From Spirosoma sp. KCTC 42546 (GTDB lineage: Bacteria; Bacteroidota; Bacteroidia; Cytophagales; Spirosomataceae), in NCBI RefSeq assembly GCF_006965485.1, contig NZ_CP041360.1, forward strand, positions 3,224,001 to 3,288,000: a stretch of 64,000 nucleotides of DNA. Direction: 5' to 3'. The notes beneath the pieces are model-generated. The model did not search any database. It was not told the DNA's origin and saw only the letters and a program-made list of their open reading frames with translations. Below, piece after piece: positions 1 to 64,000 of this stretch. Positions within the stretch are counted from its first letter, which is position 1. The number at the start of each line of letters is the position of its first letter. The translations under genes and the position numbers were made by a program.

Positions 1-999
1 GTTAAAAACCCGATCAATAACTATGGGGTCAATCTGAACATTGCCCGCTATGTGCATTGGGACGAAACCTACACGGGGGAGAAGGGGGCATTGTCGCTCA
101 ACTATTATGCCCTCCCCGAGCATGCCGATTCTGCTAAGGCACAGTTTCGGCAGGTACCCAAGATGCTGAAGGCGTTTGAGTACTGGTTTGGGCCATATCC
201 GTTTTATGAAGACGGCTATAAATTAGTCGAAACGCCTTATCTGGGCATGGAGCACCAGAGTTCGGTAACCTATGGCAACCGCTTTCGGAATGGCTATCTG
301 GGTCGCGACCTTTCCCGTACGGGCTGGGGATTGCTTTGGGATTTTATCATCGTTCATGAATCCGGCCATGAGTGGTTTGCTAACAACATTACCTATAAAG
401 ATGTGGCCGATATGTGGATTCACGAGAGTTTTACGAACTACTCGGAATGCCTGTTCACGGAATATTACTACGGTAAAGATGCCGGAGCCACCTACGTAAT
501 CGGTTGCCGGGCAAACATCCGGAATGATCGCCCAATCATTGGCACCTACAACGTAAACCATGAGGGATCGAGTGATATGTACTACAAAGGCGGCAATATG
601 CTGCATACGATCCGGCAGCTTGTGGGAAATGATGATAAATGGCGGCAAATCCTGCGCGGAATGAACAAGACATTCTACCATCAGACCGTTACCACCAATC
701 AGATCGAGCAGTATATGAGTGAGCAAGCAGGGATTAACCTCAAGCCTGTTTTTGATCAGTATCTGCGAGATATTCGCATTCCGGTGCTTGAATATCGGTC
801 GGTAGGGAGTGGAATCCAGTACCGCTGGGCCAACTGTGTAGCCGGATTTGCTATGCCTGTACGCATTTGCTTCGGTGAAACAGGGCCTTTTCAGCTACTA
901 CAACCCACCGCTCAATGGAAAACAATGCCCGCAAAAGGAGCTACAATAATAACGGTCGATGCGAACTACTACGTTCTCTGTAAGCAGATTAAAGAATAG
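1..999 (+). CDS. M1 family metallopeptidase, C-terminal part (5' truncated)
   Basis: Zinc aminopeptidase of the M1 (gluzincin) family, which removes N-terminal residues from peptides. The frame is open to base 1, so the gene starts before the window; the GTG at 52 is internal. The zinc site is clear: HESGH at about residues 119-123 of the visible part, with the third ligand Glu 19 residues after the second His, in the segment WIHESFTNY. The upstream exopeptidase motif appears as GMEHQSS, a variant of the usual GAMEN. The C-terminal 100 residues form a beta-rich end. The signal peptide and N-terminal domain are outside the window, so location cannot be read. Family assignment is firm; substrate is unknown. 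Confidence 0.93.
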   Translation, partial: VKNPINNYGVNLNIARYVHWDETYTGEKGALSLNYYALPEHADSAKAQFRQVPKMLKAFEYWFGPYPFYEDGYKLVETPYLGMEHQSSVTYGNRFRNGYLGRDLSRTGWGLLWDFIIVHESGHEWFANNITYKDVADMWIHESFTNYSECLFTEYYYGKDAGATYVIGCRANIRNDRPIIGTYNVNHEGSSDMYYKGGNMLHTIRQLVGNDDKWRQILRGMNKTFYHQTVTTNQIEQYMSEQAGINLKPVFDQYLRDIRIPVLEYRSVGSGIQYRWANCVAGFAMPVRICFGETGPFQLLQPTAQWKTMPAKGATIITVDANYYVLCKQIKE

Positions 1000-1089
1000 A
1001 ACGTTTGCTCAAAAGAATAGCGATCCTATTAGAAGAAACAGTAGCTTGCTATCGATTAACCTTTACCCCATTCTTATCTAGAAAACACG

Positions 1090-1725
1090 ATGATACGAAC
1101 AAATCGAAACTGGCTTTGGGCCGGCTTACTCCCGGTAATGTTATTGGTTGGCTGCGGAGGAAGTAAAGAAGAAGAGGAAGAAAAAGAGAAAAAAGAAGAA
1201 GAGTCCGTATCTACGCTGGGCGCTGTGAGTGCCTTGAAAGAGATGGCGAATCAGGCCGAAGAACTGGGAAAAAAAGGTCCCGTTGCCACAGTGGACTTCC
1301 GAACGCTCAAAGAATTACTGCCAGCTGACGCCGATGGACTACCTCGAAAAGAAGCTACTGGTGAGAAAAATGGCGCTGCTGGATTTACGGTTTCAACCGC
1401 CGAAGGTAAATATGCAAACGAAGATGGGAGCGAAACGATAGAATTGTCCCTCATCGATGGGGGCGGTTCGGCGATGATGATGGGCCTGGCTGCCTGGTCT
1501 ATGCTCGAAATTGATAAGGAAACCGAAAATGGCTACGAAAAAACCACGAAAATAGGCGACAATAAGGCATATGAGAAGTACGACAACGCCAACAAAGATG
1601 GCGAAATAGCGGTACTGGTCAATAAACGATTCATTGTTTCCATAAAGGGACGAGGTGTCAGCATGGACAAAATCAAAGCCGCGCTCGAAGACGTCGATTT
1701 GGATAAGCTGGCGGATCTGAAGTAA
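1090..1725 (+). CDS. Putative lipoprotein of unknown function
   Basis: A 211-residue secreted lipoprotein that I do not recognise. Residues 1-21 form a lipoprotein signal peptide with the lipobox LVGC. A strongly charged Glu/Lys linker follows (about residues 26-38), then a mixed globular domain of about 170 residues. That domain has a Gly/Met-rich hydrophobic patch (GGGSAMMMGLAAWSML) and ends in a helix rich in Lys, Asp and Leu. The acidic linker after the lipid Cys could act as a spacer from the membrane. It lies 90 bp after the M1 peptidase on the same strand and is followed by an inverted repeat that probably ends transcription. Confidence 0.7.
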   Translation: MIRTNRNWLWAGLLPVMLLVGCGGSKEEEEEKEKKEEESVSTLGAVSALKEMANQAEELGKKGPVATVDFRTLKELLPADADGLPRKEATGEKNGAAGFTVSTAEGKYANEDGSETIELSLIDGGGSAMMMGLAAWSMLEIDKETENGYEKTTKIGDNKAYEKYDNANKDGEIAVLVNKRFIVSIKGRGVSMDKIKAALEDVDLDKLADLK

Positions 1726-1738
1726 GGAAGGTATTTTA

Positions 1739-1782
1739 AACGCAAAGAACGCAATGAATATTCACTTAGCGTTCTTTGCGTT
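1739..1782. repeat. Intergenic inverted repeat, CGCAAAG-word class
   Basis: AACGCAAAGAACGC (1739-1752) is exactly mirrored at 1769-1782, and further TTGCGCC / TTTTGCGG words follow to about 1805. It lies between two convergent genes (lipoprotein and fructokinase) and could terminate both. The same words form the repeat at 59081-59163. Confidence 0.75.
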
Positions 1783-1812
1783 ATCCCTTGCGCCTTTTGC
1801 GGTTAAAGAAAT

Positions 1813-2760
1813 TTACTCAAAGTCTGCATAAATCAACTTTCTATCTACCTTGTCAGGCAATGGCCCCTGACGGGTCAGTTTCATTTTGGCTAAGGCCGCT
1901 CCGGCATGGGCACAGTTTCCGGGTGCATACCCATCCAGGTAGGCTGTTAAAAAGCCCGCCCAATAGGCATCACCAGCGCCAGTAACATCCACCACATCAA
2001 TCTTTTTGCCCGGTATTCGCGCTTGTTTCGTTCCGCCATCATACGATACCAGACTTCCGTTAGCGCCAAGGGTTAAGCAGATAGTGGTTGCCCCCATTTT
2101 ATGAAAATCGCTTAAAATCCGCTCTGGCGTTTGGGGGGAGCCATAGAGCCGTTCAGCATCATCTTCACTTACTTTTACTAACGCACCAGCCGTAAAATAA
2201 TCAGTCAGCACACGCCAGGCCTGATCGCGATCTGGCCAGATACTGGGGGCGTAGTTTGCATCAATCGTAACCTGGCAACCAGCAGCCTTCGCCCGTCGGG
2301 CCGCGTCGATAATGGTATCCTGGGCAGGTTGTTGACTAAGAGCAAAGCAAGTGGTATGAAACAGCTGCGTTTGCGCCAGTAGGGAATCTGGTAGCTGTTC
2401 TGGTTTCAGCTGACAGTCGGCATGGCGGTAGGCAACAAAGTCGGGCGTGCCAGCCGTTCTAGAAACAAGAACGATGGTAGTCGGCTCCAGAGGATCAGCG
2501 GTAATGAATTGGGTATCCACACCTGATTCTTCAATCTGCCGGACCAGGTATTTGCCAATATTGTCATCACCAACGCAGGAAACCAGCGCCACCTGACCGC
2601 CCAGGCGGGCCATATTCGTAGCCATATTGGCGGGGCTCCCACCCTGATACCGCCTGAAGTCCTGGGCATCAAGCAAACTGCTCGACACGTGGTGGCCAAT
2701 TAAATCGGCTAGTAATTCGCCAACCGAAAGGAGAGCGTAAGGGCGGGGTGAATTTGCCAT
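1813..2760 (-). CDS. PfkB-family carbohydrate kinase, probable fructokinase
   Basis: ATP-dependent sugar kinase of the ribokinase/PfkB family, 315 residues, the usual length. The N-terminal signature GGSPANMATNMARLGG (about residues 40-55) and the C-terminal signature DVTGAGDAYWAGFL (about 255-268) are both intact. The Asp in GAGD is the catalytic base and TGAGD forms the anion hole. It lies 97 bp downstream of a SLC45-type sugar porter on the same strand, so phosphorylation of an imported or released hexose, most simply fructose, is inferred. Exact substrate cannot be fixed from sequence, because PfkB kinases for fructose, ribose and KDG look alike. Confidence 0.88.
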   Translation of the reverse strand: MANSPRPYALLSVGELLADLIGHHVSSSLLDAQDFRRYQGGSPANMATNMARLGGQVALVSCVGDDNIGKYLVRQIEESGVDTQFITADPLEPTTIVLVSRTAGTPDFVAYRHADCQLKPEQLPDSLLAQTQLFHTTCFALSQQPAQDTIIDAARRAKAAGCQVTIDANYAPSIWPDRDQAWRVLTDYFTAGALVKVSEDDAERLYGSPQTPERILSDFHKMGATTICLTLGANGSLVSYDGGTKQARIPGKKIDVVDVTGAGDAYWAGFLTAYLDGYAPGNCAHAGAALAKMKLTRQGPLPDKVDRKLIYADFE

Positions 2761-2771
2761 GTATAAAAAAA

Positions 2772-2828
2772 GTTCTTGTGATTAGCTTTCAGAGATAGCT
2801 ATTTCGCTGGAAAACTAATCACAAGAAC
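2772..2828. terminator. 14-bp inverted repeat between porter and kinase genes
   Basis: GTTCTTGTGATTAG (2772-2785) is mirrored by CTAATCACAAGAAC (2815-2828). Runs of A on the left and right give U-rich tails on either strand. It may attenuate read-through from the porter into the kinase gene. Confidence 0.55.
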
Positions 2829-2857
2829 AAAAAGAGCCAATAGAATAGAACTTAATT

Positions 2858-4387
2858 TTAACCAAGCTCAATCGGGATGGTTTCTTCGTCGGTCTTTCTG
2901 ATTTCTTTTACCAGAAAGCAGGAGGCTGCAGCCAACAGCAGGCAGATACCCGCCAGTACAAGCGCGTTACGGGGATCGTCGCCCAGCAGAGGTTTGTAAT
3001 AGAGCGGCACGGTAAGCATACCAATAAACTGAGGGACACAGATAAAACCGTTAAAAATGCCCATGTACACACCCATGCGATTTTTAGGAACCGCGCTCGC
3101 CAGCATCAGGTAAGGCATCGACATAATGGACCCCCAGGCTAACCCAATAATAGTCATGCCAGCCAGATAAATAAATTTGTCGTTCGATGTAAGCGTCAGG
3201 AAGAAGCCCATAGCCCCAATAGTAAGGAACACGGCGTGGGTAGCTCGGGCGCTGCCAATGGCTTTTGCAATGCGGGGGATGAAGATTGAGATGACGGCGC
3301 AGGAGATGCTGAACATAGCAAAGCAAAGTCCACCCCATTTGGTGCCTTCTTCGAATCCGGCTCTATTAGACACGGTATCGGGCGCGTTAAAGGCGTACTT
3401 AGCCGTTGCAAGCGACAGGTATTGCCACATCAGCGGCAGGCCATACCAGGTAAAAAACTTCACCCACCAAAGCTGCCGCATAACGGTTGGCATTGCCGAA
3501 AGCGATGCCAGAATCTCTTTGAAAATAGGAAGTCTCAGCACCAGGTAACTGCCTGCCAGTACACCAACTCCCCACATCAGGCCCGTTGAGATACCGCCTA
3601 TACGCGCAGCAAAGAAGAAGGCCAACACAGCAGCCCCAACGGCTAAGGCTACATGCCAGAACGAAATCGACTTCTTTTCTTCGGCAGTAAACTCGTGCTG
3701 CTCTTTATAATTTTCGTCAACCGGCGGATACTCTTTCGTGGTGCGGACCGTCCACAGCACAGAAATCAGGATAGCAGCTGCGCCAATGTAAAACGGGTAA
3801 CGCACTGAGTTGGGAATGCCGTTGGCCAATTGCCCTTCCGACAGTACCATAGAAATGCCCAGAAGTGGCAAGATATACGGCATTAAGTTGGCTAAGGTTT
3901 GTCCGAAGCCCACCATAAACGATTGGACGGCAAAGCCCGTAGGCCGCTGTTTATCGTTCAGCATATCACCTACGAAGGCCCGGAAAGGTTCCATGGCCGA
4001 ATTCAAGCCCGCATCGAGCATCCACATCAGCCCGGCGGCCATCCAGACATACGATGAATTGGGCATCATGATCATGGCTATGCTACCGAACAGCGCCCCG
4101 GCGAGAATAAACGGCTTCCGTCGTCCCCAGGTAGGTGACCAGCTTCGGTCCGAAACCGCTCCAATAATTGGCTGGAGCAATAAACCGGTTAATGGTCCAG
4201 CGAGCCAGAGACCCGGAATGGAGGCTTCATCAGCACCCAGATAGCGGTAAATAGGACTCATATTAGCTTGCTGTAGGCCAAAGCCGTATTGAATCCCTAA
4301 AAAGCCGAAACTCATATTCCAGATTTGCCAGAAACTTAAGTTGGGCTTAGCTTTTGCAGAGGTTTTCTGAACACTTCCCGTTTGCAT
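2858..4387 (-). CDS. MFS sugar porter of the SLC45/GPH type
   Basis: A 509-residue polytopic inner-membrane protein with about twelve hydrophobic segments. The N-terminal part matches the sucrose/maltose:proton symporter group: an opening IQYGFGLQQANMSPIY, a GPLTGLLLQPIIGAVSD stretch, then WGRRKPFILAG, the MFS A-loop motif with basic residues. A soluble loop of about 25 residues (KEYPPVDENYKEQHEFTAEE) separates the halves. The fructokinase gene follows, so import of a fructose-containing or other disaccharide is likely. The closest well-known relatives carry sucrose or maltose, but nothing here decides the substrate. Confidence 0.85.
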   Translation of the reverse strand: MQTGSVQKTSAKAKPNLSFWQIWNMSFGFLGIQYGFGLQQANMSPIYRYLGADEASIPGLWLAGPLTGLLLQPIIGAVSDRSWSPTWGRRKPFILAGALFGSIAMIMMPNSSYVWMAAGLMWMLDAGLNSAMEPFRAFVGDMLNDKQRPTGFAVQSFMVGFGQTLANLMPYILPLLGISMVLSEGQLANGIPNSVRYPFYIGAAAILISVLWTVRTTKEYPPVDENYKEQHEFTAEEKKSISFWHVALAVGAAVLAFFFAARIGGISTGLMWGVGVLAGSYLVLRLPIFKEILASLSAMPTVMRQLWWVKFFTWYGLPLMWQYLSLATAKYAFNAPDTVSNRAGFEEGTKWGGLCFAMFSISCAVISIFIPRIAKAIGSARATHAVFLTIGAMGFFLTLTSNDKFIYLAGMTIIGLAWGSIMSMPYLMLASAVPKNRMGVYMGIFNGFICVPQFIGMLTVPLYYKPLLGDDPRNALVLAGICLLLAAASCFLVKEIRKTDEETIPIELG

Positions 4388-4475
4388 TGATTATAGTATA
4401 TTTAAACAGTCATCATAGGTTTCTACAGAGTAGTCAGCAATAATACGTACTGATTTGCAGGATATGGAGATAATC

Positions 4476-4507
4476 TTGTCTTATTTTTTTGAAAAGACGT
4501 ACTTTTG
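4476..4507 (+). promoter_or_regulatory. Bacteroidota-type promoter of the barrel gene
   Basis: TTG at 4476-4478, a 21-nt spacer and TACTTTTG at 4500-4507 match the -33/-7 consensus TTG-N(17-23)-TAnnTTTG. The -7 box ends only 3 nt before the ATG at 4511, implying an almost leaderless mRNA. Confidence 0.6.
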
Positions 4508-4510
4508 AGA

Positions 4511-5947
4511 ATGATTCCAAAAACGTGGCCGACCCTTATTTTGGCCCTAACGGTGTTTCTGTTGTCATCTCAAGTTGTCTTTGCTACTGTCTCGACGGAT
4601 TCGACTCAGAAAATCGTTGTACGTTCAATAACCTTCAAAGGAAACTACCGTACCCGAGACCGAATTATCCTACGCGAAATGACGCTTCACGTTGGGGATT
4701 CCGTTCGGTTGGCCGATTTACCGGGCCGTGTTGCCTGGGATCAGCGTAATATTAGCAATACGACGCTGTTTGTGACGGTCGATATGGGAACCCAACTGAT
4801 ACCCTCGGCTGATTCAACGCAACTTGCCCAACTCGATCTTACGGTGACTATGAAAGAGCGGTGGTATTTTGTGGCGTACCCTGTTTTTGACTTGGCCGAC
4901 CGTAATTTTAACGAGTGGTGGTACGATCGGGGGCATGATTTTAGTCGGGTCATTTATGGGGGGCATCTTAGCTACCGTAACGTAACCGGCAATAATGACA
5001 AACTTCAGGTTATTTTTGAGCGTGGTTTTTTGCAGCGAACAATCCTATCCTATTCTAAACCCTATATTGACCGTGCCCAAAAAATTGGCTTACGCATGGA
5101 CGTAGGGTATGTGACAAACAAGGAAATTCCCTACCGCACCCAGTTTGATAAGTGGGTCTATGTAAAATCGGAAGAGGTGCTACGGGAGCGAAAATATGCC
5201 GCCCTGACGCTTACCCATCGACGTGGCCTGTATCACTATCATACACTCGATACCCGTTATACGCAGAATACTATTGCGGACACGATTGCCAAACTTAACC
5301 CCGACTATTTGTTAGATGGCAGCACTAACCAGCATTTTCTGGCAATGAGCTACAACTATCGGTACGACCGCCGTGATAATGTAGTCTATCCATTACAAGG
5401 CACGCTGTTTTCGGCAGGCATCGGGGTTTCTGGAATACTGCCTACTGATAACTTTCATTTTCTGGATCTTGCAACCTCTATCACGCGCTACTGGCCGTTG
5501 GGAGGGCACTTTTATGCCGCAGGAAGCTTACGGGCTCGTTCCACCTGGCCCACACGTCAGCCTTATATAAGTTTGCGTGGCCTGGGCAGTTCCACTGATA
5601 TGGTACGCGGTTATGAACTGTTTGTTGTGGATGGGCAACGAACCTTTATTTGGCGGAACAGCCTTCGATACCAACTCTTTAATGTTCGCAAACAGTTGAA
5701 CTGGTTGCATGTCCGGCAGTTTAACACGGTACCCATTGCGGCCTATCTTACCGTTTTTGGCGACACGGGTTACGTTAGCAGTACCGTTGCTGAACAATAC
5801 CAGAGCCGGTTAGCGAATCGCTTATTGGCTGGTACAGGGCTCAGCCTCGATGTGGTGTCTTTTTATAACCTGGTGATGCGCTTTAGTGGAACCATCAATG
5901 CACAGGGCAACACCGGATTTTTCTTCAATCTAGCGCAGGAGCTGTAA
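4511..5947 (+). CDS. BamA/TamA-family outer membrane protein
   Basis: A 478-residue outer-membrane beta-barrel of the BamA/TamA (surface antigen D15) type. After a signal peptide (about residues 1-26) comes one POTRA-like domain, with the typical opening VRSITFKGNYRTRDRIILREM and a second block VTMKERWYFVAYPVF. Then a barrel of alternating aromatic and polar strands, with repeated YDRRDNVVYPLQG and LRGLGSSTDMVRGYE elements, the latter near the conserved barrel loop. One POTRA instead of five suggests a specialised assembly or secretion pore rather than BamA itself. The ATG at 4511 is preferred over the in-frame TTG at 4505, which overlaps the promoter -7 box. It stands alone as a monocistronic gene. 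Confidence 0.87.
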   Translation: MIPKTWPTLILALTVFLLSSQVVFATVSTDSTQKIVVRSITFKGNYRTRDRIILREMTLHVGDSVRLADLPGRVAWDQRNISNTTLFVTVDMGTQLIPSADSTQLAQLDLTVTMKERWYFVAYPVFDLADRNFNEWWYDRGHDFSRVIYGGHLSYRNVTGNNDKLQVIFERGFLQRTILSYSKPYIDRAQKIGLRMDVGYVTNKEIPYRTQFDKWVYVKSEEVLRERKYAALTLTHRRGLYHYHTLDTRYTQNTIADTIAKLNPDYLLDGSTNQHFLAMSYNYRYDRRDNVVYPLQGTLFSAGIGVSGILPTDNFHFLDLATSITRYWPLGGHFYAAGSLRARSTWPTRQPYISLRGLGSSTDMVRGYELFVVDGQRTFIWRNSLRYQLFNVRKQLNWLHVRQFNTVPIAAYLTVFGDTGYVSSTVAEQYQSRLANRLLAGTGLSLDVVSFYNLVMRFSGTINAQGNTGFFFNLAQEL

Positions 5948-6035
5948 TTAATTCCACTCATCAAATCCCCTGCACAAGTTGGTTCTCAGGTAACCAATCA
6001 TCCGAATTCTGATGCGTTGGAACTGCGTTGATCTA

Positions 6036-6043
6036 TACATTTG
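6036..6043 (+). promoter_or_regulatory. Candidate -7 element for the SPFH gene
   Basis: TACATTTG fits TAnnTTTG. A TTG at 6017-6019 lies 16 nt upstream, slightly short for the -33 spacing. It would give a leader of about 135 nt; the 235-bp gap shows no other feature I can name. Confidence 0.35.
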
Positions 6044-6182
6044 ACGCGTCAATCTGACAAACTAATCACTACTCCGATGTAGACGTATCGTCTTCAATTT
6101 CCGCTTACTACAGCGAGTCATTCGACTCTGATTTTCTTCCGCGTACGTTTCATTTTCTTAACCGTTTAACATCAGTTTATTC

Positions 6183-8135
6183 ATGGAATTTTTATCCCTT
6201 GTATCCACGTGGGGCTGGGTAGCTCTGCTCTTAATGGCCGTAGTGCTCTACAAATTAGTCTTACGGTTTCTGTTCGGGATGGTTATTGTTCCCGAAGACC
6301 GGATTGGTCTGGTGACCAAAAAATATGTGCTTGTGGGTACCGATCGGGGCTTGCCCGATGGGCGTATCATTGCCACCAAAGGCGAAGCTGGTTATCAGGC
6401 GCAAACGCTGGCGCCGGGCTTATACTGGTGGATGTGGCCCTGGCAATATGGTATTACCATGCAGCCGTTTATGGTTGTTCCCGAAGGCAGGATTGGCTTA
6501 GTTCTATCCAATGACGGAGCCGAATTGCCTACGGGTAATATCCTGGCCCGACGTGTCGATTCCGATAATTTTCAGGATACGGAACGCTTCTTATCCAGTG
6601 GAGGACAAAAAGGTCGGCAAACGGCTGTACTCACACCGGGTACGTACCGGATCAATCCCTATGCGTTCACGGTGACGATTGCCGACATGACCGTTATCAA
6701 GGAAAACATGGTCGGAATTATCACGACGCTCGATGGTGCGCCTTTGCAACCGGGTCAGATTGCCGGTAAGAATGTTGAGGGGCATAACAACTTCCAGAAC
6801 GTCGATTTCTTCCTGCAAAACGGTGGTAATCGAGGGCTTCAACCGCAGGTTGTGTTGGCGGGTTCGTATTACATAAACCCCTGGGCTGTCCAGATCGAAG
6901 AGATTCCGATGACCGAAGTACCTATTGGGCATGTAGGTGTGGTGATCTCATACATTGGTGAAGATGGCGAAGACCTTACCGGTGAATCGTTCAAGCACGG
7001 GAATATCGTTCGGAAAGGCTTTCGGGGTGTTTGGATGGAACCGCTTGGGCCGGGTAAATACCCCGTCAATACCTTTACAATGAAGGTTGAAGGTGTGCCG
7101 ACAACGAACCTGGTGCTGAACTGGGCCAATGCCCGTACCGAAGCGCATAATCTTGATCGTAACCTCTCGACGATCACTGTTCGTTCGAAAGACGGTTTCC
7201 CGTTCAACCTCGACGTGGCTCAGATCATTCATATCCCATCAGTGGAAGCGCCTAAAGTGATTGCCCGATTCGGGAGCATGACCAACCTTGTCTCGCAGGT
7301 ACTGGAACCAACGATTGGTAACTATTTCCGGAACTCAGCGCAGGATTCGGATGTGATCGCGTTCCTGAGTACCCGGAAAGAGCGTCAGGAAGCCGCTCGT
7401 GAACACATCCGGGCGGTATTGGAAATTTATAACGTGAACGCTGTGGATACACTCATTGGCGATATTGTGCCACCCGATAGCCTGATGAAAACCCTCACCG
7501 ATCGGAAGATTGCGCAGGAAGAAGAAAAAACCTACGAAACCCAGCGGATGGCGCAGGAAAAACGGCAGGGTATGGAACGCGAAACGGCCCTGGCCGATAT
7601 TCAGCGCGAAGTCGTAAAAGCGCAGCAAAGTGTCGAAATTGCCCAGCGTACAGCCGATGCTGCCGTTAAAAAATCGGAAGGAGAGGCCCGTAGTTTAAAA
7701 TTGCAGGTGGGGGCCGAATCGGAAGCAACGAAAGTGCGGGCAGAAGCTAATGCCGAAGCCCGTCGTCGGCAGGCCGCAGCGGATGCCGAAGCCACAAAAC
7801 TAACCGCAGATGCCGAAGCGGAACGGATTGCTAAAACGGGTAATGCCGAAGCCGAGAAAATCCTTGCCATTGGCCGGTCCACGGCCGAAGCCTACGAATT
7901 GCAGGTACGCGCGATGGGCGACGAAAACTTTACGCGCTTCAAGATCACCGAAGAAATTGGCAAAGGTCATATTCGTGTCATTCCAGATATTGTCATCAAC
8001 GGATCAGGTACTGGTACGGAGGGCTCAATGAACGGACTTATGGGTTTGAAATTGCTCGAGCAAATCGAAGAACGGAAGACGGGGCAGGCTACCAAAATTG
8101 TGGATGTAACGAAGTCTGTTGAGGTTGCGAAATAG
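6183..8135 (+). CDS. Flotillin-like SPFH domain protein with N-terminal repeats
   Basis: A 650-residue membrane-anchored scaffold protein of the SPFH/Band 7 superfamily. One transmembrane helix (residues about 10-33) is followed by four degenerate repeats (about 34-96, 97-168, 169-243 and 244-306) of the pattern P-x-x-x-IGLV, a Gly-rich turn, then PG-x-Y-x-x-NP. The SPFH domain runs from about 320 to 490 (TVRSKDGFPFNLDVAQIIHI). A long Ala/Glu-rich coiled coil follows (about 500-600, with AEAEA and ADAEA runs), then an assembly tail. Relatives include YqiK-type flotillins, which organise ordered membrane patches. An NfeD-like partner is not next to it. The repeats are discussed as a finding. 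Confidence 0.85.
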   Translation: MEFLSLVSTWGWVALLLMAVVLYKLVLRFLFGMVIVPEDRIGLVTKKYVLVGTDRGLPDGRIIATKGEAGYQAQTLAPGLYWWMWPWQYGITMQPFMVVPEGRIGLVLSNDGAELPTGNILARRVDSDNFQDTERFLSSGGQKGRQTAVLTPGTYRINPYAFTVTIADMTVIKENMVGIITTLDGAPLQPGQIAGKNVEGHNNFQNVDFFLQNGGNRGLQPQVVLAGSYYINPWAVQIEEIPMTEVPIGHVGVVISYIGEDGEDLTGESFKHGNIVRKGFRGVWMEPLGPGKYPVNTFTMKVEGVPTTNLVLNWANARTEAHNLDRNLSTITVRSKDGFPFNLDVAQIIHIPSVEAPKVIARFGSMTNLVSQVLEPTIGNYFRNSAQDSDVIAFLSTRKERQEAAREHIRAVLEIYNVNAVDTLIGDIVPPDSLMKTLTDRKIAQEEEKTYETQRMAQEKRQGMERETALADIQREVVKAQQSVEIAQRTADAAVKKSEGEARSLKLQVGAESEATKVRAEANAEARRRQAAADAEATKLTADAEAERIAKTGNAEAEKILAIGRSTAEAYELQVRAMGDENFTRFKITEEIGKGHIRVIPDIVINGSGTGTEGSMNGLMGLKLLEQIEERKTGQATKIVDVTKSVEVAK

Positions 8136-8160
8136 GTAGTACGGACGGTCGTCCATAGCC

Positions 8161-8239
8161 GTGGAAACCCATGTAGCCGAAGGTTAAGTTGTAGGTACTA
8201 TTCTTCTACAATTTAATCTCCGGCTACGCGGGTTTCCAC
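8161..8239. repeat. Long imperfect intergenic palindrome
   Basis: A 34-nt arm (8161-8194) pairs with 8206-8239 at 29 of 34 positions; the outer sequences, TAGTACGG and CGCGCTACTTACC, extend the symmetry weakly. It fills the gap between the SPFH gene and the ABC exporter genes and probably terminates the former. Confidence 0.7.
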
Positions 8240-8249
8240 CCGCGCTACT

Positions 8250-8257
8250 TACCTTTG
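8250..8257 (+). promoter_or_regulatory. Candidate -7 element for the ABC exporter pair
   Basis: TACCTTTG fits TAnnTTTG and lies 45 nt before the ATG at 8303, at the edge of the palindrome. No clean -33 TTG is seen at the right distance. Confidence 0.4.
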
Positions 8258-8302
8258 TGCTAACCTTCACCCCAGTCCAAAGCGTCGTCTTTGGCATTTT
8301 TC

Positions 8303-10057
8303 ATGGACAAAGCTATGCCGCAAAAAGAAGCCCCTAAAAAGCCTTCATCGTCTTTGTTGAGCCTGCTAAAGCCGTATTCCAGAATGATTTTGCTGCTGAT
8401 TCTATTTGCCTTGATCAGCAATGGCGTCAACCTGGTTCTACCGATGCTCATCTCGCACGGTATCGACGATTATTCGGCTGGAAAATTTGTGTTGCGCACC
8501 ATCGTCATCGAATTTCTGGTAGCTACGCTGTTCATTTTTGTGTTCACCTACCTGCAAAGTGTTGTTCAAACGTACGCTTCGGAGCGTGTAGCGCGGGATT
8601 TGCGTACACAAGTAGCGGCTAAAATATCTCGGCAGAGCTTTACCTATATTCAACAGACGAACCCGTCGAAATTATTGACAAACCTGACCTCGGATATTGA
8701 TTCTGTCAAGCTATTTGTCTCGCAGGCTATTGTCTCTATTGTTTCATCGCTCTGTATCATTATTGGAGCGAGTATTCTACTCATCAGCATCAACTGGAAA
8801 CTAGCGCTGGCTGTATTGACAATTGTGCCGATTATTGGCATTACGTTTTATCTGTTACTCAAGAAAGTACGGGTATTGTTTATGCGTAGCCGGGAAGTAA
8901 TCGACTGGCTCAATAAAGTCATCAACGAAAGTATTCTTGGTTCGGCGTTGATTCGGGTAATTAATTCGCAACAGCTGGAGTACGACAAATTCCTGGCGGC
9001 TAATACCGACGCGAAAGACTTAGGTATAGCCATTTTACGCTTGTTCGCAGCCCTGATTCCGGTAATCAGTTTTACGGCTAATATGGCGGGCTTAACCATT
9101 CTGGTGCTGGGTGGCCATTTTGTCATTACGGGTAGCATGTCGCTTGGGGATTTTGCGGCCTTTAACAGCTATCTCGCTCTGCTGATTTTTCCGATTATTG
9201 TCATTGGGTTTATGAGCAACGTTATTGCGCAGTCGTCGGCTTCGTTTGAGCGGATCAATGCTGTGTTGCAGGCACCTGAAACAGTGCAAACCGGGAGCGT
9301 AGAAGCTACCCTTAAGGGCGACGTTGAACTCAAAAACGTGTCGATGTACTACGGCGATAAACCCGCGCTGAAAGACGTTTCTTTTTCGGTAAAAGCCGGT
9401 ACCCGAACCGCTATTGTCGGCCCAACCGCGGCCGGAAAAAGTCAGCTCCTCTTTTTGCTGACCGGCTTGTTAAAGCCCACGTCGGGAACGGTCGAGTACG
9501 ATGGCAGGCCCATTGATATGTACGACGAAGAGGCTTTCCACCAACAGGTTGGGTTTGTGTTTCAGGATAGTATTATGTTCAACCTGAGCCTTCGCGAAAA
9601 TATTGCGTTCAGCGAAACCGTGACCGACGAGTCGCTGAAAAAAGCCATTGACACCGCCGAATTACGGGAATTTGTTGAGTCGCTGCCCAATAAACTCCAG
9701 ACTACCGTTTCCGAGCGGGGCGCTAGCTTATCGGGCGGGCAAAAGCAGCGCATCATGCTCGCTCGTGCGCTGGCACTCGACCCCAAAGTCTTGCTACTGG
9801 ATGATTTCACAGCGCGGGTAGATTCCAATACCGAGCAGAAAATTTTGGCGGGAGTGCAACAGAACTATCCCGGCTTAACCCTGTTATCGGTAACGCAGAA
9901 GATTGCTCCGGTTGAAGACTATGAGCAGATTCTCCTGCTTATGGAGGGCGAAATTATTGCCAAAGGAACCCATCCCGAATTGATGGCCACCAGTCCCGAA
10001 TACGTTCAGATTTATCAGTCGCAACGCAGCACCAGCCAGTATGAACTACGATCTTAA
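8303..10057 (+). CDS. ABC exporter half-transporter, degenerate-site subunit
   Basis: Fused membrane domain and ATPase (584 residues) of a type IV ABC exporter. Six membrane helices occupy residues about 25-310 and the nucleotide-binding domain about 330-575. Walker A is GPTAAGKS (about 373-380) and the signature LSGGQKQR is intact. The Walker B region reads LLLDDFTARVD, with Asp (about 501) in place of the catalytic Glu, and the switch His is Gln (VTQKIA). These two changes mark the subunit that supplies the degenerate ATP site in heterodimeric exporters such as TM287/288 and BmrCD. Its stop overlaps the partner gene by 17 nt. The ATG at 8303 is chosen over the TTG at 8291. Confidence 0.92.
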   Translation: MDKAMPQKEAPKKPSSSLLSLLKPYSRMILLLILFALISNGVNLVLPMLISHGIDDYSAGKFVLRTIVIEFLVATLFIFVFTYLQSVVQTYASERVARDLRTQVAAKISRQSFTYIQQTNPSKLLTNLTSDIDSVKLFVSQAIVSIVSSLCIIIGASILLISINWKLALAVLTIVPIIGITFYLLLKKVRVLFMRSREVIDWLNKVINESILGSALIRVINSQQLEYDKFLAANTDAKDLGIAILRLFAALIPVISFTANMAGLTILVLGGHFVITGSMSLGDFAAFNSYLALLIFPIIVIGFMSNVIAQSSASFERINAVLQAPETVQTGSVEATLKGDVELKNVSMYYGDKPALKDVSFSVKAGTRTAIVGPTAAGKSQLLFLLTGLLKPTSGTVEYDGRPIDMYDEEAFHQQVGFVFQDSIMFNLSLRENIAFSETVTDESLKKAIDTAELREFVESLPNKLQTTVSERGASLSGGQKQRIMLARALALDPKVLLLDDFTARVDSNTEQKILAGVQQNYPGLTLLSVTQKIAPVEDYEQILLLMEGEIIAKGTHPELMATSPEYVQIYQSQRSTSQYELRS

Positions 10058-11804
10058 TCAGGCTACCGGGCAAAAAGAGGAGAAGAATGCCACCTACAAA
10101 GCCCTCCGGAAACTACTGACCCTTATTGAGGATGAACGCCCAACCTTGATTCTGGCGTTTGTTGCCATTCTGGTCAATTCGGGCCTGACGCTGGTTGGGC
10201 CAATGCTGATTGGTCATACCATCGACAACTACATTCAGACCAAACAGTACGATGGCGTTCTGCGGAATGCGGGTATTCTGATCTGCCTGTATGTCGTTGC
10301 GTTCGGGACCAACTATCTGCAAACTCGCATGATGGGGGAGGTAGGACAGCGCACCCTGTTCAGACTTCGGAATGCGGTTTTTAATAAATTACAGGAATTG
10401 CCGGTCGCCTTTTTTAACCAGAACAAAGCAGGGGATCTGATCTCCCGGATCAATAATGACACCGATAAACTGAATCAGTTTTTTTCGCAGTCATTGATGC
10501 AGTTCGTGGGCAGCATTTTTATTATGCTGGGCGCAGGGCTGTTTTTGCTGTTTATCGACTTGCCGCTTGGAGCCGCATCCCTGTCGCCAGCGATCCTGAT
10601 GTGGATTTTTACAACACTGACGGCGGCCTGGATTAAACGAAAGAATGCGAGTAACCTGAAAAGTGTTGGTAACCTGAGTGCCGAGATTCAGGAGAGCCTG
10701 AACAATTTCAAGGTTATCATTGCCTTCAATCGACGAGACTATTTCCGGAAGCGCTTTGACGAAGCCAATCAGCAGAGTTACCAGACTGCCATTGGAGCCG
10801 GCCTGGCCAACAACGTCATGGCACCTGTTATTGGTATGGTAGCCAATTTCGGTCAACTAATTGTCCTCACATTCGGTATTTACCTGATCTCAACCGGCCA
10901 TTTTACGATTGGTTTGTTGATCAGCTTTCTGTCGTATGTGAACAATTTTTATAACCCACTTCGGCAACTGGCCGCGTTGTGGACGAATTTTCAGGTAGCA
11001 TTGGCAGGCTGGGATCGTATCTCGCACCTGCTGGCGTTGCAAACGAATCTGAAAACCGTTGAGAATTCAGTAACGGTACCGACTTCGGCACTTCTCTCAT
11101 TTCAGCAGGTGTCATTCAGTTATCCGAATGGACAGGAGGTGCTGCACAACATCAATTTTGACCTGGAACGCGGCAAAACCTACGCGCTGGTTGGCCCAAC
11201 GGGGGGCGGAAAAACCACGACAGCTTCGTTGATTGCCCGTTTATACGATCCAACCAGTGGAACAGTGCTGCTCGATGGGAAAGATATTCGCTCATATAAA
11301 CCCGAAGAACGTACCCGTAAAATTGGCTTTATTTTGCAGGAGCCTTTTCTGTTTACCGGCACAGTTCGCGAGAATATTCTGTATGGGAATAAACAGTACG
11401 AGAATTATTCCAACGATCAATTGGCCAACGTAATTCAGCAGGCGAACCTGGAAGGGCTATTGGAGCGGTTCGACGATGGCCTGGATACCAAAGTGCAGAC
11501 CGGTGGCGATGCGATCAGTCTGGGTCAGAAACAGCTCATTGCCTTCATGCGGGCCGTTTTACGCAACCCAGACTTACTTATTCTGGACGAAGCTACCGCC
11601 AATATCGACACCGTTACGGAGCAGTTACTGGAAGAAATCCTCCAAAATTTACCCGAAACGACCACCCGCATCATCATTGCGCACCGCCTGAACACCATTG
11701 AAAGTGCCGACGAAATATTCTTCATCAACTCGGGTCAAGTGACGCGAGCCGGTTCGCTCAATGATGCGGTCGATATGCTCCTGCACGACAAACGGACGAG
11801 TTAA
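10041..11804 (+). CDS. ABC exporter half-transporter, catalytic-site subunit
   Basis: Partner of the preceding half-transporter, 587 residues, with the same order of six-helix membrane domain and ATPase. Walker A is GPTGGGKT, Walker B is LLILDEATANID with the catalytic Glu present, and the switch His is present (IIAHRLNT). The signature motif is altered to ISLGQKQ rather than LSGGQ. That fits the rule for heterodimers: this signature faces the partner's inactive site, while the partner's good LSGGQ completes the working one. The 17-nt overlap predicts coupled translation. Substrate is unknown; multidrug or lipid export is typical. Confidence 0.92.
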   Translation: MNYDLNQATGQKEEKNATYKALRKLLTLIEDERPTLILAFVAILVNSGLTLVGPMLIGHTIDNYIQTKQYDGVLRNAGILICLYVVAFGTNYLQTRMMGEVGQRTLFRLRNAVFNKLQELPVAFFNQNKAGDLISRINNDTDKLNQFFSQSLMQFVGSIFIMLGAGLFLLFIDLPLGAASLSPAILMWIFTTLTAAWIKRKNASNLKSVGNLSAEIQESLNNFKVIIAFNRRDYFRKRFDEANQQSYQTAIGAGLANNVMAPVIGMVANFGQLIVLTFGIYLISTGHFTIGLLISFLSYVNNFYNPLRQLAALWTNFQVALAGWDRISHLLALQTNLKTVENSVTVPTSALLSFQQVSFSYPNGQEVLHNINFDLERGKTYALVGPTGGGKTTTASLIARLYDPTSGTVLLDGKDIRSYKPEERTRKIGFILQEPFLFTGTVRENILYGNKQYENYSNDQLANVIQQANLEGLLERFDDGLDTKVQTGGDAISLGQKQLIAFMRAVLRNPDLLILDEATANIDTVTEQLLEEILQNLPETTTRIIIAHRLNTIESADEIFFINSGQVTRAGSLNDAVDMLLHDKRTS

Positions 11805-11809
11805 GCCTT

Positions 11810-13075
11810 TCAATTTTCTACTGATGATAAGTCAGTTGTATATACCTCATTTTTGAGGTTCTGCTGAATAATGCTGGCTTGGACCAATGGCCAGTATTTA
11901 TCAAATAAGGTTAGAAACCATAAGGCGGTGATGGTAGGCAACAGGTATTTGTCCCATGCTACATAAGCTTTACCAAGCATCAGGATATTCACAAGCGCTA
12001 TCCATCCTGCGAGACCGCTGTTAAATCGGGCAAAGCGTAGCACCGTAAGTAACATTAATCCACCAAATACAATCTGTTTCGAAACATTGTTGAATCCAAC
12101 TGACATCACAAGTCGATCAAGCAATCCCAGTTCAGCGACCTTAAAATAATCATTGTAGGTTTGACGGGCAGGAAACCAGACTATAATCGCACAAATTAGT
12201 AAGAGCCACGTTAGTACTAGGGCGGGTTGCCGTTTAACATAGTCAGAATAAAATGATAGGTGTGGTCTGATCAAAAACTCAGGTATAACGTAATACGCCC
12301 CTATACAAGCGGCTGCATACATCACGAATCCTGGACTATAAAGCAGATTATATTGCGTTCGATCGTACTCCTGGCGAGCTATTTCAGCCGAGGGCCCCAG
12401 TCCGTTCCAGAATAATATCCAGCCCACCAACGTTAGCAAAGCCGCTACATACCAACGCGAGAAGCGAAGGTATCGAATCAGGTAACCTACTCTGGTTTCG
12501 TGGCTCGATTGTTTGTATGCCTGTACAAGCTCGAATCCTAGAATAGCTAGCGGGAAAACAACCATATATTGACGTGTGCTGATTGCCAAGGCCAGACAAA
12601 CGCCACTTAGCCAATGTATCCGCTTTAGGTAAGCTATCAACCCGACCATAACAAAGGCCACCGCTGTCATGTCTGTATAAAAGTAGACGCTGCAGTAATA
12701 ATAGTACTGGCTAATAGCAAGACCTGCTACAACGATCCAGAAGCGTCGTGCCGGGCCCGGATTTAACCAAAGGAGTGTCGTCAACAGCAGAAAGCTCAGG
12801 GCAACATTATAAAGCCTGAGGGTCTGAATCGTCGGATCGAACAATCGGCAAATCCAGCCTCCGATGATAAAGGCAAGTGGCGTAATCACCTCTGAATAGG
12901 TTTGCAAAAGCCTGGCTGATGGAATTGGTTCGCGGGCGAACTGAAGGGTCGTTTTGAAAAAATGAGTTTCGTCGGAGTAAAGAAATACGGGTAATTGAAA
13001 GCCATTCCTGAGCCAGGCGACACCAGCGTAAATAAACAGCAGGGCCACGAAGCTGTACGTTTTGTAACGTAGCAT
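11810..13075 (-). CDS. Polytopic membrane protein, putative GT-C glycosyltransferase
   Basis: A 421-residue membrane protein with about ten hydrophobic helices. Just after the first helix comes YSDETHFFKTTLQFA followed by a conserved-looking TYSEVITPLAF. This resembles the DE-containing first loop and TTPPGLY-like segment of ALG10/DIE2 glucosyltransferases, where acidic residues of the first loop are catalytic in GT-C enzymes. I therefore infer a lipid-linked sugar transferase, with modest confidence. It converges on the ABC pair with only 5 bp between stops and stands alone on its strand. Confidence 0.6.
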   Translation of the reverse strand: MLRYKTYSFVALLFIYAGVAWLRNGFQLPVFLYSDETHFFKTTLQFAREPIPSARLLQTYSEVITPLAFIIGGWICRLFDPTIQTLRLYNVALSFLLLTTLLWLNPGPARRFWIVVAGLAISQYYYYCSVYFYTDMTAVAFVMVGLIAYLKRIHWLSGVCLALAISTRQYMVVFPLAILGFELVQAYKQSSHETRVGYLIRYLRFSRWYVAALLTLVGWILFWNGLGPSAEIARQEYDRTQYNLLYSPGFVMYAAACIGAYYVIPEFLIRPHLSFYSDYVKRQPALVLTWLLLICAIIVWFPARQTYNDYFKVAELGLLDRLVMSVGFNNVSKQIVFGGLMLLTVLRFARFNSGLAGWIALVNILMLGKAYVAWDKYLLPTITALWFLTLFDKYWPLVQASIIQQNLKNEVYTTDLSSVEN

Positions 13076-13290
13076 GGGTGGGAAGATAGATTACGAAATG
13101 TGGTGGATAAGTTTTATTGCTAAAATAGCTAATAGCCACATTAATAAACAAGTAGCTACTAAAAACATTGGAAAATTTACAATTAATATTAGTAGCTTGT
13201 ATTGTAGCTAATGGTAGTTTTATAATTGCCTGCCTAATTTGTTGGATAAGGAACAGTATGGGAATAGGCTAACGACCGATTAATAGGAAA
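13076..13290. other. AT-rich intergenic stretch
   Basis: 215 bp, visibly AT-rich, with several TAGCTA / GTAGCT words but no clear hairpin, promoter or RNA. It is the upstream region of the GT-C-like gene and downstream of the hydroxylase gene. Confidence 0.4.
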
Positions 13291-14223
13291 TCAGATAGGT
13301 ACCTGAACTTCAGACGTCTCCTGAAGCATCTGCTGTTTTTTCTCTTCAGCAATTTTTACAGGGCTCCCGAATATGTAAAACAACTTTTTACGAATGCCCT
13401 TCGCTTTTCTGACATCGGCGACCATATCGCTGAGTTCATGGAAATTGATAAAAATTGGGTTCGCCTTGTTCGGGATATTGGTTGTGATGCCGTAAATAAC
13501 AGGTTCATCTTCAGGCTCAAATGTGCCAAATATACGGTCCCAGAAAATGAAGGTAGCCCCGAAATTTTTATCGATGTACTGCTCCTGCGAACCGTGGTGT
13601 ACCCGATGATTAGACGGTGTTGCAAAAATATACTCGACCCAGGCAGGCATCCGACGAATGTATTCGGTATGCACCCAAAACTGGAACAAGACCGCAATTT
13701 GATTGGTGACGAAGAAAATAATTGGGTGGAAACCCATAAACGCTACCGGCAAAAAGAACACGATCTTTAAGTGCTGAATCCAGCTCAACCGATAGGAGAC
13801 TGTGAGATTGTAAAATTCACCTGAGTGATGAACTATATGCGTTGCCCACCAGAAGCGTTGTTCGTGCGAAACCCGGTGCGCCCAGTAACTGAAAAAGTCG
13901 TAGATAATGTAGCAGGGAATGAGCGTCCACCACTGCAATTCCATGCGCCAGGGAATCAGATTGTAAATCCAGATACAGAGGTAAAGTAACCCGAGCTTGA
14001 GGGCAGCCGTTACAACCAGATTCCCCAGACCAACCAGAATGGAGCCAATTGTTTCTTTTCTCTCGTAGAACTCTTTCTCCTGATAATAGGTAACGGCCAT
14101 TTCGATAGCCGTAAAAAATAGCATGACAGGTACAGCCCACAGAATTATATTGGGGATGTTTTTCTCGATAGTATGTACACTGTCAAAGGGAATTTTGCTG
14201 GCACCAAATAAAGGAAAATGCAT
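13291..14223 (-). CDS. Sterol desaturase / fatty acid hydroxylase family protein
   Basis: Integral membrane di-iron oxygenase of the fatty acid hydroxylase superfamily, about 310 residues. Membrane helices lie near residues 15-40, 60-90, 100-120 and 150-180. The histidine clusters that bind two irons are visible: HRVSH (HxxxH), HIVHHSGEFYN (HxxHH) and HRVHHGSQ (HxxHH). It probably hydroxylates or desaturates a lipid at the membrane. A GTG at 14256 would add 11 residues; the ATG at 14223 starts the natural sequence MHFPLFGASK and is preferred. It is monocistronic, divergent from the next lipoprotein gene. Confidence 0.9.
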   Translation of the reverse strand: MHFPLFGASKIPFDSVHTIEKNIPNIILWAVPVMLFFTAIEMAVTYYQEKEFYERKETIGSILVGLGNLVVTAALKLGLLYLCIWIYNLIPWRMELQWWTLIPCYIIYDFFSYWAHRVSHEQRFWWATHIVHHSGEFYNLTVSYRLSWIQHLKIVFFLPVAFMGFHPIIFFVTNQIAVLFQFWVHTEYIRRMPAWVEYIFATPSNHRVHHGSQEQYIDKNFGATFIFWDRIFGTFEPEDEPVIYGITTNIPNKANPIFINFHELSDMVADVRKAKGIRKKLFYIFGSPVKIAEEKKQQMLQETSEVQVPI

Positions 14224-14388
14224 GATAGGCCATTCATCGCAATGCGTGTTATGCACTTAGGAACTGCATTTGATCCGTTGAGTTTTTGTATCCGAGTAAT
14301 TGAACGGAATCGTATAAGATTAAATTCGTAAAATACTATCAATGGCGGCATAAGCGAATCATCTATGAAAAGCACTCGCAAACGAAGC

Positions 14389-14421
14389 TTGGCAGAGAAT
14401 TAGGCTAATGCATTACTTTTG
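14389..14421 (+). promoter_or_regulatory. Promoter of the lipoprotein gene
   Basis: TTG at 14389-14391, a 22-nt spacer and TACTTTTG at 14414-14421. Transcription would start after the upstream in-frame ATG at 14408, so it supports 14441 as the real start. Confidence 0.6.
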
Positions 14422-14440
14422 CAAAATCAACCTGACATGT

Positions 14441-15022
14441 ATGAAGTACAACTATTTTACGATCGGCTTGCTTAGTTCAGCACTCTTTTTTAGCGCCTGT
14501 AGCAACCACAAGCAGACGGATACTCAAGCTACGGACTCCACTGCAATTGCCGCTACAACTGAATCAACTACCGATATTCCGATTACCGAACGTATAGCCA
14601 ACTTAGGTTTAACCGCCGATAGCGACTGGCGTGGAATTAAGTTAGGTGATGAGTTCGCGAACGTGAAAGGGCTTGAAAAAGGGGAACCGTTCGAGAGTGA
14701 TTCCGATCACATTGGCTACACAATTGAGTTGAAAAATCTCGAAACAGCAGATATACTCTATTATCAAACGGATAAAAAAGTGTCGGCGATTGATGTAGAC
14801 TTATTTTTAAACACTCGCCAGTCGGTGAGCGATTATCAGAAAGACCTGGATTCGTACTTTACCGCCCGTTACGGAACTCCCAAACCCGGCGATGGGGGCA
14901 CGGTTTGGTCGGGCTGGAAACGAGGGGCGGTCACCTTGAAAGATGTCTCGAAAGGCAAAGATTTTGGTTTGAAAATCAAAATAGCATCGACAAGTAATTC
15001 GGCAACAGCTTCCGCGAAATAA
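14441..15022 (+). CDS. Putative lipoprotein of unknown function
   Basis: A 193-residue predicted lipoprotein that I do not recognise. The signal peptide MKYNYFTIGLLSSALFFSAC ends in the lipobox FSAC. A Thr/Ser/Asp-rich linker (about residues 20-45) leads into a domain of about 130 residues containing GDEFANVKGLEKGEPFESDS and a helix-strand end with a GRYGTPKPGDGGTVW-like segment. The promoter at 14389-14421 decides the start. It is followed by a strong terminator shared with the genes on the other strand. Confidence 0.72.
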   Translation: MKYNYFTIGLLSSALFFSACSNHKQTDTQATDSTAIAATTESTTDIPITERIANLGLTADSDWRGIKLGDEFANVKGLEKGEPFESDSDHIGYTIELKNLETADILYYQTDKKVSAIDVDLFLNTRQSVSDYQKDLDSYFTARYGTPKPGDGGTVWSGWKRGAVTLKDVSKGKDFGLKIKIASTSNSATASAK

Positions 15023-15057
15023 CATCATTTCTGCCTTCGTGGGTAATTTGTTCGACT

Positions 15058-15103
15058 ACTAATAAGAAGGGCAGCTCGTTTCCGAGCTGCCCTTCTTATT
15101 AGT
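15058..15103. terminator. 21-bp perfect hairpin, bidirectional terminator
   Basis: The arm at 15058-15078 is mirrored exactly at 15083-15103 around a 4-nt loop TTTC. It sits between the lipoprotein gene (+) and the lepA-side genes (-). The right arm includes the TAA of the lepA relic, which suggests that this was the original terminator of lepA. Confidence 0.85.
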
Positions 15104-15161
15104 TAATTTTCAAGCACGCCATAAAAGCTTCCTAGGGGATTTCGACATTACCGACTTGTCT
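15099..15161 (-). pseudogene. Relic of the lepA 3' end
   Basis: Read on the minus strand in frame this decodes as RQVGNVEIP, a TAG stop, then EAFMACLKIN and TAA. The true lepA end (15849-15911) reads [20 protein letters not shown]. Twenty codons plus the stop align without gaps and 51 of 63 bases agree; one Gln codon (CAG) has become TAG. It lies immediately after the stop of the 71-residue gene. It shows that the two genes at 15163-15844 sit inside a duplicated lepA terminus. Confidence 0.88.
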
Positions 15162-15162
15162 A

Positions 15163-15378
15163 TCAAGCAGCCCGTAAATGTATGTCGGCCCGTATGTTTA
15201 AGGACGCTAGTAATTCTTCTAGTTGCCCTATATATTGTTGCCTAAGCCGTTCATACCCTTCAACCGCTAATGAGTCAACAGACGGTTGTTTCTCATGCAA
15301 CTGGACCATGTCATTAAGCCGCTCAATACGAGTTAGAACATCCACGATTTCACTATGTAAGTTTGAGCGTCGATTCAT
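15163..15378 (-). CDS. Small helical protein, partner of nucleotidyltransferase-like gene
   Basis: A 71-residue protein, unrecognised. It is almost wholly helical in character, with heptad-like spacing (IVDVLTRIERLNDMVQLHE, then YERLRQQYIGQLEELLASL), so a short coiled-coil or helical hairpin is likely. It begins inside the preceding gene: its ATG at 15378 lies 26 nt before that gene's stop, predicting coupled translation and 1:1 products. Both genes lie inside the duplicated lepA end. A regulator or antitoxin-like partner for the nucleotidyltransferase is possible but only inferred from size and position. Confidence 0.62.
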   Translation of the reverse strand: MNRRSNLHSEIVDVLTRIERLNDMVQLHEKQPSVDSLAVEGYERLRQQYIGQLEELLASLNIRADIHLRAA

Positions 15379-15844
15379 TGTTCCAAGTTATTTGTATAAA
15401 ACCCTTAGGGAATTTCCGTCGCGTTACCCGGTCTGGTTTGGTCATTGTAAACTGGAATAACCATTCCGCACGGTCTGAAACATACAGAAAATGATCCCGT
15501 TCACGCTCATCAATCATCCGTACGAAATATACATCTAATCTAGCAAATTGATTTTTTAGTAGGCGTAAATCCTTCTCAAACTGATGATGGATTATTTTGG
15601 GTAAAACAAACACCACATCAAGATCATTCGGCTTCTCTTTTTTCGTGACAAAGCTTCCATCAATCCAAAGGGTAAGCGATCTGATAGAAAGTTTGTTAAT
15701 ATCGTTTAGAAGCGAATGTAACAACTCAATTAATTCAAGACGATGATCATTCCATCCGAATGTTTCAACAAACGACTCCCAATCAGTTGCAATTAAGTCA
15801 TATGGAACCAGATGGCCCTGTGCGTCAAAATGAAGGGTTTGCAA
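15353..15844 (-). CDS. DUF6932-like nucleotidyltransferase-fold protein
   Basis: A 163-residue protein with the polymerase-beta-type nucleotidyltransferase signature: DGSFVTKKEKPNDLDVVF (GS at about 63-64, Asp 74 and 76), and a third acidic residue in LDVYFV (Asp 104). The N-terminal DAQGHLVPYDL followed by a short helix matches the pattern I associate with DUF6932 proteins. Such minimal enzymes transfer nucleotides to proteins or RNAs in MNT/HEPN and AbiE-type modules. Initiation appears to be at TTG 15844, 4 nt after the lepA stop, as no ATG lies near. The region looks more AT-rich than lepA, consistent with acquisition. Confidence 0.7.
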   Translation of the reverse strand: MQTLHFDAQGHLVPYDLIATDWESFVETFGWNDHRLELIELLHSLLNDINKLSIRSLTLWIDGSFVTKKEKPNDLDVVFVLPKIIHHQFEKDLRLLKNQFARLDVYFVRMIDERERDHFLYVSDRAEWLFQFTMTKPDRVTRRKFPKGFIQITWNNESTLKLT

Positions 15845-15848
15845 TGCC

Positions 15849-17636
15849 TTAATTAATCTTCAAAACTGCCATAAAGGCTTCCTGCGGGATTTCGACATTG
15901 CCGACTTGCCGCATTCGTTTCTTTCCTTTTTTCTGCTTGTCGAGCAGTTTACGTTTGCGGGAAATGTCGCCACCATAACACTTGGCCAATACGTCCTTTC
16001 GGAGAGCACTTAAGGTTTCGCGGGCAATAATTTTCTGACCGATAGCTGCCTGAATCGCAATTTCAAACTGCTGGCGGGGAATTAATTCGCGAAGCTTTTC
16101 GCAGAGTTTTTTTCCCCATTCGTACGACTTAGACCGGTGAACAATAGCGGAGAGCGCATCGACTTTATCGCCGTTGAGCATTACATCGAGCTTCACCATG
16201 TCCGATTCTCGGTTATCCATAAACTCGTAATCGAGGGAGGCATAACCGCGTGAGATCGTTTTGAGTTTATCGAAAAAGTCGAACACGACTTCGGCCAATG
16301 GCATCTCAAACTGAAGTTCAACACGATCGGCGGTCAGGTATACCTGATTTTTAAGCAAACTCCGCTTATCCATACAGAGGCTCATAATACCACCCACATA
16401 TTCAGCCTTTGTGATGATCTGAGCCCGGATAAACGGCTCCTCAATGTAGTCGATCAGGTTTGGATCGGGCATTTCAGCGGGGGCCGATACCTGAAGTTCT
16501 TCACCTTTGGTGGTCATCACCTCGAAACGCACCGATGGTACCGTAGTAATTACGGTCATGTCGAACTCGCGCTCCAGACGTTCCTGCACAATTTCCATGT
16601 GGAGCATACCGAGGAAACCGCACCGGAAACCAAAGCCTAAAGCCGCCGATGTTTCGGGCTCCCACACGAGGGCTGCATCATTGAGTTGCAACTTCTCCAT
16701 GGCATCGCGAAGGTCTTCGAATTCACTGGTTTCTACCGGATAAATACCGGCAAATACCATCGGTTTTACTTCCGAGAAACCCTGAATAGCCACACTGGCT
16801 GGATTATCGATAGTTGTAACGGTATCGCCAACTTTTACTTCTTTGGCTACTTTAATACCCGAAATCAGATACCCTACATCCCCACACTCAATCACATCTT
16901 TGGGCTCCTGGGTCAGGCGGAGCGTGCCAATTTCATCGGCGGTGTATTCTTTGCCGGTGTTCATGAACTTCACCTTATCGCCCTTGCGAATACGGCCGTT
17001 CTTAACCCGGAAAATAACCTCGATACCCCGGTACGAGTTAAAGTGCGAATCGAAGATCAGCGCCTGCAAGGGACCTGAGGGCTCGCCTTTAGGGGGCGGA
17101 ATTCGCTCCACAATAGCGGCCAGAATTTCCGGAACACCAATACCCTCCTTACCCGATGCCGGAATGATATCGTCACGGTCACACCCGAGCAGGTCCACCA
17201 TTTCGTCCTTAATCTCCTCGGGCCTGGCACCCGGCAAGTCGATCTTGTTCAGGACGGGGATGATAACCAGGTCGTTATTAAGGGCCAGATACAGATTTGA
17301 GATCGTTTGTGCTTCCGTTCCCTGCGACGCATCGACTAAAAGCAATGCCCCTTCGCAGGCGGCAATCGAGCGAGAGACCTCGTAACTAAAATCTACGTGA
17401 CCCGGTGTGTCGATCAGGTTTAGCGTGTAGAGTTCACCCTTGTACATATAGTCCATCTGGATAGCGTGACTCTTGATGGTGATGCCACGTTCACGCTCCA
17501 GATCCATATCGTCGAGCAGTTGGGCCTGCATATCGCGGGAACCAACGGTCTTTGTGAACTCTAATAATCGGTCGGCCAGGGTGCTTTTACCGTGGTCGAT
17601 ATGGGCAATAATGCAAAAATTACGGATATGTTTCAC
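15849..17636 (-). CDS. lepA: Elongation factor 4 (LepA GTPase)
   Basis: Ribosome-bound GTPase that acts on stalled or mistranslocated ribosomes. It has 595 residues, normal for the family. The GTPase motifs are in order: AHIDHGKST (G1), RERGITIKS (G2), [11 protein letters not shown] (G3) and NKIDLPGA (G4). Domain II, the EF-G-like III and V domains, and the LepA-specific C-terminal domain follow, with the basic [19 protein letters not shown] segment near the end. The last 20 codons exist again as a decayed copy at 15099-15161, so the present 3' end may have been replaced or duplicated when the cassette arrived. A 34-bp palindrome precedes the gene. Confidence 0.98.
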
Positions 17637-17652
17637 GTAGGGAAATGATGTT

Positions 17653-17739
17653 TTCGGTTTGTGGTATTCGGTTTACGGTGGGCTGAGGCAAAGACTGTTA
17701 ATGCGTCAGCCCACCGTAAACCGAATACCACAAACCGAA
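17653..17739. repeat. 34-bp perfect intergenic palindrome, CGGTTT-word class
   Basis: The arm 17653-17686 is mirrored exactly at 17706-17739 with a 19-nt loop. Each arm contains the words CGGTTT and GGTATTCGG in tandem-like order. It separates lepA from the tRNA-like RNA gene on the same strand. Confidence 0.85.
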
Positions 17740-17770
17740 TACTACCTTATTAATCTGCAAAAATACGCAT

Positions 17771-17805
17771 AAAAAACAAACGCCGGACTCATCGGGGAGC
17801 CGGCG
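17771..17805 (-). terminator. Rho-independent terminator of the tRNA-like RNA
   Basis: On the minus strand CGCCGG-CTC pairs with GAG-CCGGCG (plus positions 17781-17805), immediately followed by TTTGTTTTTT (17771-17780). It gives the RNA a defined 3' end. Confidence 0.75.
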
Positions 17806-17845
17806 TGTTCAATTACACTTCATCAACAAACTAAAAACCAAATGC

Positions 17846-18001
17846 TGTAGGAGGGGGACTCGAACCGCCCACGGTGCAGTTAGCTACAGTACAACTCTGG
17901 TGGTCAACCCCAGTCGCCACGAAGGCGGCATTATGCTGCGTTTATCCTTTATCACCACCCCCGAGACAGGAGGGCACGTCTGCCAATTTCGACATCCTAC
18001 A
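17846..18001 (-). ncRNA. tRNA-like RNA with an oversized variable region
   Basis: On the minus strand TGTAGGA (18001-17995) pairs exactly with TCCTACA (17852-17846), forming a 7-bp acceptor stem. Next come TG and a leucine-tRNA-like D arm, TCGAAATTGGCAGACGT, then a 5-bp anticodon stem CCCTC/GGGGG with the loop CTGTCTC. The 3' side has a T arm with the loop TTCGAGT and one mismatched pair in its stem. Between anticodon and T arms lie about 85 nt instead of 5 to 20. They contain pairings such as GGTGGT/ACCACC and GCCGC/GTGGC. The nominal anticodon would be GUC, which does not suit a Leu-type body. Total length is 156 nt. It has its own promoter and terminator. It could be a degenerate tRNA, an intron-bearing one or a new structured RNA. 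Confidence 0.6.
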
Positions 18002-18061
18002 GTGTGAGGAAAAAAAGCCAAGAAGACCGGCGTGTGACCCCGCTCGATCAACTTGACAATA

Positions 18062-18094
18062 CAAAGATAGCTCATTCAGTACATCTGTTGCAAA
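18062..18094 (-). promoter_or_regulatory. Promoter of the tRNA-like RNA
   Basis: On the minus strand TTTG (18094-18091), a 21-nt spacer and TATCTTTG (18069-18062) match the Bacteroidota consensus. The leader before the acceptor stem would be about 55 nt. It is back to back with the Lrp gene promoter. Confidence 0.65.
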
Positions 18095-18141
18095 TTTTAC
18101 ATAAAAATTTCCTAAAATTTATCATGCGTTCAGAAATATGT

Positions 18142-18149
18142 TACTTTTG
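18142..18149 (+). promoter_or_regulatory. -7 element of the Lrp-type regulator gene
   Basis: TACTTTTG fits TAnnTTTG and lies 27 nt before the ATG at 18177; a weak TTT at 18118-18120 is at -33 distance (21-nt spacer). Confidence 0.5.
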
Positions 18150-18176
18150 TTATGATCCATCAAAAATATAGCTAAA

Positions 18177-18650
18177 ATGTCCGAAAAAAATTTAGAAATT
18201 GATAATACGGATCTAAAAATCCTGAGTTTATTAATGCAGGATGCGAACATGGCTTATACGGAAATTGGCAAGCGAATATTCGTCTCGGGCGGGACAGTAC
18301 ACGTGCGAATGAACAAGTTGAAGCAGATGGGCATTGTTCGCGGATCGCAACTAGTAATCGATCACGCCAAACTCGGTTGGGATATCAGTGCGTTTCTGGG
18401 TATTTATTTAGATAAAAGCTCCCTCTATGAGGAAGTTTCCAGGCAACTGGAAAAAATACCCGAGGTGGTGAATGTGCATTACACAACTGGTATTTACAGC
18501 ATTTTTGCCAAAATCGTTTGCCGGGATACACAACATCTGCGCGAAGTACTTCATGATAAGATTCAGAAAGTTGCTGGTATTCAACGTACAGAAACCTTTA
18601 TCTCCCTTGAGGAAAGCGTTAACCGTCCTATTCCGTTTGCAGAGAGTTAG
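18177..18650 (+). CDS. Lrp/AsnC family transcriptional regulator
   Basis: A 157-residue DNA-binding regulator of the feast/famine type. An N-terminal winged helix-turn-helix (residues about 8-60: LKILSLLMQDANMAYTEIGKRIFVSGGTVHVRMNKL, given here as a stretch rather than a motif, is too long to quote fully) is followed by a RAM ligand domain (about 68-150) that normally forms dimers and octamers and senses amino acids. The segment GTVHVRMNKLKQMGIVRG is the recognition helix and wing. It is monocistronic and divergent from the tRNA-like RNA gene; it could regulate that promoter, but this is only a positional guess. Confidence 0.93.
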   Translation: MSEKNLEIDNTDLKILSLLMQDANMAYTEIGKRIFVSGGTVHVRMNKLKQMGIVRGSQLVIDHAKLGWDISAFLGIYLDKSSLYEEVSRQLEKIPEVVNVHYTTGIYSIFAKIVCRDTQHLREVLHDKIQKVAGIQRTETFISLEESVNRPIPFAES

Positions 18651-18743
18651 TTTGATGTTTGTAGTTCGGAGTTTGATGTTGAATAGCTCACGCAGGTTTA
18701 TTCGTCAGCCAACGTCAAACATCGAACTTCAAACATCAAACTA
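18648..18743. repeat. Intergenic palindrome, TTTGATG-word class
   Basis: Arms 18648-18680 and 18711-18743 match at about 29 of 33 positions. They consist of near-heptameric words (TTTGATG, TTTGTAG). Related palindromes occur at 41529-41613 and 48777-48848. Confidence 0.8.
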
Positions 18744-18773
18744 AACGTTATACCTCCCAATAAACACAAATTC

Positions 18774-19313
18774 ATGCAACCCAAAATTCATGCAACAACA
18801 GTGGTTGGTATTCGACACAACGGGCAGGTCGCCCTGGGTGCCGATGGCCAGGCCACTATGGGCAATACCGTTGCCAAAAGTAATGTTCGAAAAGTACGTG
18901 TTCTAATGGGAGGCAAAGTGCTGGCTGGCTTTGCTGGCTCTACTGCCGACGCTTTCACCCTGATTGAACGCTTTGAAGAAAAGTTAAATGCCTATGGTGG
19001 TAACCTAAAACGAGCCGCTATTGAGTTGGCAAAAGACTGGCGAACAGATCGTTATCTGCGTAAACTGGAAGCCATGCTTATTGTGGCTTCGAAAGATGAC
19101 TTGCTCCTTGTATCGGGCACGGGCGATGTTATTGAACCCGATCATGATATTGCTGCTATTGGCTCTGGTGGTATGTATGCCCAGTCTGCGGCAATTGCGT
19201 TGAAAAAACATGCGTCATCGCTTTCGGCAGAAGAAATGGTTCGGGAAAGTTTACACATAGCCGCCGATGTATGTATTTACACAAACCATAATTTAGTGGT
19301 TGAAACGTTATAG
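18774..19313 (+). CDS. hslV: ATP-dependent protease subunit HslV
   Basis: Proteasome-like N-terminal-threonine peptidase of the HslUV (ClpQY) protease. It has 179 residues, the normal size. After a short propeptide MQPKIHA, the mature enzyme begins with the catalytic [19 protein letters not shown]; the Thr becomes the nucleophile after self-processing. The conserved [15 protein letters not shown] and [11 protein letters not shown] segments are present, as is [11 protein letters not shown] near the sodium site. It forms a double hexamer that needs HslU; no hslU is adjacent, so the partner must be elsewhere. Confidence 0.97.
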
Positions 19314-19350
19314 TGGAGTGAGTGTAGTAAGTGGGATGAATCACTCCACT
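19312..19350. terminator. Hairpin after hslV
   Basis: AGTGGAGTGA (19312-19321) pairs exactly with TCACTCCACT (19341-19350), followed by CTTTTTACTCC. It belongs to the AGTGAG-word group of intergenic repeats. Confidence 0.6.
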
Positions 19351-19392
19351 CTTTTTACTCCCTCAACCTACTGCACTTAGTCTACGATTAGT

Positions 19393-19400
19393 TACATTTG
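19393..19400 (+). promoter_or_regulatory. -7 element of the CHASE3 kinase gene
   Basis: TACATTTG fits TAnnTTTG, 23 nt before the ATG at 19424. It favours that ATG over the TTG at 19412. Confidence 0.5.
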
Positions 19401-19423
19401 TTGCCGATAGATTGCTCTCCGTT

Positions 19424-20902
19424 ATGAAAATTGCCGCTCCATTTGCTCCAAAGCTCATGAACCGTCGCATTGCGTTGGGGTTCATTGTAGCAATGGTGCT
19501 GATTGCGTCGGGGTTTATTATATCATTCTACAGCTACAATCAGTACAGTGAGGATACTAAGCGGGTTCGGCACACGTATGAAGTAACGGGCACGCTTGAA
19601 AAAATTCTGTCTCTGGTTAAAGATGTAGAGACTGGATCGAGGGGGTATATACTGACGAACGACGCGTCCTATCTGGCGCCCTATCGAACAGCACTGACGC
19701 TGCTACCTGAACAGATTAATCAGTTACGACTATTAGGTAACGACAATCGGATCCAAATTCAGCGACGGATTACACTCGAAAAACTAGTCAGGGATAAATT
19801 AGCGGTTACCAAAACTCGGATTGGGATTGGGGTCTCGGATAAACGAAGCCAGGCAATTAGTGCAGAAAGTAAGCGGAGCATGGATGCCCTACGGCGGCAT
19901 GTGGCGCTCATGGTAGAAACTGAACGGATAATTATGGATTCCCGTAATCGGCAGGCTGCCCGTTCATTTCGAAATACACTCATTATTATTTTTGGGCTAT
20001 CGTTGCTGACATTTATGGCTCTGGCTATTTCGTACCGATTATTGGAGCAGGAACTCATCTATCGTCAGACCACTGAAGACCAGCTACGGGAATATGAAGG
20101 CCAACTCAAGGGACAGATTCGGCAATTAGAGACGTCTAATGAAGAACTGGAACGATTTGCCTTTGTAGCCAGCCATGATTTGCAGGAACCCCTGCGAAAG
20201 ATTCAGTCGTTTTCTAATTTGATTACGGATCGATACGGTAATCTGTTCGATGAGGATAGTATGCTCTTTATGAGCAAAATTTCGCATTCTGCCGAACGGA
20301 TGTCCAAGCTAATTAAAGATTTATTAAACTTCTCGCGGATATCGAACCACCAGGAGAATTTTAAATCTGTCCCTTTAGGTGATATCATCCAGCGTATTCT
20401 TGATGATCAGGAACTACGTATTAAAGGCCTTGATGTTGCGGTCGAAGTAGGGGAGATGCCTGTTATTCAAGCTGTTGCCAGCCAGATGGATCATCTCTTT
20501 ACTAATCTTATTTCGAATGCACTTAAATTCACGCGGCCTGGTATTCGGCCTTCACTACGTATTCAGGCAAGGTCCATCAATGGAGACGACTATGCTGGCT
20601 TGACTCCCGACCGGCCTTATGTCGAAATTACGATTGAGGACAATGGTATCGGTTTTGAGGAGAAATATTTAGACCACATCTTTAAGGTTTTTCAACGGTT
20701 ACATGGCAAAACAGCTTTTGAAGGGACTGGCATTGGCCTGGCCATTTGTAAACGGGTTGTTATGTATCACCACGGATTTATTACGGCCCGAAGCCAGCCC
20801 ACTCAGGGTGCTACTTTCGTAGTCGTTCTACCGGAAAGCCAATCGCTACAACATTATGACAGACCAACCTCAACCGAAACTTATTCATATCCTGCTCGTT
20901 GA
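19424..20902 (+). CDS. CHASE3-type membrane sensor histidine kinase
   Basis: A 492-residue sensor kinase. A first membrane helix (about residues 15-40) is followed by a periplasmic CHASE3 domain (about 40-180) with the typical VKDVETGSRGYILTND segment. A second helix follows (about 185-206), then a coiled coil (about 215-245), a HisKA dimerisation domain with FVASHDLQEPLRKIQ (phospho-acceptor His about 251) and an HATPase domain (N box NLISNALKF, G boxes EDNGIGF and GTGIGLAICK). The gene overlaps the response regulator by 47 nt in another frame, so the two are co-expressed. The CHASE3 ligand is unknown. Confidence 0.92.
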   Translation: MKIAAPFAPKLMNRRIALGFIVAMVLIASGFIISFYSYNQYSEDTKRVRHTYEVTGTLEKILSLVKDVETGSRGYILTNDASYLAPYRTALTLLPEQINQLRLLGNDNRIQIQRRITLEKLVRDKLAVTKTRIGIGVSDKRSQAISAESKRSMDALRRHVALMVETERIIMDSRNRQAARSFRNTLIIIFGLSLLTFMALAISYRLLEQELIYRQTTEDQLREYEGQLKGQIRQLETSNEELERFAFVASHDLQEPLRKIQSFSNLITDRYGNLFDEDSMLFMSKISHSAERMSKLIKDLLNFSRISNHQENFKSVPLGDIIQRILDDQELRIKGLDVAVEVGEMPVIQAVASQMDHLFTNLISNALKFTRPGIRPSLRIQARSINGDDYAGLTPDRPYVEITIEDNGIGFEEKYLDHIFKVFQRLHGKTAFEGTGIGLAICKRVVMYHHGFITARSQPTQGATFVVVLPESQSLQHYDRPTSTETYSYPAR

Positions 20903-21320
20903 CGATGACGAAGATGATCGTTATCTTACACGAGAGGCATTTCATCAGCATTATCCGGCCAGTCGTATTTCGTTTGCTGAAGACGGAGAAGACTTGATGG
21001 ATTTTCTGAATTACAAAGGGCGTTACGCACAGGCAGATCATACACTGCCCGAGTTGATTCTATTGGATTTAAATATGCCGCGTAAAGATGGACGTGAAGC
21101 CTTGCGTGAGATTAAAGCTGATGAACAGTTTCGGCATATTCCTATCGTTGTACTGACCACCTCAGATGCAAAGGACGATGTGGAAACGTCCTATTTCAAT
21201 GGCGCGAATAGCTTTATTACCAAGCCACCTACCTTCCAACGACTGAGCGAAGTAACGAAAGCCATTGGCCAGTATTGGTTCAACGTCGTCACCATCTGCG
21301 AACACGAAGGGGGGAATTAG
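20856..21320 (+). CDS. Single-domain response regulator (Rcp1-like)
   Basis: A 154-residue receiver-only response regulator. Residues ILLVDDDEDDRYL hold the acidic pocket, Asp 71 in LILLDLNMPRKDG is the phospho-acceptor, and the switch Thr and Lys are in VVLTTSDAKDD and FITKPP. There is no output domain, as in Rcp1 of cyanobacterial phytochrome systems, so it probably acts by protein contact or in a phosphorelay. Its ATG lies 47 nt inside the kinase gene. The stop codon lies inside the left arm of the 33-bp palindrome that follows. Confidence 0.93.
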   Translation: MTDQPQPKLIHILLVDDDEDDRYLTREAFHQHYPASRISFAEDGEDLMDFLNYKGRYAQADHTLPELILLDLNMPRKDGREALREIKADEQFRHIPIVVLTTSDAKDDVETSYFNGANSFITKPPTFQRLSEVTKAIGQYWFNVVTICEHEGGN

Positions 21321-21387
21321 TGAAGTGGGTGGAGTAAGTGCAGTAAGTATCACAACTTACTGCACTTACTCCACCCACTTCACTAAT
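21316..21387. repeat. 33-bp perfect intergenic palindrome, AGTAAGTG-word class
   Basis: Arm 21316-21348 is mirrored exactly at 21355-21387 around a 6-nt loop ATCACA. It separates convergent genes (response regulator and PBP4-type peptidase) and would terminate both. The left arm begins inside the regulator's coding sequence and includes its stop. Confidence 0.88.
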
Positions 21388-21399
21388 TTACCTACTTCA

Positions 21400-22947
21400 C
21401 TAATCCCTTCCTTTCAATCCGACCAGGCCCACAAAGATCTTTTCCAACTCGTTAGTCACAAGACGGCTTTGACCAGGTGTGAATTTGTTGACTAATACGC
21501 AGAAACTCATTGGCTCGCCATCTGCTGCCGTAAAATAACCCGCATAGGCCCTGACGCCTTCAATGGAACCACTTTTGGCCCGGATATTACCGGCTGCAGC
21601 CGTACCTCGTGCCAGACTGCGTACCGTTCCGGTTTGCCCTACCACCGGTATCGTTTCATAAAATTGTGGAAAGGTTTTTTCGCGACCCATGGCACTCAGA
21701 ATACCCGTCATATTATCGGCGGTTAAGGCACCTACAGTTGAAAGGCCACTGCCATCCCGAATCCGAAATCCATCTACATTCACACCTTTGTTTTTCCAGA
21801 ATGATGTCAAAGCTTCCAGGCTACCGCTTGTTGTCTTTACATTTTTGTTGAGGGTTAAAGCAGTTGTACGCAATAGTGCTTCGGCGTAGAGGTTGATACT
21901 CTGAAAGTTAGTTTGTTGAACCAACTCAGTTAAGGTTGGAGATTTATGCTGATTAAGAACGATTCGTTTGCCCGCTGTTGGAAGGCTTGTTGGTAAACCA
22001 CCACCTATTGAAACGGGTTGGCTACTGATCGTAATATTATCCTGAATTAACTGATTCTGGAGTGCGTAAGCCGCAAAAAAAGCCGGGTCGGGCAAGGCTC
22101 CTTTTACACTAAATTCGTTGGCGGGTTCGCCTAGGGGTACCTTGCCGGTTAGCCACTGTTGGTTCATAAAGGGTACCCCATAAATATTCACCTGATCGCC
22201 CGTGTTGGCGGCATCGGTTGTAACCGTGTTACGGAAGGCGAGGTAGGGAAGGGGCGGGTCGGTGCGTAGCACACTAGTGGGTGCACCTACCGTTTTGCCT
22301 GGTCTGAAAAATACACGAAACAGATTTTCATTGATATTTAACGCGCTCAAACTGGCTCCGTAATAGTTGCCCAGATCGCCGAAAGGCCAGGTGTCGGGCG
22401 TTGTCAGATCATCATAAAGACTGGCATCACCCACAACCATACCCTGAATCCGCCGAATGCCGGCTGCTTTTACGGCATCCGACCAGCTTTTTAGTAAAGC
22501 TGTTAAGTCGGAATACGTGGTAAACCGCCAACTCCCCAGAGAAGGGTCGCCAGTCCCGTGGATGTATAGATTGCCGGTTAACACGCTGTCTTTGATTGCA
22601 CCATCGTATTCGAGGGTAGTGGTATAGGTGTAATTACTACCCAGTACGGCCAGTGCCGTAGCCGTTGTAATGAGCTTCAGGGTTGAAGCAGAGGGTAAAC
22701 TCATTCGGGCATTATACCCGATCAGCTCCTGACCATCACGCACACGCCGAACCGAGAGGGCCACTGTTCCGAAACGGGTGGCGGGTCCAGCCTGGAAAGC
22801 TTCCACCTGCTTCATTAGGTTCTGTGTAGCCAGCGAATCGGCAGGGCGAGTGGCTTGCGCGAAGGCAGTCGGAGTAGTGTAATGAACAAGTAAACAGACT
22901 AGGAAATTAAATAACAAATAAGCCGTAAAACGGGGAATACTGTGCAT
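21400..22947 (-). CDS. dacB: D-alanyl-D-alanine carboxypeptidase/endopeptidase, PBP4 type
   Basis: Periplasmic peptidoglycan hydrolase of the S13 family, 515 residues. A signal peptide ends near AFAQA (about residue 32). The catalytic SxxK motif is STLK (Ser 88, Lys 91, within SLPSASTLK). The second motif lies in RDGSGLSTVGALTADN. The third, usually KTG, reads QTGT here (VVGQTGTVRSL). A large insert between motifs one and two is typical of PBP4. The ATG at 22947 is used because the longer frame to 23007 would start upstream of a minus-strand TAAGTTTG element (22990-22997). It cleaves terminal D-Ala and peptide crosslinks in the family; endopeptidase activity here is inferred. Confidence 0.9.
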   Translation of the reverse strand: MHSIPRFTAYLLFNFLVCLLVHYTTPTAFAQATRPADSLATQNLMKQVEAFQAGPATRFGTVALSVRRVRDGQELIGYNARMSLPSASTLKLITTATALAVLGSNYTYTTTLEYDGAIKDSVLTGNLYIHGTGDPSLGSWRFTTYSDLTALLKSWSDAVKAAGIRRIQGMVVGDASLYDDLTTPDTWPFGDLGNYYGASLSALNINENLFRVFFRPGKTVGAPTSVLRTDPPLPYLAFRNTVTTDAANTGDQVNIYGVPFMNQQWLTGKVPLGEPANEFSVKGALPDPAFFAAYALQNQLIQDNITISSQPVSIGGGLPTSLPTAGKRIVLNQHKSPTLTELVQQTNFQSINLYAEALLRTTALTLNKNVKTTSGSLEALTSFWKNKGVNVDGFRIRDGSGLSTVGALTADNMTGILSAMGREKTFPQFYETIPVVGQTGTVRSLARGTAAAGNIRAKSGSIEGVRAYAGYFTAADGEPMSFCVLVNKFTPGQSRLVTNELEKIFVGLVGLKGRD

Positions 22948-22981
22948 TTGGGAACAGTTAGGCGATTCGATGGGTATTTTG

Positions 22982-22997
22982 TACTTTTGCAAACTTA
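22982..22997. promoter_or_regulatory. Two abutting divergent -7 elements
   Basis: TACTTTTG (22982-22989, plus strand, towards the beta-CASP gene) directly abuts TAAGTTTG read on the minus strand (22990-22997, towards dacB). Neither has a clear -33 TTG. If both work, the two polymerases compete for the same DNA. Confidence 0.35.
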
Positions 22998-23080
22998 CGG
23001 AATTCACACCACCTTACTTGCCTTAAGCCATCCTTCACAAGTCATCGAACATACGAAATTGATTAGTTAAAGTTGTACGC

Positions 23081-24511
23081 ATGAAATTATCATTTCTGGG
23101 GGCAGCCCGGCAAGTAACAGGTAGTATGTACCTGCTGGAACTGGAGGATGATTACCGCATCCTGATTGACTGTGGCTCGGACATGGAGCGATCCAGTTCG
23201 ACTGGTCAGACGGCCCCCGCCGTTACTCATCCGGGATTTTTCCCCTTTGAGGCTTCGAGTATAAATCTGGTTCTACTGACACATGCCCATGTAGACCACT
23301 CAGGCAATTTGCCTAACCTGTTTCGCGAAGGTTATGAAGGCCAGATTCTTTGCACTGAACCTACCTTTGCGCTGACCAATGTTCTGCTTAATGATGCGGC
23401 CTCGCTTAATCAAAAGCGAATTAACGAACTGAACGCCAGTAAGAAACAGCGGGTACGGGATCGTCAGTCGCAGATGCAGAAAGATCTGTTTTTGGGGCTG
23501 CAAGTTCGCGAGACTATGGAGAATGTTGTCCCCATAGCCTTTAACCGACGCTTTAAAGTAGCCGATGGAGTCGACGTTACGTTTATTCCGGCGGGGCACC
23601 TGCTGGGGGCGGCTCACATCGTGATTAATGTGCTCGAACATGGTGAACGTAAAAGCATCTGTTTCTCGGGCGATATTGGCCGCAAAAATTACCCGCTTTT
23701 AGTTGATCCTGCTCCCGTACCACCGGTCGATTATTTAATCTGTGAGAGTACCTATGGTAACCGGCTTCACGAGCATACCATGTCGCCCGAAGATGCGCTG
23801 GCTGATATTATTCAGCGAACCTGCATCGATATTCCAGGCCGACTGATTATCCCATCTTTCAGCGTTGGCCGAACTCAGGCGTTGCTTTATACACTGAACA
23901 GGCTCTACACAGAACGGAATTTTCCGCCCATCCGGGTTTTTTCGGATAGCCCAATGGGGTACGAGAGTACTAAAATTTACATGCAGCATGTAAAAATGCT
24001 GAATAGTGAAGCCAAAGAGTTTTATAAGGAAAACGAAACCTTATTTGACTTTGAGAATTTTCAGTTTCTGGAATCATCGAAAGCCAGTAAATCTGTTTCC
24101 GATTATGCCGAGCCCTGTATCATCATTTCCTCCTCAGGGATGGTGCAAGGGGGGCGGGTTGAATACCACGTCGCCGAAAACATTAGCAACCCCTATGCTA
24201 CCATCCTGATTATTGGGTACTGTGCTGAAGGTACACTGGGCTGGCGGCTATTGAATGGCCAGCAAACGCTCAGTATTAAAGGTAAAGATCATCAGGTACT
24301 GGCAAATGTTGAGAAAATAGATGTGTTTAGTGGACATGGAGATCGGAACGACCTGGTTAATTTTGTGCAAATGCAGTCGCCCGAGACACTCAAGTCTATT
24401 TTTCTGGTTCATGGTGAATACGAGAGCATGGAGTCTTTCAAGACTACCCTGGCCGAAGAAGGCTATCCACAGGTGATTATTCCGAAAAAAGGCGAAAGTT
24501 TTGACCTATAA
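23081..24511 (+). CDS. MBL-fold beta-CASP nuclease (RNA-processing exonuclease type)
   Basis: Metallo-beta-lactamase fold hydrolase with a beta-CASP insert, 476 residues, similar in layout to bacterial CPSF/YSH1-like proteins. The zinc motif LTHAHVDHSGNLPN (HxHxDH) is near residue 67. Later motifs are GHLLGAAHIV, FSGDIGR, the beta-CASP block SFSVGRTQALLYTL, SSSGMVQGGR and the final VFSGHGDRNDL. Family members cleave RNA; a role in mRNA or rRNA maturation is inferred, with no visible RNA-binding extension. It stands alone, 84 bp before accA, from which it is separated by a purine/pyrimidine palindrome. Confidence 0.9.
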   Translation: MKLSFLGAARQVTGSMYLLELEDDYRILIDCGSDMERSSSTGQTAPAVTHPGFFPFEASSINLVLLTHAHVDHSGNLPNLFREGYEGQILCTEPTFALTNVLLNDAASLNQKRINELNASKKQRVRDRQSQMQKDLFLGLQVRETMENVVPIAFNRRFKVADGVDVTFIPAGHLLGAAHIVINVLEHGERKSICFSGDIGRKNYPLLVDPAPVPPVDYLICESTYGNRLHEHTMSPEDALADIIQRTCIDIPGRLIIPSFSVGRTQALLYTLNRLYTERNFPPIRVFSDSPMGYESTKIYMQHVKMLNSEAKEFYKENETLFDFENFQFLESSKASKSVSDYAEPCIIISSSGMVQGGRVEYHVAENISNPYATILIIGYCAEGTLGWRLLNGQQTLSIKGKDHQVLANVEKIDVFSGHGDRNDLVNFVQMQSPETLKSIFLVHGEYESMESFKTTLAEEGYPQVIIPKKGESFDL

Positions 24512-24590
24512 GGAGTAAAAGGAAGAGCGGGAGGAAAGGGAGAATGGTTTTTGCCTTCGTCCTTTTCCTCCCCTTCCTCCTTTCTCCCTC
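24512..24590. repeat. Polypurine/polypyrimidine imperfect palindrome
   Basis: A purine-rich stretch (24512-24546, GGAG, GGAAGAG, GGGAGG) faces a pyrimidine-rich complement (24561-24590). It ends 6 nt before the accA ATG, so it can also affect accA expression. Confidence 0.6.
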
Positions 24591-24595
24591 TTTTT

Positions 24596-25549
24596 ATGAG
24601 AACATACCTCGATTTTGAAAAGCCAATTGCCGATCTCGAAGCGCGATTGGAAGAGACGAAAAAATTAGCCCAGACCAGCAACGTCGACGTGAGCGGAGCG
24701 GTTGCTATTCTGGAACAGAGCATTGATAAGCTGCGGCAGGAAATTTTTCAGAATCTGACGCGTTGGCAGCGTGTTCAGTTATCGCGTCATCCTGATCGCC
24801 CGTACACCCTGGATTACATTTCGCTGATGTGTGATCAGTTCATTGAACTGCACGGCGACCGTACCGTTCGTGATGATCCGGCGATGGTGGGTGGCTTCTG
24901 CGAACTGGGTGACCAGACGGTAATGATTATTGGGCAGCAAAAAGGCCGTAATACCAAGCAGCGGCAATATCGGAACTTCGGTATGCCAAATCCCGAAGGC
25001 TATCGTAAAGCGCTGCGCCTGATGAAGCTGGCAGAAAAATTCAACAAACCCATAATTACACTGATCGATACGCCGGGGGCCTATCCGGGCCTGGAAGCTG
25101 AAGAACGGGGTCAGGGTGAAGCCATTGCCCGCAACCTGAAAGAGATGTTCATGCTGACGGTTCCGGTTATCTGTATCGTCATTGGCGAAGGAGCATCGGG
25201 TGGTGCCCTGGGTATTGCCATTGGCGATAAAGTATTTATGCTGGAAAATACCTGGTACTCAGTCATCTCGCCCGAAAACTGCTCGACCATTCTGTGGCGG
25301 AGCTGGAACTTCAAGGAGCAGGCAGCCGAAGCCATGAAGCTAACAGCCCGCGATATGAAGCTGAATAAACTGGTGGATGAAATCGTAGAAGAACCCCTGG
25401 GTGGCGCGCATAACGACCATCAGGAAATGGCGAATCATCTGAAGGACGTAATCCTAAAAGCCCTTGCGGAACTCAATGCCATTGACCCACAGGAACGGAT
25501 CAATCAGCGTATTGAGAAATTCTGTGATATGGGGGTTGTGCTGGAATAA
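24596..25549 (+). CDS. accA: Acetyl-CoA carboxylase carboxyltransferase subunit alpha
   Basis: Alpha subunit of the carboxyltransferase that makes malonyl-CoA for fatty acid synthesis. It has 317 residues. An N-terminal helix pair ([21 protein letters not shown]) precedes the crotonase-like core with [19 protein letters not shown], the oxyanion/CoA-binding [12 protein letters not shown], and [13 protein letters not shown]. The C-terminal helices end near IEKFCDMGV. The start at 24596 gives the usual [11 protein letters not shown]; the frame extends upstream into the palindrome and that part is not likely to be translated. accD is not adjacent. Confidence 0.98.
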
Positions 25550-25587
25550 TTGCCTGGGCTAAGCTAGAGCTTGGCCCACATCAAACT

Positions 25588-25631
25588 ATAAAAATAGCCG
25601 CTGGATGAATCATCCAGTGGCTATTTTTATG
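25588..25631. terminator. Terminator after accA
   Basis: AAAAATAGCC-CTGGATG pairs with CATCCAG-GGCTATTTTT around the loop AAT, within 25588-25631, with U-runs on both sides. Confidence 0.8.
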
Positions 25632-25738
25632 CTAGCTACTTAGCTCAAGTAATCAGCATATCAACCAACAAAAAAAACGCAACCCCTTGTAATAATTAGC
25701 GCTGTTTGGAGACTAATAGGGTAAAACAGCATAAAGCA

Positions 25739-26014
25739 ATGCGTTCTACTCATCAATCCGCCAGTGCCAACCCACTATCCAACAAGGTCAACCGGATTTT
25801 ATACGGGGCCTTTGTTCTGTTGAGCCTCTACTTCGGTCTGACCGGCTCATACGAAGATTCTGCCGTTAACCTCGGCATCGCGCTCATAGTTGATCCCTTC
25901 GACCAGACCGTACGCTGGGACAATCGGCCGCGTTGGCAACGTGGCTGGCTAATTGTCCATCTGCTGATTATGGTAGGAATTGGGGTGGTCTATTGGCGAA
26001 CCTTCGGTGCCTAA
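25739..26014 (+). CDS. Small two-helix membrane protein
   Basis: A 91-residue protein with two hydrophobic helices (about residues 20-55 and 68-88) joined by a polar stretch rich in Asp, Arg and Trp (DPFDQTVRWDNRPRWQRGW). I do not recognise it. Its stop is 7 nt before the M50 peptidase ATG, and the two sigma/membrane genes follow closely, so it is likely the first gene of a four-gene operon. An in-frame TTG at 25706 would add 11 residues; the ATG at 25739 is preferred. Confidence 0.65.
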   Translation: MRSTHQSASANPLSNKVNRILYGAFVLLSLYFGLTGSYEDSAVNLGIALIVDPFDQTVRWDNRPRWQRGWLIVHLLIMVGIGVVYWRTFGA

Positions 26015-26021
26015 GTTGAGC

Positions 26022-27191
26022 ATGAAAAAGAAACAGGTTTTACCCATGTTGCTGGCCATGCTGGCCGGTGCCATTCTTAGTTTCGGAAGTATTCGGTTAA
26101 TCGAGTATTCCTTCCCGATCGCTGTGCTGAAAAATATGTTTCGTTCCAGCACGGGCTGGGAAGATGCGGTGAAATTGGCAGGTGTTCTGGTGGCTATGTG
26201 GGCCGCGCTGCTGGTCCATGAATTAGGCCATTTGGTAACGGGCTTAGCGCTTAAGTTTCGCTTTCACATCGTAGTGGTCGGTCCATTAGGTATTCGCCGG
26301 AATCCGGATACAGACCGGGTGGAAGGCTACCTGAACCGGGATGCCCGGTTGTACGGAGGCATTGCAGGACCTGTACCACTAGAAAAAGGGCCACATCTGC
26401 GGTCTAAATTTGCGGCTATAGTCGCTGCTGGGCCTATTGTCAGCCTGTTTATGGGCGTGGTTGCACTCTGGCTCGGGTACATGAATGCCTACACACTGAC
26501 GATCAACTCACTGGCAATGAGCCGGATTGCCGTTTGTTTCTGTCTGACCTTCGGGGCGTTTTCCTGCATGTTATTTCTGGCAACAACAGTTCCATTCCGA
26601 ACTGGGCCTTTTTTCACGGATCGTGCTCGCTTTTTTCGGCTTATGGGTGGTGGGCATGCCGCAGCTATCGAACAAGCTACGCTCGAACTACTGGTGCATA
26701 GCCAATCAGGACAATCGTATGCAAATAGTAACCCCGAACAAATCGATCTGTTGCTCAATGAACCGGAATCGTCGCTTCGGTTATTTGCCCATATAATGGC
26801 CTATTACCGGCATCTGGATCGGCAGGAAATGATGGATGCGTTTGAGCGACTAAAGCTTGCGGAAACGTTGCTCGAAGGCCAGCCGGAAATGACGAAAATT
26901 GAAATTTGGAAGGAGCTAGCCTTTGCTTATGCGTATATTGAGTGGGATGTGAAGGAGGCTTTGGCCAATTGGGGTAAGATTAAGCCCTCACCCGAAAGTT
27001 TTCCGTCGGCTTTTGTGTATCTGTTCTGGGCATCTCTTTCGCGTGCCCAGGGCGAGCCAGTAGAGCAGATTAATGCGTGGGTTACCAAAGGGCTAGCCGC
27101 CTTACCTGCTACGTTAACGCGTAGCGAAGATCGGCTTCGACATAAATTATTGACCAGTTTGACTAAACTCAGCGTGCATTCGGTGCCTTAA
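26022..27191 (+). CDS. M50-family (site-2-protease-like) membrane peptidase with helical C-terminal domain
   Basis: A 389-residue membrane metalloprotease-like protein. The zinc motif HELGH lies in a membrane helix (WAALLVHELGHLVTGLAL, about residues 55-72). Further helices follow with AAGPIVSLFMGV and FLATTVPFRTGPFFTD; the Asp there may replace the Asp of the usual LDG motif. Residues about 225-389 form an all-helical, TPR-like soluble domain. The ECF sigma gene starts 23 nt downstream. An intramembrane protease beside a sigma factor and a membrane protein recalls regulated proteolysis of anti-sigma factors, but this role is inferred from neighbours only. Confidence 0.78.
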   Translation: MKKKQVLPMLLAMLAGAILSFGSIRLIEYSFPIAVLKNMFRSSTGWEDAVKLAGVLVAMWAALLVHELGHLVTGLALKFRFHIVVVGPLGIRRNPDTDRVEGYLNRDARLYGGIAGPVPLEKGPHLRSKFAAIVAAGPIVSLFMGVVALWLGYMNAYTLTINSLAMSRIAVCFCLTFGAFSCMLFLATTVPFRTGPFFTDRARFFRLMGGGHAAAIEQATLELLVHSQSGQSYANSNPEQIDLLLNEPESSLRLFAHIMAYYRHLDRQEMMDAFERLKLAETLLEGQPEMTKIEIWKELAFAYAYIEWDVKEALANWGKIKPSPESFPSAFVYLFWASLSRAQGEPVEQINAWVTKGLAALPATLTRSEDRLRHKLLTSLTKLSVHSVP

Positions 27192-27214
27192 TTGACCCCT
27201 CGCCATCGCTCCTT

Positions 27215-27700
27215 ATGTTGTCAGAGCAGGAATTTGTCCAGCAGATTCGCCAGCATCAGAAAATCATTCATAAAGTTTGTCACCTCTATGCGGACAAACC
27301 GGAAGATCGCGAGGATTTGTTTCAGGAAATTCTGCTGAATGCCTGGAAAGCCAACCGCAATTTTCGGCGGGATGCCAAGTTTACGACCTGGCTTTATCAA
27401 ATTGGACTCAATACCGCAATCTCCTACTTCCGGCAAACGAAACGAAAACCCACGCAGGATGGGCTGGATGATGTACTGCACCTCCCTGACCTGACTGAAG
27501 ATGCTACGGAGCAACAATTTATGGCCCTGTATCAGGCTATTGGACAACTTGACAAAATTGATAAAGCGGTGGTGATGCTCTATCTCGATGAGTACGATTA
27601 TACGGCAATTGGCCAGCTATTGGGAATTACACCTAATTATGTAGCCGTAAAAATGAATCGAATCAGGCAGCAACTTAAGCAAACCGTACAACAAAACTAA
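27215..27700 (+). CDS. ECF-type RNA polymerase sigma factor
   Basis: A 161-residue sigma-70 family factor of the extracytoplasmic function group. Region 2 (about residues 10-75) includes EDREDLFQEILLNAWKA and the -10 reading segment FTTWLYQIGLNTAISYFRQ. Region 4 (about 105-158) holds the helix-turn-helix DYTAIGQLLGITPNYVAVKMNRIR. Regions 1 and 3 are absent, as is normal for the group. Its stop is 3 nt before the next gene, a small membrane protein that would be the natural anti-sigma candidate. Confidence 0.93.
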   Translation: MLSEQEFVQQIRQHQKIIHKVCHLYADKPEDREDLFQEILLNAWKANRNFRRDAKFTTWLYQIGLNTAISYFRQTKRKPTQDGLDDVLHLPDLTEDATEQQFMALYQAIGQLDKIDKAVVMLYLDEYDYTAIGQLLGITPNYVAVKMNRIRQQLKQTVQQN

Positions 27701-27703
27701 AGG

Positions 27704-28348
27704 ATGGAACTTGATGAGTTTAAAGCCCTCTATCAGTCTCGGTTTGAGCAGGTGCCTCAGAAGTCGGGTGCAGACCTGGAAGACATGCTTCGAAGACGAT
27801 CATCTTCCGCTGTGGAACGAATTTTACGCAACCTGCTCTGGGAAGTCGGTGCAGCATTCGTAATCGTGCTTGGGTTGGCGTTTGTCATGGCTACCTGGTC
27901 GTCGAATATCTTTCGGTGGCTGGGTTTAGGGGTAGTGCTTCTTAGCCTTGTTCAGGTAATAGCCTTTAGCTGGCAATACCAACAACTGAAGGCCCAGCTT
28001 AGTCGGGCAACCGGATCGGTACGTCACCACTTACAGGACACCGTGGGGATTGTTAGCCGGTTTGTGCGACTCTATTACCGATATTGTATGCGTCTAATCC
28101 CCGTAGGAATGGTGGTTGGGGGCTTACTGGGCGGGTATGCTGGCGTTACCGGTAATACGACCGACCCTGCTTTGGCGGCTTTGCCCGAGAATTCTGGTCT
28201 CGTCTTTCTACTAGGCTCGCTGGTACTCGCTGTTGCCTTGGCAATCGGCACTTATTTTATGCTTACCTGGTATATTCAGCGATTGTACGGTCGGTATCTG
28301 GATGAACTCAATGCCTGTTTGCGTGATTTGACGGAGTTAGCCAGTTAA
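27704..28348 (+). CDS. Membrane protein, candidate anti-sigma partner
   Basis: A 214-residue protein that I do not recognise by family. A cytoplasmic-looking N-terminal part of about 45 residues (DEFKALYQSRFEQ, then a basic patch) precedes two hydrophobic helices (about 48-65 and 70-87). A helical linker follows, then two more helices (about 130-150 and 166-190) and a short charged tail. The position 3 nt after an ECF sigma gene, and the soluble head followed by membrane helices, fit an anti-sigma factor. No zinc-binding ZAS motif is visible, so that assignment is an inference. Confidence 0.6.
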   Translation: MELDEFKALYQSRFEQVPQKSGADLEDMLRRRSSSAVERILRNLLWEVGAAFVIVLGLAFVMATWSSNIFRWLGLGVVLLSLVQVIAFSWQYQQLKAQLSRATGSVRHHLQDTVGIVSRFVRLYYRYCMRLIPVGMVVGGLLGGYAGVTGNTTDPALAALPENSGLVFLLGSLVLAVALAIGTYFMLTWYIQRLYGRYLDELNACLRDLTELAS

Positions 28349-28412
28349 TTAAATTGATACTGACAAATTACTTTGCCTTCGTTGTCTAGCTGTTTGTGAG
28401 CAAATCTAGCGT

Positions 28413-28420
28413 TATCTTTG
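28413..28420 (+). promoter_or_regulatory. Candidate -7 element for the HAD hydrolase gene
   Basis: TATCTTTG fits TAnnTTTG, with TTTG at 28393-28396 (16-nt spacer), 37 nt before the ATG at 28458. Confidence 0.45.
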
Positions 28421-28457
28421 GCCTCCGGTTTGTCTAACCTTCTACCACCGGTTGCGA

Positions 28458-29096
28458 ATGGAATCCGCACATAACACCACAACGCTCAAAAACCTGATTT
28501 TCGACCTCGGTGATGTGATTATCCCGATTGATTTGACCGCCCCCATTCGAAACTTTGCCATGCTGGCGAACCTACCCGAAGAGGAAGTAAGGTCGATCTG
28601 GACGCAATTCGACATCATTGGTCAATATGAAACCGGCCTGATTGACGACACGGCCTTCCGTGATCATGTTCGGCGGGTGTTGAAAAATGACAGCTGGGCT
28701 GATGAAGTGATTGATACAGCCTGGAACACTATTTTGCTTGACTTACCCGTTGAGCGGGTTGAACGCATTAAAGAGCTACAACAAACGTATCGGCTATTCC
28801 TGCTTAGTAATACCAGCCCTATTCACATTCGACTGGTGAACAAAATGCTTACCAGTCTGAATCAGCCGACGCTGGAAGAACTCTTTGAGCGCGTATTTTA
28901 TTCCTACGAAGTAAAACTAGCGAAGCCGTCGCCTGAAATTTACGAGCACGTTTTGGCCGAAGCGGGATTGGTTGCCTCAGAAACCGCTTTTTTCGATGAT
29001 AATGCAGCAAACATCCGGTCGGCTGCCCAGTTAGGTATTCAGGCCGTACATGTGCAGCCCCCGATGACAATTCTTGATTACTTAACGAATGTATAA
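28458..29096 (+). CDS. HAD-superfamily hydrolase (phosphatase)
   Basis: A 212-residue HAD hydrolase, probably acting on a small phosphorylated metabolite. Motif I is FDLGDVIIPID: nucleophile Asp in DLGDV, with the usual second Asp of DxD conserved in spacing. Motif II is LLSNTS, the motif III Lys is in VKLAKPSPEIY, and motif IV is FFDDNAANIRSA. The helical cap (about residues 20-95) is of the small C1 type, as in YihX (glucose-1-phosphatase) relatives. The ATG at 28458 is preferred to the TTG at 28452. Substrate is not predictable. Confidence 0.88.
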   Translation: MESAHNTTTLKNLIFDLGDVIIPIDLTAPIRNFAMLANLPEEEVRSIWTQFDIIGQYETGLIDDTAFRDHVRRVLKNDSWADEVIDTAWNTILLDLPVERVERIKELQQTYRLFLLSNTSPIHIRLVNKMLTSLNQPTLEELFERVFYSYEVKLAKPSPEIYEHVLAEAGLVASETAFFDDNAANIRSAAQLGIQAVHVQPPMTILDYLTNV

Positions 29097-29157
29097 TGGA
29101 TAATGTAAAATGAATAGCTCAGTTCTGATGAACATTATTCATTTTACATTATCCATT
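29095..29157. repeat. Intergenic palindrome, TAATG-word class
   Basis: A 21-nt arm (29095-29115) is mirrored exactly at 29137-29157. The arms consist of words such as ATAATGG and TAAAATG; related loci are 37506-37573, 47579-47647 and 60724-60950. Confidence 0.82.
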
Positions 29158-29170
29158 GTTCATTACATCT

Positions 29171-30325
29171 ATGAACCAACGCACCAAGACTTACCTCCTG
29201 CACGGAGGTCTTTTTTTAATTACCCTCATCACCACCACAATGGCCGGTGCCGAATGGATGTTCGGGAGTCTCTTTATTCCATTTGAAGGCGTAACAAAAC
29301 CATTGGGCTGGTCGGAGTTTGTGGATGGATTTCAGTTTTCAGTCCCCTTTCTGGCCATTCTAACAGTCCATGAATTTGGGCATTATTTCACCGCGAAGGC
29401 CAATAAGGTACGTGTAACCTTACCCTTCTACATTCCACTCTGGCTGGGAATTGGACAAAGCATTGGCACCCTGGGGGCATTTATTCGGATCAAGGATTAC
29501 ATTAATAGCCGTCAGAAGTATTTCGATATTGGTATTGCTGGCCCGTTAGCGGGTTTTGTACTGGCGTTGGTCGTGTTATGGTACGCCTTTTCGCACCTGC
29601 CACCACCGGAATTTATCTTCACCATTCACCCCGAATATGCTAAATGGGGGCTTGATTATGGGAAGTATGCGTATCAACATCTGCCAGAAGGCGGAGCTGT
29701 TGGATTGGGCGATAACTTACTGTTCCACTTCTTTAAAACCTACGTTGCGGACCCGGCTCGCGTGCCTCATGCGTACGAAATGGTTCACTATCCGTATGTG
29801 CTGGCGGGTTACCTGGCCCTGTTTTTTACATCACTCAACCTGATTCCCATTGGGCAGCTAGATGGTGGTCATATTTTGTACGCGCTCATCGGGCGTAAAC
29901 GATTTCAATGGGTAGCCCCTGCTTTGTTCATTGTATTTGCGTTTTATGCAGGGTTAGGCTTGTATAAACCTAGCGACTTTGCAGTGCCTACCGATGAAGC
30001 GTTTTTTGAAGTACTGGGCTATTTTGCGCTGTATGTGGTTTTCCTGTACTTAGCCTTTTCGCGGATCAGCGAGAATAAGATGACCTCGTTGATGATCACA
30101 CTGTGTGTTGTATCGGCTCAGTTGGCCGTTTCCTGGATGAAACCAGACGTTGTAGGCTATTCAAACTTCCTCGTATTTGTGTTTGTCGTCGGGCGATTTT
30201 TAGGTATTTATCATCCAGTAACAGAAGTAGAAGAGCCACTTGACCTGAAACGACAAGTGCTGGGCTGGATTGCCCTGATTGTTTTTGTCTTGTGTTTTAG
30301 CCCGCGTCCCTTCCTGATTTCGTAG
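29171..30325 (+). CDS. Site-2 protease family (M50) membrane protein
   Basis: A 384-residue intramembrane zinc metalloprotease homologue, related in layout to plant EGY/cyanobacterial S2P proteins. Helix two carries HEFGHYFTAKANK (zinc motif, about residue 70). A later helix carries NLIPIGQLDGGHILYA with the third ligand Asp, followed by several hydrophobic helices. FDIGIAGPLAGFVLA is the usual glycine-rich segment. Substrates are unknown; S2P enzymes cleave membrane-spanning regulators. It is monocistronic, between a TAATG-class and a CACAGAG-class palindrome. Confidence 0.9.
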   Translation: MNQRTKTYLLHGGLFLITLITTTMAGAEWMFGSLFIPFEGVTKPLGWSEFVDGFQFSVPFLAILTVHEFGHYFTAKANKVRVTLPFYIPLWLGIGQSIGTLGAFIRIKDYINSRQKYFDIGIAGPLAGFVLALVVLWYAFSHLPPPEFIFTIHPEYAKWGLDYGKYAYQHLPEGGAVGLGDNLLFHFFKTYVADPARVPHAYEMVHYPYVLAGYLALFFTSLNLIPIGQLDGGHILYALIGRKRFQWVAPALFIVFAFYAGLGLYKPSDFAVPTDEAFFEVLGYFALYVVFLYLAFSRISENKMTSLMITLCVVSAQLAVSWMKPDVVGYSNFLVFVFVVGRFLGIYHPVTEVEEPLDLKRQVLGWIALIVFVLCFSPRPFLIS

Positions 30326-30396
30326 CCGTACTCCCCAAAGAATCAGTGGATTGGGGACATTGATATAGGGAAACGACGTTATTACATTAAATTATT

Positions 30397-30497
30397 AAAC
30401 ACAGAGTAACGGAGGTATAAACAGAGAGCACAAAGGGTGACTACTTAATATGTTATATCTCAGTGTTCTCTGTTTATACCTCTGTTACTCTGTGTTT
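30397..30497. repeat. 35-bp intergenic palindrome, CACAGAG-word class
   Basis: Arm 30397-30431 pairs with 30463-30497 at 33 of 35 positions. Words such as CACAGAG and TAAACAGAG dominate. It lies between convergent M50 peptidase and exonuclease genes. Confidence 0.83.
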
Positions 30498-30504
30498 GAA
30501 TGTT

Positions 30505-31122
30505 TCAACTCGGCAGTTTCAGTTGCTCGCTCAATTCAAATACCTTTTTGAGGCATTGTGCGGTAAGTATCGCATCCTCAAGCGCGTTATGAAAGCCGTC
30601 TTCCCTGGCAAAACCGAAATAATTTGCAATGGCGGTCAGGCTTAATCGGTCTGGAACTTTGCGACCGTTAGCTTTTAACACTCGGAAGGTAAAATAGGCT
30701 AGCGTATGCAAATCAAGCAACACCCTGGAATAAGGCCACTTTAGTTTCTCATACCGATACGCTTCCTTCAGAAAGTTGATATCGTTTATTACGCTCTGTC
30801 CGCAAATGATCACATCGCGTAGAAAGGGTGTTCGGTCTAACTGACCTTTCGGAACGCGCAGGCCGAGTTCCTTACAAATCCATTCTTCCAGTTCGGGTAA
30901 TACATCATAGATCATCGGGGCATCTTCCAGATCGGCCAGCGAGAGATTATGAATTTTCTCCGATGAGGACGAAAACGCATCTTTATTCTCCGGATAAACA
31001 TTGGTGAGATAGCGACCTTTTTCAACCCAGTTGTCGTCAAACAGCACGGCTCCAATCTGGATAATTTCGTTATAATCCGGTTCTGGACCGGTCATTTCAA
31101 GGTCAAGTACTAAAAACGACAT
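30505..31122 (-). CDS. DEDDh-type 3'-5' exonuclease
   Basis: A 205-residue exonuclease of the RNase T/DnaQ superfamily. The motifs are clear: ExoI LDLEMTG (Asp 7, Glu 9), ExoII GQSVINDINFL (Asp near 118), and ExoIII HNALEDAILTAQCL with the His and Asp of the DEDDh type. The gap between ExoI and ExoII is long, with KIHNLSLADLEDAP giving the substrate-facing strand. It could trim DNA or RNA 3' ends; which one is not evident. It is transcribed alone. Confidence 0.9.
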   Translation of the reverse strand: MSFLVLDLEMTGPEPDYNEIIQIGAVLFDDNWVEKGRYLTNVYPENKDAFSSSSEKIHNLSLADLEDAPMIYDVLPELEEWICKELGLRVPKGQLDRTPFLRDVIICGQSVINDINFLKEAYRYEKLKWPYSRVLLDLHTLAYFTFRVLKANGRKVPDRLSLTAIANYFGFAREDGFHNALEDAILTAQCLKKVFELSEQLKLPS

Positions 31123-31261
31123 ATGTTAATAATGTTTATTAAAAGCGGGTAAATGGTAACGACTTTGTTATTGAGAAGTAAAGTGAAAAATAATATGCTA
31201 ATTTTTCAAGTGGACAACATTTCTGACCCTTCTGCTGTTTTAACTACATACACGCTAACAA

Positions 31262-31291
31262 AGCCCCGACAGTCTATCTGCCGGGGCTTTT
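31262..31291. terminator. Terminator after the S9 peptidase gene
   Basis: AAAGCCCCG-CAG pairs with CTG-CGGGGCTTT (about 31262-31291), with TTTTT on the plus side. It lies between the exonuclease and S9 peptidase genes, downstream of the latter. Confidence 0.78.
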
Positions 31292-31334
31292 TCATGCTGG
31301 TAAATTGCAGAATAGAAGTCAGAATTTTCGTGGC

Positions 31335-33308
31335 TTACAGATTTTCTCCCCAGATGTATTTGCTGAACCAGCGGTAGTTTTCTTCCATAACCTGCCGCAT
31401 GGGTTTGGGCTTTGTAATGCCATGGCCAAACCCTTTGTAAACGACCATTTTTACCGGTACTCCTTTATCTTCCAGGGCCAGCCTGAGTTCATAGGCGTTA
31501 GCAATTGGAACGCGTCTATCCAACTCACCATGCTGAATTAGTGTAGGTGTTTTGGCCCGACTCACGTAAGTGATTGGGGAGGTTTTCTGATAAATGTCGG
31601 CGTTATCCCAGGGAGTTCCCTGCAAATACTGACGCGTAAAGGGTGTGATATCCGTATTCTGATAGTAGGTTGCCCAGTTTGAAATACCTGCTCCAACGGA
31701 TGTGGCTTTGAATCGATCGCTGTAGGTGGTGATAAAGGCCGAAATATAACCCCCCTGACTCCAGCCCATGGCACCCACTTTATCTTTATCGACGATCCCT
31801 TTAGTAATCAAATAATCGACACCTGAGATCACGTCATCGTAATCGCCCAGCCCCAGATTCTTCACATTCAGCGAGCGGAATTTGCTGCCATAACCGGCCG
31901 ATCCGCGGTAGTTTGGTCGTAATACAAGCGCGCCTTTTGCCGTAAATTGTTCGATCGGGTAGTATCGGTCGGCCGTTACAGAAGGTAAGTCGATACCCGT
32001 TGGCCCACCGTGAATAACAACCAGCAGTGGATATTTGCGGGTAGGGTCGAAATTGGCGGGTTTAATCAAAATGCCTTCAATCATATTTCCATCCACCGAT
32101 TTCCAACTAATAACCTCCCGGCTCGATATACTGAATGGAGCCAATTGCTTGCCCATTGTTGTGATCGTTTTTGGGGCAAAATGACGTACCGAAGAGGTTT
32201 GAATTTCGGAATATTGATTTGGAAGCGCCCCAACAAACGCCATCTGCTGCCCATCTTTACTGAACGAAAATTGGTTGGCAATCAGATTATCTGGTTTTGT
32301 TAATCGTTCCGTTTTCAGCGTGGCCGGGTCAAGCCGGAACAAGTGGGCGGCTGTCTTCTGAAATCCGCTGAACAAAATGCCATCAGCCGTCCATTCCAGT
32401 AGGTTCGCATTTTCGTCAAACGTATTAGATAGTATTTTAGGCGTGCCGCCCGTAGCGGGCACCGTGGCAATGAGCCGATTCGTGTAGAAATAGAACTCAT
32501 TCTCATTGGCCGTTGTAAAGGCAATTTGCTTGCCATCGGGCGACCAAACTGGGTTTTGATCGGGGCCTTTGAGCGAGACGATCTTAGTCGTAACGGTATC
32601 GCCAAGGGTTAGAACATATAGATCGGAGGTATGACCGTTGATCAGATCGGGGTTCTTTGAAGCATCAAATGCGATTTTCTTCCCATCGGGCGATACCACG
32701 AAGCTGCCTACCGAAAATCCAATTCCTTTGGTTAAAGCCTTAGCCTGAGCGGGTTTCTCATTTGTGAGACTGTCGAGTAGATACAAATGAACCATTTTGT
32801 AATCATCCCGAACAACTTCATAGTCGCTGTATTTTTCTTTACGCTCTTTGTCAAGTTTTCCATCGGGCACTGTGGCCGAAAAGACAATCTGCTTCCCCGT
32901 TGGTGACCATTTAAACGTGGTTACACCGGTTTCAAATTTAGATAATGGCCTTGCTTCACCACCCGTTGGGCTGATCACATACAACTGAGACTTGTCGTCA
33001 CGCGTGGACAAAAAGGCCAGCCATTTACCATCCGGCGACCAGGCAGGGCTGCTGTTCGATTTTTTCGAGTTCGTTAGCTGAAACTGATCACCCGTTGTGG
33101 TATTGGCCAGCCAGATGTCGGTATCATAGGCGTTCTCATCCCAGTTCGTTTTTGTAACCGTGTAGGCAACCCACTTGCCATCGGGCGAAAGTTGTGGATT
33201 CGATACACTTTTCATATCAATCGACTGAACAATACTCGGTGCCTGAGCCCATGCAGGCGTGAAGCTAACCAGAAAGGGTAGCAGGTAGAGGAAGTAAATA
33301 GATTTCAT
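31335..33308 (-). CDS. S9 family prolyl oligopeptidase-type peptidase
   Basis: Secreted serine peptidase, 657 residues, with a signal peptide (about residues 1-21, ending PAWAQA). An N-terminal beta-propeller follows, with several SPDGKWVAY/SPDGKQIAF repeats (WD40-like PD40). The alpha/beta hydrolase domain begins near residue 410: LVVIHGGPTG forms the oxyanion region, GWSQGG holds the catalytic Ser, HGELDRRVP the Asp and GFGHGI the His. Relatives are acylaminoacyl peptidases and dipeptidyl peptidases that trim peptides from the N-terminus. It is probably periplasmic. Confidence 0.94.
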   Translation of the reverse strand: MKSIYFLYLLPFLVSFTPAWAQAPSIVQSIDMKSVSNPQLSPDGKWVAYTVTKTNWDENAYDTDIWLANTTTGDQFQLTNSKKSNSSPAWSPDGKWLAFLSTRDDKSQLYVISPTGGEARPLSKFETGVTTFKWSPTGKQIVFSATVPDGKLDKERKEKYSDYEVVRDDYKMVHLYLLDSLTNEKPAQAKALTKGIGFSVGSFVVSPDGKKIAFDASKNPDLINGHTSDLYVLTLGDTVTTKIVSLKGPDQNPVWSPDGKQIAFTTANENEFYFYTNRLIATVPATGGTPKILSNTFDENANLLEWTADGILFSGFQKTAAHLFRLDPATLKTERLTKPDNLIANQFSFSKDGQQMAFVGALPNQYSEIQTSSVRHFAPKTITTMGKQLAPFSISSREVISWKSVDGNMIEGILIKPANFDPTRKYPLLVVIHGGPTGIDLPSVTADRYYPIEQFTAKGALVLRPNYRGSAGYGSKFRSLNVKNLGLGDYDDVISGVDYLITKGIVDKDKVGAMGWSQGGYISAFITTYSDRFKATSVGAGISNWATYYQNTDITPFTRQYLQGTPWDNADIYQKTSPITYVSRAKTPTLIQHGELDRRVPIANAYELRLALEDKGVPVKMVVYKGFGHGITKPKPMRQVMEENYRWFSKYIWGENL

Positions 33309-33377
33309 GCGAGGAAGTGTCTGGTTGTATAAACCTCTAATATAGGGCAGTTTAGGCAGGATTGCCAGCAGTTTCCA

Positions 33378-35540
33378 TTACGCAGTGTGGAAGCGTGTTT
33401 TAATGATCTGTTCCCGTGTTTCCAAACGGTCGATGATTTTACTGATGTCGCTGCTGACCTGTTGTATAAAATTCAATTGTTCCAGTAACGATGGGTCCGA
33501 AGGAGCCGTTGGAAGACTTACGTCTGGCACTGCTGTGTCCAGAGTCGATTTCTCCGTAGTGGAGTTGAGCCGGTGTAGACTTTCGGACAGTGTGAACAGG
33601 GCACGTTTGACTGGACGTAGTAACGGAGCCGGGTAAGCTTTAGGCTCTCCCGTTAGTTGGGCCGAGGTGATGGTGGCAATGTTGGCCGATAAAACGTGAT
33701 TGAGCACTACGAACTCGTAGATGAGTTTTTCGTTGCGCTGCTTGTGCTTGGGCTCCGACAGCATTCGGTCAAATGCTGCGGAAAGGTTAGCTGATGAAAC
33801 ATAAATTTCCTTCCGTGCCAATTTGTACTCAACCAGACTGATCGGTCGCCCTGACAGGCTATCCAGTAAAAGTTGAACATACCTGACATTGGCTTTCAGT
33901 ACGGTTTGCATGGGCTTCCGTAACTGCTCCGATTCCCATTGCGGAAACAGTAAATAACTCGCCATGAAGGCAATAACTCCCCCAAGCAAGGTGTCGAAGA
34001 AGCGCTCTTCAGCGGCACCTAAATAGCTGACACCAAGGAAATTGAAGAGGATCAGAATGAAAGGGGTCACGCAAATGACCATTACGATGTAGTTGATACG
34101 CTGGGCACTATACGTACCCAACATCAACAGCACCATAAAGCTGAACTGAACGGTTTTATTGGGTAGAAAGGTTAAAATAAGTACACCGATGATACCACCC
34201 GCCAGAGTGCCAATGATCCGTTCAATATTTCGTTGTTTGGTGAGACTGAATGCTGGTTTCAGAATGACCGAGATCGTTAGCAATACCCAGTAACTATGAT
34301 GCCCGTAGGGGAGGAGTTTGGTAATAACGAAGCCGAGCAACATGGCAATGGCTACCCGTACCGAATGCCGGAATACCGACGAATTAAGGGTTAGGTTATC
34401 CAGAAACGATTTCAGATCAATCTCCTGATGAGAAACAAACCGCCCGAATTCCATGGCCTCATTATCAACCGGACTAATGGTAGGTAGCACAAGATTCTTT
34501 TGCAGACCACTTAATCGCTGGCTGATTGTTCGTAAACTGACCAATACTTTCTTAAGGACCAGCGTGCTGCCTTCCTGCTCGTTAAGGGCGTCGATGTGGC
34601 GCTTTAGCTCCTCCAGAACCGGGCTAATATCAATGGGTTTGTGAAACGGAACGGGCAACTGAATGGCTAAGCCGATGTGATCCAACTCAACGGATAACCG
34701 ACGAATGGTGCGGGAAATCTCAGTCAACACAGTAGACTTGCCAAACCGTTCGCGGATATCGGAATAGTCGTAATACATGGCAATGATCTGCTCATACAGA
34801 TCAACTACATCCACAAATGTGAGCAGCAGCAACCGCCCGGTACGCGTCGACTCGGTTACGATGCGCCGACTTTTGAACAGGACTTCCCGTACGGCATCCT
34901 GTTTTTCACTGACATCTACCTGTTGGGCAATCAGTCGACGGTAATTGTCGTCTAGTTGGGTCGATACGTCGTAGAAATCGGCTTTTATGGCCATGAGTTT
35001 GGCAATCTCATGGATGCACTGGCCCAGGGCTTGCTGGGCCAATCGGTAGGGCTGAAGCCGGGAAACCAACAAACTGATGGTACTATACCAAATACTCCCG
35101 GCCAGCACCAGAAAGCTCTCGTGTATAACACCAGTGGCATCCATCGGGCGGTCGAGCATCAGGATCATGATCAGCAAAGCCGCTGTACCAACAGATGTAG
35201 CTCGGTTGCCGTAAATGGCGAACATGGAGAAGAAAAAGCTGAACAGCAGAATCTCAATTCCCAATGTATACGGACTCATTCGGGCAAACCCCGTTATGAA
35301 CGTTACTGAAAAGCTGATGAGCGCACTGGATACCATGCCGTTACGTCGGTGCGACACCGGGCCCGGTGCATCACTCAGGCTTACATTTAGTGCACCCAGC
35401 GACATGGCCATACCGGCCTGAAGCTGGTCGAACTGGGCTAATACAAGAGAAGGCAGCAAAATGGACAACGTTATTCGCAGTCCATCAGAAAAATACTGAC
35501 TGGATAGAAAATAACTGACTTGCCGACTCCGCTTATTCAT
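33378..35540 (-). CDS. FUSC/YccS-type membrane transporter
   Basis: A 720-residue inner-membrane protein of the FUSC family (YccS, YhfK and the aromatic acid efflux protein AaeB are relatives). It has two similar membrane blocks (about residues 20-190 and 390-540), each with several helices including PYTLGIEILLFSFFFSMFA and YHHSYWVLLTISVILKPAF-like segments (the second reads GHHSYWVLLTISVILKP). Long soluble helical regions follow each block. The FUSC-type proline-containing motif ISVILKPAFSLTKQRNIER is clear. Substrate is unknown, likely an organic anion. Confidence 0.85.
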   Translation of the reverse strand: MNKRSRQVSYFLSSQYFSDGLRITLSILLPSLVLAQFDQLQAGMAMSLGALNVSLSDAPGPVSHRRNGMVSSALISFSVTFITGFARMSPYTLGIEILLFSFFFSMFAIYGNRATSVGTAALLIMILMLDRPMDATGVIHESFLVLAGSIWYSTISLLVSRLQPYRLAQQALGQCIHEIAKLMAIKADFYDVSTQLDDNYRRLIAQQVDVSEKQDAVREVLFKSRRIVTESTRTGRLLLLTFVDVVDLYEQIIAMYYDYSDIRERFGKSTVLTEISRTIRRLSVELDHIGLAIQLPVPFHKPIDISPVLEELKRHIDALNEQEGSTLVLKKVLVSLRTISQRLSGLQKNLVLPTISPVDNEAMEFGRFVSHQEIDLKSFLDNLTLNSSVFRHSVRVAIAMLLGFVITKLLPYGHHSYWVLLTISVILKPAFSLTKQRNIERIIGTLAGGIIGVLILTFLPNKTVQFSFMVLLMLGTYSAQRINYIVMVICVTPFILILFNFLGVSYLGAAEERFFDTLLGGVIAFMASYLLFPQWESEQLRKPMQTVLKANVRYVQLLLDSLSGRPISLVEYKLARKEIYVSSANLSAAFDRMLSEPKHKQRNEKLIYEFVVLNHVLSANIATITSAQLTGEPKAYPAPLLRPVKRALFTLSESLHRLNSTTEKSTLDTAVPDVSLPTAPSDPSLLEQLNFIQQVSSDISKIIDRLETREQIIKTRFHTA

Positions 35541-35561
35541 TCTGGTTTAGTTGTTAGCGTG

Positions 35562-35661
35562 ATGTCAGATGCTTACATCTGACATTGTGAGGTTTCTTAA
35601 AACCGAATGAGCTATTTTAGGTTTTGAGAAACCTAAAATGTCGGTTATAAGTAACCGACAT
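35562..35661. repeat. Three-hairpin element, copy 1
   Basis: Three stem-loops in order: ATGTCAGATG/CATCTGACAT with loop CTTA (35562-35585); a 15-bp stem with one G-T pair (35590-35604 with 35620-35634); ATGTCGGTTA/TAACCGACAT with loop TAAG (35638-35661). Copy 2 is at 57168-57267. It sits between the FUSC and ABC exporter genes. Confidence 0.9.
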
Positions 35662-35740
35662 CACTAAAAACGTCTTAAGACCAAACTCTGTGTTCTCTGT
35701 GTCGCAACGGCGCACCGCTCTGTGGTTTAAAAAAATAAAT

Positions 35741-37489
35741 TTAAATAGCTCTGCGCTCGCCGATTTGCTGACGCCACATAGCATAATAAAGCCCTTTTTG
35801 GGCGACAAGTTCTTCATGACTACCAGTTTCGACAATTTTACCTTTTTCAAGCACAAAAATGGTATTCGCATGTAAAATTGTTGACAGGCGGTGCGCGATT
35901 AAAATGGTAATCTGTGAATTCAGGGCGGAAACACTCCGGACGGTATCCGTAATTTCTTCTTCAGTAAGAGAATCAAGGGCTGATGTAGCCTCATCGAAAA
36001 TCAGTAGTCGGGGATTACGCACCAAGGCACGGGCGATGGAGAGCCGTTGCTTTTCACCTCCAGACATTTTCAGCCCCCCCTCGCCAATTTGCGTATCGAG
36101 TCCTTTTTCAGAACGGGCCAACAGATGGTCACAGGCAGCTTTGTCCAGGGCGTCCAACATCTCTGCTTCAGTAGCGTCGGGTTTAACGAATAATAGATTT
36201 TCGCGAATGGTGCCGGCAAACAGGTGCGTATCCTGCGTGACAAAGCCAATTTGACGGCGCATCGGGTTAAACCGAATATCGTTTGTCGAGATATCGTTGT
36301 AATAAATTTCACCACCTACGGGTCGATACAGACCAACCAGTAACTTGACCATCGTTGATTTCCCTGAGCCCGATGGCCCAACGAAAGCTATCGTGTCGCC
36401 AAGAGAAGCCTCAAACGAAACGCCATCAATGGCATTCTGATTGGCACCGATATGCCGGAAAACAACATCAGCAAACCGGAGCCGCTCAATAGGGCCAACT
36501 TCAATTGGGGACTCTGGATTTCGTTCAATCGGCTTTTCCATCAGTTTTTCGAAGCTGGTTAGCCCTGCTTCGGCTTCCCGATAAGCCAGAATGATATTGC
36601 CCAATTCCTGCAACGGGTTGAAGATAGACACAGAAATAAACTGCATCGAAATCAACTCACCTGTACTTAGAACGTTTCTGAAAATGAGCCACAGCAAGGT
36701 GAAAAGTACAGATTGCTTCAGCACATTCAATGTAGTACTTTGCCAGAAGGAGAGTAGCCGTACCCTGCGTACCTTAAACATTTCCAGCTCGAAAATGCGG
36801 CCCGTTTGGGTTTTTAGTCGCCGGATTTCGGGGAATGTCAAACCCAGACTTTTAATCAGCTCAATGTTTCGAAGTGATTCGGTGATAACGCCCGACAGTA
36901 AGGCCGTCTCGCGATTGATCGAGCGTTGGGTTGTTTTGATCTGTTTACTGAGCAATCCGGTTAAGCCACCCAGCAATAAAACTCCAATCAGGAATACCGG
37001 AACCAGTGCCCAGTGTTTTGTAATGGCGTACCAGATGAGGAAGCCCATGCCCACAATGGACGAAAACAGAACGTTGACGAAGGAGTTGATAAACTTCTCG
37101 GTATCGGTTCGTACCTTTTGTAGGATAGATAGAGTTGCCCCGCTGCTCTGATCGCCAAACTCCTGATAGGATAGGCGCAGGGTTTGTTTAAGCCCGTCAT
37201 TGAAAATATCAGTACCAAATTTCTGAACCACCAGTCGTGTCACATACTCCTGAAAGGCCTTGGTTATATTCGATAAAACGGCTACTCCGACAGCAATAGC
37301 CAACAGGTGAAGTACCCCTCTAACTTTTTCGGTTTCCGTTTTGGCACCGGGATGGGTTGCATATTGGTCAATAAGTTTCCCGAAGATAATAGGATCGACT
37401 AGTGCGAGAATCTGGGCGATACCAGCGAGTACTAATGCCAGCACAGCCAGCCAGCGATAAGGCTTAAGGTATTTCCAGAGAATCTGCAT
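35741..37489 (-). CDS. ABC exporter, fused permease and ATPase
   Basis: A 582-residue type IV ABC exporter half-transporter. Six membrane helices lie at residues about 15-300; the ATPase follows with Walker A GPSGSGKST, signature MSGGEKQR, Walker B LLIFDEATSALD with catalytic Glu, and the switch His in LIAHRLST. All catalytic residues are present, unlike the degenerate subunit at 8303-10057, so it is likely a homodimer. A lipid or drug substrate is typical. A TAATG-class palindrome separates it from rpiB on the same strand. Confidence 0.93.
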   Translation of the reverse strand: MQILWKYLKPYRWLAVLALVLAGIAQILALVDPIIFGKLIDQYATHPGAKTETEKVRGVLHLLAIAVGVAVLSNITKAFQEYVTRLVVQKFGTDIFNDGLKQTLRLSYQEFGDQSSGATLSILQKVRTDTEKFINSFVNVLFSSIVGMGFLIWYAITKHWALVPVFLIGVLLLGGLTGLLSKQIKTTQRSINRETALLSGVITESLRNIELIKSLGLTFPEIRRLKTQTGRIFELEMFKVRRVRLLSFWQSTTLNVLKQSVLFTLLWLIFRNVLSTGELISMQFISVSIFNPLQELGNIILAYREAEAGLTSFEKLMEKPIERNPESPIEVGPIERLRFADVVFRHIGANQNAIDGVSFEASLGDTIAFVGPSGSGKSTMVKLLVGLYRPVGGEIYYNDISTNDIRFNPMRRQIGFVTQDTHLFAGTIRENLLFVKPDATEAEMLDALDKAACDHLLARSEKGLDTQIGEGGLKMSGGEKQRLSIARALVRNPRLLIFDEATSALDSLTEEEITDTVRSVSALNSQITILIAHRLSTILHANTIFVLEKGKIVETGSHEELVAQKGLYYAMWRQQIGERRAI

Positions 37490-37505
37490 AGGGGATAATG
37501 GATCA

Positions 37506-37573
37506 TGAACAATGTAAAATGGATAATGTATGGACTGGTAGGGTAGTATACATTATCCATTTTACATTGTTCA
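37506..37573. repeat. 26-bp perfect intergenic palindrome, TAATG-word class
   Basis: Arm 37506-37531 is mirrored exactly at 37548-37573. It lies between the ABC exporter and rpiB and shares words with the palindrome at 29095-29157. Confidence 0.85.
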
Positions 37574-38008
37574 TTAATACCTATCCAATTCCTGGATTCG
37601 TGCCAGATGCCGGCCTCCTTCAAACGGTGTATCGAGCCAGATCTGGACCAGTTTCAGGGCTGTTTCTTCACTCATCATACGTTCTCCCAGTGAGATAACA
37701 TTGGCGTCGTTATGTTGCCGACACAAGCGGGCCGACTCTTCATTCCAGCATAAACCACACCGAACACCCTTTACCCGATTGGCAGCAATGGCTTCCCCGT
37801 TGCCTGATCCGCCCAGTACAACGCCACGTTCTACTTCGCCAGCGGCTACAGCCTCGGCAACAGGCCGAATAAAGAGTGGATAATCCACCGAAGGCGTAGC
37901 GGCATAGGTGCCTTTGTCGATAACGTCATGGCCGAGGTCGATAAGCAGTTTTTTGATGGCTTCTTTGTACTGAAAGCCAGCGTGGTCGGAGCCAATGGCA
38001 ATTTTCAT
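37574..38008 (-). CDS. rpiB: Ribose 5-phosphate isomerase B
   Basis: Interconverts ribose 5-phosphate and ribulose 5-phosphate in the pentose phosphate pathway. It has 144 residues, the family's normal length. The N-terminal IAIGSDHAGFQYKE holds the catalytic-site Asp and His; the active-site Cys (RpiB_LacAB type) aligns to Gly/Ser-rich LGGSGNGEAIAANRVKGVRCGLC, and the phosphate-binding Arg and HNDANVISLGERM are intact. zwf and pgl are 2 to 4 kb away, so the pentose phosphate genes are loosely grouped. Confidence 0.96.
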   Translation of the reverse strand: MKIAIGSDHAGFQYKEAIKKLLIDLGHDVIDKGTYAATPSVDYPLFIRPVAEAVAAGEVERGVVLGGSGNGEAIAANRVKGVRCGLCWNEESARLCRQHNDANVISLGERMMSEETALKLVQIWLDTPFEGGRHLARIQELDRY

Positions 38009-38213
38009 GGTAAACGTGAATTAGTCAGAAATAGAAATTAGTTCGGCAAATTTAGACGCTCTGGATACGATTGATGCTCTGGATGTGATGGATTCTATAT
38101 ATTTTTTGGATTCTTCTGTTGTTAATTTATTGATTTTCAGTGGTATAGATGTGTAAGGTCGATGCTGCTCCCAGAACGGGTAGAATCCACAGAATCTATT
38201 TTGTACTCTTGAA
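38009..38213. other. Intergenic region with weak inverted repeats
   Basis: 205 bp with imperfect mirror words (GATGGATTCTATA and TAGAATCCACAGAATC). It lies between the response regulator and rpiB, both minus strand; no promoter consensus is clear. Confidence 0.35.
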
Positions 38214-38648
38214 TCAACCCGGTAACGTGTCGTTCGTTAATGTAGAGGGATACTGATCAACAATGGCCTGAAGCATATTGATGGTAAGCGGTTTAGTATA
38301 ATACCCTTTCACATGCGGGAGTGTGGCGGCACGCTGTGTATCTCTGGGGGCAAGTGATGTAGTTAGCACCAGCACCGCCAGCCGACTCTTCAACTGGTCA
38401 TCCAGGCGATGGTACTGCTCCAGAAACTCGAACCCATTCATGCCCGGTAAATTAACATCCGTCAGAATCAAATCAGGACGAATATAATCGGTATGACTGG
38501 TTTCCTGTAAGTATCGGAGTGCCTCTGTACCCGTTTCAGCTACCCGAACGTGATCGCACAATTCTGAATCTTCGATAACAACCTGATGGAGAAAATTATC
38601 ATCTGGGTCGTCGTCAACTAGCAGAATGCAGTGTATCGGTCTGGGCAT
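38214..38648 (-). CDS. Single-domain response regulator
   Basis: A 144-residue receiver-only protein. The acidic pocket is ILLVDDDPDD, the phospho-acceptor is Asp 64 in LILTDVNLPGMNG, and the switch residues are in VLTTSLAPRD and YYTKPL. The ATG at 38648 gives a normal receiver start (MPRPIHCILLVDDD); the longer frame reaches into the kinase. It overlaps the kinase gene by 35 nt. Like the regulator at 20856 it has no output domain, so it may relay phosphate to another protein. Confidence 0.92.
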   Translation of the reverse strand: MPRPIHCILLVDDDPDDNFLHQVVIEDSELCDHVRVAETGTEALRYLQETSHTDYIRPDLILTDVNLPGMNGFEFLEQYHRLDDQLKSRLAVLVLTTSLAPRDTQRAATLPHVKGYYTKPLTINMLQAIVDQYPSTLTNDTLPG

Positions 38649-39777
38649 AATGATGAATGGTTTTAATAATTTTTGGAATCGTAAAATAAAAGGTTGTACC
38701 AACGCCAACTGTACTCTCGATCCAGATTTGACCGCCGTAAATATCGACAACTTTCTTGCAGGTTGCCAATCCGATGCCCGTCCCCGAAAATTCATTACGG
38801 CCGTGCAGTCGTTGGAAAATCTGGAACACCCGCTCAAAATACTGTCGCTCAATTCCTATGCCATTATCTCGAACAGAGAAACAGAACTGCTCCTTCTCGT
38901 CAACCGCCTGAATAACGATATGCGGTGCAACGCCCGATTTTCGATACTTTAACCCATTGGAAATCAGGTTCTGGAAAACTTGTTTAAAGTCGGTATAGTG
39001 GGCGGTCATGGTGGGGAGCGGGCCTACATCAACAGTGGCTCCACTTGCCCTGATTTCGGCCTGTTGTTCTTCAATCACTTCGGCAACCAAATTGTTTAGA
39101 TCAACTCGAGTAAAAGCAACCTCACTACCCACGCGCGAGAAATCAAGGAGGTCGCTAATGAGGCTCCGCATTCGCTCGGCTGCATTTGTGGAGGTCTCAA
39201 TAAGCTTATGTGCGTCTTGGGGAAGTTGTTCTCCATATTTGGTGTTAAGCAGTTTCAGGTAATTGGAAATGGTTTTCAGGGGCGACTGAAGATCGTGCGA
39301 GGCTACATAGGCAAACTGTTGTAGTTCTTCATTGGAGCGCGTCAGCTCCATAACCGCCTGCTGTCGGAATAGTAGTTCATGTTCGTATTCCCGGGAGGTA
39401 CGCAAGCCAACAGCTTCATCGAAATACCGAAACAAAGCCACAACCGTAGCAATGGAAACAATACCTGTAAGGAAGCGCACCAACGCACTAATCCGGTAAA
39501 CCGGTATCCAGAATATGACAACATCAATGAGGTGTGTAAGGCCACACAGTAAAATAAATGCTCCAAAAAGCCAGAAAACGCCCGGCAGGGGTACCCCTTT
39601 TTTTACGAATAGATAACGGATTAGAATGAGCGGAATGACCATATACGCCAACCAAATCATTAGATCCGAAGCAATATAAAGCCATCCATGAAAATCGGTC
39701 CATCGTCCACAAAACCAGCGTGGCGGCCAGTCACCCGAATCTGTAAGACGACTGAAAAACTCAATTAACTGTTCCAT
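38614..39777 (-). CDS. Histidine kinase with ethylene-receptor-type transmembrane sensor
   Basis: A 387-residue sensor kinase. Three membrane helices (about residues 31-118) form the sensor. They align with the ethylene-binding domain of plant ETR1: Asp 38, Tyr 45, Ile 48, Pro 49, Ile 75, Cys 78 and His 82 are all present at the same spacing as D25, Y32, I35, P36, I62, C65 and H69. Cys and His bind copper(I) in ETR1. A coiled coil (about 125-155) replaces the GAF domain of ETR1. It is followed by HisKA (FAYVASHDLQSPLK, His 161) and HATPase (NLISNGLKY, RDNGIGI, GTGIGLATCKK). It overlaps its response regulator by 35 nt. Ethylene binding is inferred from residues alone. Confidence 0.88.
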   Translation of the reverse strand: MEQLIEFFSRLTDSGDWPPRWFCGRWTDFHGWLYIASDLMIWLAYMVIPLILIRYLFVKKGVPLPGVFWLFGAFILLCGLTHLIDVVIFWIPVYRISALVRFLTGIVSIATVVALFRYFDEAVGLRTSREYEHELLFRQQAVMELTRSNEELQQFAYVASHDLQSPLKTISNYLKLLNTKYGEQLPQDAHKLIETSTNAAERMRSLISDLLDFSRVGSEVAFTRVDLNNLVAEVIEEQQAEIRASGATVDVGPLPTMTAHYTDFKQVFQNLISNGLKYRKSGVAPHIVIQAVDEKEQFCFSVRDNGIGIERQYFERVFQIFQRLHGRNEFSGTGIGLATCKKVVDIYGGQIWIESTVGVGTTFYFTIPKIIKTIHHYAQTDTLHSAS

Positions 39778-40014
39778 AATGGCGGATTAGAAAGGTGGTT
39801 ATGAGCGCAAAAGCGATTTAGTTAAACTGATAAAGATAATTGCCCGAACGAAATAAAATTGGGGAAACTGAACAAAAAAGTTCGTAGGAATGGTTTTCCC
39901 GGAAAGTAAGGAGTGACAGTCTGGATGGAGGTGCGTTTTAGAAATCCTTACTCTTGATAAATTTGTTCAGTATGGGTCGCGTAGGTAATTTCGGCCCGTC
40001 AATATAATCGACTT
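39778..40014. other. Divergent intergenic region upstream of zwf and the kinase
   Basis: 237 bp holding TAAATTTG (39958-39965), a TAnnTTTG match 49 nt before the zwf ATG. No clear -33 and no promoter on the kinase side is visible. No hairpin stands out. Confidence 0.4.
39958..39965 (+). promoter_or_regulatory. -7 element of zwf
   Basis: TAAATTTG matches TAnnTTTG and lies 49 nt upstream of the zwf start. Confidence 0.45.
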
Positions 40015-41529
40015 ATGATTCCAGCAACTAATCAGCGTCCAGCCGCTACTATTTTATTCATCTTTGGTGGTAGTGGTGACCTGAACCTTCGCAAACTGAC
40101 TCCTGCGCTTTTCAATCTGTATATCGATAAGTATTTATCTGACCGCTTTGCGGTGGTTGGCTTAGGCCGAAGCCCTTATACCAATGAGTCCTTTCGGGAG
40201 CGATTATTGGAAGGTGTGCAGTCGTTTTCCCGGCGAAAAAATGGCCCTGAGGACCTGTGGAAGGCTTTTGCGCCTTCTGTATCTTACCTACAGATGGATG
40301 CTGGCGACAACGCAGCCTATTCGAAACTGTCTGATTTTGTTTCGGAAAAAGAAGGGGAATGGGGCGTATCGGCCAACGTCGTTTTCTACCTGGCCGTTGC
40401 TCCGCAATTAGTGCCTGGTATTGCCACAAACCTGGGTAAACTGGCGCTTTGTGGTGATAAATCGCGGGTTCGGATTGTGGTTGAGAAGCCATTTGGACGC
40501 GATCTTAAAACGGCTCAGGAACTGAATACGCTCCTGGGCGGGCTGTTTGCCGAAGAACAGATTTACCGAATCGACCATTATCTCGGGAAAGAAACGGTGC
40601 AAAATATTCTGGCGCTTCGGTTTGCCAATTCCCTGTTTGAGCCCATCTGGAACCGGCGTTATGTGGAATATGTGCAGATCACTGCCGCCGAAACCGTTGG
40701 CCTTGAAGGGCGAGGTGGCTATTATGAAGGCTCGGGTGCCCTGCGCGACATGATTCAAAATCACCTGCTTCAGATGTTGTGCATGGTTGCTACAGAAGCA
40801 CCCATTTCGTTTGACGCCAATGAGGTGCGCAATAAAAAAGTAGATGTGCTCAATGCCATTCGCCGAATTAAGCCTGAAGAGGTAAAAAATGTAGCTGTTC
40901 GGGGGCAGTATGGACCAGGTGAATCCACGCCAGGTAAGAAAGACGGAAAAGACGTACCAGGTTATCGGGAAGAGGAAGGTGTAAAGCCAGACTCCGCTAC
41001 AGAGACCTTTGCCGCCATCAAGCTGTTTGTCGACAACTGGCGGTGGGAAGATGTACCGTTCTATCTTCGTACCGGTAAATCGCTACCCGAAAAGGCAACG
41101 ATTATCACGATTCAGTTTAAGCCTGCGCCCTATTACGCATTCCCGGATGAAGCTACGCATAGCTGGCAGTCGAACCGGCTCACGATTGGGATTCAACCCG
41201 CTATGGACATCCGCTTGCGATTTCAGGCTAAACGACCCGGCCAAACGCTGGCCATTGACCCCGTCGAGATGGTGTTTAGCTATAAAGATGCGTATGAAGG
41301 CCAAGAGCCTGAAGCCTACGAAACCTTACTGCTTGATGTTATGACCGGCGATGCTACGCTATTTATGCGGGCCGATCAGGTGGAAGCGGCCTGGAAAGTA
41401 GTGACGCCCATTTTAGAAGCCTGGGAGAATGAAACCCCCGACTTCCCGAACTATACCCCCGGTTCATGGGGTCCGGAAGCCGCTATGGAACTCGTTGAGA
41501 AAGACGGATTTCAGTGGATGGCTAAATAG
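40015..41529 (+). CDS. zwf: Glucose-6-phosphate 1-dehydrogenase
   Basis: Oxidises glucose 6-phosphate to 6-phosphogluconolactone with NADP, first step of the oxidative pentose phosphate pathway. It has 504 residues. The N-terminal Rossmann signature reads [17 protein letters not shown]. The substrate site [15 protein letters not shown] is intact with its catalytic His. The C-terminal domain includes [13 protein letters not shown]. It is first in a tight group with a cupin and pgl on the same strand. Cofactor (NADP or NAD) cannot be fixed by eye. Confidence 0.98.
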
Positions 41530-41613
41530 AGTTTGACGTTTGTAGTTTGATGTTTGAAGTTGCTGACGCAACACTCAGGCGTCAACAACTTCAAACATCA
41601 AACTACAAACTCT
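41529..41613. repeat. Intergenic palindrome, TTTGATG-word class
   Basis: The right arm 41586-41613 matches the left arm except that the left carries one extra 7-nt unit (ACGTTTG). The arms consist of near-heptameric words. The extra unit suggests slippage by one repeat. Confidence 0.8.
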
Positions 41614-41625
41614 AAACCAAAAAAT

Positions 41626-41967
41626 ATGACAACCCAACTTGCTGCTCTTTTTGTAGCTGATGATAGCCTACCCTGGGAACAGGTAGCCGAAGGTGTGAAG
41701 CGCAAAATCATGACCTACGATGCCAATCTGATGATGGTAAAAGTAGCCTTTGAAACAGGCGGAATCGGAGCGGCTCATAGCCATAGGCATACGCAAATGA
41801 GTTACGTAGCAAGTGGTGCATTCTCGATTATGATTGGGGACGAAACCCGAGTCGTTCGAGGGGGGGATGTGTATTATATTCCGCCGAATGTATGGCATGG
41901 TGCCGTTTGTGAGGAGGCCGGTGTACTGGTTGATATGTTTACGCCCATGCGCGAAGATTTTGTGTGA
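41626..41967 (+). CDS. Cupin domain protein
   Basis: A 113-residue single-domain cupin. Motif 1 reads GAAHSHRHTQMSYVASGAF (the His residues and the Gly-spaced pattern) and motif 2 reads PPNVWHGAV, which together hold a divalent metal. It lies between zwf and pgl, so a role near hexose phosphates or the lactone is plausible, but no function is proved. The ATG at 41626 is used; the frame runs upstream into the palindrome without an ATG of its own before it. Confidence 0.85.
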   Translation: MTTQLAALFVADDSLPWEQVAEGVKRKIMTYDANLMMVKVAFETGGIGAAHSHRHTQMSYVASGAFSIMIGDETRVVRGGDVYYIPPNVWHGAVCEEAGVLVDMFTPMREDFV

Positions 41968-42026
41968 TCGGTATCGCCGTTGAGATTTAAATCGTACATC
42001 GTAAACCGTAATTCGTAATTATCTAC

Positions 42027-42776
42027 GTGCAACTCATTATCAAAAAGAACCCGACCGAATTAGCCAAAGCTGCGGCTGATTTTATTGCGAAACGTATTAA
42101 AGAGGTTCTGAAAAAACAGGATCGGTTTACGATTGCCTTGTCGGGAGGTAGTACGCCTAAAGCTCTGCACGAACTCCTGGCCAAATCGCCGTACGTTAAC
42201 GAAATCCCCTGGTTACAACTACATGTATTTTGGGGTGATGAACGCTACGTGCCCATTGATGATGAGCAGAGCAATGCGGGCATGGCCTATGACACGTTGC
42301 TCGGACACGTATATACACCCGAAGAGCAGATTCATGTTTGGCGTACCAACCTCGAACCCGATGCGGCCGCTGCTGATTATAACCGGATTTTACACGAATA
42401 CTTTGGTGACTCCGGCGAAGCGTCGCCCGGACCTTCGTTTGATCTGGTACTGCTAGGCATGGGCGATGATGGGCATACGCTTTCGCTATTTCCAGGTACC
42501 GAAGTGGTTCATGAGCAAACTGCCTGGACGAAAGCGTATTTTCTGACCCAACAAAACATGTATCGGCTAACCCTGACAGCGCCTATTGTGAATCGGGCGT
42601 CCTGTATAGCCTTTCTGGTGGCTGGCCCGAAAAAAGCGGAACCGCTGAAAGAAGTGCTGGAAGGTGACTATAATCCTGATAAGTACCCATCGCAGGTGAT
42701 TAAGCCTACGGATGGGGAATTGATTTGGCTGGTGGATGAGAAAGCAGCGGCAGACCTAACGAAAAGCTATTCCTGA
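42027..42776 (+). CDS. pgl: 6-phosphogluconolactonase
   Basis: Hydrolyses 6-phosphogluconolactone to 6-phosphogluconate, the step after zwf. It has 249 residues of the NagB/Pgl fold: ALSGGSTPKALHELL near the start is the phosphate-binding segment, VFWGDERYVPIDDEQSN the active-site strand, and LLGMGDDGHTLSLFPG the catalytic part with its conserved His. The start is GTG at 42027. It follows zwf and a cupin gene on the same strand and ends in a strong terminator. Confidence 0.96.
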   Translation: MQLIIKKNPTELAKAAADFIAKRIKEVLKKQDRFTIALSGGSTPKALHELLAKSPYVNEIPWLQLHVFWGDERYVPIDDEQSNAGMAYDTLLGHVYTPEEQIHVWRTNLEPDAAAADYNRILHEYFGDSGEASPGPSFDLVLLGMGDDGHTLSLFPGTEVVHEQTAWTKAYFLTQQNMYRLTLTAPIVNRASCIAFLVAGPKKAEPLKEVLEGDYNPDKYPSQVIKPTDGELIWLVDEKAAADLTKSYS

Positions 42777-42796
42777 TTCATAAATCTGTCTCTTAT

Positions 42797-42836
42797 TAAC
42801 AGAAAAGGCCCTCAATCAGGAGGGCCTTTTCTGTTA
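42797..42836. terminator. 17-bp perfect terminator after pgl
   Basis: The arm 42797-42813 pairs exactly with 42820-42836 around the loop AATCAG; CTTTTCTG gives the U-rich end. It separates pgl from the convergent lipoprotein gene. Confidence 0.88.
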
Positions 42837-42851
42837 AAGAAAGCAAGTCGA

Positions 42852-43040
42852 TTATTTGATCGAATCTTTCTTGGTGGTATCGCTCATCATCGTTGATGTC
42901 GAGTCTGTTTTGGTAGAGTCACTCATCATCGAAGTCGAATCCGTTACCGTTGTCGATGTTTCAGTGGTTTCAGTTTTGGTGCTCGAGCAAGCTGTAGCTA
43001 AAGCCATCATTGAGAGAACGAAGAAAGCAGATTTTACCAT
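42852..43040 (-). CDS. Very small Ser/Thr-rich lipoprotein
   Basis: A 62-residue protein. Residues 1-18 form a lipoprotein signal peptide with lipobox LATAC. After the Cys the sequence is made of two imperfect repeats of DSTSMMSDSTKTDST followed by TTKKDSIK. It has no fold that I recognise and may be a short surface-anchored peptide. The repeats could allow length change by slippage. It faces the pgl terminator. Confidence 0.6.
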   Translation of the reverse strand: MVKSAFFVLSMMALATACSSTKTETTETSTTVTDSTSMMSDSTKTDSTSTMMSDTTKKDSIK

Positions 43041-43213
43041 GATAGTAATGAATTTGAGTTAGTCAGATTGTTTAGTTGTTAATTCTTATAAATAAGAAAA
43101 GTAACCCATGTTCTTCTATAAATTTCAAATCTGGCCGAAGATTTTTAACTAATTCTCGAATTGCATGGGTATACTATCTCTTAAATGTCCCCTTACGAGG
43201 CTATTGGTTAATT

Positions 43214-43690
43214 TTACACTTCGTTAGCAATGGCGTCGTAGACCAACCCGGCAGCTACCGCGTACACCGCATGATGGAGGGCATCAATGGCTACATCTTT
43301 TGGTTTTTCTTCTGTAATTGGTGGGGCTACATCGAGTGAAGGCAACATTGTTAATTCAGTGGCCCAGATGGCGGCAAAATGAAGCAACGTTGCTGGCCAT
43401 CCTGTTAAACCGGTAAGGCCAAGAATACCTCTTGGAATGCCCCAGGCTGTACCATATGTCCAGTGGATCTCCTGCGAGACCTTCTCATTTTTGTCTTTTC
43501 TAGTTGGCTTAACATTTAGCACTTTAGACACTGCTTTGACAGGTGTAGTGCTGGGCGAGCGTTTCGTAATGCTCATTTCGACCAGTTGAGAGATCGTGAT
43601 GGCTGCTGTACCAGCTATTCCGGCCAGAACACCAGCCCCAAGCGCCATACTTAAACTCGTTAACGGTTTTTCGGTGATTTCACGTTTCAT
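43214..43690 (-). CDS. Small membrane-associated protein of unknown function
   Basis: A 158-residue protein, unrecognised. Hydrophobic helices lie at about residues 12-38, 82-108 and 133-153, with a lysine-rich stretch (about 60-72, PTRKDKNEKVSQEI) before WTYGTAWGIPRGILGL. The Gly- and Ala-rich helices suggest a multi-pass membrane protein of the kind often found beside stress genes, but nothing nearby supports that. It is monocistronic. Confidence 0.58.
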   Translation of the reverse strand: MKREITEKPLTSLSMALGAGVLAGIAGTAAITISQLVEMSITKRSPSTTPVKAVSKVLNVKPTRKDKNEKVSQEIHWTYGTAWGIPRGILGLTGLTGWPATLLHFAAIWATELTMLPSLDVAPPITEEKPKDVAIDALHHAVYAVAAGLVYDAIANEV

Positions 43691-44060
43691 GCGTTGAGTC
43701 GATTAAACGGTTTTCATTCGTCAGAAGCCATCATGTACACAGAAGCAGATGAGGCTACTGATACATAAACCCTTACTCAACAAATTGTTATCATTTATTA
43801 CTAAGTGGGCGGTGCGGCTGGGTAAGATTAACTTTCATTCAGTATGTGCCGGTCTTTAACGGCTGGTGTTATTAGTTAGGTGGGTTTTTCAGCATAGAGA
43901 ACCGCTATTTGTCTAAAACTGTCAAACCGTATGGTAAAACACAAGCACCCACCTACCTTTGCAGAAAATCTAATGAGTGAATTAGTGAATGAGTGATTGA
44001 GCGAATAGGCTTCCTTTTTCATTCACGCAATCACTCATTCACTAATTCGCTCATTTATTC
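43691..44060. other. 370-bp intergenic region before fumC
   Basis: It holds TACCTTTG (43954-43961), a TAnnTTTG match, and then the AGTGAATG-class palindrome (43972-44055), which lies between that box and the fumC ATG. It would therefore be in the mRNA leader. Bases 43691-43950 show nothing I can name. Confidence 0.45.
43972..44055. repeat. 35-bp palindrome, AGTGAATG-word class, in the fumC leader
   Basis: Arm 43972-44006 pairs with 44021-44055 at 32 of 35 positions. The words have a period near 8 (AGTGAATT, AGTGATTG, AGCGAATA). It ends 5 nt before the fumC ATG. Confidence 0.82.
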
Positions 44061-45461
44061 ATGGAATACCGTATCGAAAAAGACACGATGGGCCAGGTGC
44101 AGGTACCGGCCAACGTTTATTGGGGTGCTCAGACCCAACGCTCCATCGAGAACTTCAAAATTGCTCAGGACATCAATAAAATGCCCCGCGAAATCATCCG
44201 GGCATTTGCGTACCTCAAAAAAGCGGCTGCGTTAACCAATCTCGATGCGGGCGTATTACCACAGGAAAAAAGTGATCTGATCGGTCAGGCTTGTGACGAA
44301 ATTCTGGAAGGCAAACTGGACGATCAATTTCCGTTAGTCGTTTGGCAAACCGGTTCGGGTACGCAATCAAACATGAACGTTAATGAAGTGGTTGCGTATC
44401 GTGGGCACGTACTGCACGGTGGTCAGCTTACGGACGAAAAGAAGTTTCTGCACCCAAATGATGATGTAAACAAGTCGCAGTCATCAAACGATACGTTTCC
44501 GACGGCCATGCACATTGCGGCCTATAAAATCCTTCTCGACGTAACAATTCCAGGCATCACTAAACTGCGCGACACGCTGGCTGCCAAGTCAAAGCAGTTC
44601 ATGCACATCGTTAAAATTGGCCGGACGCACTTCATGGATGCTACCCCGCTGACGGTTGGCCAGGAGTTTTCGGGCTATGTGTCGCAACTCGACCACGGCC
44701 TGCGGGCCATCAACAACTCATTAGCTCACCTGAGCGAACTGGCTTTAGGTGGAACCGCCGTTGGGACGGGGATCAACACGCCCCCAAATTACTCGGAAAA
44801 CGTAGCAAAACACATCGCTACAGTAACGGGCCTGCCGTTCATTACGGCTGAAAATAAGTTTGAAGCCCTGGCTGCCCACGATGCCATTGTAGAAGCGCAC
44901 GGCGCACTGAAAACGGTTGCCGCCAGCCTGATGAAAATCGGTAACGACATTCGGATGCTGTCGAGCGGCCCGCGTGCGGGTATTGGCGAGTTACACATTC
45001 CTGATAATGAGCCGGGTTCATCCATCATGCCGGGTAAGGTAAACCCAACCCAGTGCGAAGCCATGACCATGGTAGCCGCGCAGGTAATGGGCAACGACGT
45101 AGCCATCAACATTGGTGGTATGAGCGGCCATTTTGAACTGAACGTGTTCAAGCCGGTCATGATCTTCAATTTCCTACACTCGGCCCGGCTTATCGGCGAT
45201 GTTTGCGTATCGTTCAACGACAAGTGTGCCGAAGGTATCGAACCCATCGAAGCCAACATCAAAAAACACGTCGATTCGTCGCTGATGCTGGTAACGGCGC
45301 TGAACACGAAAATCGGCTATTACAAAGCCGCCGAAATCGCCCAAACCGCCCACAAAACCGGCTCGACCCTGAAAGAAACTGCCTTAAAGCTCGGCTACAT
45401 GACAGAAGAAGAGTTTAACGAGTGGGTGAAGCCTGAGGATATGGTTGGGGAGATTAAGTAG
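44061..45461 (+). CDS. fumC: Class II fumarate hydratase
   Basis: Iron-independent fumarase of the TCA cycle, making malate from fumarate. It has 466 residues. The family signature [17 protein letters not shown] is intact, as are the active-site segments [22 protein letters not shown] and [17 protein letters not shown]. The oxaloacetate-type partner mqo lies at the far end of the window, which completes malate oxidation. A 21-bp terminator follows. Confidence 0.98.
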
Positions 45462-45486
45462 GGTTGCGAATAGTCTTTCTTCAATT

Positions 45487-45533
45487 ATACAGACAAAGCT
45501 CTTTGCGTTTGGCGCAGAGAGCTTTGTCTGTAT
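45487..45533. terminator. 21-bp terminator after fumC
   Basis: The arm 45487-45507 pairs with 45513-45533 with one mismatch around the loop TTTGG; the right side ends TGTCTGTATAT. Confidence 0.8.
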
Positions 45534-45720
45534 ATATACTATTGCTTTTGGTTATATAAGACTTGCTGGTGCGGGATAGGGTATTAAAATTTCGTTAAAA
45601 ATAGACGCATGCTTACTAAAGATAATAGCTTGATACTGCCTTCCTAACGCAAAAACCTAATTGTATTATTCTAATGGCTAGATTTTATTGTACTAATAAA
45701 AGTTAGTCTTCGTTTTGAGC

Positions 45721-45776
45721 TGTTTACGTAAACAATATCGGCCAAATTCTATTGTTTAAACGAAATTTGTTTAAAC
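45721..45776. promoter_or_regulatory. Three palindromic operator candidates upstream of marR
   Basis: TGTTTACGTAAACA (45721-45734) and two GTTTAAAC sites (45754-45761 and 45769-45776). The latter two have the shared context TTTAAACGAA. Centres are 30 and 15 nt apart. The last site overlaps the -33 element, a position suited to repression by the MarR protein encoded next. Confidence 0.65.
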
Positions 45777-45796
45777 GAATATTGGTTATACCTTTG
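45766..45796 (+). promoter_or_regulatory. Promoter of the efflux operon
   Basis: TTTG (45766-45769), a 19-nt spacer and TACCTTTG (45789-45796) match the Bacteroidota consensus exactly. The marR ATG at 45813 leaves a leader of about 10 nt. Confidence 0.72.
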
Positions 45797-45812
45797 ACAC
45801 GGCCAATATGAT

Positions 45813-46253
45813 ATGAAAGAGCAATTAGTTAACGAGTACCACCGGCTCATCAAGAACCTGCATCAAACGGATAGCTACATCTTCAACTATTTTGGACAAA
45901 AGCTAGCCCCGTTTGATCTGTCGGTTCAACAGTATATCACCTTGCGTCGTCTGTCGGAGGTGTATCCTAATAGTTTGACGGCGGGTGAGTTGAAGGAAAA
46001 AATGAACGATATCAATTCAGATATGACGCGACTGACCGACCGGTTGGTAGCGAAAAATCTGATTGTTCGCGAAGTGGATTCGCAAAATCGTCGTCGGGTC
46101 AACCTTCGGCTAACCGAAGAGTCTTACCAGTTTGTAGAAACCGTAGCGACCAATTTCAAGAATTTCGAATCGATCGTTAGCCACCTGACCGACGAGGAAG
46201 TAAGCATCATGAACACACTCCTGGAAAAAATCAGAAATCAATCAGTAAAATGA
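45813..46253 (+). CDS. MarR family transcriptional regulator
   Basis: A 146-residue winged-helix dimeric repressor. Helices flank the wHTH core (about residues 45-100): LTAGELKEKMNDINSDMTRLTDRLVAKNLIVREVDSQNRRRVNLRLT is the DNA-reading helix and wing, described here by position because it is long. The key basic wing is DSQNRRRVNL. It is the first gene of marR-tolC-emrA-emrB and overlaps the next gene by 4 nt. Three palindromes in its own promoter suggest autorepression lifted by a ligand, possibly an efflux substrate. Confidence 0.93.
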   Translation: MKEQLVNEYHRLIKNLHQTDSYIFNYFGQKLAPFDLSVQQYITLRRLSEVYPNSLTAGELKEKMNDINSDMTRLTDRLVAKNLIVREVDSQNRRRVNLRLTEESYQFVETVATNFKNFESIVSHLTDEEVSIMNTLLEKIRNQSVK

Positions 46254-47578
46254 AAAAGTACATAATAGGAGCAGGCCTGTGGGTACTCAGTCTGGGTTGG
46301 GCAACTGCCCAGTCAGCGCCATCGGCCATGCCACTGGACAAGGCTATTCAACTGGCCTTACAGAATAACAAAGGGATTAAATTAGCCGATACGCGGACGC
46401 AGGCTGCCGAAGCCCGTTTGCAGGAAAATAAAGATCGGAGTTTGCCAACGGCCAATGCGTCGCTTGCCTACTCTCGCTATAGCCTGACCGGGCCCTTTTC
46501 GTTCGGACAGGATGCGGATGGGAAAGCGCTGGTAACCATACCGGCGGGGGCTTTCAATGCGACTATTGGTGGCGTTACGGTCGCCAAGGAAATATTTGGG
46601 GGCTTTGCCGAGAAATCAGCCGAACTATCGGCTGATTTACTGGCGAAAGCTAGTCACCTGGATGCCAAGCGCAATCGGTCGGAACTGGTTTATACGGTCT
46701 CCGATGCCTATTACAATATCGTGAAGCTGATTCGCTCAGTTAGTGTGATCGAGCAGAGTATCAAACAGTTCGACGAAAAAGAGCGGGAAGCGCAGAATCT
46801 GCAAAAAGAAGGTGTTGTTACGGCCAACGAAGTATTGAAAATCCAGTTGCAGAAAAACAACCTGCAATTGAGCCGATTACAGGTCGATAAAGCACGTCAA
46901 ACAGCGCTTTATAATTTCAACCTGCTCGTTGGGCTACCTGAAGACCAAACCATCACTGTCGATACAACTTTGTTGAATCCGGTAGCTACAGCCGAACCGT
47001 TGACTAGTTTCCTGACTCAGGCGGTGCAGGTTCGCCCTGAAGTACAGGCAAACGCGTTGCGTGTGCAATCGGCTGAGGCTATGCTACGAAACACCAAAAG
47101 TGTTATGTATCCGCACCTCGGCGCATCGGTTGGGTATAATTACATCAACCCAACAGCCCGACTTATTCCGGAAGGAAGTTCATTTGTGAGTGCCTGGAAT
47201 ATCGGTTTAGGGCTGACCTATAATATCGGATCGCTTTACAATATGAAAGGCAAACTGCATACTGCCCAAACCGCCATTGATCAGGCAAGTCTGCAAGGTC
47301 AGCAACAAACCGACCAGATTCGCTCTGAAGTTGTTACGGCGTATAACAATTACCAACTGGCTTTAGAACAGCAAAACGTAATCCGAACCGCCGTTGGCCA
47401 GGCACAGGAAAACTACCGCCTAACAGAGTCCCGCTTCCGGAACGGACTGGTTGGCTCGACCGATCTACTAGAGGCCAACAGCTTTTTGCTTCAAGCTCAA
47501 CTTAATGTCATAAACGCAACCGTAGATGCGCAGCTGGCCTATCAGCGCCTGCTGAAAGCTACGGGTACAAATCTTTAA
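46250..47578 (+). CDS. TolC-family outer membrane efflux protein
   Basis: A 442-residue outer-membrane channel subunit. A signal peptide (residues 1-20, ending ATAQ) is followed by two repeats of long helices and barrel strands. Typical segments are KAIQLALQNNKGIKLADTR and SYDAYYNIVKLIRS-like helix (it reads VSDAYYNIVKLIRS) in the first half, and EQQNVIRTAVGQAQENYRLTESRF in the second. It forms the exit duct for the HlyD and DHA2 proteins that follow. The ATG overlaps the marR stop by 4 nt. Confidence 0.94.
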   Translation: MKKYIIGAGLWVLSLGWATAQSAPSAMPLDKAIQLALQNNKGIKLADTRTQAAEARLQENKDRSLPTANASLAYSRYSLTGPFSFGQDADGKALVTIPAGAFNATIGGVTVAKEIFGGFAEKSAELSADLLAKASHLDAKRNRSELVYTVSDAYYNIVKLIRSVSVIEQSIKQFDEKEREAQNLQKEGVVTANEVLKIQLQKNNLQLSRLQVDKARQTALYNFNLLVGLPEDQTITVDTTLLNPVATAEPLTSFLTQAVQVRPEVQANALRVQSAEAMLRNTKSVMYPHLGASVGYNYINPTARLIPEGSSFVSAWNIGLGLTYNIGSLYNMKGKLHTAQTAIDQASLQGQQQTDQIRSEVVTAYNNYQLALEQQNVIRTAVGQAQENYRLTESRFRNGLVGSTDLLEANSFLLQAQLNVINATVDAQLAYQRLLKATGTNL

Positions 47579-47647
47579 ATGAATAATGGATAATGAATAA
47601 TGGATAATACATAGTGCCATCATTGTTCATTTCTCATTATCCATTCC
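47579..47647. repeat. Intergenic imperfect palindrome, TAATG-word class
   Basis: GAATAATGGATAATGAATAATGG-like words on the left face CATTGTTCATTTCTCATTATCC-like words on the right, imperfectly paired. It lies between tolC and the emrA-like gene inside the operon. Confidence 0.65.
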
Positions 47648-47663
47648 TTTTTAAATTAAAATC

Positions 47664-48773
47664 ATGAATAAGAAAACTTTATTCCGCGTAGGGGGCATAG
47701 TAATTCTGGCAGTTGCTCTCTTTTTTGGGTACAGCGAATTCCGCTACCTCCAACGTCATGAAACAACCGATGACGCCCAGATTGACGGCGACGTAAACCC
47801 AGTGATTCCGAAAGCAAGTGGGTATGTAAAGGCCATTCGCTTCAAAGACAATCAGTTTGTTAAAGAGGGTGATACGCTTATTGTACTAGATGATGCCGAT
47901 TACCGCATCCGGGTAGCACAGGCCGAAGCCGCTATACAAAGTGCGATGGCTGCCGATCGCGTGTCGCGTTCGCAGGTAGGTGTCGCGTCGGCAAGTGTGC
48001 AAAGCTCGCAGGCAAGTGTTCAAACGGCTCGTAATCAGGTGGCTACTGCCCAGGCCAACCTAGTGGCGGCTCAGGTTCGTGCCCGTAAAGCTAGTCTGGA
48101 TTTTGACCGCTACAGCCGACTGCTGGCCGAGAAAACCGTTCCACAGCAGCAGTTCGACGCCATTCAGGCCGAACGTGATGCCGCTCAGGCACAAGTGCAG
48201 GCGGCTCAGGCTCAGTTACAAACGGCACAGTCGCAGGTGAATGCGGCTGGTACGCAAACGGGTGTAACGAGTTCACAACGGAAGGCAACCGAAGGACAGA
48301 TTACGGTGGCACAAGCCGCTATCAAACAGCGTCAGACGGACCTGGACCTGGCTAAGTTGCAACTATCGTATACGGTTGTGCTGGCCCCGGCCTCGGGTGT
48401 TGTGTCGAAGCGTTCGGTACAGGTAGGCCAGCTGGTTCAGGCAGGACAGGCCCTTTGTTCGATTGTAGGTAACTCTTCATTATGGGTTACGGCGAACTTC
48501 AAAGAAACACAGTTAAAACAAATGCAGCCTGGTCAGACAGTAGACATTGATGTCGATGCGTTTGAAGGCGAAAAGCTGATTGGCCATGTCGGTTCATTTG
48601 CCGGTGCTACGGGTGCCAAATTCACCCTGCTTCCTCCCGATAATGCAACGGGTAACTATGTAAAAGTAGTGCAACGGATTCCGGTTCGGATCGACCTGGA
48701 TAAGAACAGCCCGCTATACGCTAAACTTCGCCCCGGTATGAGTGCAACGGTGGCGGTGGATTTGCAGAAGTAA
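47664..48773 (+). CDS. HlyD/EmrA-family membrane fusion protein
   Basis: A 369-residue periplasmic adaptor. One membrane helix (about residues 8-24) anchors it inside. The lipoyl half-motif lies at about 45-80 (DAQIDGDVNPVIPKASGYV), then a long Ala/Gln-rich coiled-coil hairpin (about 85-225, with AQAQ and QSQV repeats). The second lipoyl half (VLAPASGVVSKRSV) and the beta-barrel domain follow. It joins the DHA2 pump to the TolC channel. Confidence 0.95.
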   Translation: MNKKTLFRVGGIVILAVALFFGYSEFRYLQRHETTDDAQIDGDVNPVIPKASGYVKAIRFKDNQFVKEGDTLIVLDDADYRIRVAQAEAAIQSAMAADRVSRSQVGVASASVQSSQASVQTARNQVATAQANLVAAQVRARKASLDFDRYSRLLAEKTVPQQQFDAIQAERDAAQAQVQAAQAQLQTAQSQVNAAGTQTGVTSSQRKATEGQITVAQAAIKQRQTDLDLAKLQLSYTVVLAPASGVVSKRSVQVGQLVQAGQALCSIVGNSSLWVTANFKETQLKQMQPGQTVDIDVDAFEGEKLIGHVGSFAGATGAKFTLLPPDNATGNYVKVVQRIPVRIDLDKNSPLYAKLRPGMSATVAVDLQK

Positions 48774-48776
48774 ACT

Positions 48777-48848
48777 GTTTGAGGTTTGGTGTTCGAAGTC
48801 TGAAGTTGGTAAGATCGAACTTCAGACTTCGAACACCAAACCTCAAAC
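48777..48848. repeat. 31-bp perfect intergenic palindrome, TTTGAGG/TTTGATG-word class
   Basis: Arm 48777-48807 is mirrored exactly at 48818-48848 with a 10-nt loop. It lies between the emrA-like and emrB-like genes of one operon, so it may regulate read-through or mRNA stability rather than fully terminate. Confidence 0.86.
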
Positions 48849-48863
48849 CAAATTTAAGAAGTT

Positions 48864-50423
48864 ATGAATAAGCTAGGTTTTGATAAATGGATCGTCGTAA
48901 TAACCGTAACGACGGCCGCCCTGCTGCAAACCATCGACTCGTCGATCGTAAACGTTACGTTGAACCAGATGATGGGTAACCTTGGCGCATCACTGGGTGA
49001 TATTAGCTGGGTTGTTACAGGTTACGCAGCCGCTAGTGCCGTTATGATCACCATGTCGGGCTGGCTGACAGCCAAGCTGGGTCGACGAAATTATTTTGCC
49101 GCGTCCATTATTATGTTCACCATTGCATCGGTGTTCTGTGGTACGTCGACTAACGTGTGGGAACTGGTATTTTTTCGGGTCGTACAGGGTATCGGTGGGG
49201 GAGGTTTGTTAACGACTGCCCAGTCCATTCTGATTCAGACGTTTCCGAAAGAAGATTTAGGTATTGCCAACGCCATCTTCGGGATGGGCGTAATTATTGG
49301 TCCATCGATTGGGCCAACCCTTGGTGGGTATATCACCGATAATCTCTCCTGGAACTGGGTATTTTACATCAACATTCCCTTCGGGATTCTCGCTACGTTC
49401 CTGACATACACCTACATTAAGGAACCTGCCGAGAAAATTGCCGCCGGTAAGATGGACTGGCTGGCATTGATCCTATTGACCATGGGTATTGGCGGGTTGC
49501 AGATCATCCTGGAAAAAGGCGAAGAAAAAGACTGGTTCGATTCGACGTTCATTGTAGGCATGTCTATTGCGGCTGCCGTTGGCCTGATTGGCTTTATCTG
49601 GCGTCAGTTGTCGGTTAAAATACCCATTCTGAATCTCAGATTATTGCTCCAGCGTCGATTTGCCGTAGGGACCCTGTTCAATTTTATCCTGGGTTTCGGG
49701 CTGTTTGCCTCGGTCTTCATTATTCCGGTTTTCTGCCAGACCATTCTAGGGTTTACGGCCAGCCAGACAGGATTACTGCTGATGCCCGGTTCGATTATGA
49801 CGGGTATCATGATGCCAATTGTGGGTGGACTGATGGGTAAGAATTTCATCTCACCGATCTGGTATGCAGCCATTGGCTTTTTGATGTTCTTCGGCTTCTG
49901 TTTCGATTTGTCGGCCATCAATCTGGCGGCTGGTCCCGATTATTTCTTCTGGCCGCTTATTATTCGGGGTGTTGGTATGGGACTGATTTTCATTCCATTG
50001 ACAACCATTACGTTAGCTGATCTGAAAAATATCGATATTCCTCAGGGATCGGCCCTCACGGGTATGATTCGGCAGTTGGGCGGTACGTTCGGAACGGCTA
50101 TTATGACAACCTACATCTCAACGCGTACCATGTTTCATGCGTCGAGACTGGGCGATAATGTCTCGATGTATAACCCACTGTCGGTCGAACGGATCAAGCA
50201 ATTTACGAACCTGTTCCTCTCGAAAGGAGATGCCCTGATGGCTGCTACCAGCAAAGCCTATGGTATGATGCAGGGTACCGTAATGAGGCAGGCATTAGTA
50301 ATGACCTATGCCGATACTTTCCTCGTGATCGGTGCGTTCTTCTTGATTTGTGTACCCTTGCTATTGCTGTTTATCGGTAAGAAAATTGAAGCACCCGCCC
50401 ATACTGAAATGGTGATGGAATAA
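48864..50423 (+). CDS. DHA2-type (EmrB/QacA) MFS multidrug efflux transporter
   Basis: A 519-residue inner-membrane proton antiporter with about fourteen helices. Helix 1 has TIDSSIVNVTLNQM, the family's motif D1. Motif A reads GWLTAKLGRRNYF, and antiporter motif C lies in GMGVIIGPSIGPTLGGY. It is the last gene of the marR-tolC-emrA-emrB unit, which together forms a tripartite pump. Drug specificity is unknown. A terminator follows directly. Confidence 0.95.
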   Translation: MNKLGFDKWIVVITVTTAALLQTIDSSIVNVTLNQMMGNLGASLGDISWVVTGYAAASAVMITMSGWLTAKLGRRNYFAASIIMFTIASVFCGTSTNVWELVFFRVVQGIGGGGLLTTAQSILIQTFPKEDLGIANAIFGMGVIIGPSIGPTLGGYITDNLSWNWVFYINIPFGILATFLTYTYIKEPAEKIAAGKMDWLALILLTMGIGGLQIILEKGEEKDWFDSTFIVGMSIAAAVGLIGFIWRQLSVKIPILNLRLLLQRRFAVGTLFNFILGFGLFASVFIIPVFCQTILGFTASQTGLLLMPGSIMTGIMMPIVGGLMGKNFISPIWYAAIGFLMFFGFCFDLSAINLAAGPDYFFWPLIIRGVGMGLIFIPLTTITLADLKNIDIPQGSALTGMIRQLGGTFGTAIMTTYISTRTMFHASRLGDNVSMYNPLSVERIKQFTNLFLSKGDALMAATSKAYGMMQGTVMRQALVMTYADTFLVIGAFFLICVPLLLLFIGKKIEAPAHTEMVME

Positions 50424-50459
50424 GGTTGCATTAATTGTTTTTATTTGGTTCGCATAGTT

Positions 50460-50490
50460 AAAGACCGGGAGATATTCTTCCGGTCTTTTT
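50460..50490. terminator. Terminator after the efflux operon
   Basis: AAAGACCGG (50460-50468) pairs with CCGGTCTTT (50480-50488), followed by TT and G. Convergent with the next gene. Confidence 0.82.
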
Positions 50491-50495
50491 GCGTT

Positions 50496-51116
50496 TCAGG
50501 CAGGTCTGGTAATAAACCGTCGGCTTAACCACCATTCAATAATCAGCAGATTAGGTACCCAACATAGCCAGGCAACGATCGGGTAGGCAACCCTAAATGG
50601 AAGGTGAAGAATGGCTAATTCAACTGGTAGAATAATGCGTAACGTAACGGCTGCCAGCGTTACCGCATAGCTTCGATACATCCAGGCCCGATGCTCATTA
50701 ACTTTCTTTTGCCGAATGGTCTGATAAGCCCGCAAGGTTGTATAAAACCAGACGACGGCCAATGTGCCAAAACCTAAACTCGCTATTAAGCCCGTATCGG
50801 CAAAAAAGGAAGCGTAAAATGCGCCCAGGCTGGCCAGCAAAATACTGACTACATACAGTTTGCCCAATTGCCTGTGTAGCGATAGATTACGTTGTCGGCG
50901 TTTAACCGATAATTGAAAAGGGCCCAGGGCCAGGGCTACAGCGCCTAAGCCGACGTGCGTCCAGAAGGCAATGCGCCAAATGATATTCTCTAGCGGCTTA
51001 TGCTCAAGAAATGGTGACGGACGATTTGGAATAAAATAAGTCAGGGCGTACAAGGCCACGATCAGAATGAAGGCGTAAGCTACATAAAGCATCCCCTTTT
51101 TTAGGTAGATAGTCAT
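50496..51116 (-). CDS. DUF2306-type membrane protein
   Basis: A 206-residue membrane protein with about six helices. HVGLGAVALALGPFQL and LHRQLGKLYVVSILLAS match the DUF2306 pattern, which has conserved His residues on two helices. NEHRAWMYRSYAVTLAAVTLRI adds a third. Function is unknown for the family; heme or lipid binding has been guessed from the His residues. It is monocistronic. Confidence 0.75.
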   Translation of the reverse strand: MTIYLKKGMLYVAYAFILIVALYALTYFIPNRPSPFLEHKPLENIIWRIAFWTHVGLGAVALALGPFQLSVKRRQRNLSLHRQLGKLYVVSILLASLGAFYASFFADTGLIASLGFGTLAVVWFYTTLRAYQTIRQKKVNEHRAWMYRSYAVTLAAVTLRIILPVELAILHLPFRVAYPIVAWLCWVPNLLIIEWWLSRRFITRPA

Positions 51117-51175
51117 TGCTATGGTTTCTTGTTGTTTCTATAAGTTGTTGATCAGTAGTGAATAAATGCTTCAGA

Positions 51176-52426
51176 CTAGTGGGAAATTAACTGCATTAAC
51201 CAGGCGGTAATTAACCCACCGTAGACGCCCAACACGTGACTCAATACGGCCAGCAATACCCCAACAGGCGCGAGCGCCGGATGAAAAATGGACGCTACCG
51301 CCGGAGCGGTTGATACCCCGCCAATATTGGCCTGACTACCAACGGCCACAAAAAAGTAAGGTGCTTTAATGATTCGGGCCGTAACCAGCATAAACAGAAT
51401 GTGAATGAGCATCCAGATAACAGCCACCAGAAACAACCCCATATTGCCTCCCAGATTGGAGAGGTCGAGTCGCATACCGATGGTCATGATGAGGAAATAA
51501 ACAAATAACGTAGCCAGATCGGTGGTCCCAAGTTTTTCCAGTTTCCGTAATCCCGTAAACGACAACCCAATGCCGAGCGATGTCGACAGAATGACAACCC
51601 ACAGAAAGTTAGAGGTGAACGGGTCCAGACCATAAGCCGCCAAGGAAGCTTTGTAAGGCTGAAGATTACTTGAGAGGACATACGCTAGCGCATGGGCCAG
51701 CGCACCGCCCCCAAAGCCAAGTGCCAGAATGGTGCTCAAATCCAGTAAGTTGGCGGGCCGGTCGGGCTCTTCTTTATACGCCAGAATTCGCTGTTTCACT
51801 TCTTCAATTGAACTGTTATCGGCGTGGAGCCAGCTATCGATTTTGTCTTTGTAAGCAGCTCCGTAAATAAGACAGGCCGTCCAGCTTGTGGAAACGACCG
51901 CATCAACCACGAGAATTATGGCAAAGAGTTCTTCACTGCACCCGTAAATTTCTTTCAGTGCTAACTGGCTGCTGCTACCCCCAATCCAGCTTCCCGAAAT
52001 AGTGACCAACCCTTTCCAGTATTCATGGGCGATGGCCTGCTCCCGAAATCCGGGAATCAGCCACATAACCGCAAAAAATGCGATGGGCGCACCAACGATA
52101 ATGCCTAGGGTGCCAGATAAGAATGTAATCAACGCTTTTTTTCCCAAACGCATAATCGATCGCAGATCGGCGGTGGAGGTTAGGAGAACCAGAGCCGCTG
52201 GCAGTAAGTAATTCGTGGAGACTTTATAAAGACTCGATTGTTCGCCCGAAATAATCCCGAAGCTATTCATCGTGGCCGGAAAAATATAACAGAGCAATAA
52301 GGCCGGAACGTAGGTGTAGGCCCGTACCCAGAATGGGTGGGCCGACTGCGACGTTTTGAAGATCAGGGTAAGTAGTACGAGGAAAATACCCAGAATGATG
52401 GCATCATTGGTGATGAGAGGTTGCAT
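51176..52426 (-). CDS. DUF819-family membrane protein
   Basis: A 416-residue polytopic protein (about ten helices) of the DUF819/YjcL family, whose fold resembles anion or amino-acid transporters. GTLGIIVGAPIAFFAVMWLIPGF and GSWIGGSSSQLALKEIYG are in the first half; LGIGLSFTGLRKL and SQANIGGVSTAPAVASIFHP in the second half recall an inverted-repeat transporter. A soluble loop (about 210-245) carries a charged helix. The ATG at 52426 is used; the frame extends 17 residues further upstream. It is transcribed alone, with a terminator upstream. Confidence 0.82.
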   Translation of the reverse strand: MQPLITNDAIILGIFLVLLTLIFKTSQSAHPFWVRAYTYVPALLLCYIFPATMNSFGIISGEQSSLYKVSTNYLLPAALVLLTSTADLRSIMRLGKKALITFLSGTLGIIVGAPIAFFAVMWLIPGFREQAIAHEYWKGLVTISGSWIGGSSSQLALKEIYGCSEELFAIILVVDAVVSTSWTACLIYGAAYKDKIDSWLHADNSSIEEVKQRILAYKEEPDRPANLLDLSTILALGFGGGALAHALAYVLSSNLQPYKASLAAYGLDPFTSNFLWVVILSTSLGIGLSFTGLRKLEKLGTTDLATLFVYFLIMTIGMRLDLSNLGGNMGLFLVAVIWMLIHILFMLVTARIIKAPYFFVAVGSQANIGGVSTAPAVASIFHPALAPVGVLLAVLSHVLGVYGGLITAWLMQLISH

Positions 52427-52494
52427 CGATACGTTGCTAACGGCCTGAATTTGATAAAGGAACGGGTGCCGAAACAAATTAGGCAGAAAATAGC

Positions 52495-52541
52495 AAATGG
52501 TTCCGATCCATTATGTCGAACATGACGGATCGGAACCATTT
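52495..52541. terminator. Terminator downstream of uxuA
   Basis: AAATGGTTCCGATCC (52495-52509) pairs exactly with the mirrored GGATCGGAACCATTT (52527-52541). It ends the GH3-uxuA unit on the minus strand. Confidence 0.78.
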
Positions 52542-52558
52542 ATCTGTGTTTCCTCTAC

Positions 52559-53749
52559 CTAAAAAAGACTTCGCTCAATGCCCATTTCCAGGCCGCGTAA
52601 CTCGGCCAGTCCCCGTAGTCGGCCAATGGCTGTGTAGCCGGGGTTTGTTTTCTTACCGGGCGTTAGGTCGTCGAGCATCCGGTGGCCGTGATCAGGCCGG
52701 AAGGGTAGGCGGTAATCCAGTCGACCCGATGCTTTTCGCTGATTCTGTTCAACCAGTAGCGCTTTCATGACACCATACATATCGACATCGCCAGCCAGAT
52801 GGTCAGCTTCATGGAAATTGCCTTCGGCGTCACGTTGCGTGGCCCGTAGATGTACGAAGTTAATTCGATGGCCCAGTCGCTCAACCATACCAACCAGATC
52901 ATTATCTGCCCGAACCCCATAGCTACCCGTGCAGAAACACAGTCCGTTATACTCACTTTGGTAAGCGTCCAACAGTTGACGAGCATCGGCTTCTGTACTG
53001 ACAACGCGGGGTAAACCCAGAATCGGGAAGGGCGGATCATCGGGGTGGATGGCTAGCCGGATACCTGCGTCTTCGGCAACGGGCGTAATTTCCTGCAAAA
53101 AATGATACAGGTTATTGCGCAGGGCCGTGTCGTCAACCTGGTCATAGGTTGTCAGAACATCGGCAAAGGCCTCCAGTGTAAAGCTCTCTTCGCTACCCGG
53201 TAATCCGGCAATGATGTTGCGGGTTAGTCGTTGAATATCGGCGTCTGTTGCCCTATCCAGCCAACCTTTGGCCTGCGTTAACTGAGTTTGCGAGTAGCTT
53301 TTTTGGGCACCCGGACGCTTTAAAATGTACACCTCAAAGGCGCAGAACTCAGTTGTATCGAAGCGGAGAGCGGTTGAACCATCCGGAAGTGGGAAGTCGA
53401 GGTCGGTGCGCGTCCAGTCCAGCACGGGCATGAAATTATAGCAGACCGTATCAATGCCGACTGTTGCCAGGTTGACCAGACACTCCTTGTACGTGTCGAT
53501 GTACTGTTTGTAATTGCCCGATCGTTTTTTGATGTCCTCATGAACGGGCACACTCTCTACTACCGACCAGCTTAGGCCAGCCTGTTCGATAATGGATTTA
53601 CGGGTTTGTATTTCGTCAACTGTCCAGACTTTCCCATTGGGAATGTGATGCAGGGCCGATACGATTCCGGTTGCACCTGCCTGCCGTACATCGGCCAGGC
53701 TGACGGGGTCATTCGGGCCGAACCACCGCCATGTTTGTTCTAATGCCAT
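52559..53749 (-). CDS. uxuA: Mannonate dehydratase
   Basis: Dehydrates D-mannonate to 2-keto-3-deoxygluconate, a step in glucuronate use. It has 396 residues, close to E. coli UxuA (394). Early sequence [18 protein letters not shown] is typical, and the metal site includes [19 protein letters not shown] and the C-terminal [10 protein letters not shown]. These bind Mn or Fe. The gene begins 13 nt after the GH3 stop on the same strand, so the two are probably one operon under the divergent LacI regulator. Confidence 0.97.
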
Positions 53750-53762
53750 ATTGCAAAATTAA

Positions 53763-55790
53763 TTAAGGGTAACTCAATCCGTCGCCGAAGGTGAAAAGCG
53801 CATAACCCTTTGGTTTTAAGTGTCCTGGTACATCGGATTGATTATCCAGGACAGCCTGTCGGGATACGGGTGTTGTAAATGGCATTTTCCCGGTTGGGTT
53901 AAACTTGCCACTCAATACGTCCAGTACGGCATCGGTTGTGGTGCCAAAGGTAGCAAGTACGGTTTTTACATTTGGATTATCAATCTCATCAATTACCCAT
54001 GGACTGGTGTAATTGATGAGTACTACAGTTGGCTTTTGGCTCGTCAGGCCGTTTACATGTCCTACATCGACCTTGTTTTTTGATAACTGAAGTTCAATCG
54101 GTGCGCCGGCAGAACTAAACAAACTACCTCCGTTCGGCATAAGCCAAAGAACAACAACGTCAGCTTCTTCTTTAGTTGCTACAAACTGAAGCGTACCGGT
54201 GTTCGTAGTTGGTTTAATCACTGTAACAGGCTCTTTTGTCCGACCATTATCAAAGTAAGACTCCATGTAGACTTTCGTCTTGGGAGCCAGCGGAAGGAGC
54301 TTTGCGGAGTTGCGTAACAGCACAATGGATTTGCGCATGGCTAAATCAGCCCGCTCCTGAAAGGCGGTTTTACCAACGGTTTTCTCCGCTAACTCAGGAT
54401 CAACGTAAGGATTTTCAAACAGGCCCAAACTAAATTTTTCCCGTAGCAAACGGGCAATGGATTCATTGATTCGCTTCTCGGTTACGAGCCCTTTTTTTAC
54501 CGTTTCGAGCAAAAGTGATGGGTCGCCCGAACCGGAGAATAGATCCACTCCACAGTCGATGGCTTTCTGGTAGCGTTCCAGGATAGAGAGCTGTTCAACA
54601 CCCCAGGGCATCATTTCAATAGGGCCGGTGTCGGAATTGATAATGCCCTGAAAGCCCATTTTGTCACGAAGTAAGTCCTTGATAATCGCTTTGTTATAGA
54701 TAAAGGCAATCTCTTCATACTTGGTACCAATTGGCTTGGCATAATAGGGCATAATGGCCGATGTACCTGCATCAATGGCCGCCTGGAAGGGTTTTAGGTG
54801 ATAATCGAATCGGTTACCGGGATAATGCTGATCCTTCCCCCAATCGAAATGTGGGTCCTGCCCTTCAACCTGTGGTCCACCACCGGGAAAATGCTTGGTC
54901 GTTAAGCCCACCGAATGGATGCCCAGTTTAGGTCCCTGAAACCCTAGCACAACTTCGCGGGTCATGCTGGCAACCCAATCGGCGTCTTCACCAAACGTGC
55001 CTTCAATACGTTGCCAACGAGGTTCAGTCGCTAAATCAGCCATATACTGATAGCCTTTCCGTAGTCCAACGGCCGCCCATTCCTGCCGGGCAATATCGGC
55101 AAACTCACGGGTGAGTTTCAGGTCATGCATGGCAGACAAGCCAAGTTCACCGGGCCATTTCGAGAAAACCGTCGTGCCTACACTGAGGCCGATGGAGGCA
55201 TCGGCTGTAATATGGTTGCGTGGATTAGAGGCCACAATTGCTGGAATGCCTAGCCGGGAGCTTTCGCAAAGAGCCTGTAAGTTGTTACTCCAGTCGGCCA
55301 TGATTTTGGCTGATGTGTTTGCCCGTAAAATGAAATGGCGCAGTTGGTTCTTCATCACGCCTTTGGTAGTTCCAGCGGCCATCATCATGGGGTAGGGCAG
55401 TGGCTTTCGGGTGAACATGTTCGTGTTCTGTACCAGATCTTCTTCATTAAAACCGCTGGTGATCTCTGATTTTGGCGCACCTTGTTGAAACGATGCATCG
55501 CCCGCCAGCCGGGTTGTGCTGATGAGCATGAAGCCTACTTTTTCCTCAAGGGTCATCTGGCTAATCAAGTCCTGGACTCGTTGTTCGACTGGTAAACGCC
55601 AGTCTTCATAAGTATCAAGTTTTCCGTTTTTATTCAGGTCTTTAAAGGATAACCCCTTATTTGTTAACGTCTTGACAGACCGATAGCCTAGCTGAGGCTG
55701 GGTTAGTTTCTGGGCAAGTACGCTCGTGGCTGTCTGTAATAGCACCAGGGCAAGGAGCGTAAAAGTAAACGATGGTCTACTAAGATTCAT
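53763..55790 (-). CDS. GH3-family glycoside hydrolase
   Basis: A secreted beta-glycosidase, 675 residues. A signal peptide (residues 1-26, ending SVLAQ) precedes a TIM-barrel domain and a second alpha/beta domain. TKHFPGGGP near the middle is the GH3 KHF segment, and INSDTGPIEMM holds the nucleophile Asp. The C-terminal region has GKFNPTGKMPF. Beta-glucosidase, beta-xylosidase and beta-glucuronidase are all possible within GH3; the uxuA neighbour favours a glucuronic or mannonic acid-containing substrate. The ATG at 55790 is used. Confidence 0.9.
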   Translation of the reverse strand: MNLSRPSFTFTLLALVLLQTATSVLAQKLTQPQLGYRSVKTLTNKGLSFKDLNKNGKLDTYEDWRLPVEQRVQDLISQMTLEEKVGFMLISTTRLAGDASFQQGAPKSEITSGFNEEDLVQNTNMFTRKPLPYPMMMAAGTTKGVMKNQLRHFILRANTSAKIMADWSNNLQALCESSRLGIPAIVASNPRNHITADASIGLSVGTTVFSKWPGELGLSAMHDLKLTREFADIARQEWAAVGLRKGYQYMADLATEPRWQRIEGTFGEDADWVASMTREVVLGFQGPKLGIHSVGLTTKHFPGGGPQVEGQDPHFDWGKDQHYPGNRFDYHLKPFQAAIDAGTSAIMPYYAKPIGTKYEEIAFIYNKAIIKDLLRDKMGFQGIINSDTGPIEMMPWGVEQLSILERYQKAIDCGVDLFSGSGDPSLLLETVKKGLVTEKRINESIARLLREKFSLGLFENPYVDPELAEKTVGKTAFQERADLAMRKSIVLLRNSAKLLPLAPKTKVYMESYFDNGRTKEPVTVIKPTTNTGTLQFVATKEEADVVVLWLMPNGGSLFSSAGAPIELQLSKNKVDVGHVNGLTSQKPTVVLINYTSPWVIDEIDNPNVKTVLATFGTTTDAVLDVLSGKFNPTGKMPFTTPVSRQAVLDNQSDVPGHLKPKGYALFTFGDGLSYP

Positions 55791-56134
55791 AAGATACAGT
55801 AGGTTAAGTTGGTTAAGGGGAAAGGTCATTCATTGTGGTCTGTTCGGCTTTATCCTTTATAGTAAAAAATCAAGATATAGCCCTTTACCATATTGTCGCT
55901 GCTACAGTAATGATTGACTAAGTTTAGCCTCATCCATTCGGGATTCCAACATTTTTCTCGGGAAAATTAGAGAAAGTTTACGCAAACGCTTTCGGGAACC
56001 TTTGCGTAAACTTGCAAAATTTTATATTTTTCTATGGAAAATATAAGTGTAAGGCTAATAACCATGAATTTGAGTAGTTATAATTCAATAGATAAGTACT
56101 GGTTAAAATATAATTATTTTGCTATTTCTGGCTT
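55791..56134. other. Divergent region with two LacI-type operators
   Basis: 344 bp between the GH3 and lacI starts. The sites are GTTTACGCAAAC at 55976-55987 and TTTGCGTAAAC at 56001-56011. Together with their flanks they form an inverted repeat of AAGTTTACGCAAA with TTTGCGTAAACTT. The sites resemble TTTRCGYAAA-type LacI operators. The rest shows AT-rich sequence and no strong promoter consensus. Confidence 0.55.
55976..56011. promoter_or_regulatory. Pair of LacI-type operators
   Basis: GTTTACGCAAAC (55976-55987) and its mirror TTTGCGTAAAC (56001-56011); each half is near-palindromic with central CG, as LacI/CcpA-type sites are. They lie between the divergent GH3-uxuA and lacI genes. Confidence 0.62.
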
Positions 56135-57157
56135 ATGAAGACGATTACGATAAAAGATCTTGCGCGCGAATTGAATCTCTCGACATCTACAGTATCGAGA
56201 GCCTTACGAGATAGTTCAGAGATTGGGGTTGACACGAAAAAGCGTGTGCTCGACCTGGCTCAGCAGCTTGATTATAATCCAAATCCGGTAGCGCTCAGCT
56301 TACTGAGCAGTCAGAGTCACGACATTGGCGTTATCGTGCCAGAAATTGCTAACCCATTTTTCGCGATTGTGATTGCCGGAATTGAAGATGTCGCGTTTGC
56401 ACAGGGTTACCATGTTGTCATCTATCAAAGTCACGAAGATTACGAACGGGAGGTCTTAAACGTAAAACACATAGCCAACCGTCGGAAAGATGGGCTTTTA
56501 GTATCAATTGCCACGTCAACAACCGACTATTCGCATTTCAGAAACCTGCATGATCGAGGATTTCCCATTGTGTTTTTTGATCGGATTTGTGAAGAGATCG
56601 ACACGCACAAGGTCTTAGTCGATGATTTTGAAGGTGCCTATACCGCTACTGAGCACCTTATCAAGCAGGGATGTGAACGAATTGCGCACGTATCGGGCCC
56701 CGAACATCTGCTGATTAGCCGTCGACGTTTACATGGTTATCGTGCCGCCTTGCTGGATTATGGCAGACCTATTAAAGATGAGTGGGTCGTTTCATCAGTC
56801 TATAACGGAACTAGTTCGCTGGAGGTTACCCGTAGGTTATTGGCAAAGCCTGAACTCCCCGATGGTATTTTTGCCTCCAGTGATAACATTGCCATTGGCT
56901 GTCATGCGGCAATCATTGAAGCAGGCTTGTCGATGCCAGACGACATTGCGCTAATCGGTTTTTCGGACCTGCCGATCTCCGCCTTGTTAAATCCACCCTT
57001 AAGTTCAGTAGCGCAACCTGCCTTCGAGATGGGACGATCAGCCGCGGAGTTATTGATTAATCTGATCAAAAATCCAGGAAATTACTCGGCACCAATTAGT
57101 AATGTATTGAAAACCAGCTTAATGGCACGAAAATCTTCGTTGCGAAAAGCATTATAG
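56135..57157 (+). CDS. LacI family transcriptional regulator
   Basis: A 340-residue sugar-responsive repressor. The N-terminal helix-turn-helix (TIKDLARELNLSTSTVSRAL, about residues 4-23) reads DNA, with the hinge helix PNPVALSLLS. A periplasmic-binding-like domain follows (about 62-330), with GVIVPEIANPFFAIVIAGIEDV and DNIAIGCHAAI. It is divergent from the GH3-uxuA genes, and two matching operators lie between them, so it very likely controls that unit and itself. The effector is probably a uronate or its product. Confidence 0.94.
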   Translation: MKTITIKDLARELNLSTSTVSRALRDSSEIGVDTKKRVLDLAQQLDYNPNPVALSLLSSQSHDIGVIVPEIANPFFAIVIAGIEDVAFAQGYHVVIYQSHEDYEREVLNVKHIANRRKDGLLVSIATSTTDYSHFRNLHDRGFPIVFFDRICEEIDTHKVLVDDFEGAYTATEHLIKQGCERIAHVSGPEHLLISRRRLHGYRAALLDYGRPIKDEWVVSSVYNGTSSLEVTRRLLAKPELPDGIFASSDNIAIGCHAAIIEAGLSMPDDIALIGFSDLPISALLNPPLSSVAQPAFEMGRSAAELLINLIKNPGNYSAPISNVLKTSLMARKSSLRKAL

Positions 57158-57167
57158 CGTCTTTGTG

Positions 57168-57267
57168 ATGTCAGCTTCTTAAAGCTGACATGATAGGTTT
57201 CTCAAAACCTACGGATCGCACCAGTAGGTTTTGAGAAACCTATAGTGGCGGTTAGAAGTAACCGCCA
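57168..57267. repeat. Three-hairpin element, copy 2
   Basis: ATGTCAGCTT/AAGCTGACAT with loop CTTA (57168-57191), a 19-bp perfect stem starting ATAGGTTTCTC and its mirror, then TGGCGGTTA/TAACCGCCA with loop GAAG (57246-57267). Compared with copy 1 it carries compensatory base-pair changes in stems 1 and 3. It lies between convergent lacI and ggt genes. Confidence 0.9.
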
Positions 57268-57301
57268 ACACATCGACATGGGAATTACAGAAAAACAAAA
57301 A

Positions 57302-58999
57302 TTAAAACCCGGCAGCCTGCCCATCTTTCCGGGATTCGGTAGCGCCGTGGTAGACTTTGTTTTTGGCGTCGTACATAATAGCCTGATAGCCGCCATAGCC
57401 CCCCAGTCCGTAGCCTATTTTATGCCCTTTGCGCATCAGGTCCCGGATGGTTTCGTAGGGGTAACCCGACTCCAGTGTAATTTGTCCAGCGTCGACCATT
57501 TTCTCGCCCGTTGGCTCCGAAGAACCCTGATGGTCAATTCGGGGAGCGTCGCCCGCTTCCTGGGGGTTCATGCCGAAGTCGATCATATTCATGATGATCT
57601 GAACGTGACCCAGCGGCTGAAAACTTCCACCCATGACCCCGAAACTCATAAAAGGTTGGCCGTCCTTTGTCACAAAAGCGGGAATAATTGTCTGGAAAGG
57701 ACGTTTGTGCGGTTCAAACGTATTGTTTTGCCCTTCGGTCAGGCTATAGAGTTCACCCCGATCCTGAAACATAAAGCCGAGGCCATCAGCCACCATACCG
57801 GAGCCAAAGCCGCGATAGTTGCTTTGAATCAGCGAAACCATGTTGCCTTCTTCATCGGCTACGGTCAGGTAGATGGTGTCGCCCTGCCGGAGTGCCGGAT
57901 TGCCCGCTTCCACACGGCTGGCCGCCCGATTGGCATCGATGAGTTTGCGCCGTTCGGCTGCATAGGATTTGCTGATTAGCTCATTGACGGGGATTTTGGC
58001 AAACGCTGGATCGGCATAGTATTTGGCCCGATCTTCAAACGCGAGCTTTTTAGCTTCCACAAACTGATGGATATGTTCAGGGCTGCCCCAGGCTACTTTC
58101 GAGAAATCGTAGGGTTCCAGCAGATTCAGCATTTGTAACGTAGCAATTCCCTGGCTGTTGGGCGGCAATTCCCAAACGTCGTATCCCCGATAGTTGGTTG
58201 AAACGGGTTCAACCCATTCGGAGGTATGATCCGCTAAATCTTTTGCGCTGAGGTAGCCACCTACTTTTTTCATGAAGGCATCGATGGTTTGGGCAATCTC
58301 GCCTTTATAAAACGCATCGCGGCCACCCTTCGCAATTTTTTCCAGTGTATTGGCAAGGGCTGGATTTTTAAAGATTTCTCCCCGTTTCGGTGCTGCCCCG
58401 TTGGGAGCATACGTCTCCTTTACATTTGGGTATTTACCAAACCGGTTAACCATAGATGTCCAGTAAAAAGACGCTTCGTCGTGAACCGGATATCCTTCCC
58501 GTGCGTAGCGAATGGCATGCGATAGAATTTTGGGCATGGGTGTTTTGCCAAACCGTTTGTGTAACTCAAACCAGCCATCTACGCAGCCCGGCGTCGAAAC
58601 GGGCAACGGACCGTCAGACGGAATATGTGTCAGACCGCGTTTTTTGAATTCGGCCAGCGTGAGGCTGTAGGGAGAGCGGCCAGATGCATTCAAGCCGTAT
58701 AATTTCCTGGTTTTGGCATCCCAGACAATGGCAAACAGATCGCCCCCAATACCGTTTACATGAGGTTCCACCAGTCCTTCCATGGCATTGGCCGCAATAG
58801 CGGCATCGATGGCATTGCCACCTGAGCGCAGCACGTCAATAGCTGCCTGCGTAGACAGAGGGTGCGAGGTGCAGGCCATGCCGTGTTGGGCCATCACAAC
58901 AGACCGGTTTGCAAAGGATTTACCCATTAGCCGATCCTGGGCAAATGTTGGCGAGAGCAGGCTCGTGAGAAGGCAGGGGAGGAGGAAGAGCTTTTTCAT
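57302..58999 (-). CDS. ggt: Gamma-glutamyltransferase family protein
   Basis: Secreted autoprocessing hydrolase, 565 residues, that moves or removes gamma-glutamyl groups, as from glutathione. A signal peptide (residues 1-19, ending PTFAQ) is followed by the large subunit with AMEGLVEPHVNGIGGD. The self-cleavage Thr lies in DTIYLTVADEEGNMVSLIQS, the small-subunit start. SNYRGFGSGM and GGSFQPLGHVQI follow. The usual TTH around the cleavage Thr reads TIYL, so activity may differ from classical GGT. The ATG at 58999 is used. It is monocistronic. Confidence 0.9.
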   Translation of the reverse strand: MKKLFLLPCLLTSLLSPTFAQDRLMGKSFANRSVVMAQHGMACTSHPLSTQAAIDVLRSGGNAIDAAIAANAMEGLVEPHVNGIGGDLFAIVWDAKTRKLYGLNASGRSPYSLTLAEFKKRGLTHIPSDGPLPVSTPGCVDGWFELHKRFGKTPMPKILSHAIRYAREGYPVHDEASFYWTSMVNRFGKYPNVKETYAPNGAAPKRGEIFKNPALANTLEKIAKGGRDAFYKGEIAQTIDAFMKKVGGYLSAKDLADHTSEWVEPVSTNYRGYDVWELPPNSQGIATLQMLNLLEPYDFSKVAWGSPEHIHQFVEAKKLAFEDRAKYYADPAFAKIPVNELISKSYAAERRKLIDANRAASRVEAGNPALRQGDTIYLTVADEEGNMVSLIQSNYRGFGSGMVADGLGFMFQDRGELYSLTEGQNNTFEPHKRPFQTIIPAFVTKDGQPFMSFGVMGGSFQPLGHVQIIMNMIDFGMNPQEAGDAPRIDHQGSSEPTGEKMVDAGQITLESGYPYETIRDLMRKGHKIGYGLGGYGGYQAIMYDAKNKVYHGATESRKDGQAAGF

Positions 59000-59026
59000 G
59001 AAGAGGTTGTATGAAGTTCTAAATGG

Positions 59027-59056
59027 TTGTGCCACAGTTGTTACACCGTGGCACAA
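59027..59056. promoter_or_regulatory. 9-bp inverted repeat upstream of ggt
   Basis: TTGTGCCAC (59027-59035) and GTGGCACAA (59048-59056) are perfect mirrors with a 12-nt spacer, 28 nt upstream of the ggt start. It could be an operator or a leader hairpin. Confidence 0.5.
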
Positions 59057-59080
59057 GTTAACGAAACGCTCATAAATTTT

Positions 59081-59163
59081 CTAACCGCAAAGGGTAAGAC
59101 GCAAAAGCGCTAAGTGATACTATCCGCGTTCTTTGCGAATGTCTTTGCGACCTTTGCGGTTAG
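59081..59163. repeat. Intergenic palindrome, CGCAAAG-word class
   Basis: CTAACCGCAAAGG (59081-59093) mirrors CCTTTGCGGTTAG (59151-59163), with CGCAAAG words between. The right half is read as the C-terminus of the next gene (see 59110-59796). Confidence 0.8.
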
Positions 59164-59796
59164 AAAAGCTCTTTTTCGCGCTTGCCGCCAGATGAAATAC
59201 ACAATTGCGCTTACGCAAACAACGCTCGGCAGAATCTGGCTATAGGGTTTAAACTGGGATAATACAGTACCTGAAAAGGCTGAGGCAAGGGCACTGTAAG
59301 CCGACATCATCTTATAAATATGTTCGTAAAGCCACCAGGTTTTGAGTTTGTGATAAAGCCAGAAATGTTTGACAAGATCATACCCCGCTACCAGAACAAG
59401 TGCCGATAGAGTTGGATAAACAACCGCTGGCGACCAGTTCCCTCCTGCTAACTGCATGGATCGTAGATACAGACCACCCGCCATGAGCACACTTATGGCT
59501 AGCAGCATGTCGAAATTGGACGTTCGTTGCTCACGGAGCCGGACAGCGCGGTAACCGGAATAACCTACATAGCCGCCTAATAGCGTTAAAATGAGCAAGA
59601 ATGGATTTGACCGAAAGAAGAGAATACCGAAAAAAGCCGTGGCAACAACAACGATCAGGCAATACATAAAGTAGCGTCCGTAACGCGTATGTTGACGAGG
59701 GCGGTTTTGATAAAACAGGACAAATACGCCCAGGATTAGCCCAATAGTCCCGAAAAGTACATGAAGAACAACGTTAACCGAATGAAGCGTATGCAT
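59110..59796 (-). CDS. Membrane protein of unknown function
   Basis: A 228-residue protein with about six helices. HLFGTIGLILGVFVLFYQN-like start (it reads HVLFGTIGLILGVFVLFYQN) and RYGRYFMYCLIVVVATAFFGIL resemble DUF2306-like His-containing membrane proteins, but the match is weak. YEHIYKMMSAYSALASAFSG lies in the second half. The last 17 residues (FLTAKVAKTFAKNADSI) are encoded inside the CGCAAAG-class palindrome, so the native end may have been replaced or extended by that repeat. Function is unknown. Confidence 0.62.
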   Translation of the reverse strand: MHTLHSVNVVLHVLFGTIGLILGVFVLFYQNRPRQHTRYGRYFMYCLIVVVATAFFGILFFRSNPFLLILTLLGGYVGYSGYRAVRLREQRTSNFDMLLAISVLMAGGLYLRSMQLAGGNWSPAVVYPTLSALVLVAGYDLVKHFWLYHKLKTWWLYEHIYKMMSAYSALASAFSGTVLSQFKPYSQILPSVVCVSAIVYFIWRQARKRAFLTAKVAKTFAKNADSIT

Positions 59797-59957
59797 GGGG
59801 AAGCACGCCCGGATTTTAGTGCTGACCGGTGCGTCTCCAAAATTGGGTAGGGAAATTTATCCCGATCCGATAAACGTGACCAGATGCTATTGGCTGTGAC
59901 AAACGCCTTTCGTCACGTACTGGATGGTGGTACTAATTCCAGGTCGTAACTTGCCGT

Positions 59958-60710
59958 ATGCAACGTCCACGGCTTCTGGATCATTTCATTATTCGAAACC
60001 TGGTAGGGCTGGGTGCGCTACTGGCTGTTCATTTCATTACGGACTGGAATGCCATTGACCATCGCCCTGGCTTTTCAAAAGTATCGCCTTATTTATACCT
60101 GCTGTTGCTCTATGGCTGGATCGTATTTCATAACCGGATTCTGTTCGAGCGCTTGTTTCTGCACGACAAAAAAGCCGTTTACTTCGGCTGGTTATTGGTA
60201 CTAATGGTGCTGGGGTCATTCAACATGAATTTTGTGTTGTATACCCAATTCGACATTACCCGTTCGCTACCCTTTATTGTCAACTTCTGGGTGTATACCG
60301 TAACGGGTTTGGGCGTGTATATCACGTATCGCTACCTGAGTGCACCTACTATGATCAGCCAAAGTCTACCTCCCTCAGCGCCTACGATACCTGAGGAGAC
60401 AGGCTATTTTTCCTGTATGGTTGATGGTGCCCGCCAGACAATTGCCTGTGCGGACATTCTGTACGTAGAAAGCCTGGAAAACTACCTGAAGATTTTTACA
60501 AATCAGAAAGTCTACGTTACTCGATTGACCCTGAAAGAAGCAGAGGAACGATTACCAAAGCGTCAGTTTATTCGAATTAGTCGATCAGCGATCATAAATA
60601 GAACCCATATTGATCGGAAGGATGCAGATGCCATCTGGATTGGCACTAAAGAGTTACGGATCGGGAAAGTATACAAGCGATACGTAGCTGAGCAATTTGC
60701 CGGAGAGTAG
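59958..60710 (+). CDS. Membrane-bound LytTR DNA-binding regulator
   Basis: A 250-residue regulator. Four hydrophobic helices lie at about residues 12-125 (HFIIRNLVGLGALLAVHFI and later ones). A linker of about 25 residues follows, then a LytTR DNA-binding domain (about 150-248) with ADILYVESLENYLKIFTNQ and FIRISRSAIINRTHID. Most LytTR regulators are soluble; membrane-attached forms are known in Bacteroidota. It is monocistronic and followed by the heptamer tract. Target genes are unknown. Confidence 0.88.
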   Translation: MQRPRLLDHFIIRNLVGLGALLAVHFITDWNAIDHRPGFSKVSPYLYLLLLYGWIVFHNRILFERLFLHDKKAVYFGWLLVLMVLGSFNMNFVLYTQFDITRSLPFIVNFWVYTVTGLGVYITYRYLSAPTMISQSLPPSAPTIPEETGYFSCMVDGARQTIACADILYVESLENYLKIFTNQKVYVTRLTLKEAEERLPKRQFIRISRSAIINRTHIDRKDADAIWIGTKELRIGKVYKRYVAEQFAGE

Positions 60711-60723
60711 TCGTTGATTAAAT

Positions 60724-60891
60724 TAATGAATAATGAATAATGAATAATGAATAATGAATAATGAATAATGAATAATGAATAATGAATAATGAATAATGAA
60801 TAATGAATAATGAATAATGAATAATGAATAATGAATAATGAATAATGAATAATGAATAATGAATAATGAATAATGAATAATGAATAATGAA
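60724..60891. repeat. Perfect heptanucleotide tract (TAATGAA)24
   Basis: Twenty-four identical copies of TAATGAA run from 60724 to 60891, then one TAATGGA (60892-60898). The mirrored words ATTATTCATTACCCATTATT-like follow at 60919-60950. It is the longest tandem repeat of the window and shares its unit with the TAATG-class palindromes. It lies between the LytTR gene and mqo. Confidence 0.95.
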
Positions 60892-60962
60892 TAATGGATA
60901 ACTATCCACGTAATTGCGAATTATTCATTACCCATTATTCATTGTCCATTTTACTAATAAGC

Positions 60963-62495
60963 CTAGTGGTTTTCGGCGGGCGTGAATTCATAGGAACCCA
61001 GTCCTAACACCTCACTTGTTTGTTTTCTAAGTTCCTGCCCAAGCTCAGGGTTATTGGCTAATACCTGCCCATAAGATGGAATCATTTCTTTGAGCTTTTG
61101 CTGCCAGGCTTCGGTTTCCAGTTTCTCCGGGTAGCAACGTTTTAGTAAGTCAAGCATAATCGAAACGGCGGTTGAAGCACCGGGCGATGCACCCAACAAG
61201 GCTGCTATACTACCATCGGCCGCACTTACGACTTCGGTGCCAAATTCCAGTACGCCCCCTTCCTGCTCATCTTTTTTGATGACCTGAACCCGCTGACCGG
61301 CTATCTCCAATTCCCAGTCTTCTAGCTTGGCATCAGGGTAATATTCCCGCAACGCATTCAACCGATCTTCCGGCGACTGCATAACCTGCTGAATAAGGTA
61401 ACGCGTTAACGGAACGTTGTGCAAGCCCGCCATCAACATGGGAGCCATGTTGCTCAACTGAATGGACTTGGGCAAGTCCATATACGACCCACTTTTCAGG
61501 AATTTGGTTGAAAAACCAGCGTAAGGGCCAAACAGCAATTCGCGTTTGCCATCAATCATACGGGTGTCCAGGTGCGGTACCGACATGGGGGGTGCACCAA
61601 CAGAGGCTTTGCCATACACTTTTGCCTGATGCCGTTCAACAACCTCCCGATTGACGCACTTGAGCCATTGTCCGCTTACCGGGAACCCGCCAAATCCCCG
61701 ACTTTCGGGAATGTCGGACTTCTCGAGTAAACGGAGTGAACCGCCACCTGCGCCAATAAACAGAAAATCCGTTTGGATTTCACGCTCCTGATTTGTTGTT
61801 ACATTCTCAACTCTTAGCTTCCAGCCACCCAGGCTTTTGGATCGCCATAAATCGCGAACTTCATGAGCGAAATACAAACGCACGCCCGGCATGTCAGACA
61901 ACCGGCGGAACATAGCGCGGGTTAGTGCGCCAAAGTTCACATCGGTGCCAATATCCATACGCGTTGCGGCTACAGGTTGTGCAGGATCGCGGTCTTCCAT
62001 CACCAGCGGCATCCAATCGGCTAGTTGGGCCGGATCTTCGGAATACTGCATGCCGTGGAAGAGGTAATTTTGCTGGAGGGCGTCGTACCGTTTGCGGAGA
62101 TAGTCCACATTGTCAGTACCCCACACAAAACTCATATGCGGAATAGACCGAATGAAATTAGGGGCATCGTGCAGAAACCCCTGTTGAATCAGATAGGCCC
62201 AGAATTGCTTTGACTGTTCGAATGACTCCGCAATTTTAATCGCTTTCGAAGGGTCGATAGAGCCATCCTCTTTTTCGGGCGTGTAGTTGAGTTCGCAGAA
62301 AGCCGAGTGCCCAGTACCCGCATTGTTCCAGGCATCAGAGCTCTCAGCGGCTGCGCTGTCCAGCCGTTCATAAATTTCAATTGTCAGGTCGGGTTGCAGT
62401 TCTTTCAGCAATACGCCCAACGTTGCACTCATAATACCGGCGCCAATTAAGATGACATCGGGGCCTTTTTCAGTAGATTTTTTTCGTTTCGCCAT
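60963..62495 (-). CDS. mqo: Malate:quinone oxidoreductase
   Basis: Membrane-associated FAD enzyme that oxidises malate to oxaloacetate and reduces quinone. It has 510 residues. The FAD-binding start is VILIGAGIMSATLGVLL. Other family segments are WNNAGTGHSAFCELNYTPEK, FLFIGAGGGSLRLLEKS and GASPGASTAVSIMLDLL at the C-terminus. It works with FumC in the TCA cycle. The 145 bp upstream hold GTCATTTA/TCATTTAATGA words but no clear promoter. Confidence 0.97.
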   Translation of the reverse strand: MAKRKKSTEKGPDVILIGAGIMSATLGVLLKELQPDLTIEIYERLDSAAAESSDAWNNAGTGHSAFCELNYTPEKEDGSIDPSKAIKIAESFEQSKQFWAYLIQQGFLHDAPNFIRSIPHMSFVWGTDNVDYLRKRYDALQQNYLFHGMQYSEDPAQLADWMPLVMEDRDPAQPVAATRMDIGTDVNFGALTRAMFRRLSDMPGVRLYFAHEVRDLWRSKSLGGWKLRVENVTTNQEREIQTDFLFIGAGGGSLRLLEKSDIPESRGFGGFPVSGQWLKCVNREVVERHQAKVYGKASVGAPPMSVPHLDTRMIDGKRELLFGPYAGFSTKFLKSGSYMDLPKSIQLSNMAPMLMAGLHNVPLTRYLIQQVMQSPEDRLNALREYYPDAKLEDWELEIAGQRVQVIKKDEQEGGVLEFGTEVVSAADGSIAALLGASPGASTAVSIMLDLLKRCYPEKLETEAWQQKLKEMIPSYGQVLANNPELGQELRKQTSEVLGLGSYEFTPAENH

Positions 62496-62640
62496 GATAT
62501 AAATAGGCAGGTATGTATTCGTATATAGCTATCAAAAACGTCATTCGTTGTTATTTGGTTGCCATTTATAGTCATTTATTGTCGTTAGCATAGTCGACTA
62601 CATCGAGAAATACACATCAAGCACGACCATTTAATGACAA

Positions 62641-63987
62641 TTAATCTGCCTGAAAGATCTTTTCTAAACATTTAACGGTGATCAAATACGTGGGTTTTAC
62701 GCCCAATGTGCCCAGGCTGCCCGATGCCAGCGTAGCCCCCGTAAGCAGTGGGTTGTCAGAGGCATAATAAGCATACCGAACCTTAATACTGGCCGGAACA
62801 CTCCCCCGTATTTTCGACTGTGCCTGAATTGCTTTCTGATAATGAGCACCTTCCATTTCCAGGCCAATGGCTTTCCAGGACGATTTGCAGAAGTAGTTAA
62901 GAACATCTTTGTTTTGCAGCGAGGTGCCCAGTACCGTAATCATAGCGCCTTCGTACACATCAATGCCATGTCCTTCAAAGTCCGCTTTGGTAAAATCGTT
63001 GTCGAGCGGATAATTGTCGGCTGTACCTTCAAAGATGTGTGCTGTTGGAATCATCAGGTCGCCTTTCTCGCCAGTCAGGATGCCTGCTTTCCCGATCACT
63101 GAAATCGACGCTACGTTCAGTGGAACCGTTTGCTCATTGTATTCGAAGGGTTTCAGCAACTCGTCCATTGTTTCAAACGCCTGCTCGCCAAAGGCGTAAT
63201 CCATGACCAGCAACAGAGGTTGAGTCGCCTGAATATGCGCTGGGTCATGAGCAATCTCGGCCGATAACTGGGTCGTATCCAGGCGAGCGGTGTCAATCAA
63301 TTGTACCAGCAGACTGGTGCCGGCCAGATCTTCCAGTACGTGCAAACCGTGTTCTGTTGCGTACTCCGTGACCCGTTGGCGTAGTTCCCGTTGGGCAGGT
63401 TGACTTAGTTTTAAGGCCAGGTCGTAGAGGTTATCCCAGGTGGTGGTGTCCACTAAGGCCGCAGGTGCGTACAGGCAATTCATTACACTGTGCGGGTTAG
63501 CACTGATAATATGAATCGGCCGATCCTGTAGGTTATGTTCCCAGATGTATTGTTTCAGGCGTGTAGCCCAGCGTTCGCCATATAGGTGCTGGCCAATGCG
63601 CTCACGGAGCATCGGCGTAAAATTGATTTCACGGCCTAGTTTTGGCTCACCAATTTCCTTAATCGACACGCTGCCTAAGCCGTATACAATCTGAAATAGT
63701 CCGTTGTTGGTCCCCGCGGTTTCCTCAAACCGACGATAGGCCTGCTGAGTTTCTTCAAAGGTTCGGCCTAGAATAGAACTTAGGTACATAAGTGCCAATT
63801 CGCGCTCGTCGTCATTGACGGTTCCCCCAGATTGTACGATGGCTTCCAGTTTCTCCCATTCCCGCGTTCGGCTGCCCCGTTCCTGAAAGGCATTTCGACG
63901 AATTTTATCGGCCTCCATGAACATAAACGTCAGGTGCGTTAGGATGTCATAGATTTCACTTCGGCCATTCGTTACCTCGATCACCAT
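62641..63987 (-). CDS. Nucleoside-phosphorylase-like protein, 5' end uncertain
   Basis: A protein of at least 448 residues with unknown family. The N-terminal third is helical and charged. The C-terminal part looks like a nucleoside phosphorylase/nucleosidase domain: SISVIGKAGIL, TAHIFEGTADNYPLDNDF, and GLEMEGAHYQKAI (EMEG, as in MTA/SAH nucleosidase and related enzymes) then YYASDNPLLTG (ASD, where the catalytic Asp lies). The catalytic residues are inferred by resemblance. The ATG at 63987 is followed upstream by open frame to the window end, so the true start may lie beyond 64000. Confidence 0.6.
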   Translation of the reverse strand: MVIEVTNGRSEIYDILTHLTFMFMEADKIRRNAFQERGSRTREWEKLEAIVQSGGTVNDDERELALMYLSSILGRTFEETQQAYRRFEETAGTNNGLFQIVYGLGSVSIKEIGEPKLGREINFTPMLRERIGQHLYGERWATRLKQYIWEHNLQDRPIHIISANPHSVMNCLYAPAALVDTTTWDNLYDLALKLSQPAQRELRQRVTEYATEHGLHVLEDLAGTSLLVQLIDTARLDTTQLSAEIAHDPAHIQATQPLLLVMDYAFGEQAFETMDELLKPFEYNEQTVPLNVASISVIGKAGILTGEKGDLMIPTAHIFEGTADNYPLDNDFTKADFEGHGIDVYEGAMITVLGTSLQNKDVLNYFCKSSWKAIGLEMEGAHYQKAIQAQSKIRGSVPASIKVRYAYYASDNPLLTGATLASGSLGTLGVKPTYLITVKCLEKIFQAD

Positions 63988-64000
63988 CTGTTCACTGTCG

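Follow-up and report, generated by a model that had tools for sequence, protein, structure and literature searches.

The 64,000-nucleotide stretch of DNA analysed here (the window) comes from an 8.66-Mb, single-contig genome of the genus Spirosoma, with Spirosoma aureum and S. spitsbergense as its closest named homologues. It carries an intact lepA gene, a nucleotidyltransferase (NTase) gene, a small partner gene, a decayed second copy of the lepA 3′ end and a terminator-like hairpin (Table 1). The original prediction, made from the letters alone, described a lepA end that occurs twice, with an in-frame TAG for a Gln codon in the second copy, an interval holding only a DUF6932-like NTase gene and a 71-aa gene, and a 21-bp terminator arm that includes the TAA of the relic; all of this was borne out, coordinates included.

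When the final 63 bp of lepA were compared without gaps along either strand of the whole 64 kb, they matched the gene itself (63/63) and positions 15099-15161 (51/63), with no other match of at least 36/63; the repeat is therefore not a product of chance. Its local alignment score is 35, against at most 11-13 in shuffled sequences, so that the relic aligns beyond chance, a point on which the prediction could have failed. In the relic, TAG replaces CAG in frame. The interval separating the copies measures 687 bp and contains two open reading frames (ORFs) only: that of the NTase, whose TTG start at 15844 lies 4 nt past the lepA stop, and the 71-aa ORF, which overlaps it by 26 nt. The hairpin past the relic has a 21-bp stem at -47.7 kcal/mol (z -7.4). 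No Rfam family was found, and no tRNA near lepA.

Table 1 Features of the lepA locus, in positions of the window
Feature	Position	Strand	Evidence
Convergent lipoprotein-like gene	14408..15022	+	
Strong terminator-like hairpin 3′ of the relic, includes the relic TAA	15059..15102	.	pattern scan calls + strand
Distal direct-repeat copy: lepA 3′ end relic, in-frame TAG	15099..15161	-	
Partner of 71 aa, two helices and an unstructured tail; proposed labile antitoxin	15163..15378	-	
Codons for the terminal Ala-Ala (proposed ssrA-like degron)	15166..15171	-	
DUF6932 NTase, 163 aa, TTG start, GSX9DXD, proposed toxin	15353..15844	-	profile PF22014
Proximal direct-repeat copy: functional lepA 3′ end and stop	15849..15911	-	ungapped scan
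lepA (elongation factor 4), host gene, intact	15849..17636	-	LepA_C 175.8 bits

The lepA flank in related genomes

A comparison of lepA flanks among relatives had been suggested along with the original prediction. We examined 36 genomes of the Spirosoma group, of which 33 had a full-length lepA match, and read 31 downstream flanks. The cassette is present in five of the 31 (the source genome, G004, G005, G019 and G030) and absent from 26, in which, by eye, a hairpin follows lepA; two genomes with lepA whose flanks lie outside the 31 (G011 and G031) gave no NTase match. A crude terminator scan scored at 30/30 loci, those with the cassette included, and we gave it no weight. The distal repeat aligns at 51/63 in the source genome, at 51/51 to 52/52 in G004 and at 55/58 in G005, and was not detectable in G019 and G030, where the cassette is present. 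Outside the genus, G148 carries the lepA cassette with a distal repeat, and its two copies are identical (51/51 to 55/55).

Since the cassette-free genomes G003 and G008 have, by eye, the same convergent neighbour after lepA as the source genome, the order lepA-terminator-neighbour is the uninserted state. The distal copy, adjoining the terminator, is in the ancestral position, in agreement with the earlier suggestion that the decayed copy is the ancestral lepA end. Each of the 12 relatives listed is closer to the proximal copy than to the relic, and the proximal copy is not visibly foreign. Between the source genome and G004, the NTase and lepA have diverged alike at fourfold sites (0.54 and 0.57, respectively), so the lepA insertion looks old. 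We rejected dating by copy identity, because copies are more alike within G148 and within G004 than between genomes, whereas NTase divergence keeps pace with that of lepA.

The same architecture at other host genes

NTase relatives occur in 76 of the 222 genomes of the family and small-partner profile matches in 46 of the same 222, and a PF22014 search gave hits in 50/390 genomes of the order. Loci were taken from most, not all, of these matches, yielding 141 NTase ORFs at 131 loci, and for each NTase the 320 bp upstream were compared with the 1600 bp downstream. A clear upper group of 16 ORFs at 15 loci scored at least 26, against at most ~15 in shuffles. At 13 loci, the 3′ end of the host gene is duplicated around the pair; the hosts are eight genes named by profile, namely lepA (four loci), mutS (two), an RbsB-like binding protein (rbsB-like SBP, two), ettA, fabH, rpe, cysE and thrA (one each). 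The repeats are 32-114 bp long and end -4 to +20 nt from the host stop. L178, L164 (gapped, intergenic) and L141, whose repeats are weak or odd, were omitted from the 13. At L178 (G240), a distant DUF6932 NTase with an HTH_3 partner lies by thrS, and 132 bp of the thrS 5′ end occur again upstream; here the pattern is seen where a gene begins.

The control comprised 632 gene ends in the window and in 800 kb of three genomes, or 631 once lepA itself was removed. Five control ends scored at least 19, one being lepA; the other four matches are tandem paralogues (L271, and the minus strand of L282), an aldo-keto reductase-like pair judged by eye (L274) and a repeat array (plus strand of L282). Duplication of the gene end only was thus seen at 0/631 control ends, as against 13/132 NTase genes (Fisher p 7e-11). 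The array on the plus strand of L282 (~5900-7100) consists of regular repeats that, by eye, look like a CRISPR-type array. The paralogues on the minus strand of L271 are acyltransferase-like, with the last 90 bp nearly identical and the remainder diverged, which suggests 3′-end gene conversion between them.

The search for the pair at other gene ends, also proposed earlier, thus returned 13 loci at eight host genes, and the original explanation, insertion at a gene terminus with doubling of that terminus, is supported by the 26/31 empty lepA sites and by seven further host genes that show this architecture.

Placement behind genes extends beyond the loci with repeats. Among the 126 NTase ORFs whose domain start was seen, a same-strand ORF stop falls within -250..+60 nt for 109, compared with 327/566 control genes, and a same-strand upstream stop within -60..+20 nt for 76, compared with 125/566; these distances, being measured to the domain start, are approximate. 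Among the hosts at which no repeat was seen are dnaE (found in three genera, one case matched by profile at E 8e-6) and permease-like (11 loci), isocitrate-dehydrogenase-like (five), glycogen-synthase-like (three) and tyrosine recombinase (eight) genes; the names idh-like, permease, glgA, lon, leuS, dxs, rny, atpC and pepA come from reading the sequences rather than from profiles. At the recombinase loci (L087, L091, L107, L119, L138, L141, L152 and L155) the NTase cassette lies directly 3′ of the recombinase gene, and at L141 the end of that gene recurs past the cassette as a 19-bp repeat. L180 (G341) holds two near-identical NTase cassettes in tandem, ~2.5 kb apart. The source genome contains four more DUF6932 NTase genes (G000:C1:2916522, 7214420, 2266088 and 8586413; L034-L037, L099), two of them interrupted by a stop within the matched region, and at none of the four was a gene-end repeat detected.

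A wider survey found DUF6932 in 23/395 genomes, 19 of the 23 outside the order. There, a motif script found an NTase ORF in 15 of the 21 loci read, and no convincing gene-end repeat was found (L325 of G623 has a repeat score of 24.5). The partner at L324 ends in AA. At L317 and L333, from other classes of the phylum, DUF6932 is accompanied by a partner with a helical N-terminal part and a helix-turn-helix, a pairing that is perhaps the ancestral form of the pair.

What moves, and how often

In a tree built from 119 NTases, 11 host groups have at least two members, and these groups need 10 changes, which is the minimum, compared with a mean of 35.2 when hosts are shuffled; each cassette clade is therefore faithful to one host gene, and this fidelity spans genera for lepA (Spirosoma, g10) and dnaE (three genera). 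Within one host gene, fourfold-site divergence of the NTase and of the host is mostly alike, from which we conclude mostly vertical descent with loss. We dropped the view that cassettes are mostly exchanged horizontally, because NTase divergence mostly tracks that of the host.

The limits of the mobile unit are visible where related cassettes occupy different hosts. The fabH cassette of G157 (L130) and the cysE cassette of G076 (L139) are sisters on the tree, both with repeats, and share 78% DNA identity over 639 bp; the similarity is confined to the stretch from the NTase start codon to the final codons of the small gene. L138 and L145 (81% over 689 bp) have the same start-to-stop limits, as do L095 and L051, outside which at most a few bases are similar. 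The mobile unit is bounded by the NTase start codon and the stop codon of the small gene.

At the mutS locus of G001 and G022, the block of repeat, cassette and repeat has 7/752 mismatches and the flanks have 204/2546, an ~8-fold difference in divergence (p 7e-16; p 0.01 for fourfold sites by themselves). Synonymous changes number 82 over 400 codons of mutS and 4 over 152 of the NTase. Measured from the NTase domain, the stretch of low divergence extends from -47 to +786 and the repeats from -38 to +714. This cassette is the exception to the mostly vertical pattern: it was transferred recently, with edges near the repeats.

Could the pair instead belong regularly to the lepA operon, and its relatives to other operons, each serving a function linked to its host gene, so that the repeat is a local duplication? 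The host-faithful clades that cross genera (lepA, dnaE) and the mostly vertical divergence speak for this. We nevertheless consider it very improbable, given that the hosts are functionally unrelated, that the pair is absent from 26/31 Spirosoma lepA flanks, that close relatives occupy different hosts and that a recent transfer has taken place at mutS.

The two copies of the gene end

Of the 44 coding differences counted between copies over ten loci, 34 are synonymous (compared with one half, p 2e-4, or 0.012 with rpe left out), an excess to which purifying selection on the proximal copy contributes a part. At rpe, all ten differences are synonymous, and 20/20 bases past the stop are identical; because the proximal end resembles G200 while the distal end and the upstream gene resemble G196, the rpe proximal end has likely recombined with other alleles. 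Copies that are identical within G148 and within G004 and differ between genomes suggest that gene conversion between the repeats is likely as well; in the SBP pair G088/G097 (69 of 76 positions alike within a genome, 63-68 between) the effect is slight.

These patterns bear on how the repeat came about. A repeat made by the insertion itself fits the copies of G148, which match each other at 51/51 and look native (47/51 to the nearest relative), and fits rpe and the 34/44 synonymous differences less well; plain duplication of the target, with the distal copy then decaying neutrally, was not rejected as the full story, although the same 34/44 weigh on it. A foreign gene end carried in by the cassette found no support as the full story, since the copies in G148, at ettA and at the lepA of the source genome all look native, with rpe as the exception.

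Islands at tRNA genes present a classic integration picture of a gene 3′ end, an intact host and a flanking block of identity. A tyrosine recombinase encoded elsewhere could likewise integrate the cassette site-specifically at 3′ ends, the repeats then being attachment sites with a carried gene end. All three elements of that picture are present here, each cassette clade keeps to one host gene (10 changes, the minimum, vs. 35.2 when shuffled), tyrosine recombinase genes are hosts at eight loci, and the rpe copies, with 10/10 synonymous differences and a recombined-looking proximal end, would fit. We regard this explanation as improbable, however: the 687 bp lack an integrase, the units run from start to stop, the repeats vary in sequence and length between hosts with no common core seen on reading, and a foreign carried copy should differ from the native end, whereas those of G148 are identical and native-like.

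Somewhat less improbable, if still on the unlikely side, is that no dedicated mechanism exists and that homology-facilitated illegitimate recombination or replication template switching after DNA uptake produces insertions of which selection keeps those between stop and terminator. Variable repeat lengths and left boundaries, a short filler of 70 nt in G157, the NTase ATG that comes from host sequence in the rpe case, and synonymous differences (34/44) of the kind expected from a donor copy of the gene end all agree with this. Against it, the search would have detected host 3′-end repeats of 130-320 bp and found none, and the inserted module is always of the same type, with none at the 631 control ends.

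The NTase and its small partner

The NTase matches PF22014 (DUF6932) at 104.1 bits against a cut-off of 27, which settles the DUF6932-like identity read from the sequence. The GS ... DxD motif of active NTases takes the form GSX9DXD in 112 of the 119 NTases on the tree (a spacing of 14 in three, unmatched in four), and G63, S64, D74 and D76 are invariant in alignment A3. The protein has a weak structural match to MNT proteins and no match to AbiEii or related profiles at E<=1.

The small partner accompanies the NTase at 119/126 loci, and the two genes are small and adjacent or overlapping (by 26 nt at lepA), as in type II toxin-antitoxin systems. It ends in Ala-Ala at 80 of the 119 loci, encoded by many codon pairs; the background is 1/653 ORFs. 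As the tmRNA tag of the source genome (GEYNYAMAA) likewise ends in -AA, the tail is a probable ClpXP degron and lends an argument to the earlier suggestion of a possible toxin-antitoxin module. The 71-aa protein has no match in Pfam, NCBIfam or PADLOC at E<=1, no helix-turn-helix or HEPN profile match and no clear structural relative; DNA-binding autoregulation is common among type II antitoxins and not universal. A sequence search of solved structures gave a single, meaningless match, searches of 50,697 phage records and, with query A1, of genome contigs gave none, and a plasmid search returned two partial matches.

The NTase also matches the PADLOC profile PDC-M63A (E 2.7e-16), and a labile partner would free it when a phage halts host expression. 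A main role in phage defence by abortive infection, as opposed to selfish addiction, is nonetheless the less likely interpretation, in that the small partner matches no PADLOC profile, the phage records hold no relative and PDC-M63AB, so far as the published account consulted goes, was negative in a reported test of defence activity.

Discussion

Our preferred interpretation is that the 687 bp are probably a mobile addiction cassette that pairs an NTase toxin with a small antitoxin and has no movement gene of its own. Its entry site would be the gap from the host stop codon to the terminator, with 32-114 bp of the host end duplicated on entry so that the host gene is left intact. Transcription would be shared with the host gene and thus come for free, and a start codon beside the host stop would probably allow translation by coupling. 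The C-terminus of the partner, which resembles the tmRNA tag (-AA), would lead to its continuous removal by ClpXP; if the cassette were lost or its expression shut off, the NTase would be left active, so that a labile antitoxin would make loss costly. Recombination between the two repeats could remove the cassette without a scar, which would account for the many empty sites. The insertion structure, its recurrence at eight host genes, the start-to-stop limits of the mobile unit, one recent transfer and the Ala-Ala bias are observed; we infer the toxin and antitoxin assignment, the degradation, the co-expression, the addiction and the mode of DNA integration from comparisons of sequence.

Insertion of restriction-modification genes with long, variable target duplication was reportedly described by Nobusato et al. 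(2000, Gene 259:99). Three papers describe long target duplication of restriction-modification genes, citing that work (PMC3031569, PMC1643837, PMC4978471), and a fourth lists it among its references (PMC2654758). Both cases involve a small two-gene unit of addiction type, no transposase, a long and variable target repeat and the possibility of later recombination; for the cassettes, the sites are empty in 26/31 flanks and the repeats vary over 32-114 bp at 13 loci. The present case differs in its NTase pair, in its recurrence behind housekeeping stop codons and before a terminator, and in the bacteria concerned. Known, then, is long target duplication for restriction-modification genes; new are a toxin-antitoxin-like pair and many replicates. 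Another paper reports flanking repeats at transposed Arabidopsis genes (PMC2869330).

As in HEPN/MNT (HepT/MntA) systems, two small genes are adjacent and one encodes an NTase with some structural likeness to MNT; however, the motifs given in PMC7641770 are GSX10DXD for the NTase and RX4HXY for HEPN, whereas the NTases described here have GSX9DXD, and their partner, a two-helix hairpin, has RX4HXY in 0/119 cases. PDC-M63 shares the M63A profile with the cassettes, although their second gene is unmatched by any PADLOC profile at E<=1, and the available description of that candidate does not include insertion at gene ends. The ssrA/tmRNA tag has the same C-terminal -AA, but the degron proposed here would be encoded in the gene itself. 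MenAT/AbiE-type systems also combine an NTase toxin with a partner gene; they resemble the cassettes in having an NTase as (proposed) toxin and differ from them in their profiles and in the partner. In the literature searched we found no mention of DUF6932 and recognised no description of such gene-end pairs.

More tentatively, and with less confidence than in the addiction cassette itself, we suggest that these cassettes may form a new family of selfish elements of minimal size. Each would consist of two ORFs, bounded by a start and a stop codon and lacking promoter, ends and transposase, and would colonise the stop-terminator gaps of housekeeping genes by duplicating the gene end and live on host transcription and translation. 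An antitoxin with a genome-encoded copy of the tmRNA degron would enforce retention, and the gene-end repeats would be working parts that keep the host gene intact and permit precise exchange or loss.

These observations extend a little-explained mode of gene movement to one gene family with at least eight duplicated host ends and one recent transfer edged at the repeats, so that the movement of genes without a transposase becomes testable by comparison and in the laboratory. The Ala-Ala tail also provides a simple and easily checked criterion by which candidate labile antitoxins can be picked out in genomes. For annotation, small overlapping ORFs behind essential genes in Spirosoma and its relatives should not be taken as functional partners of those genes.
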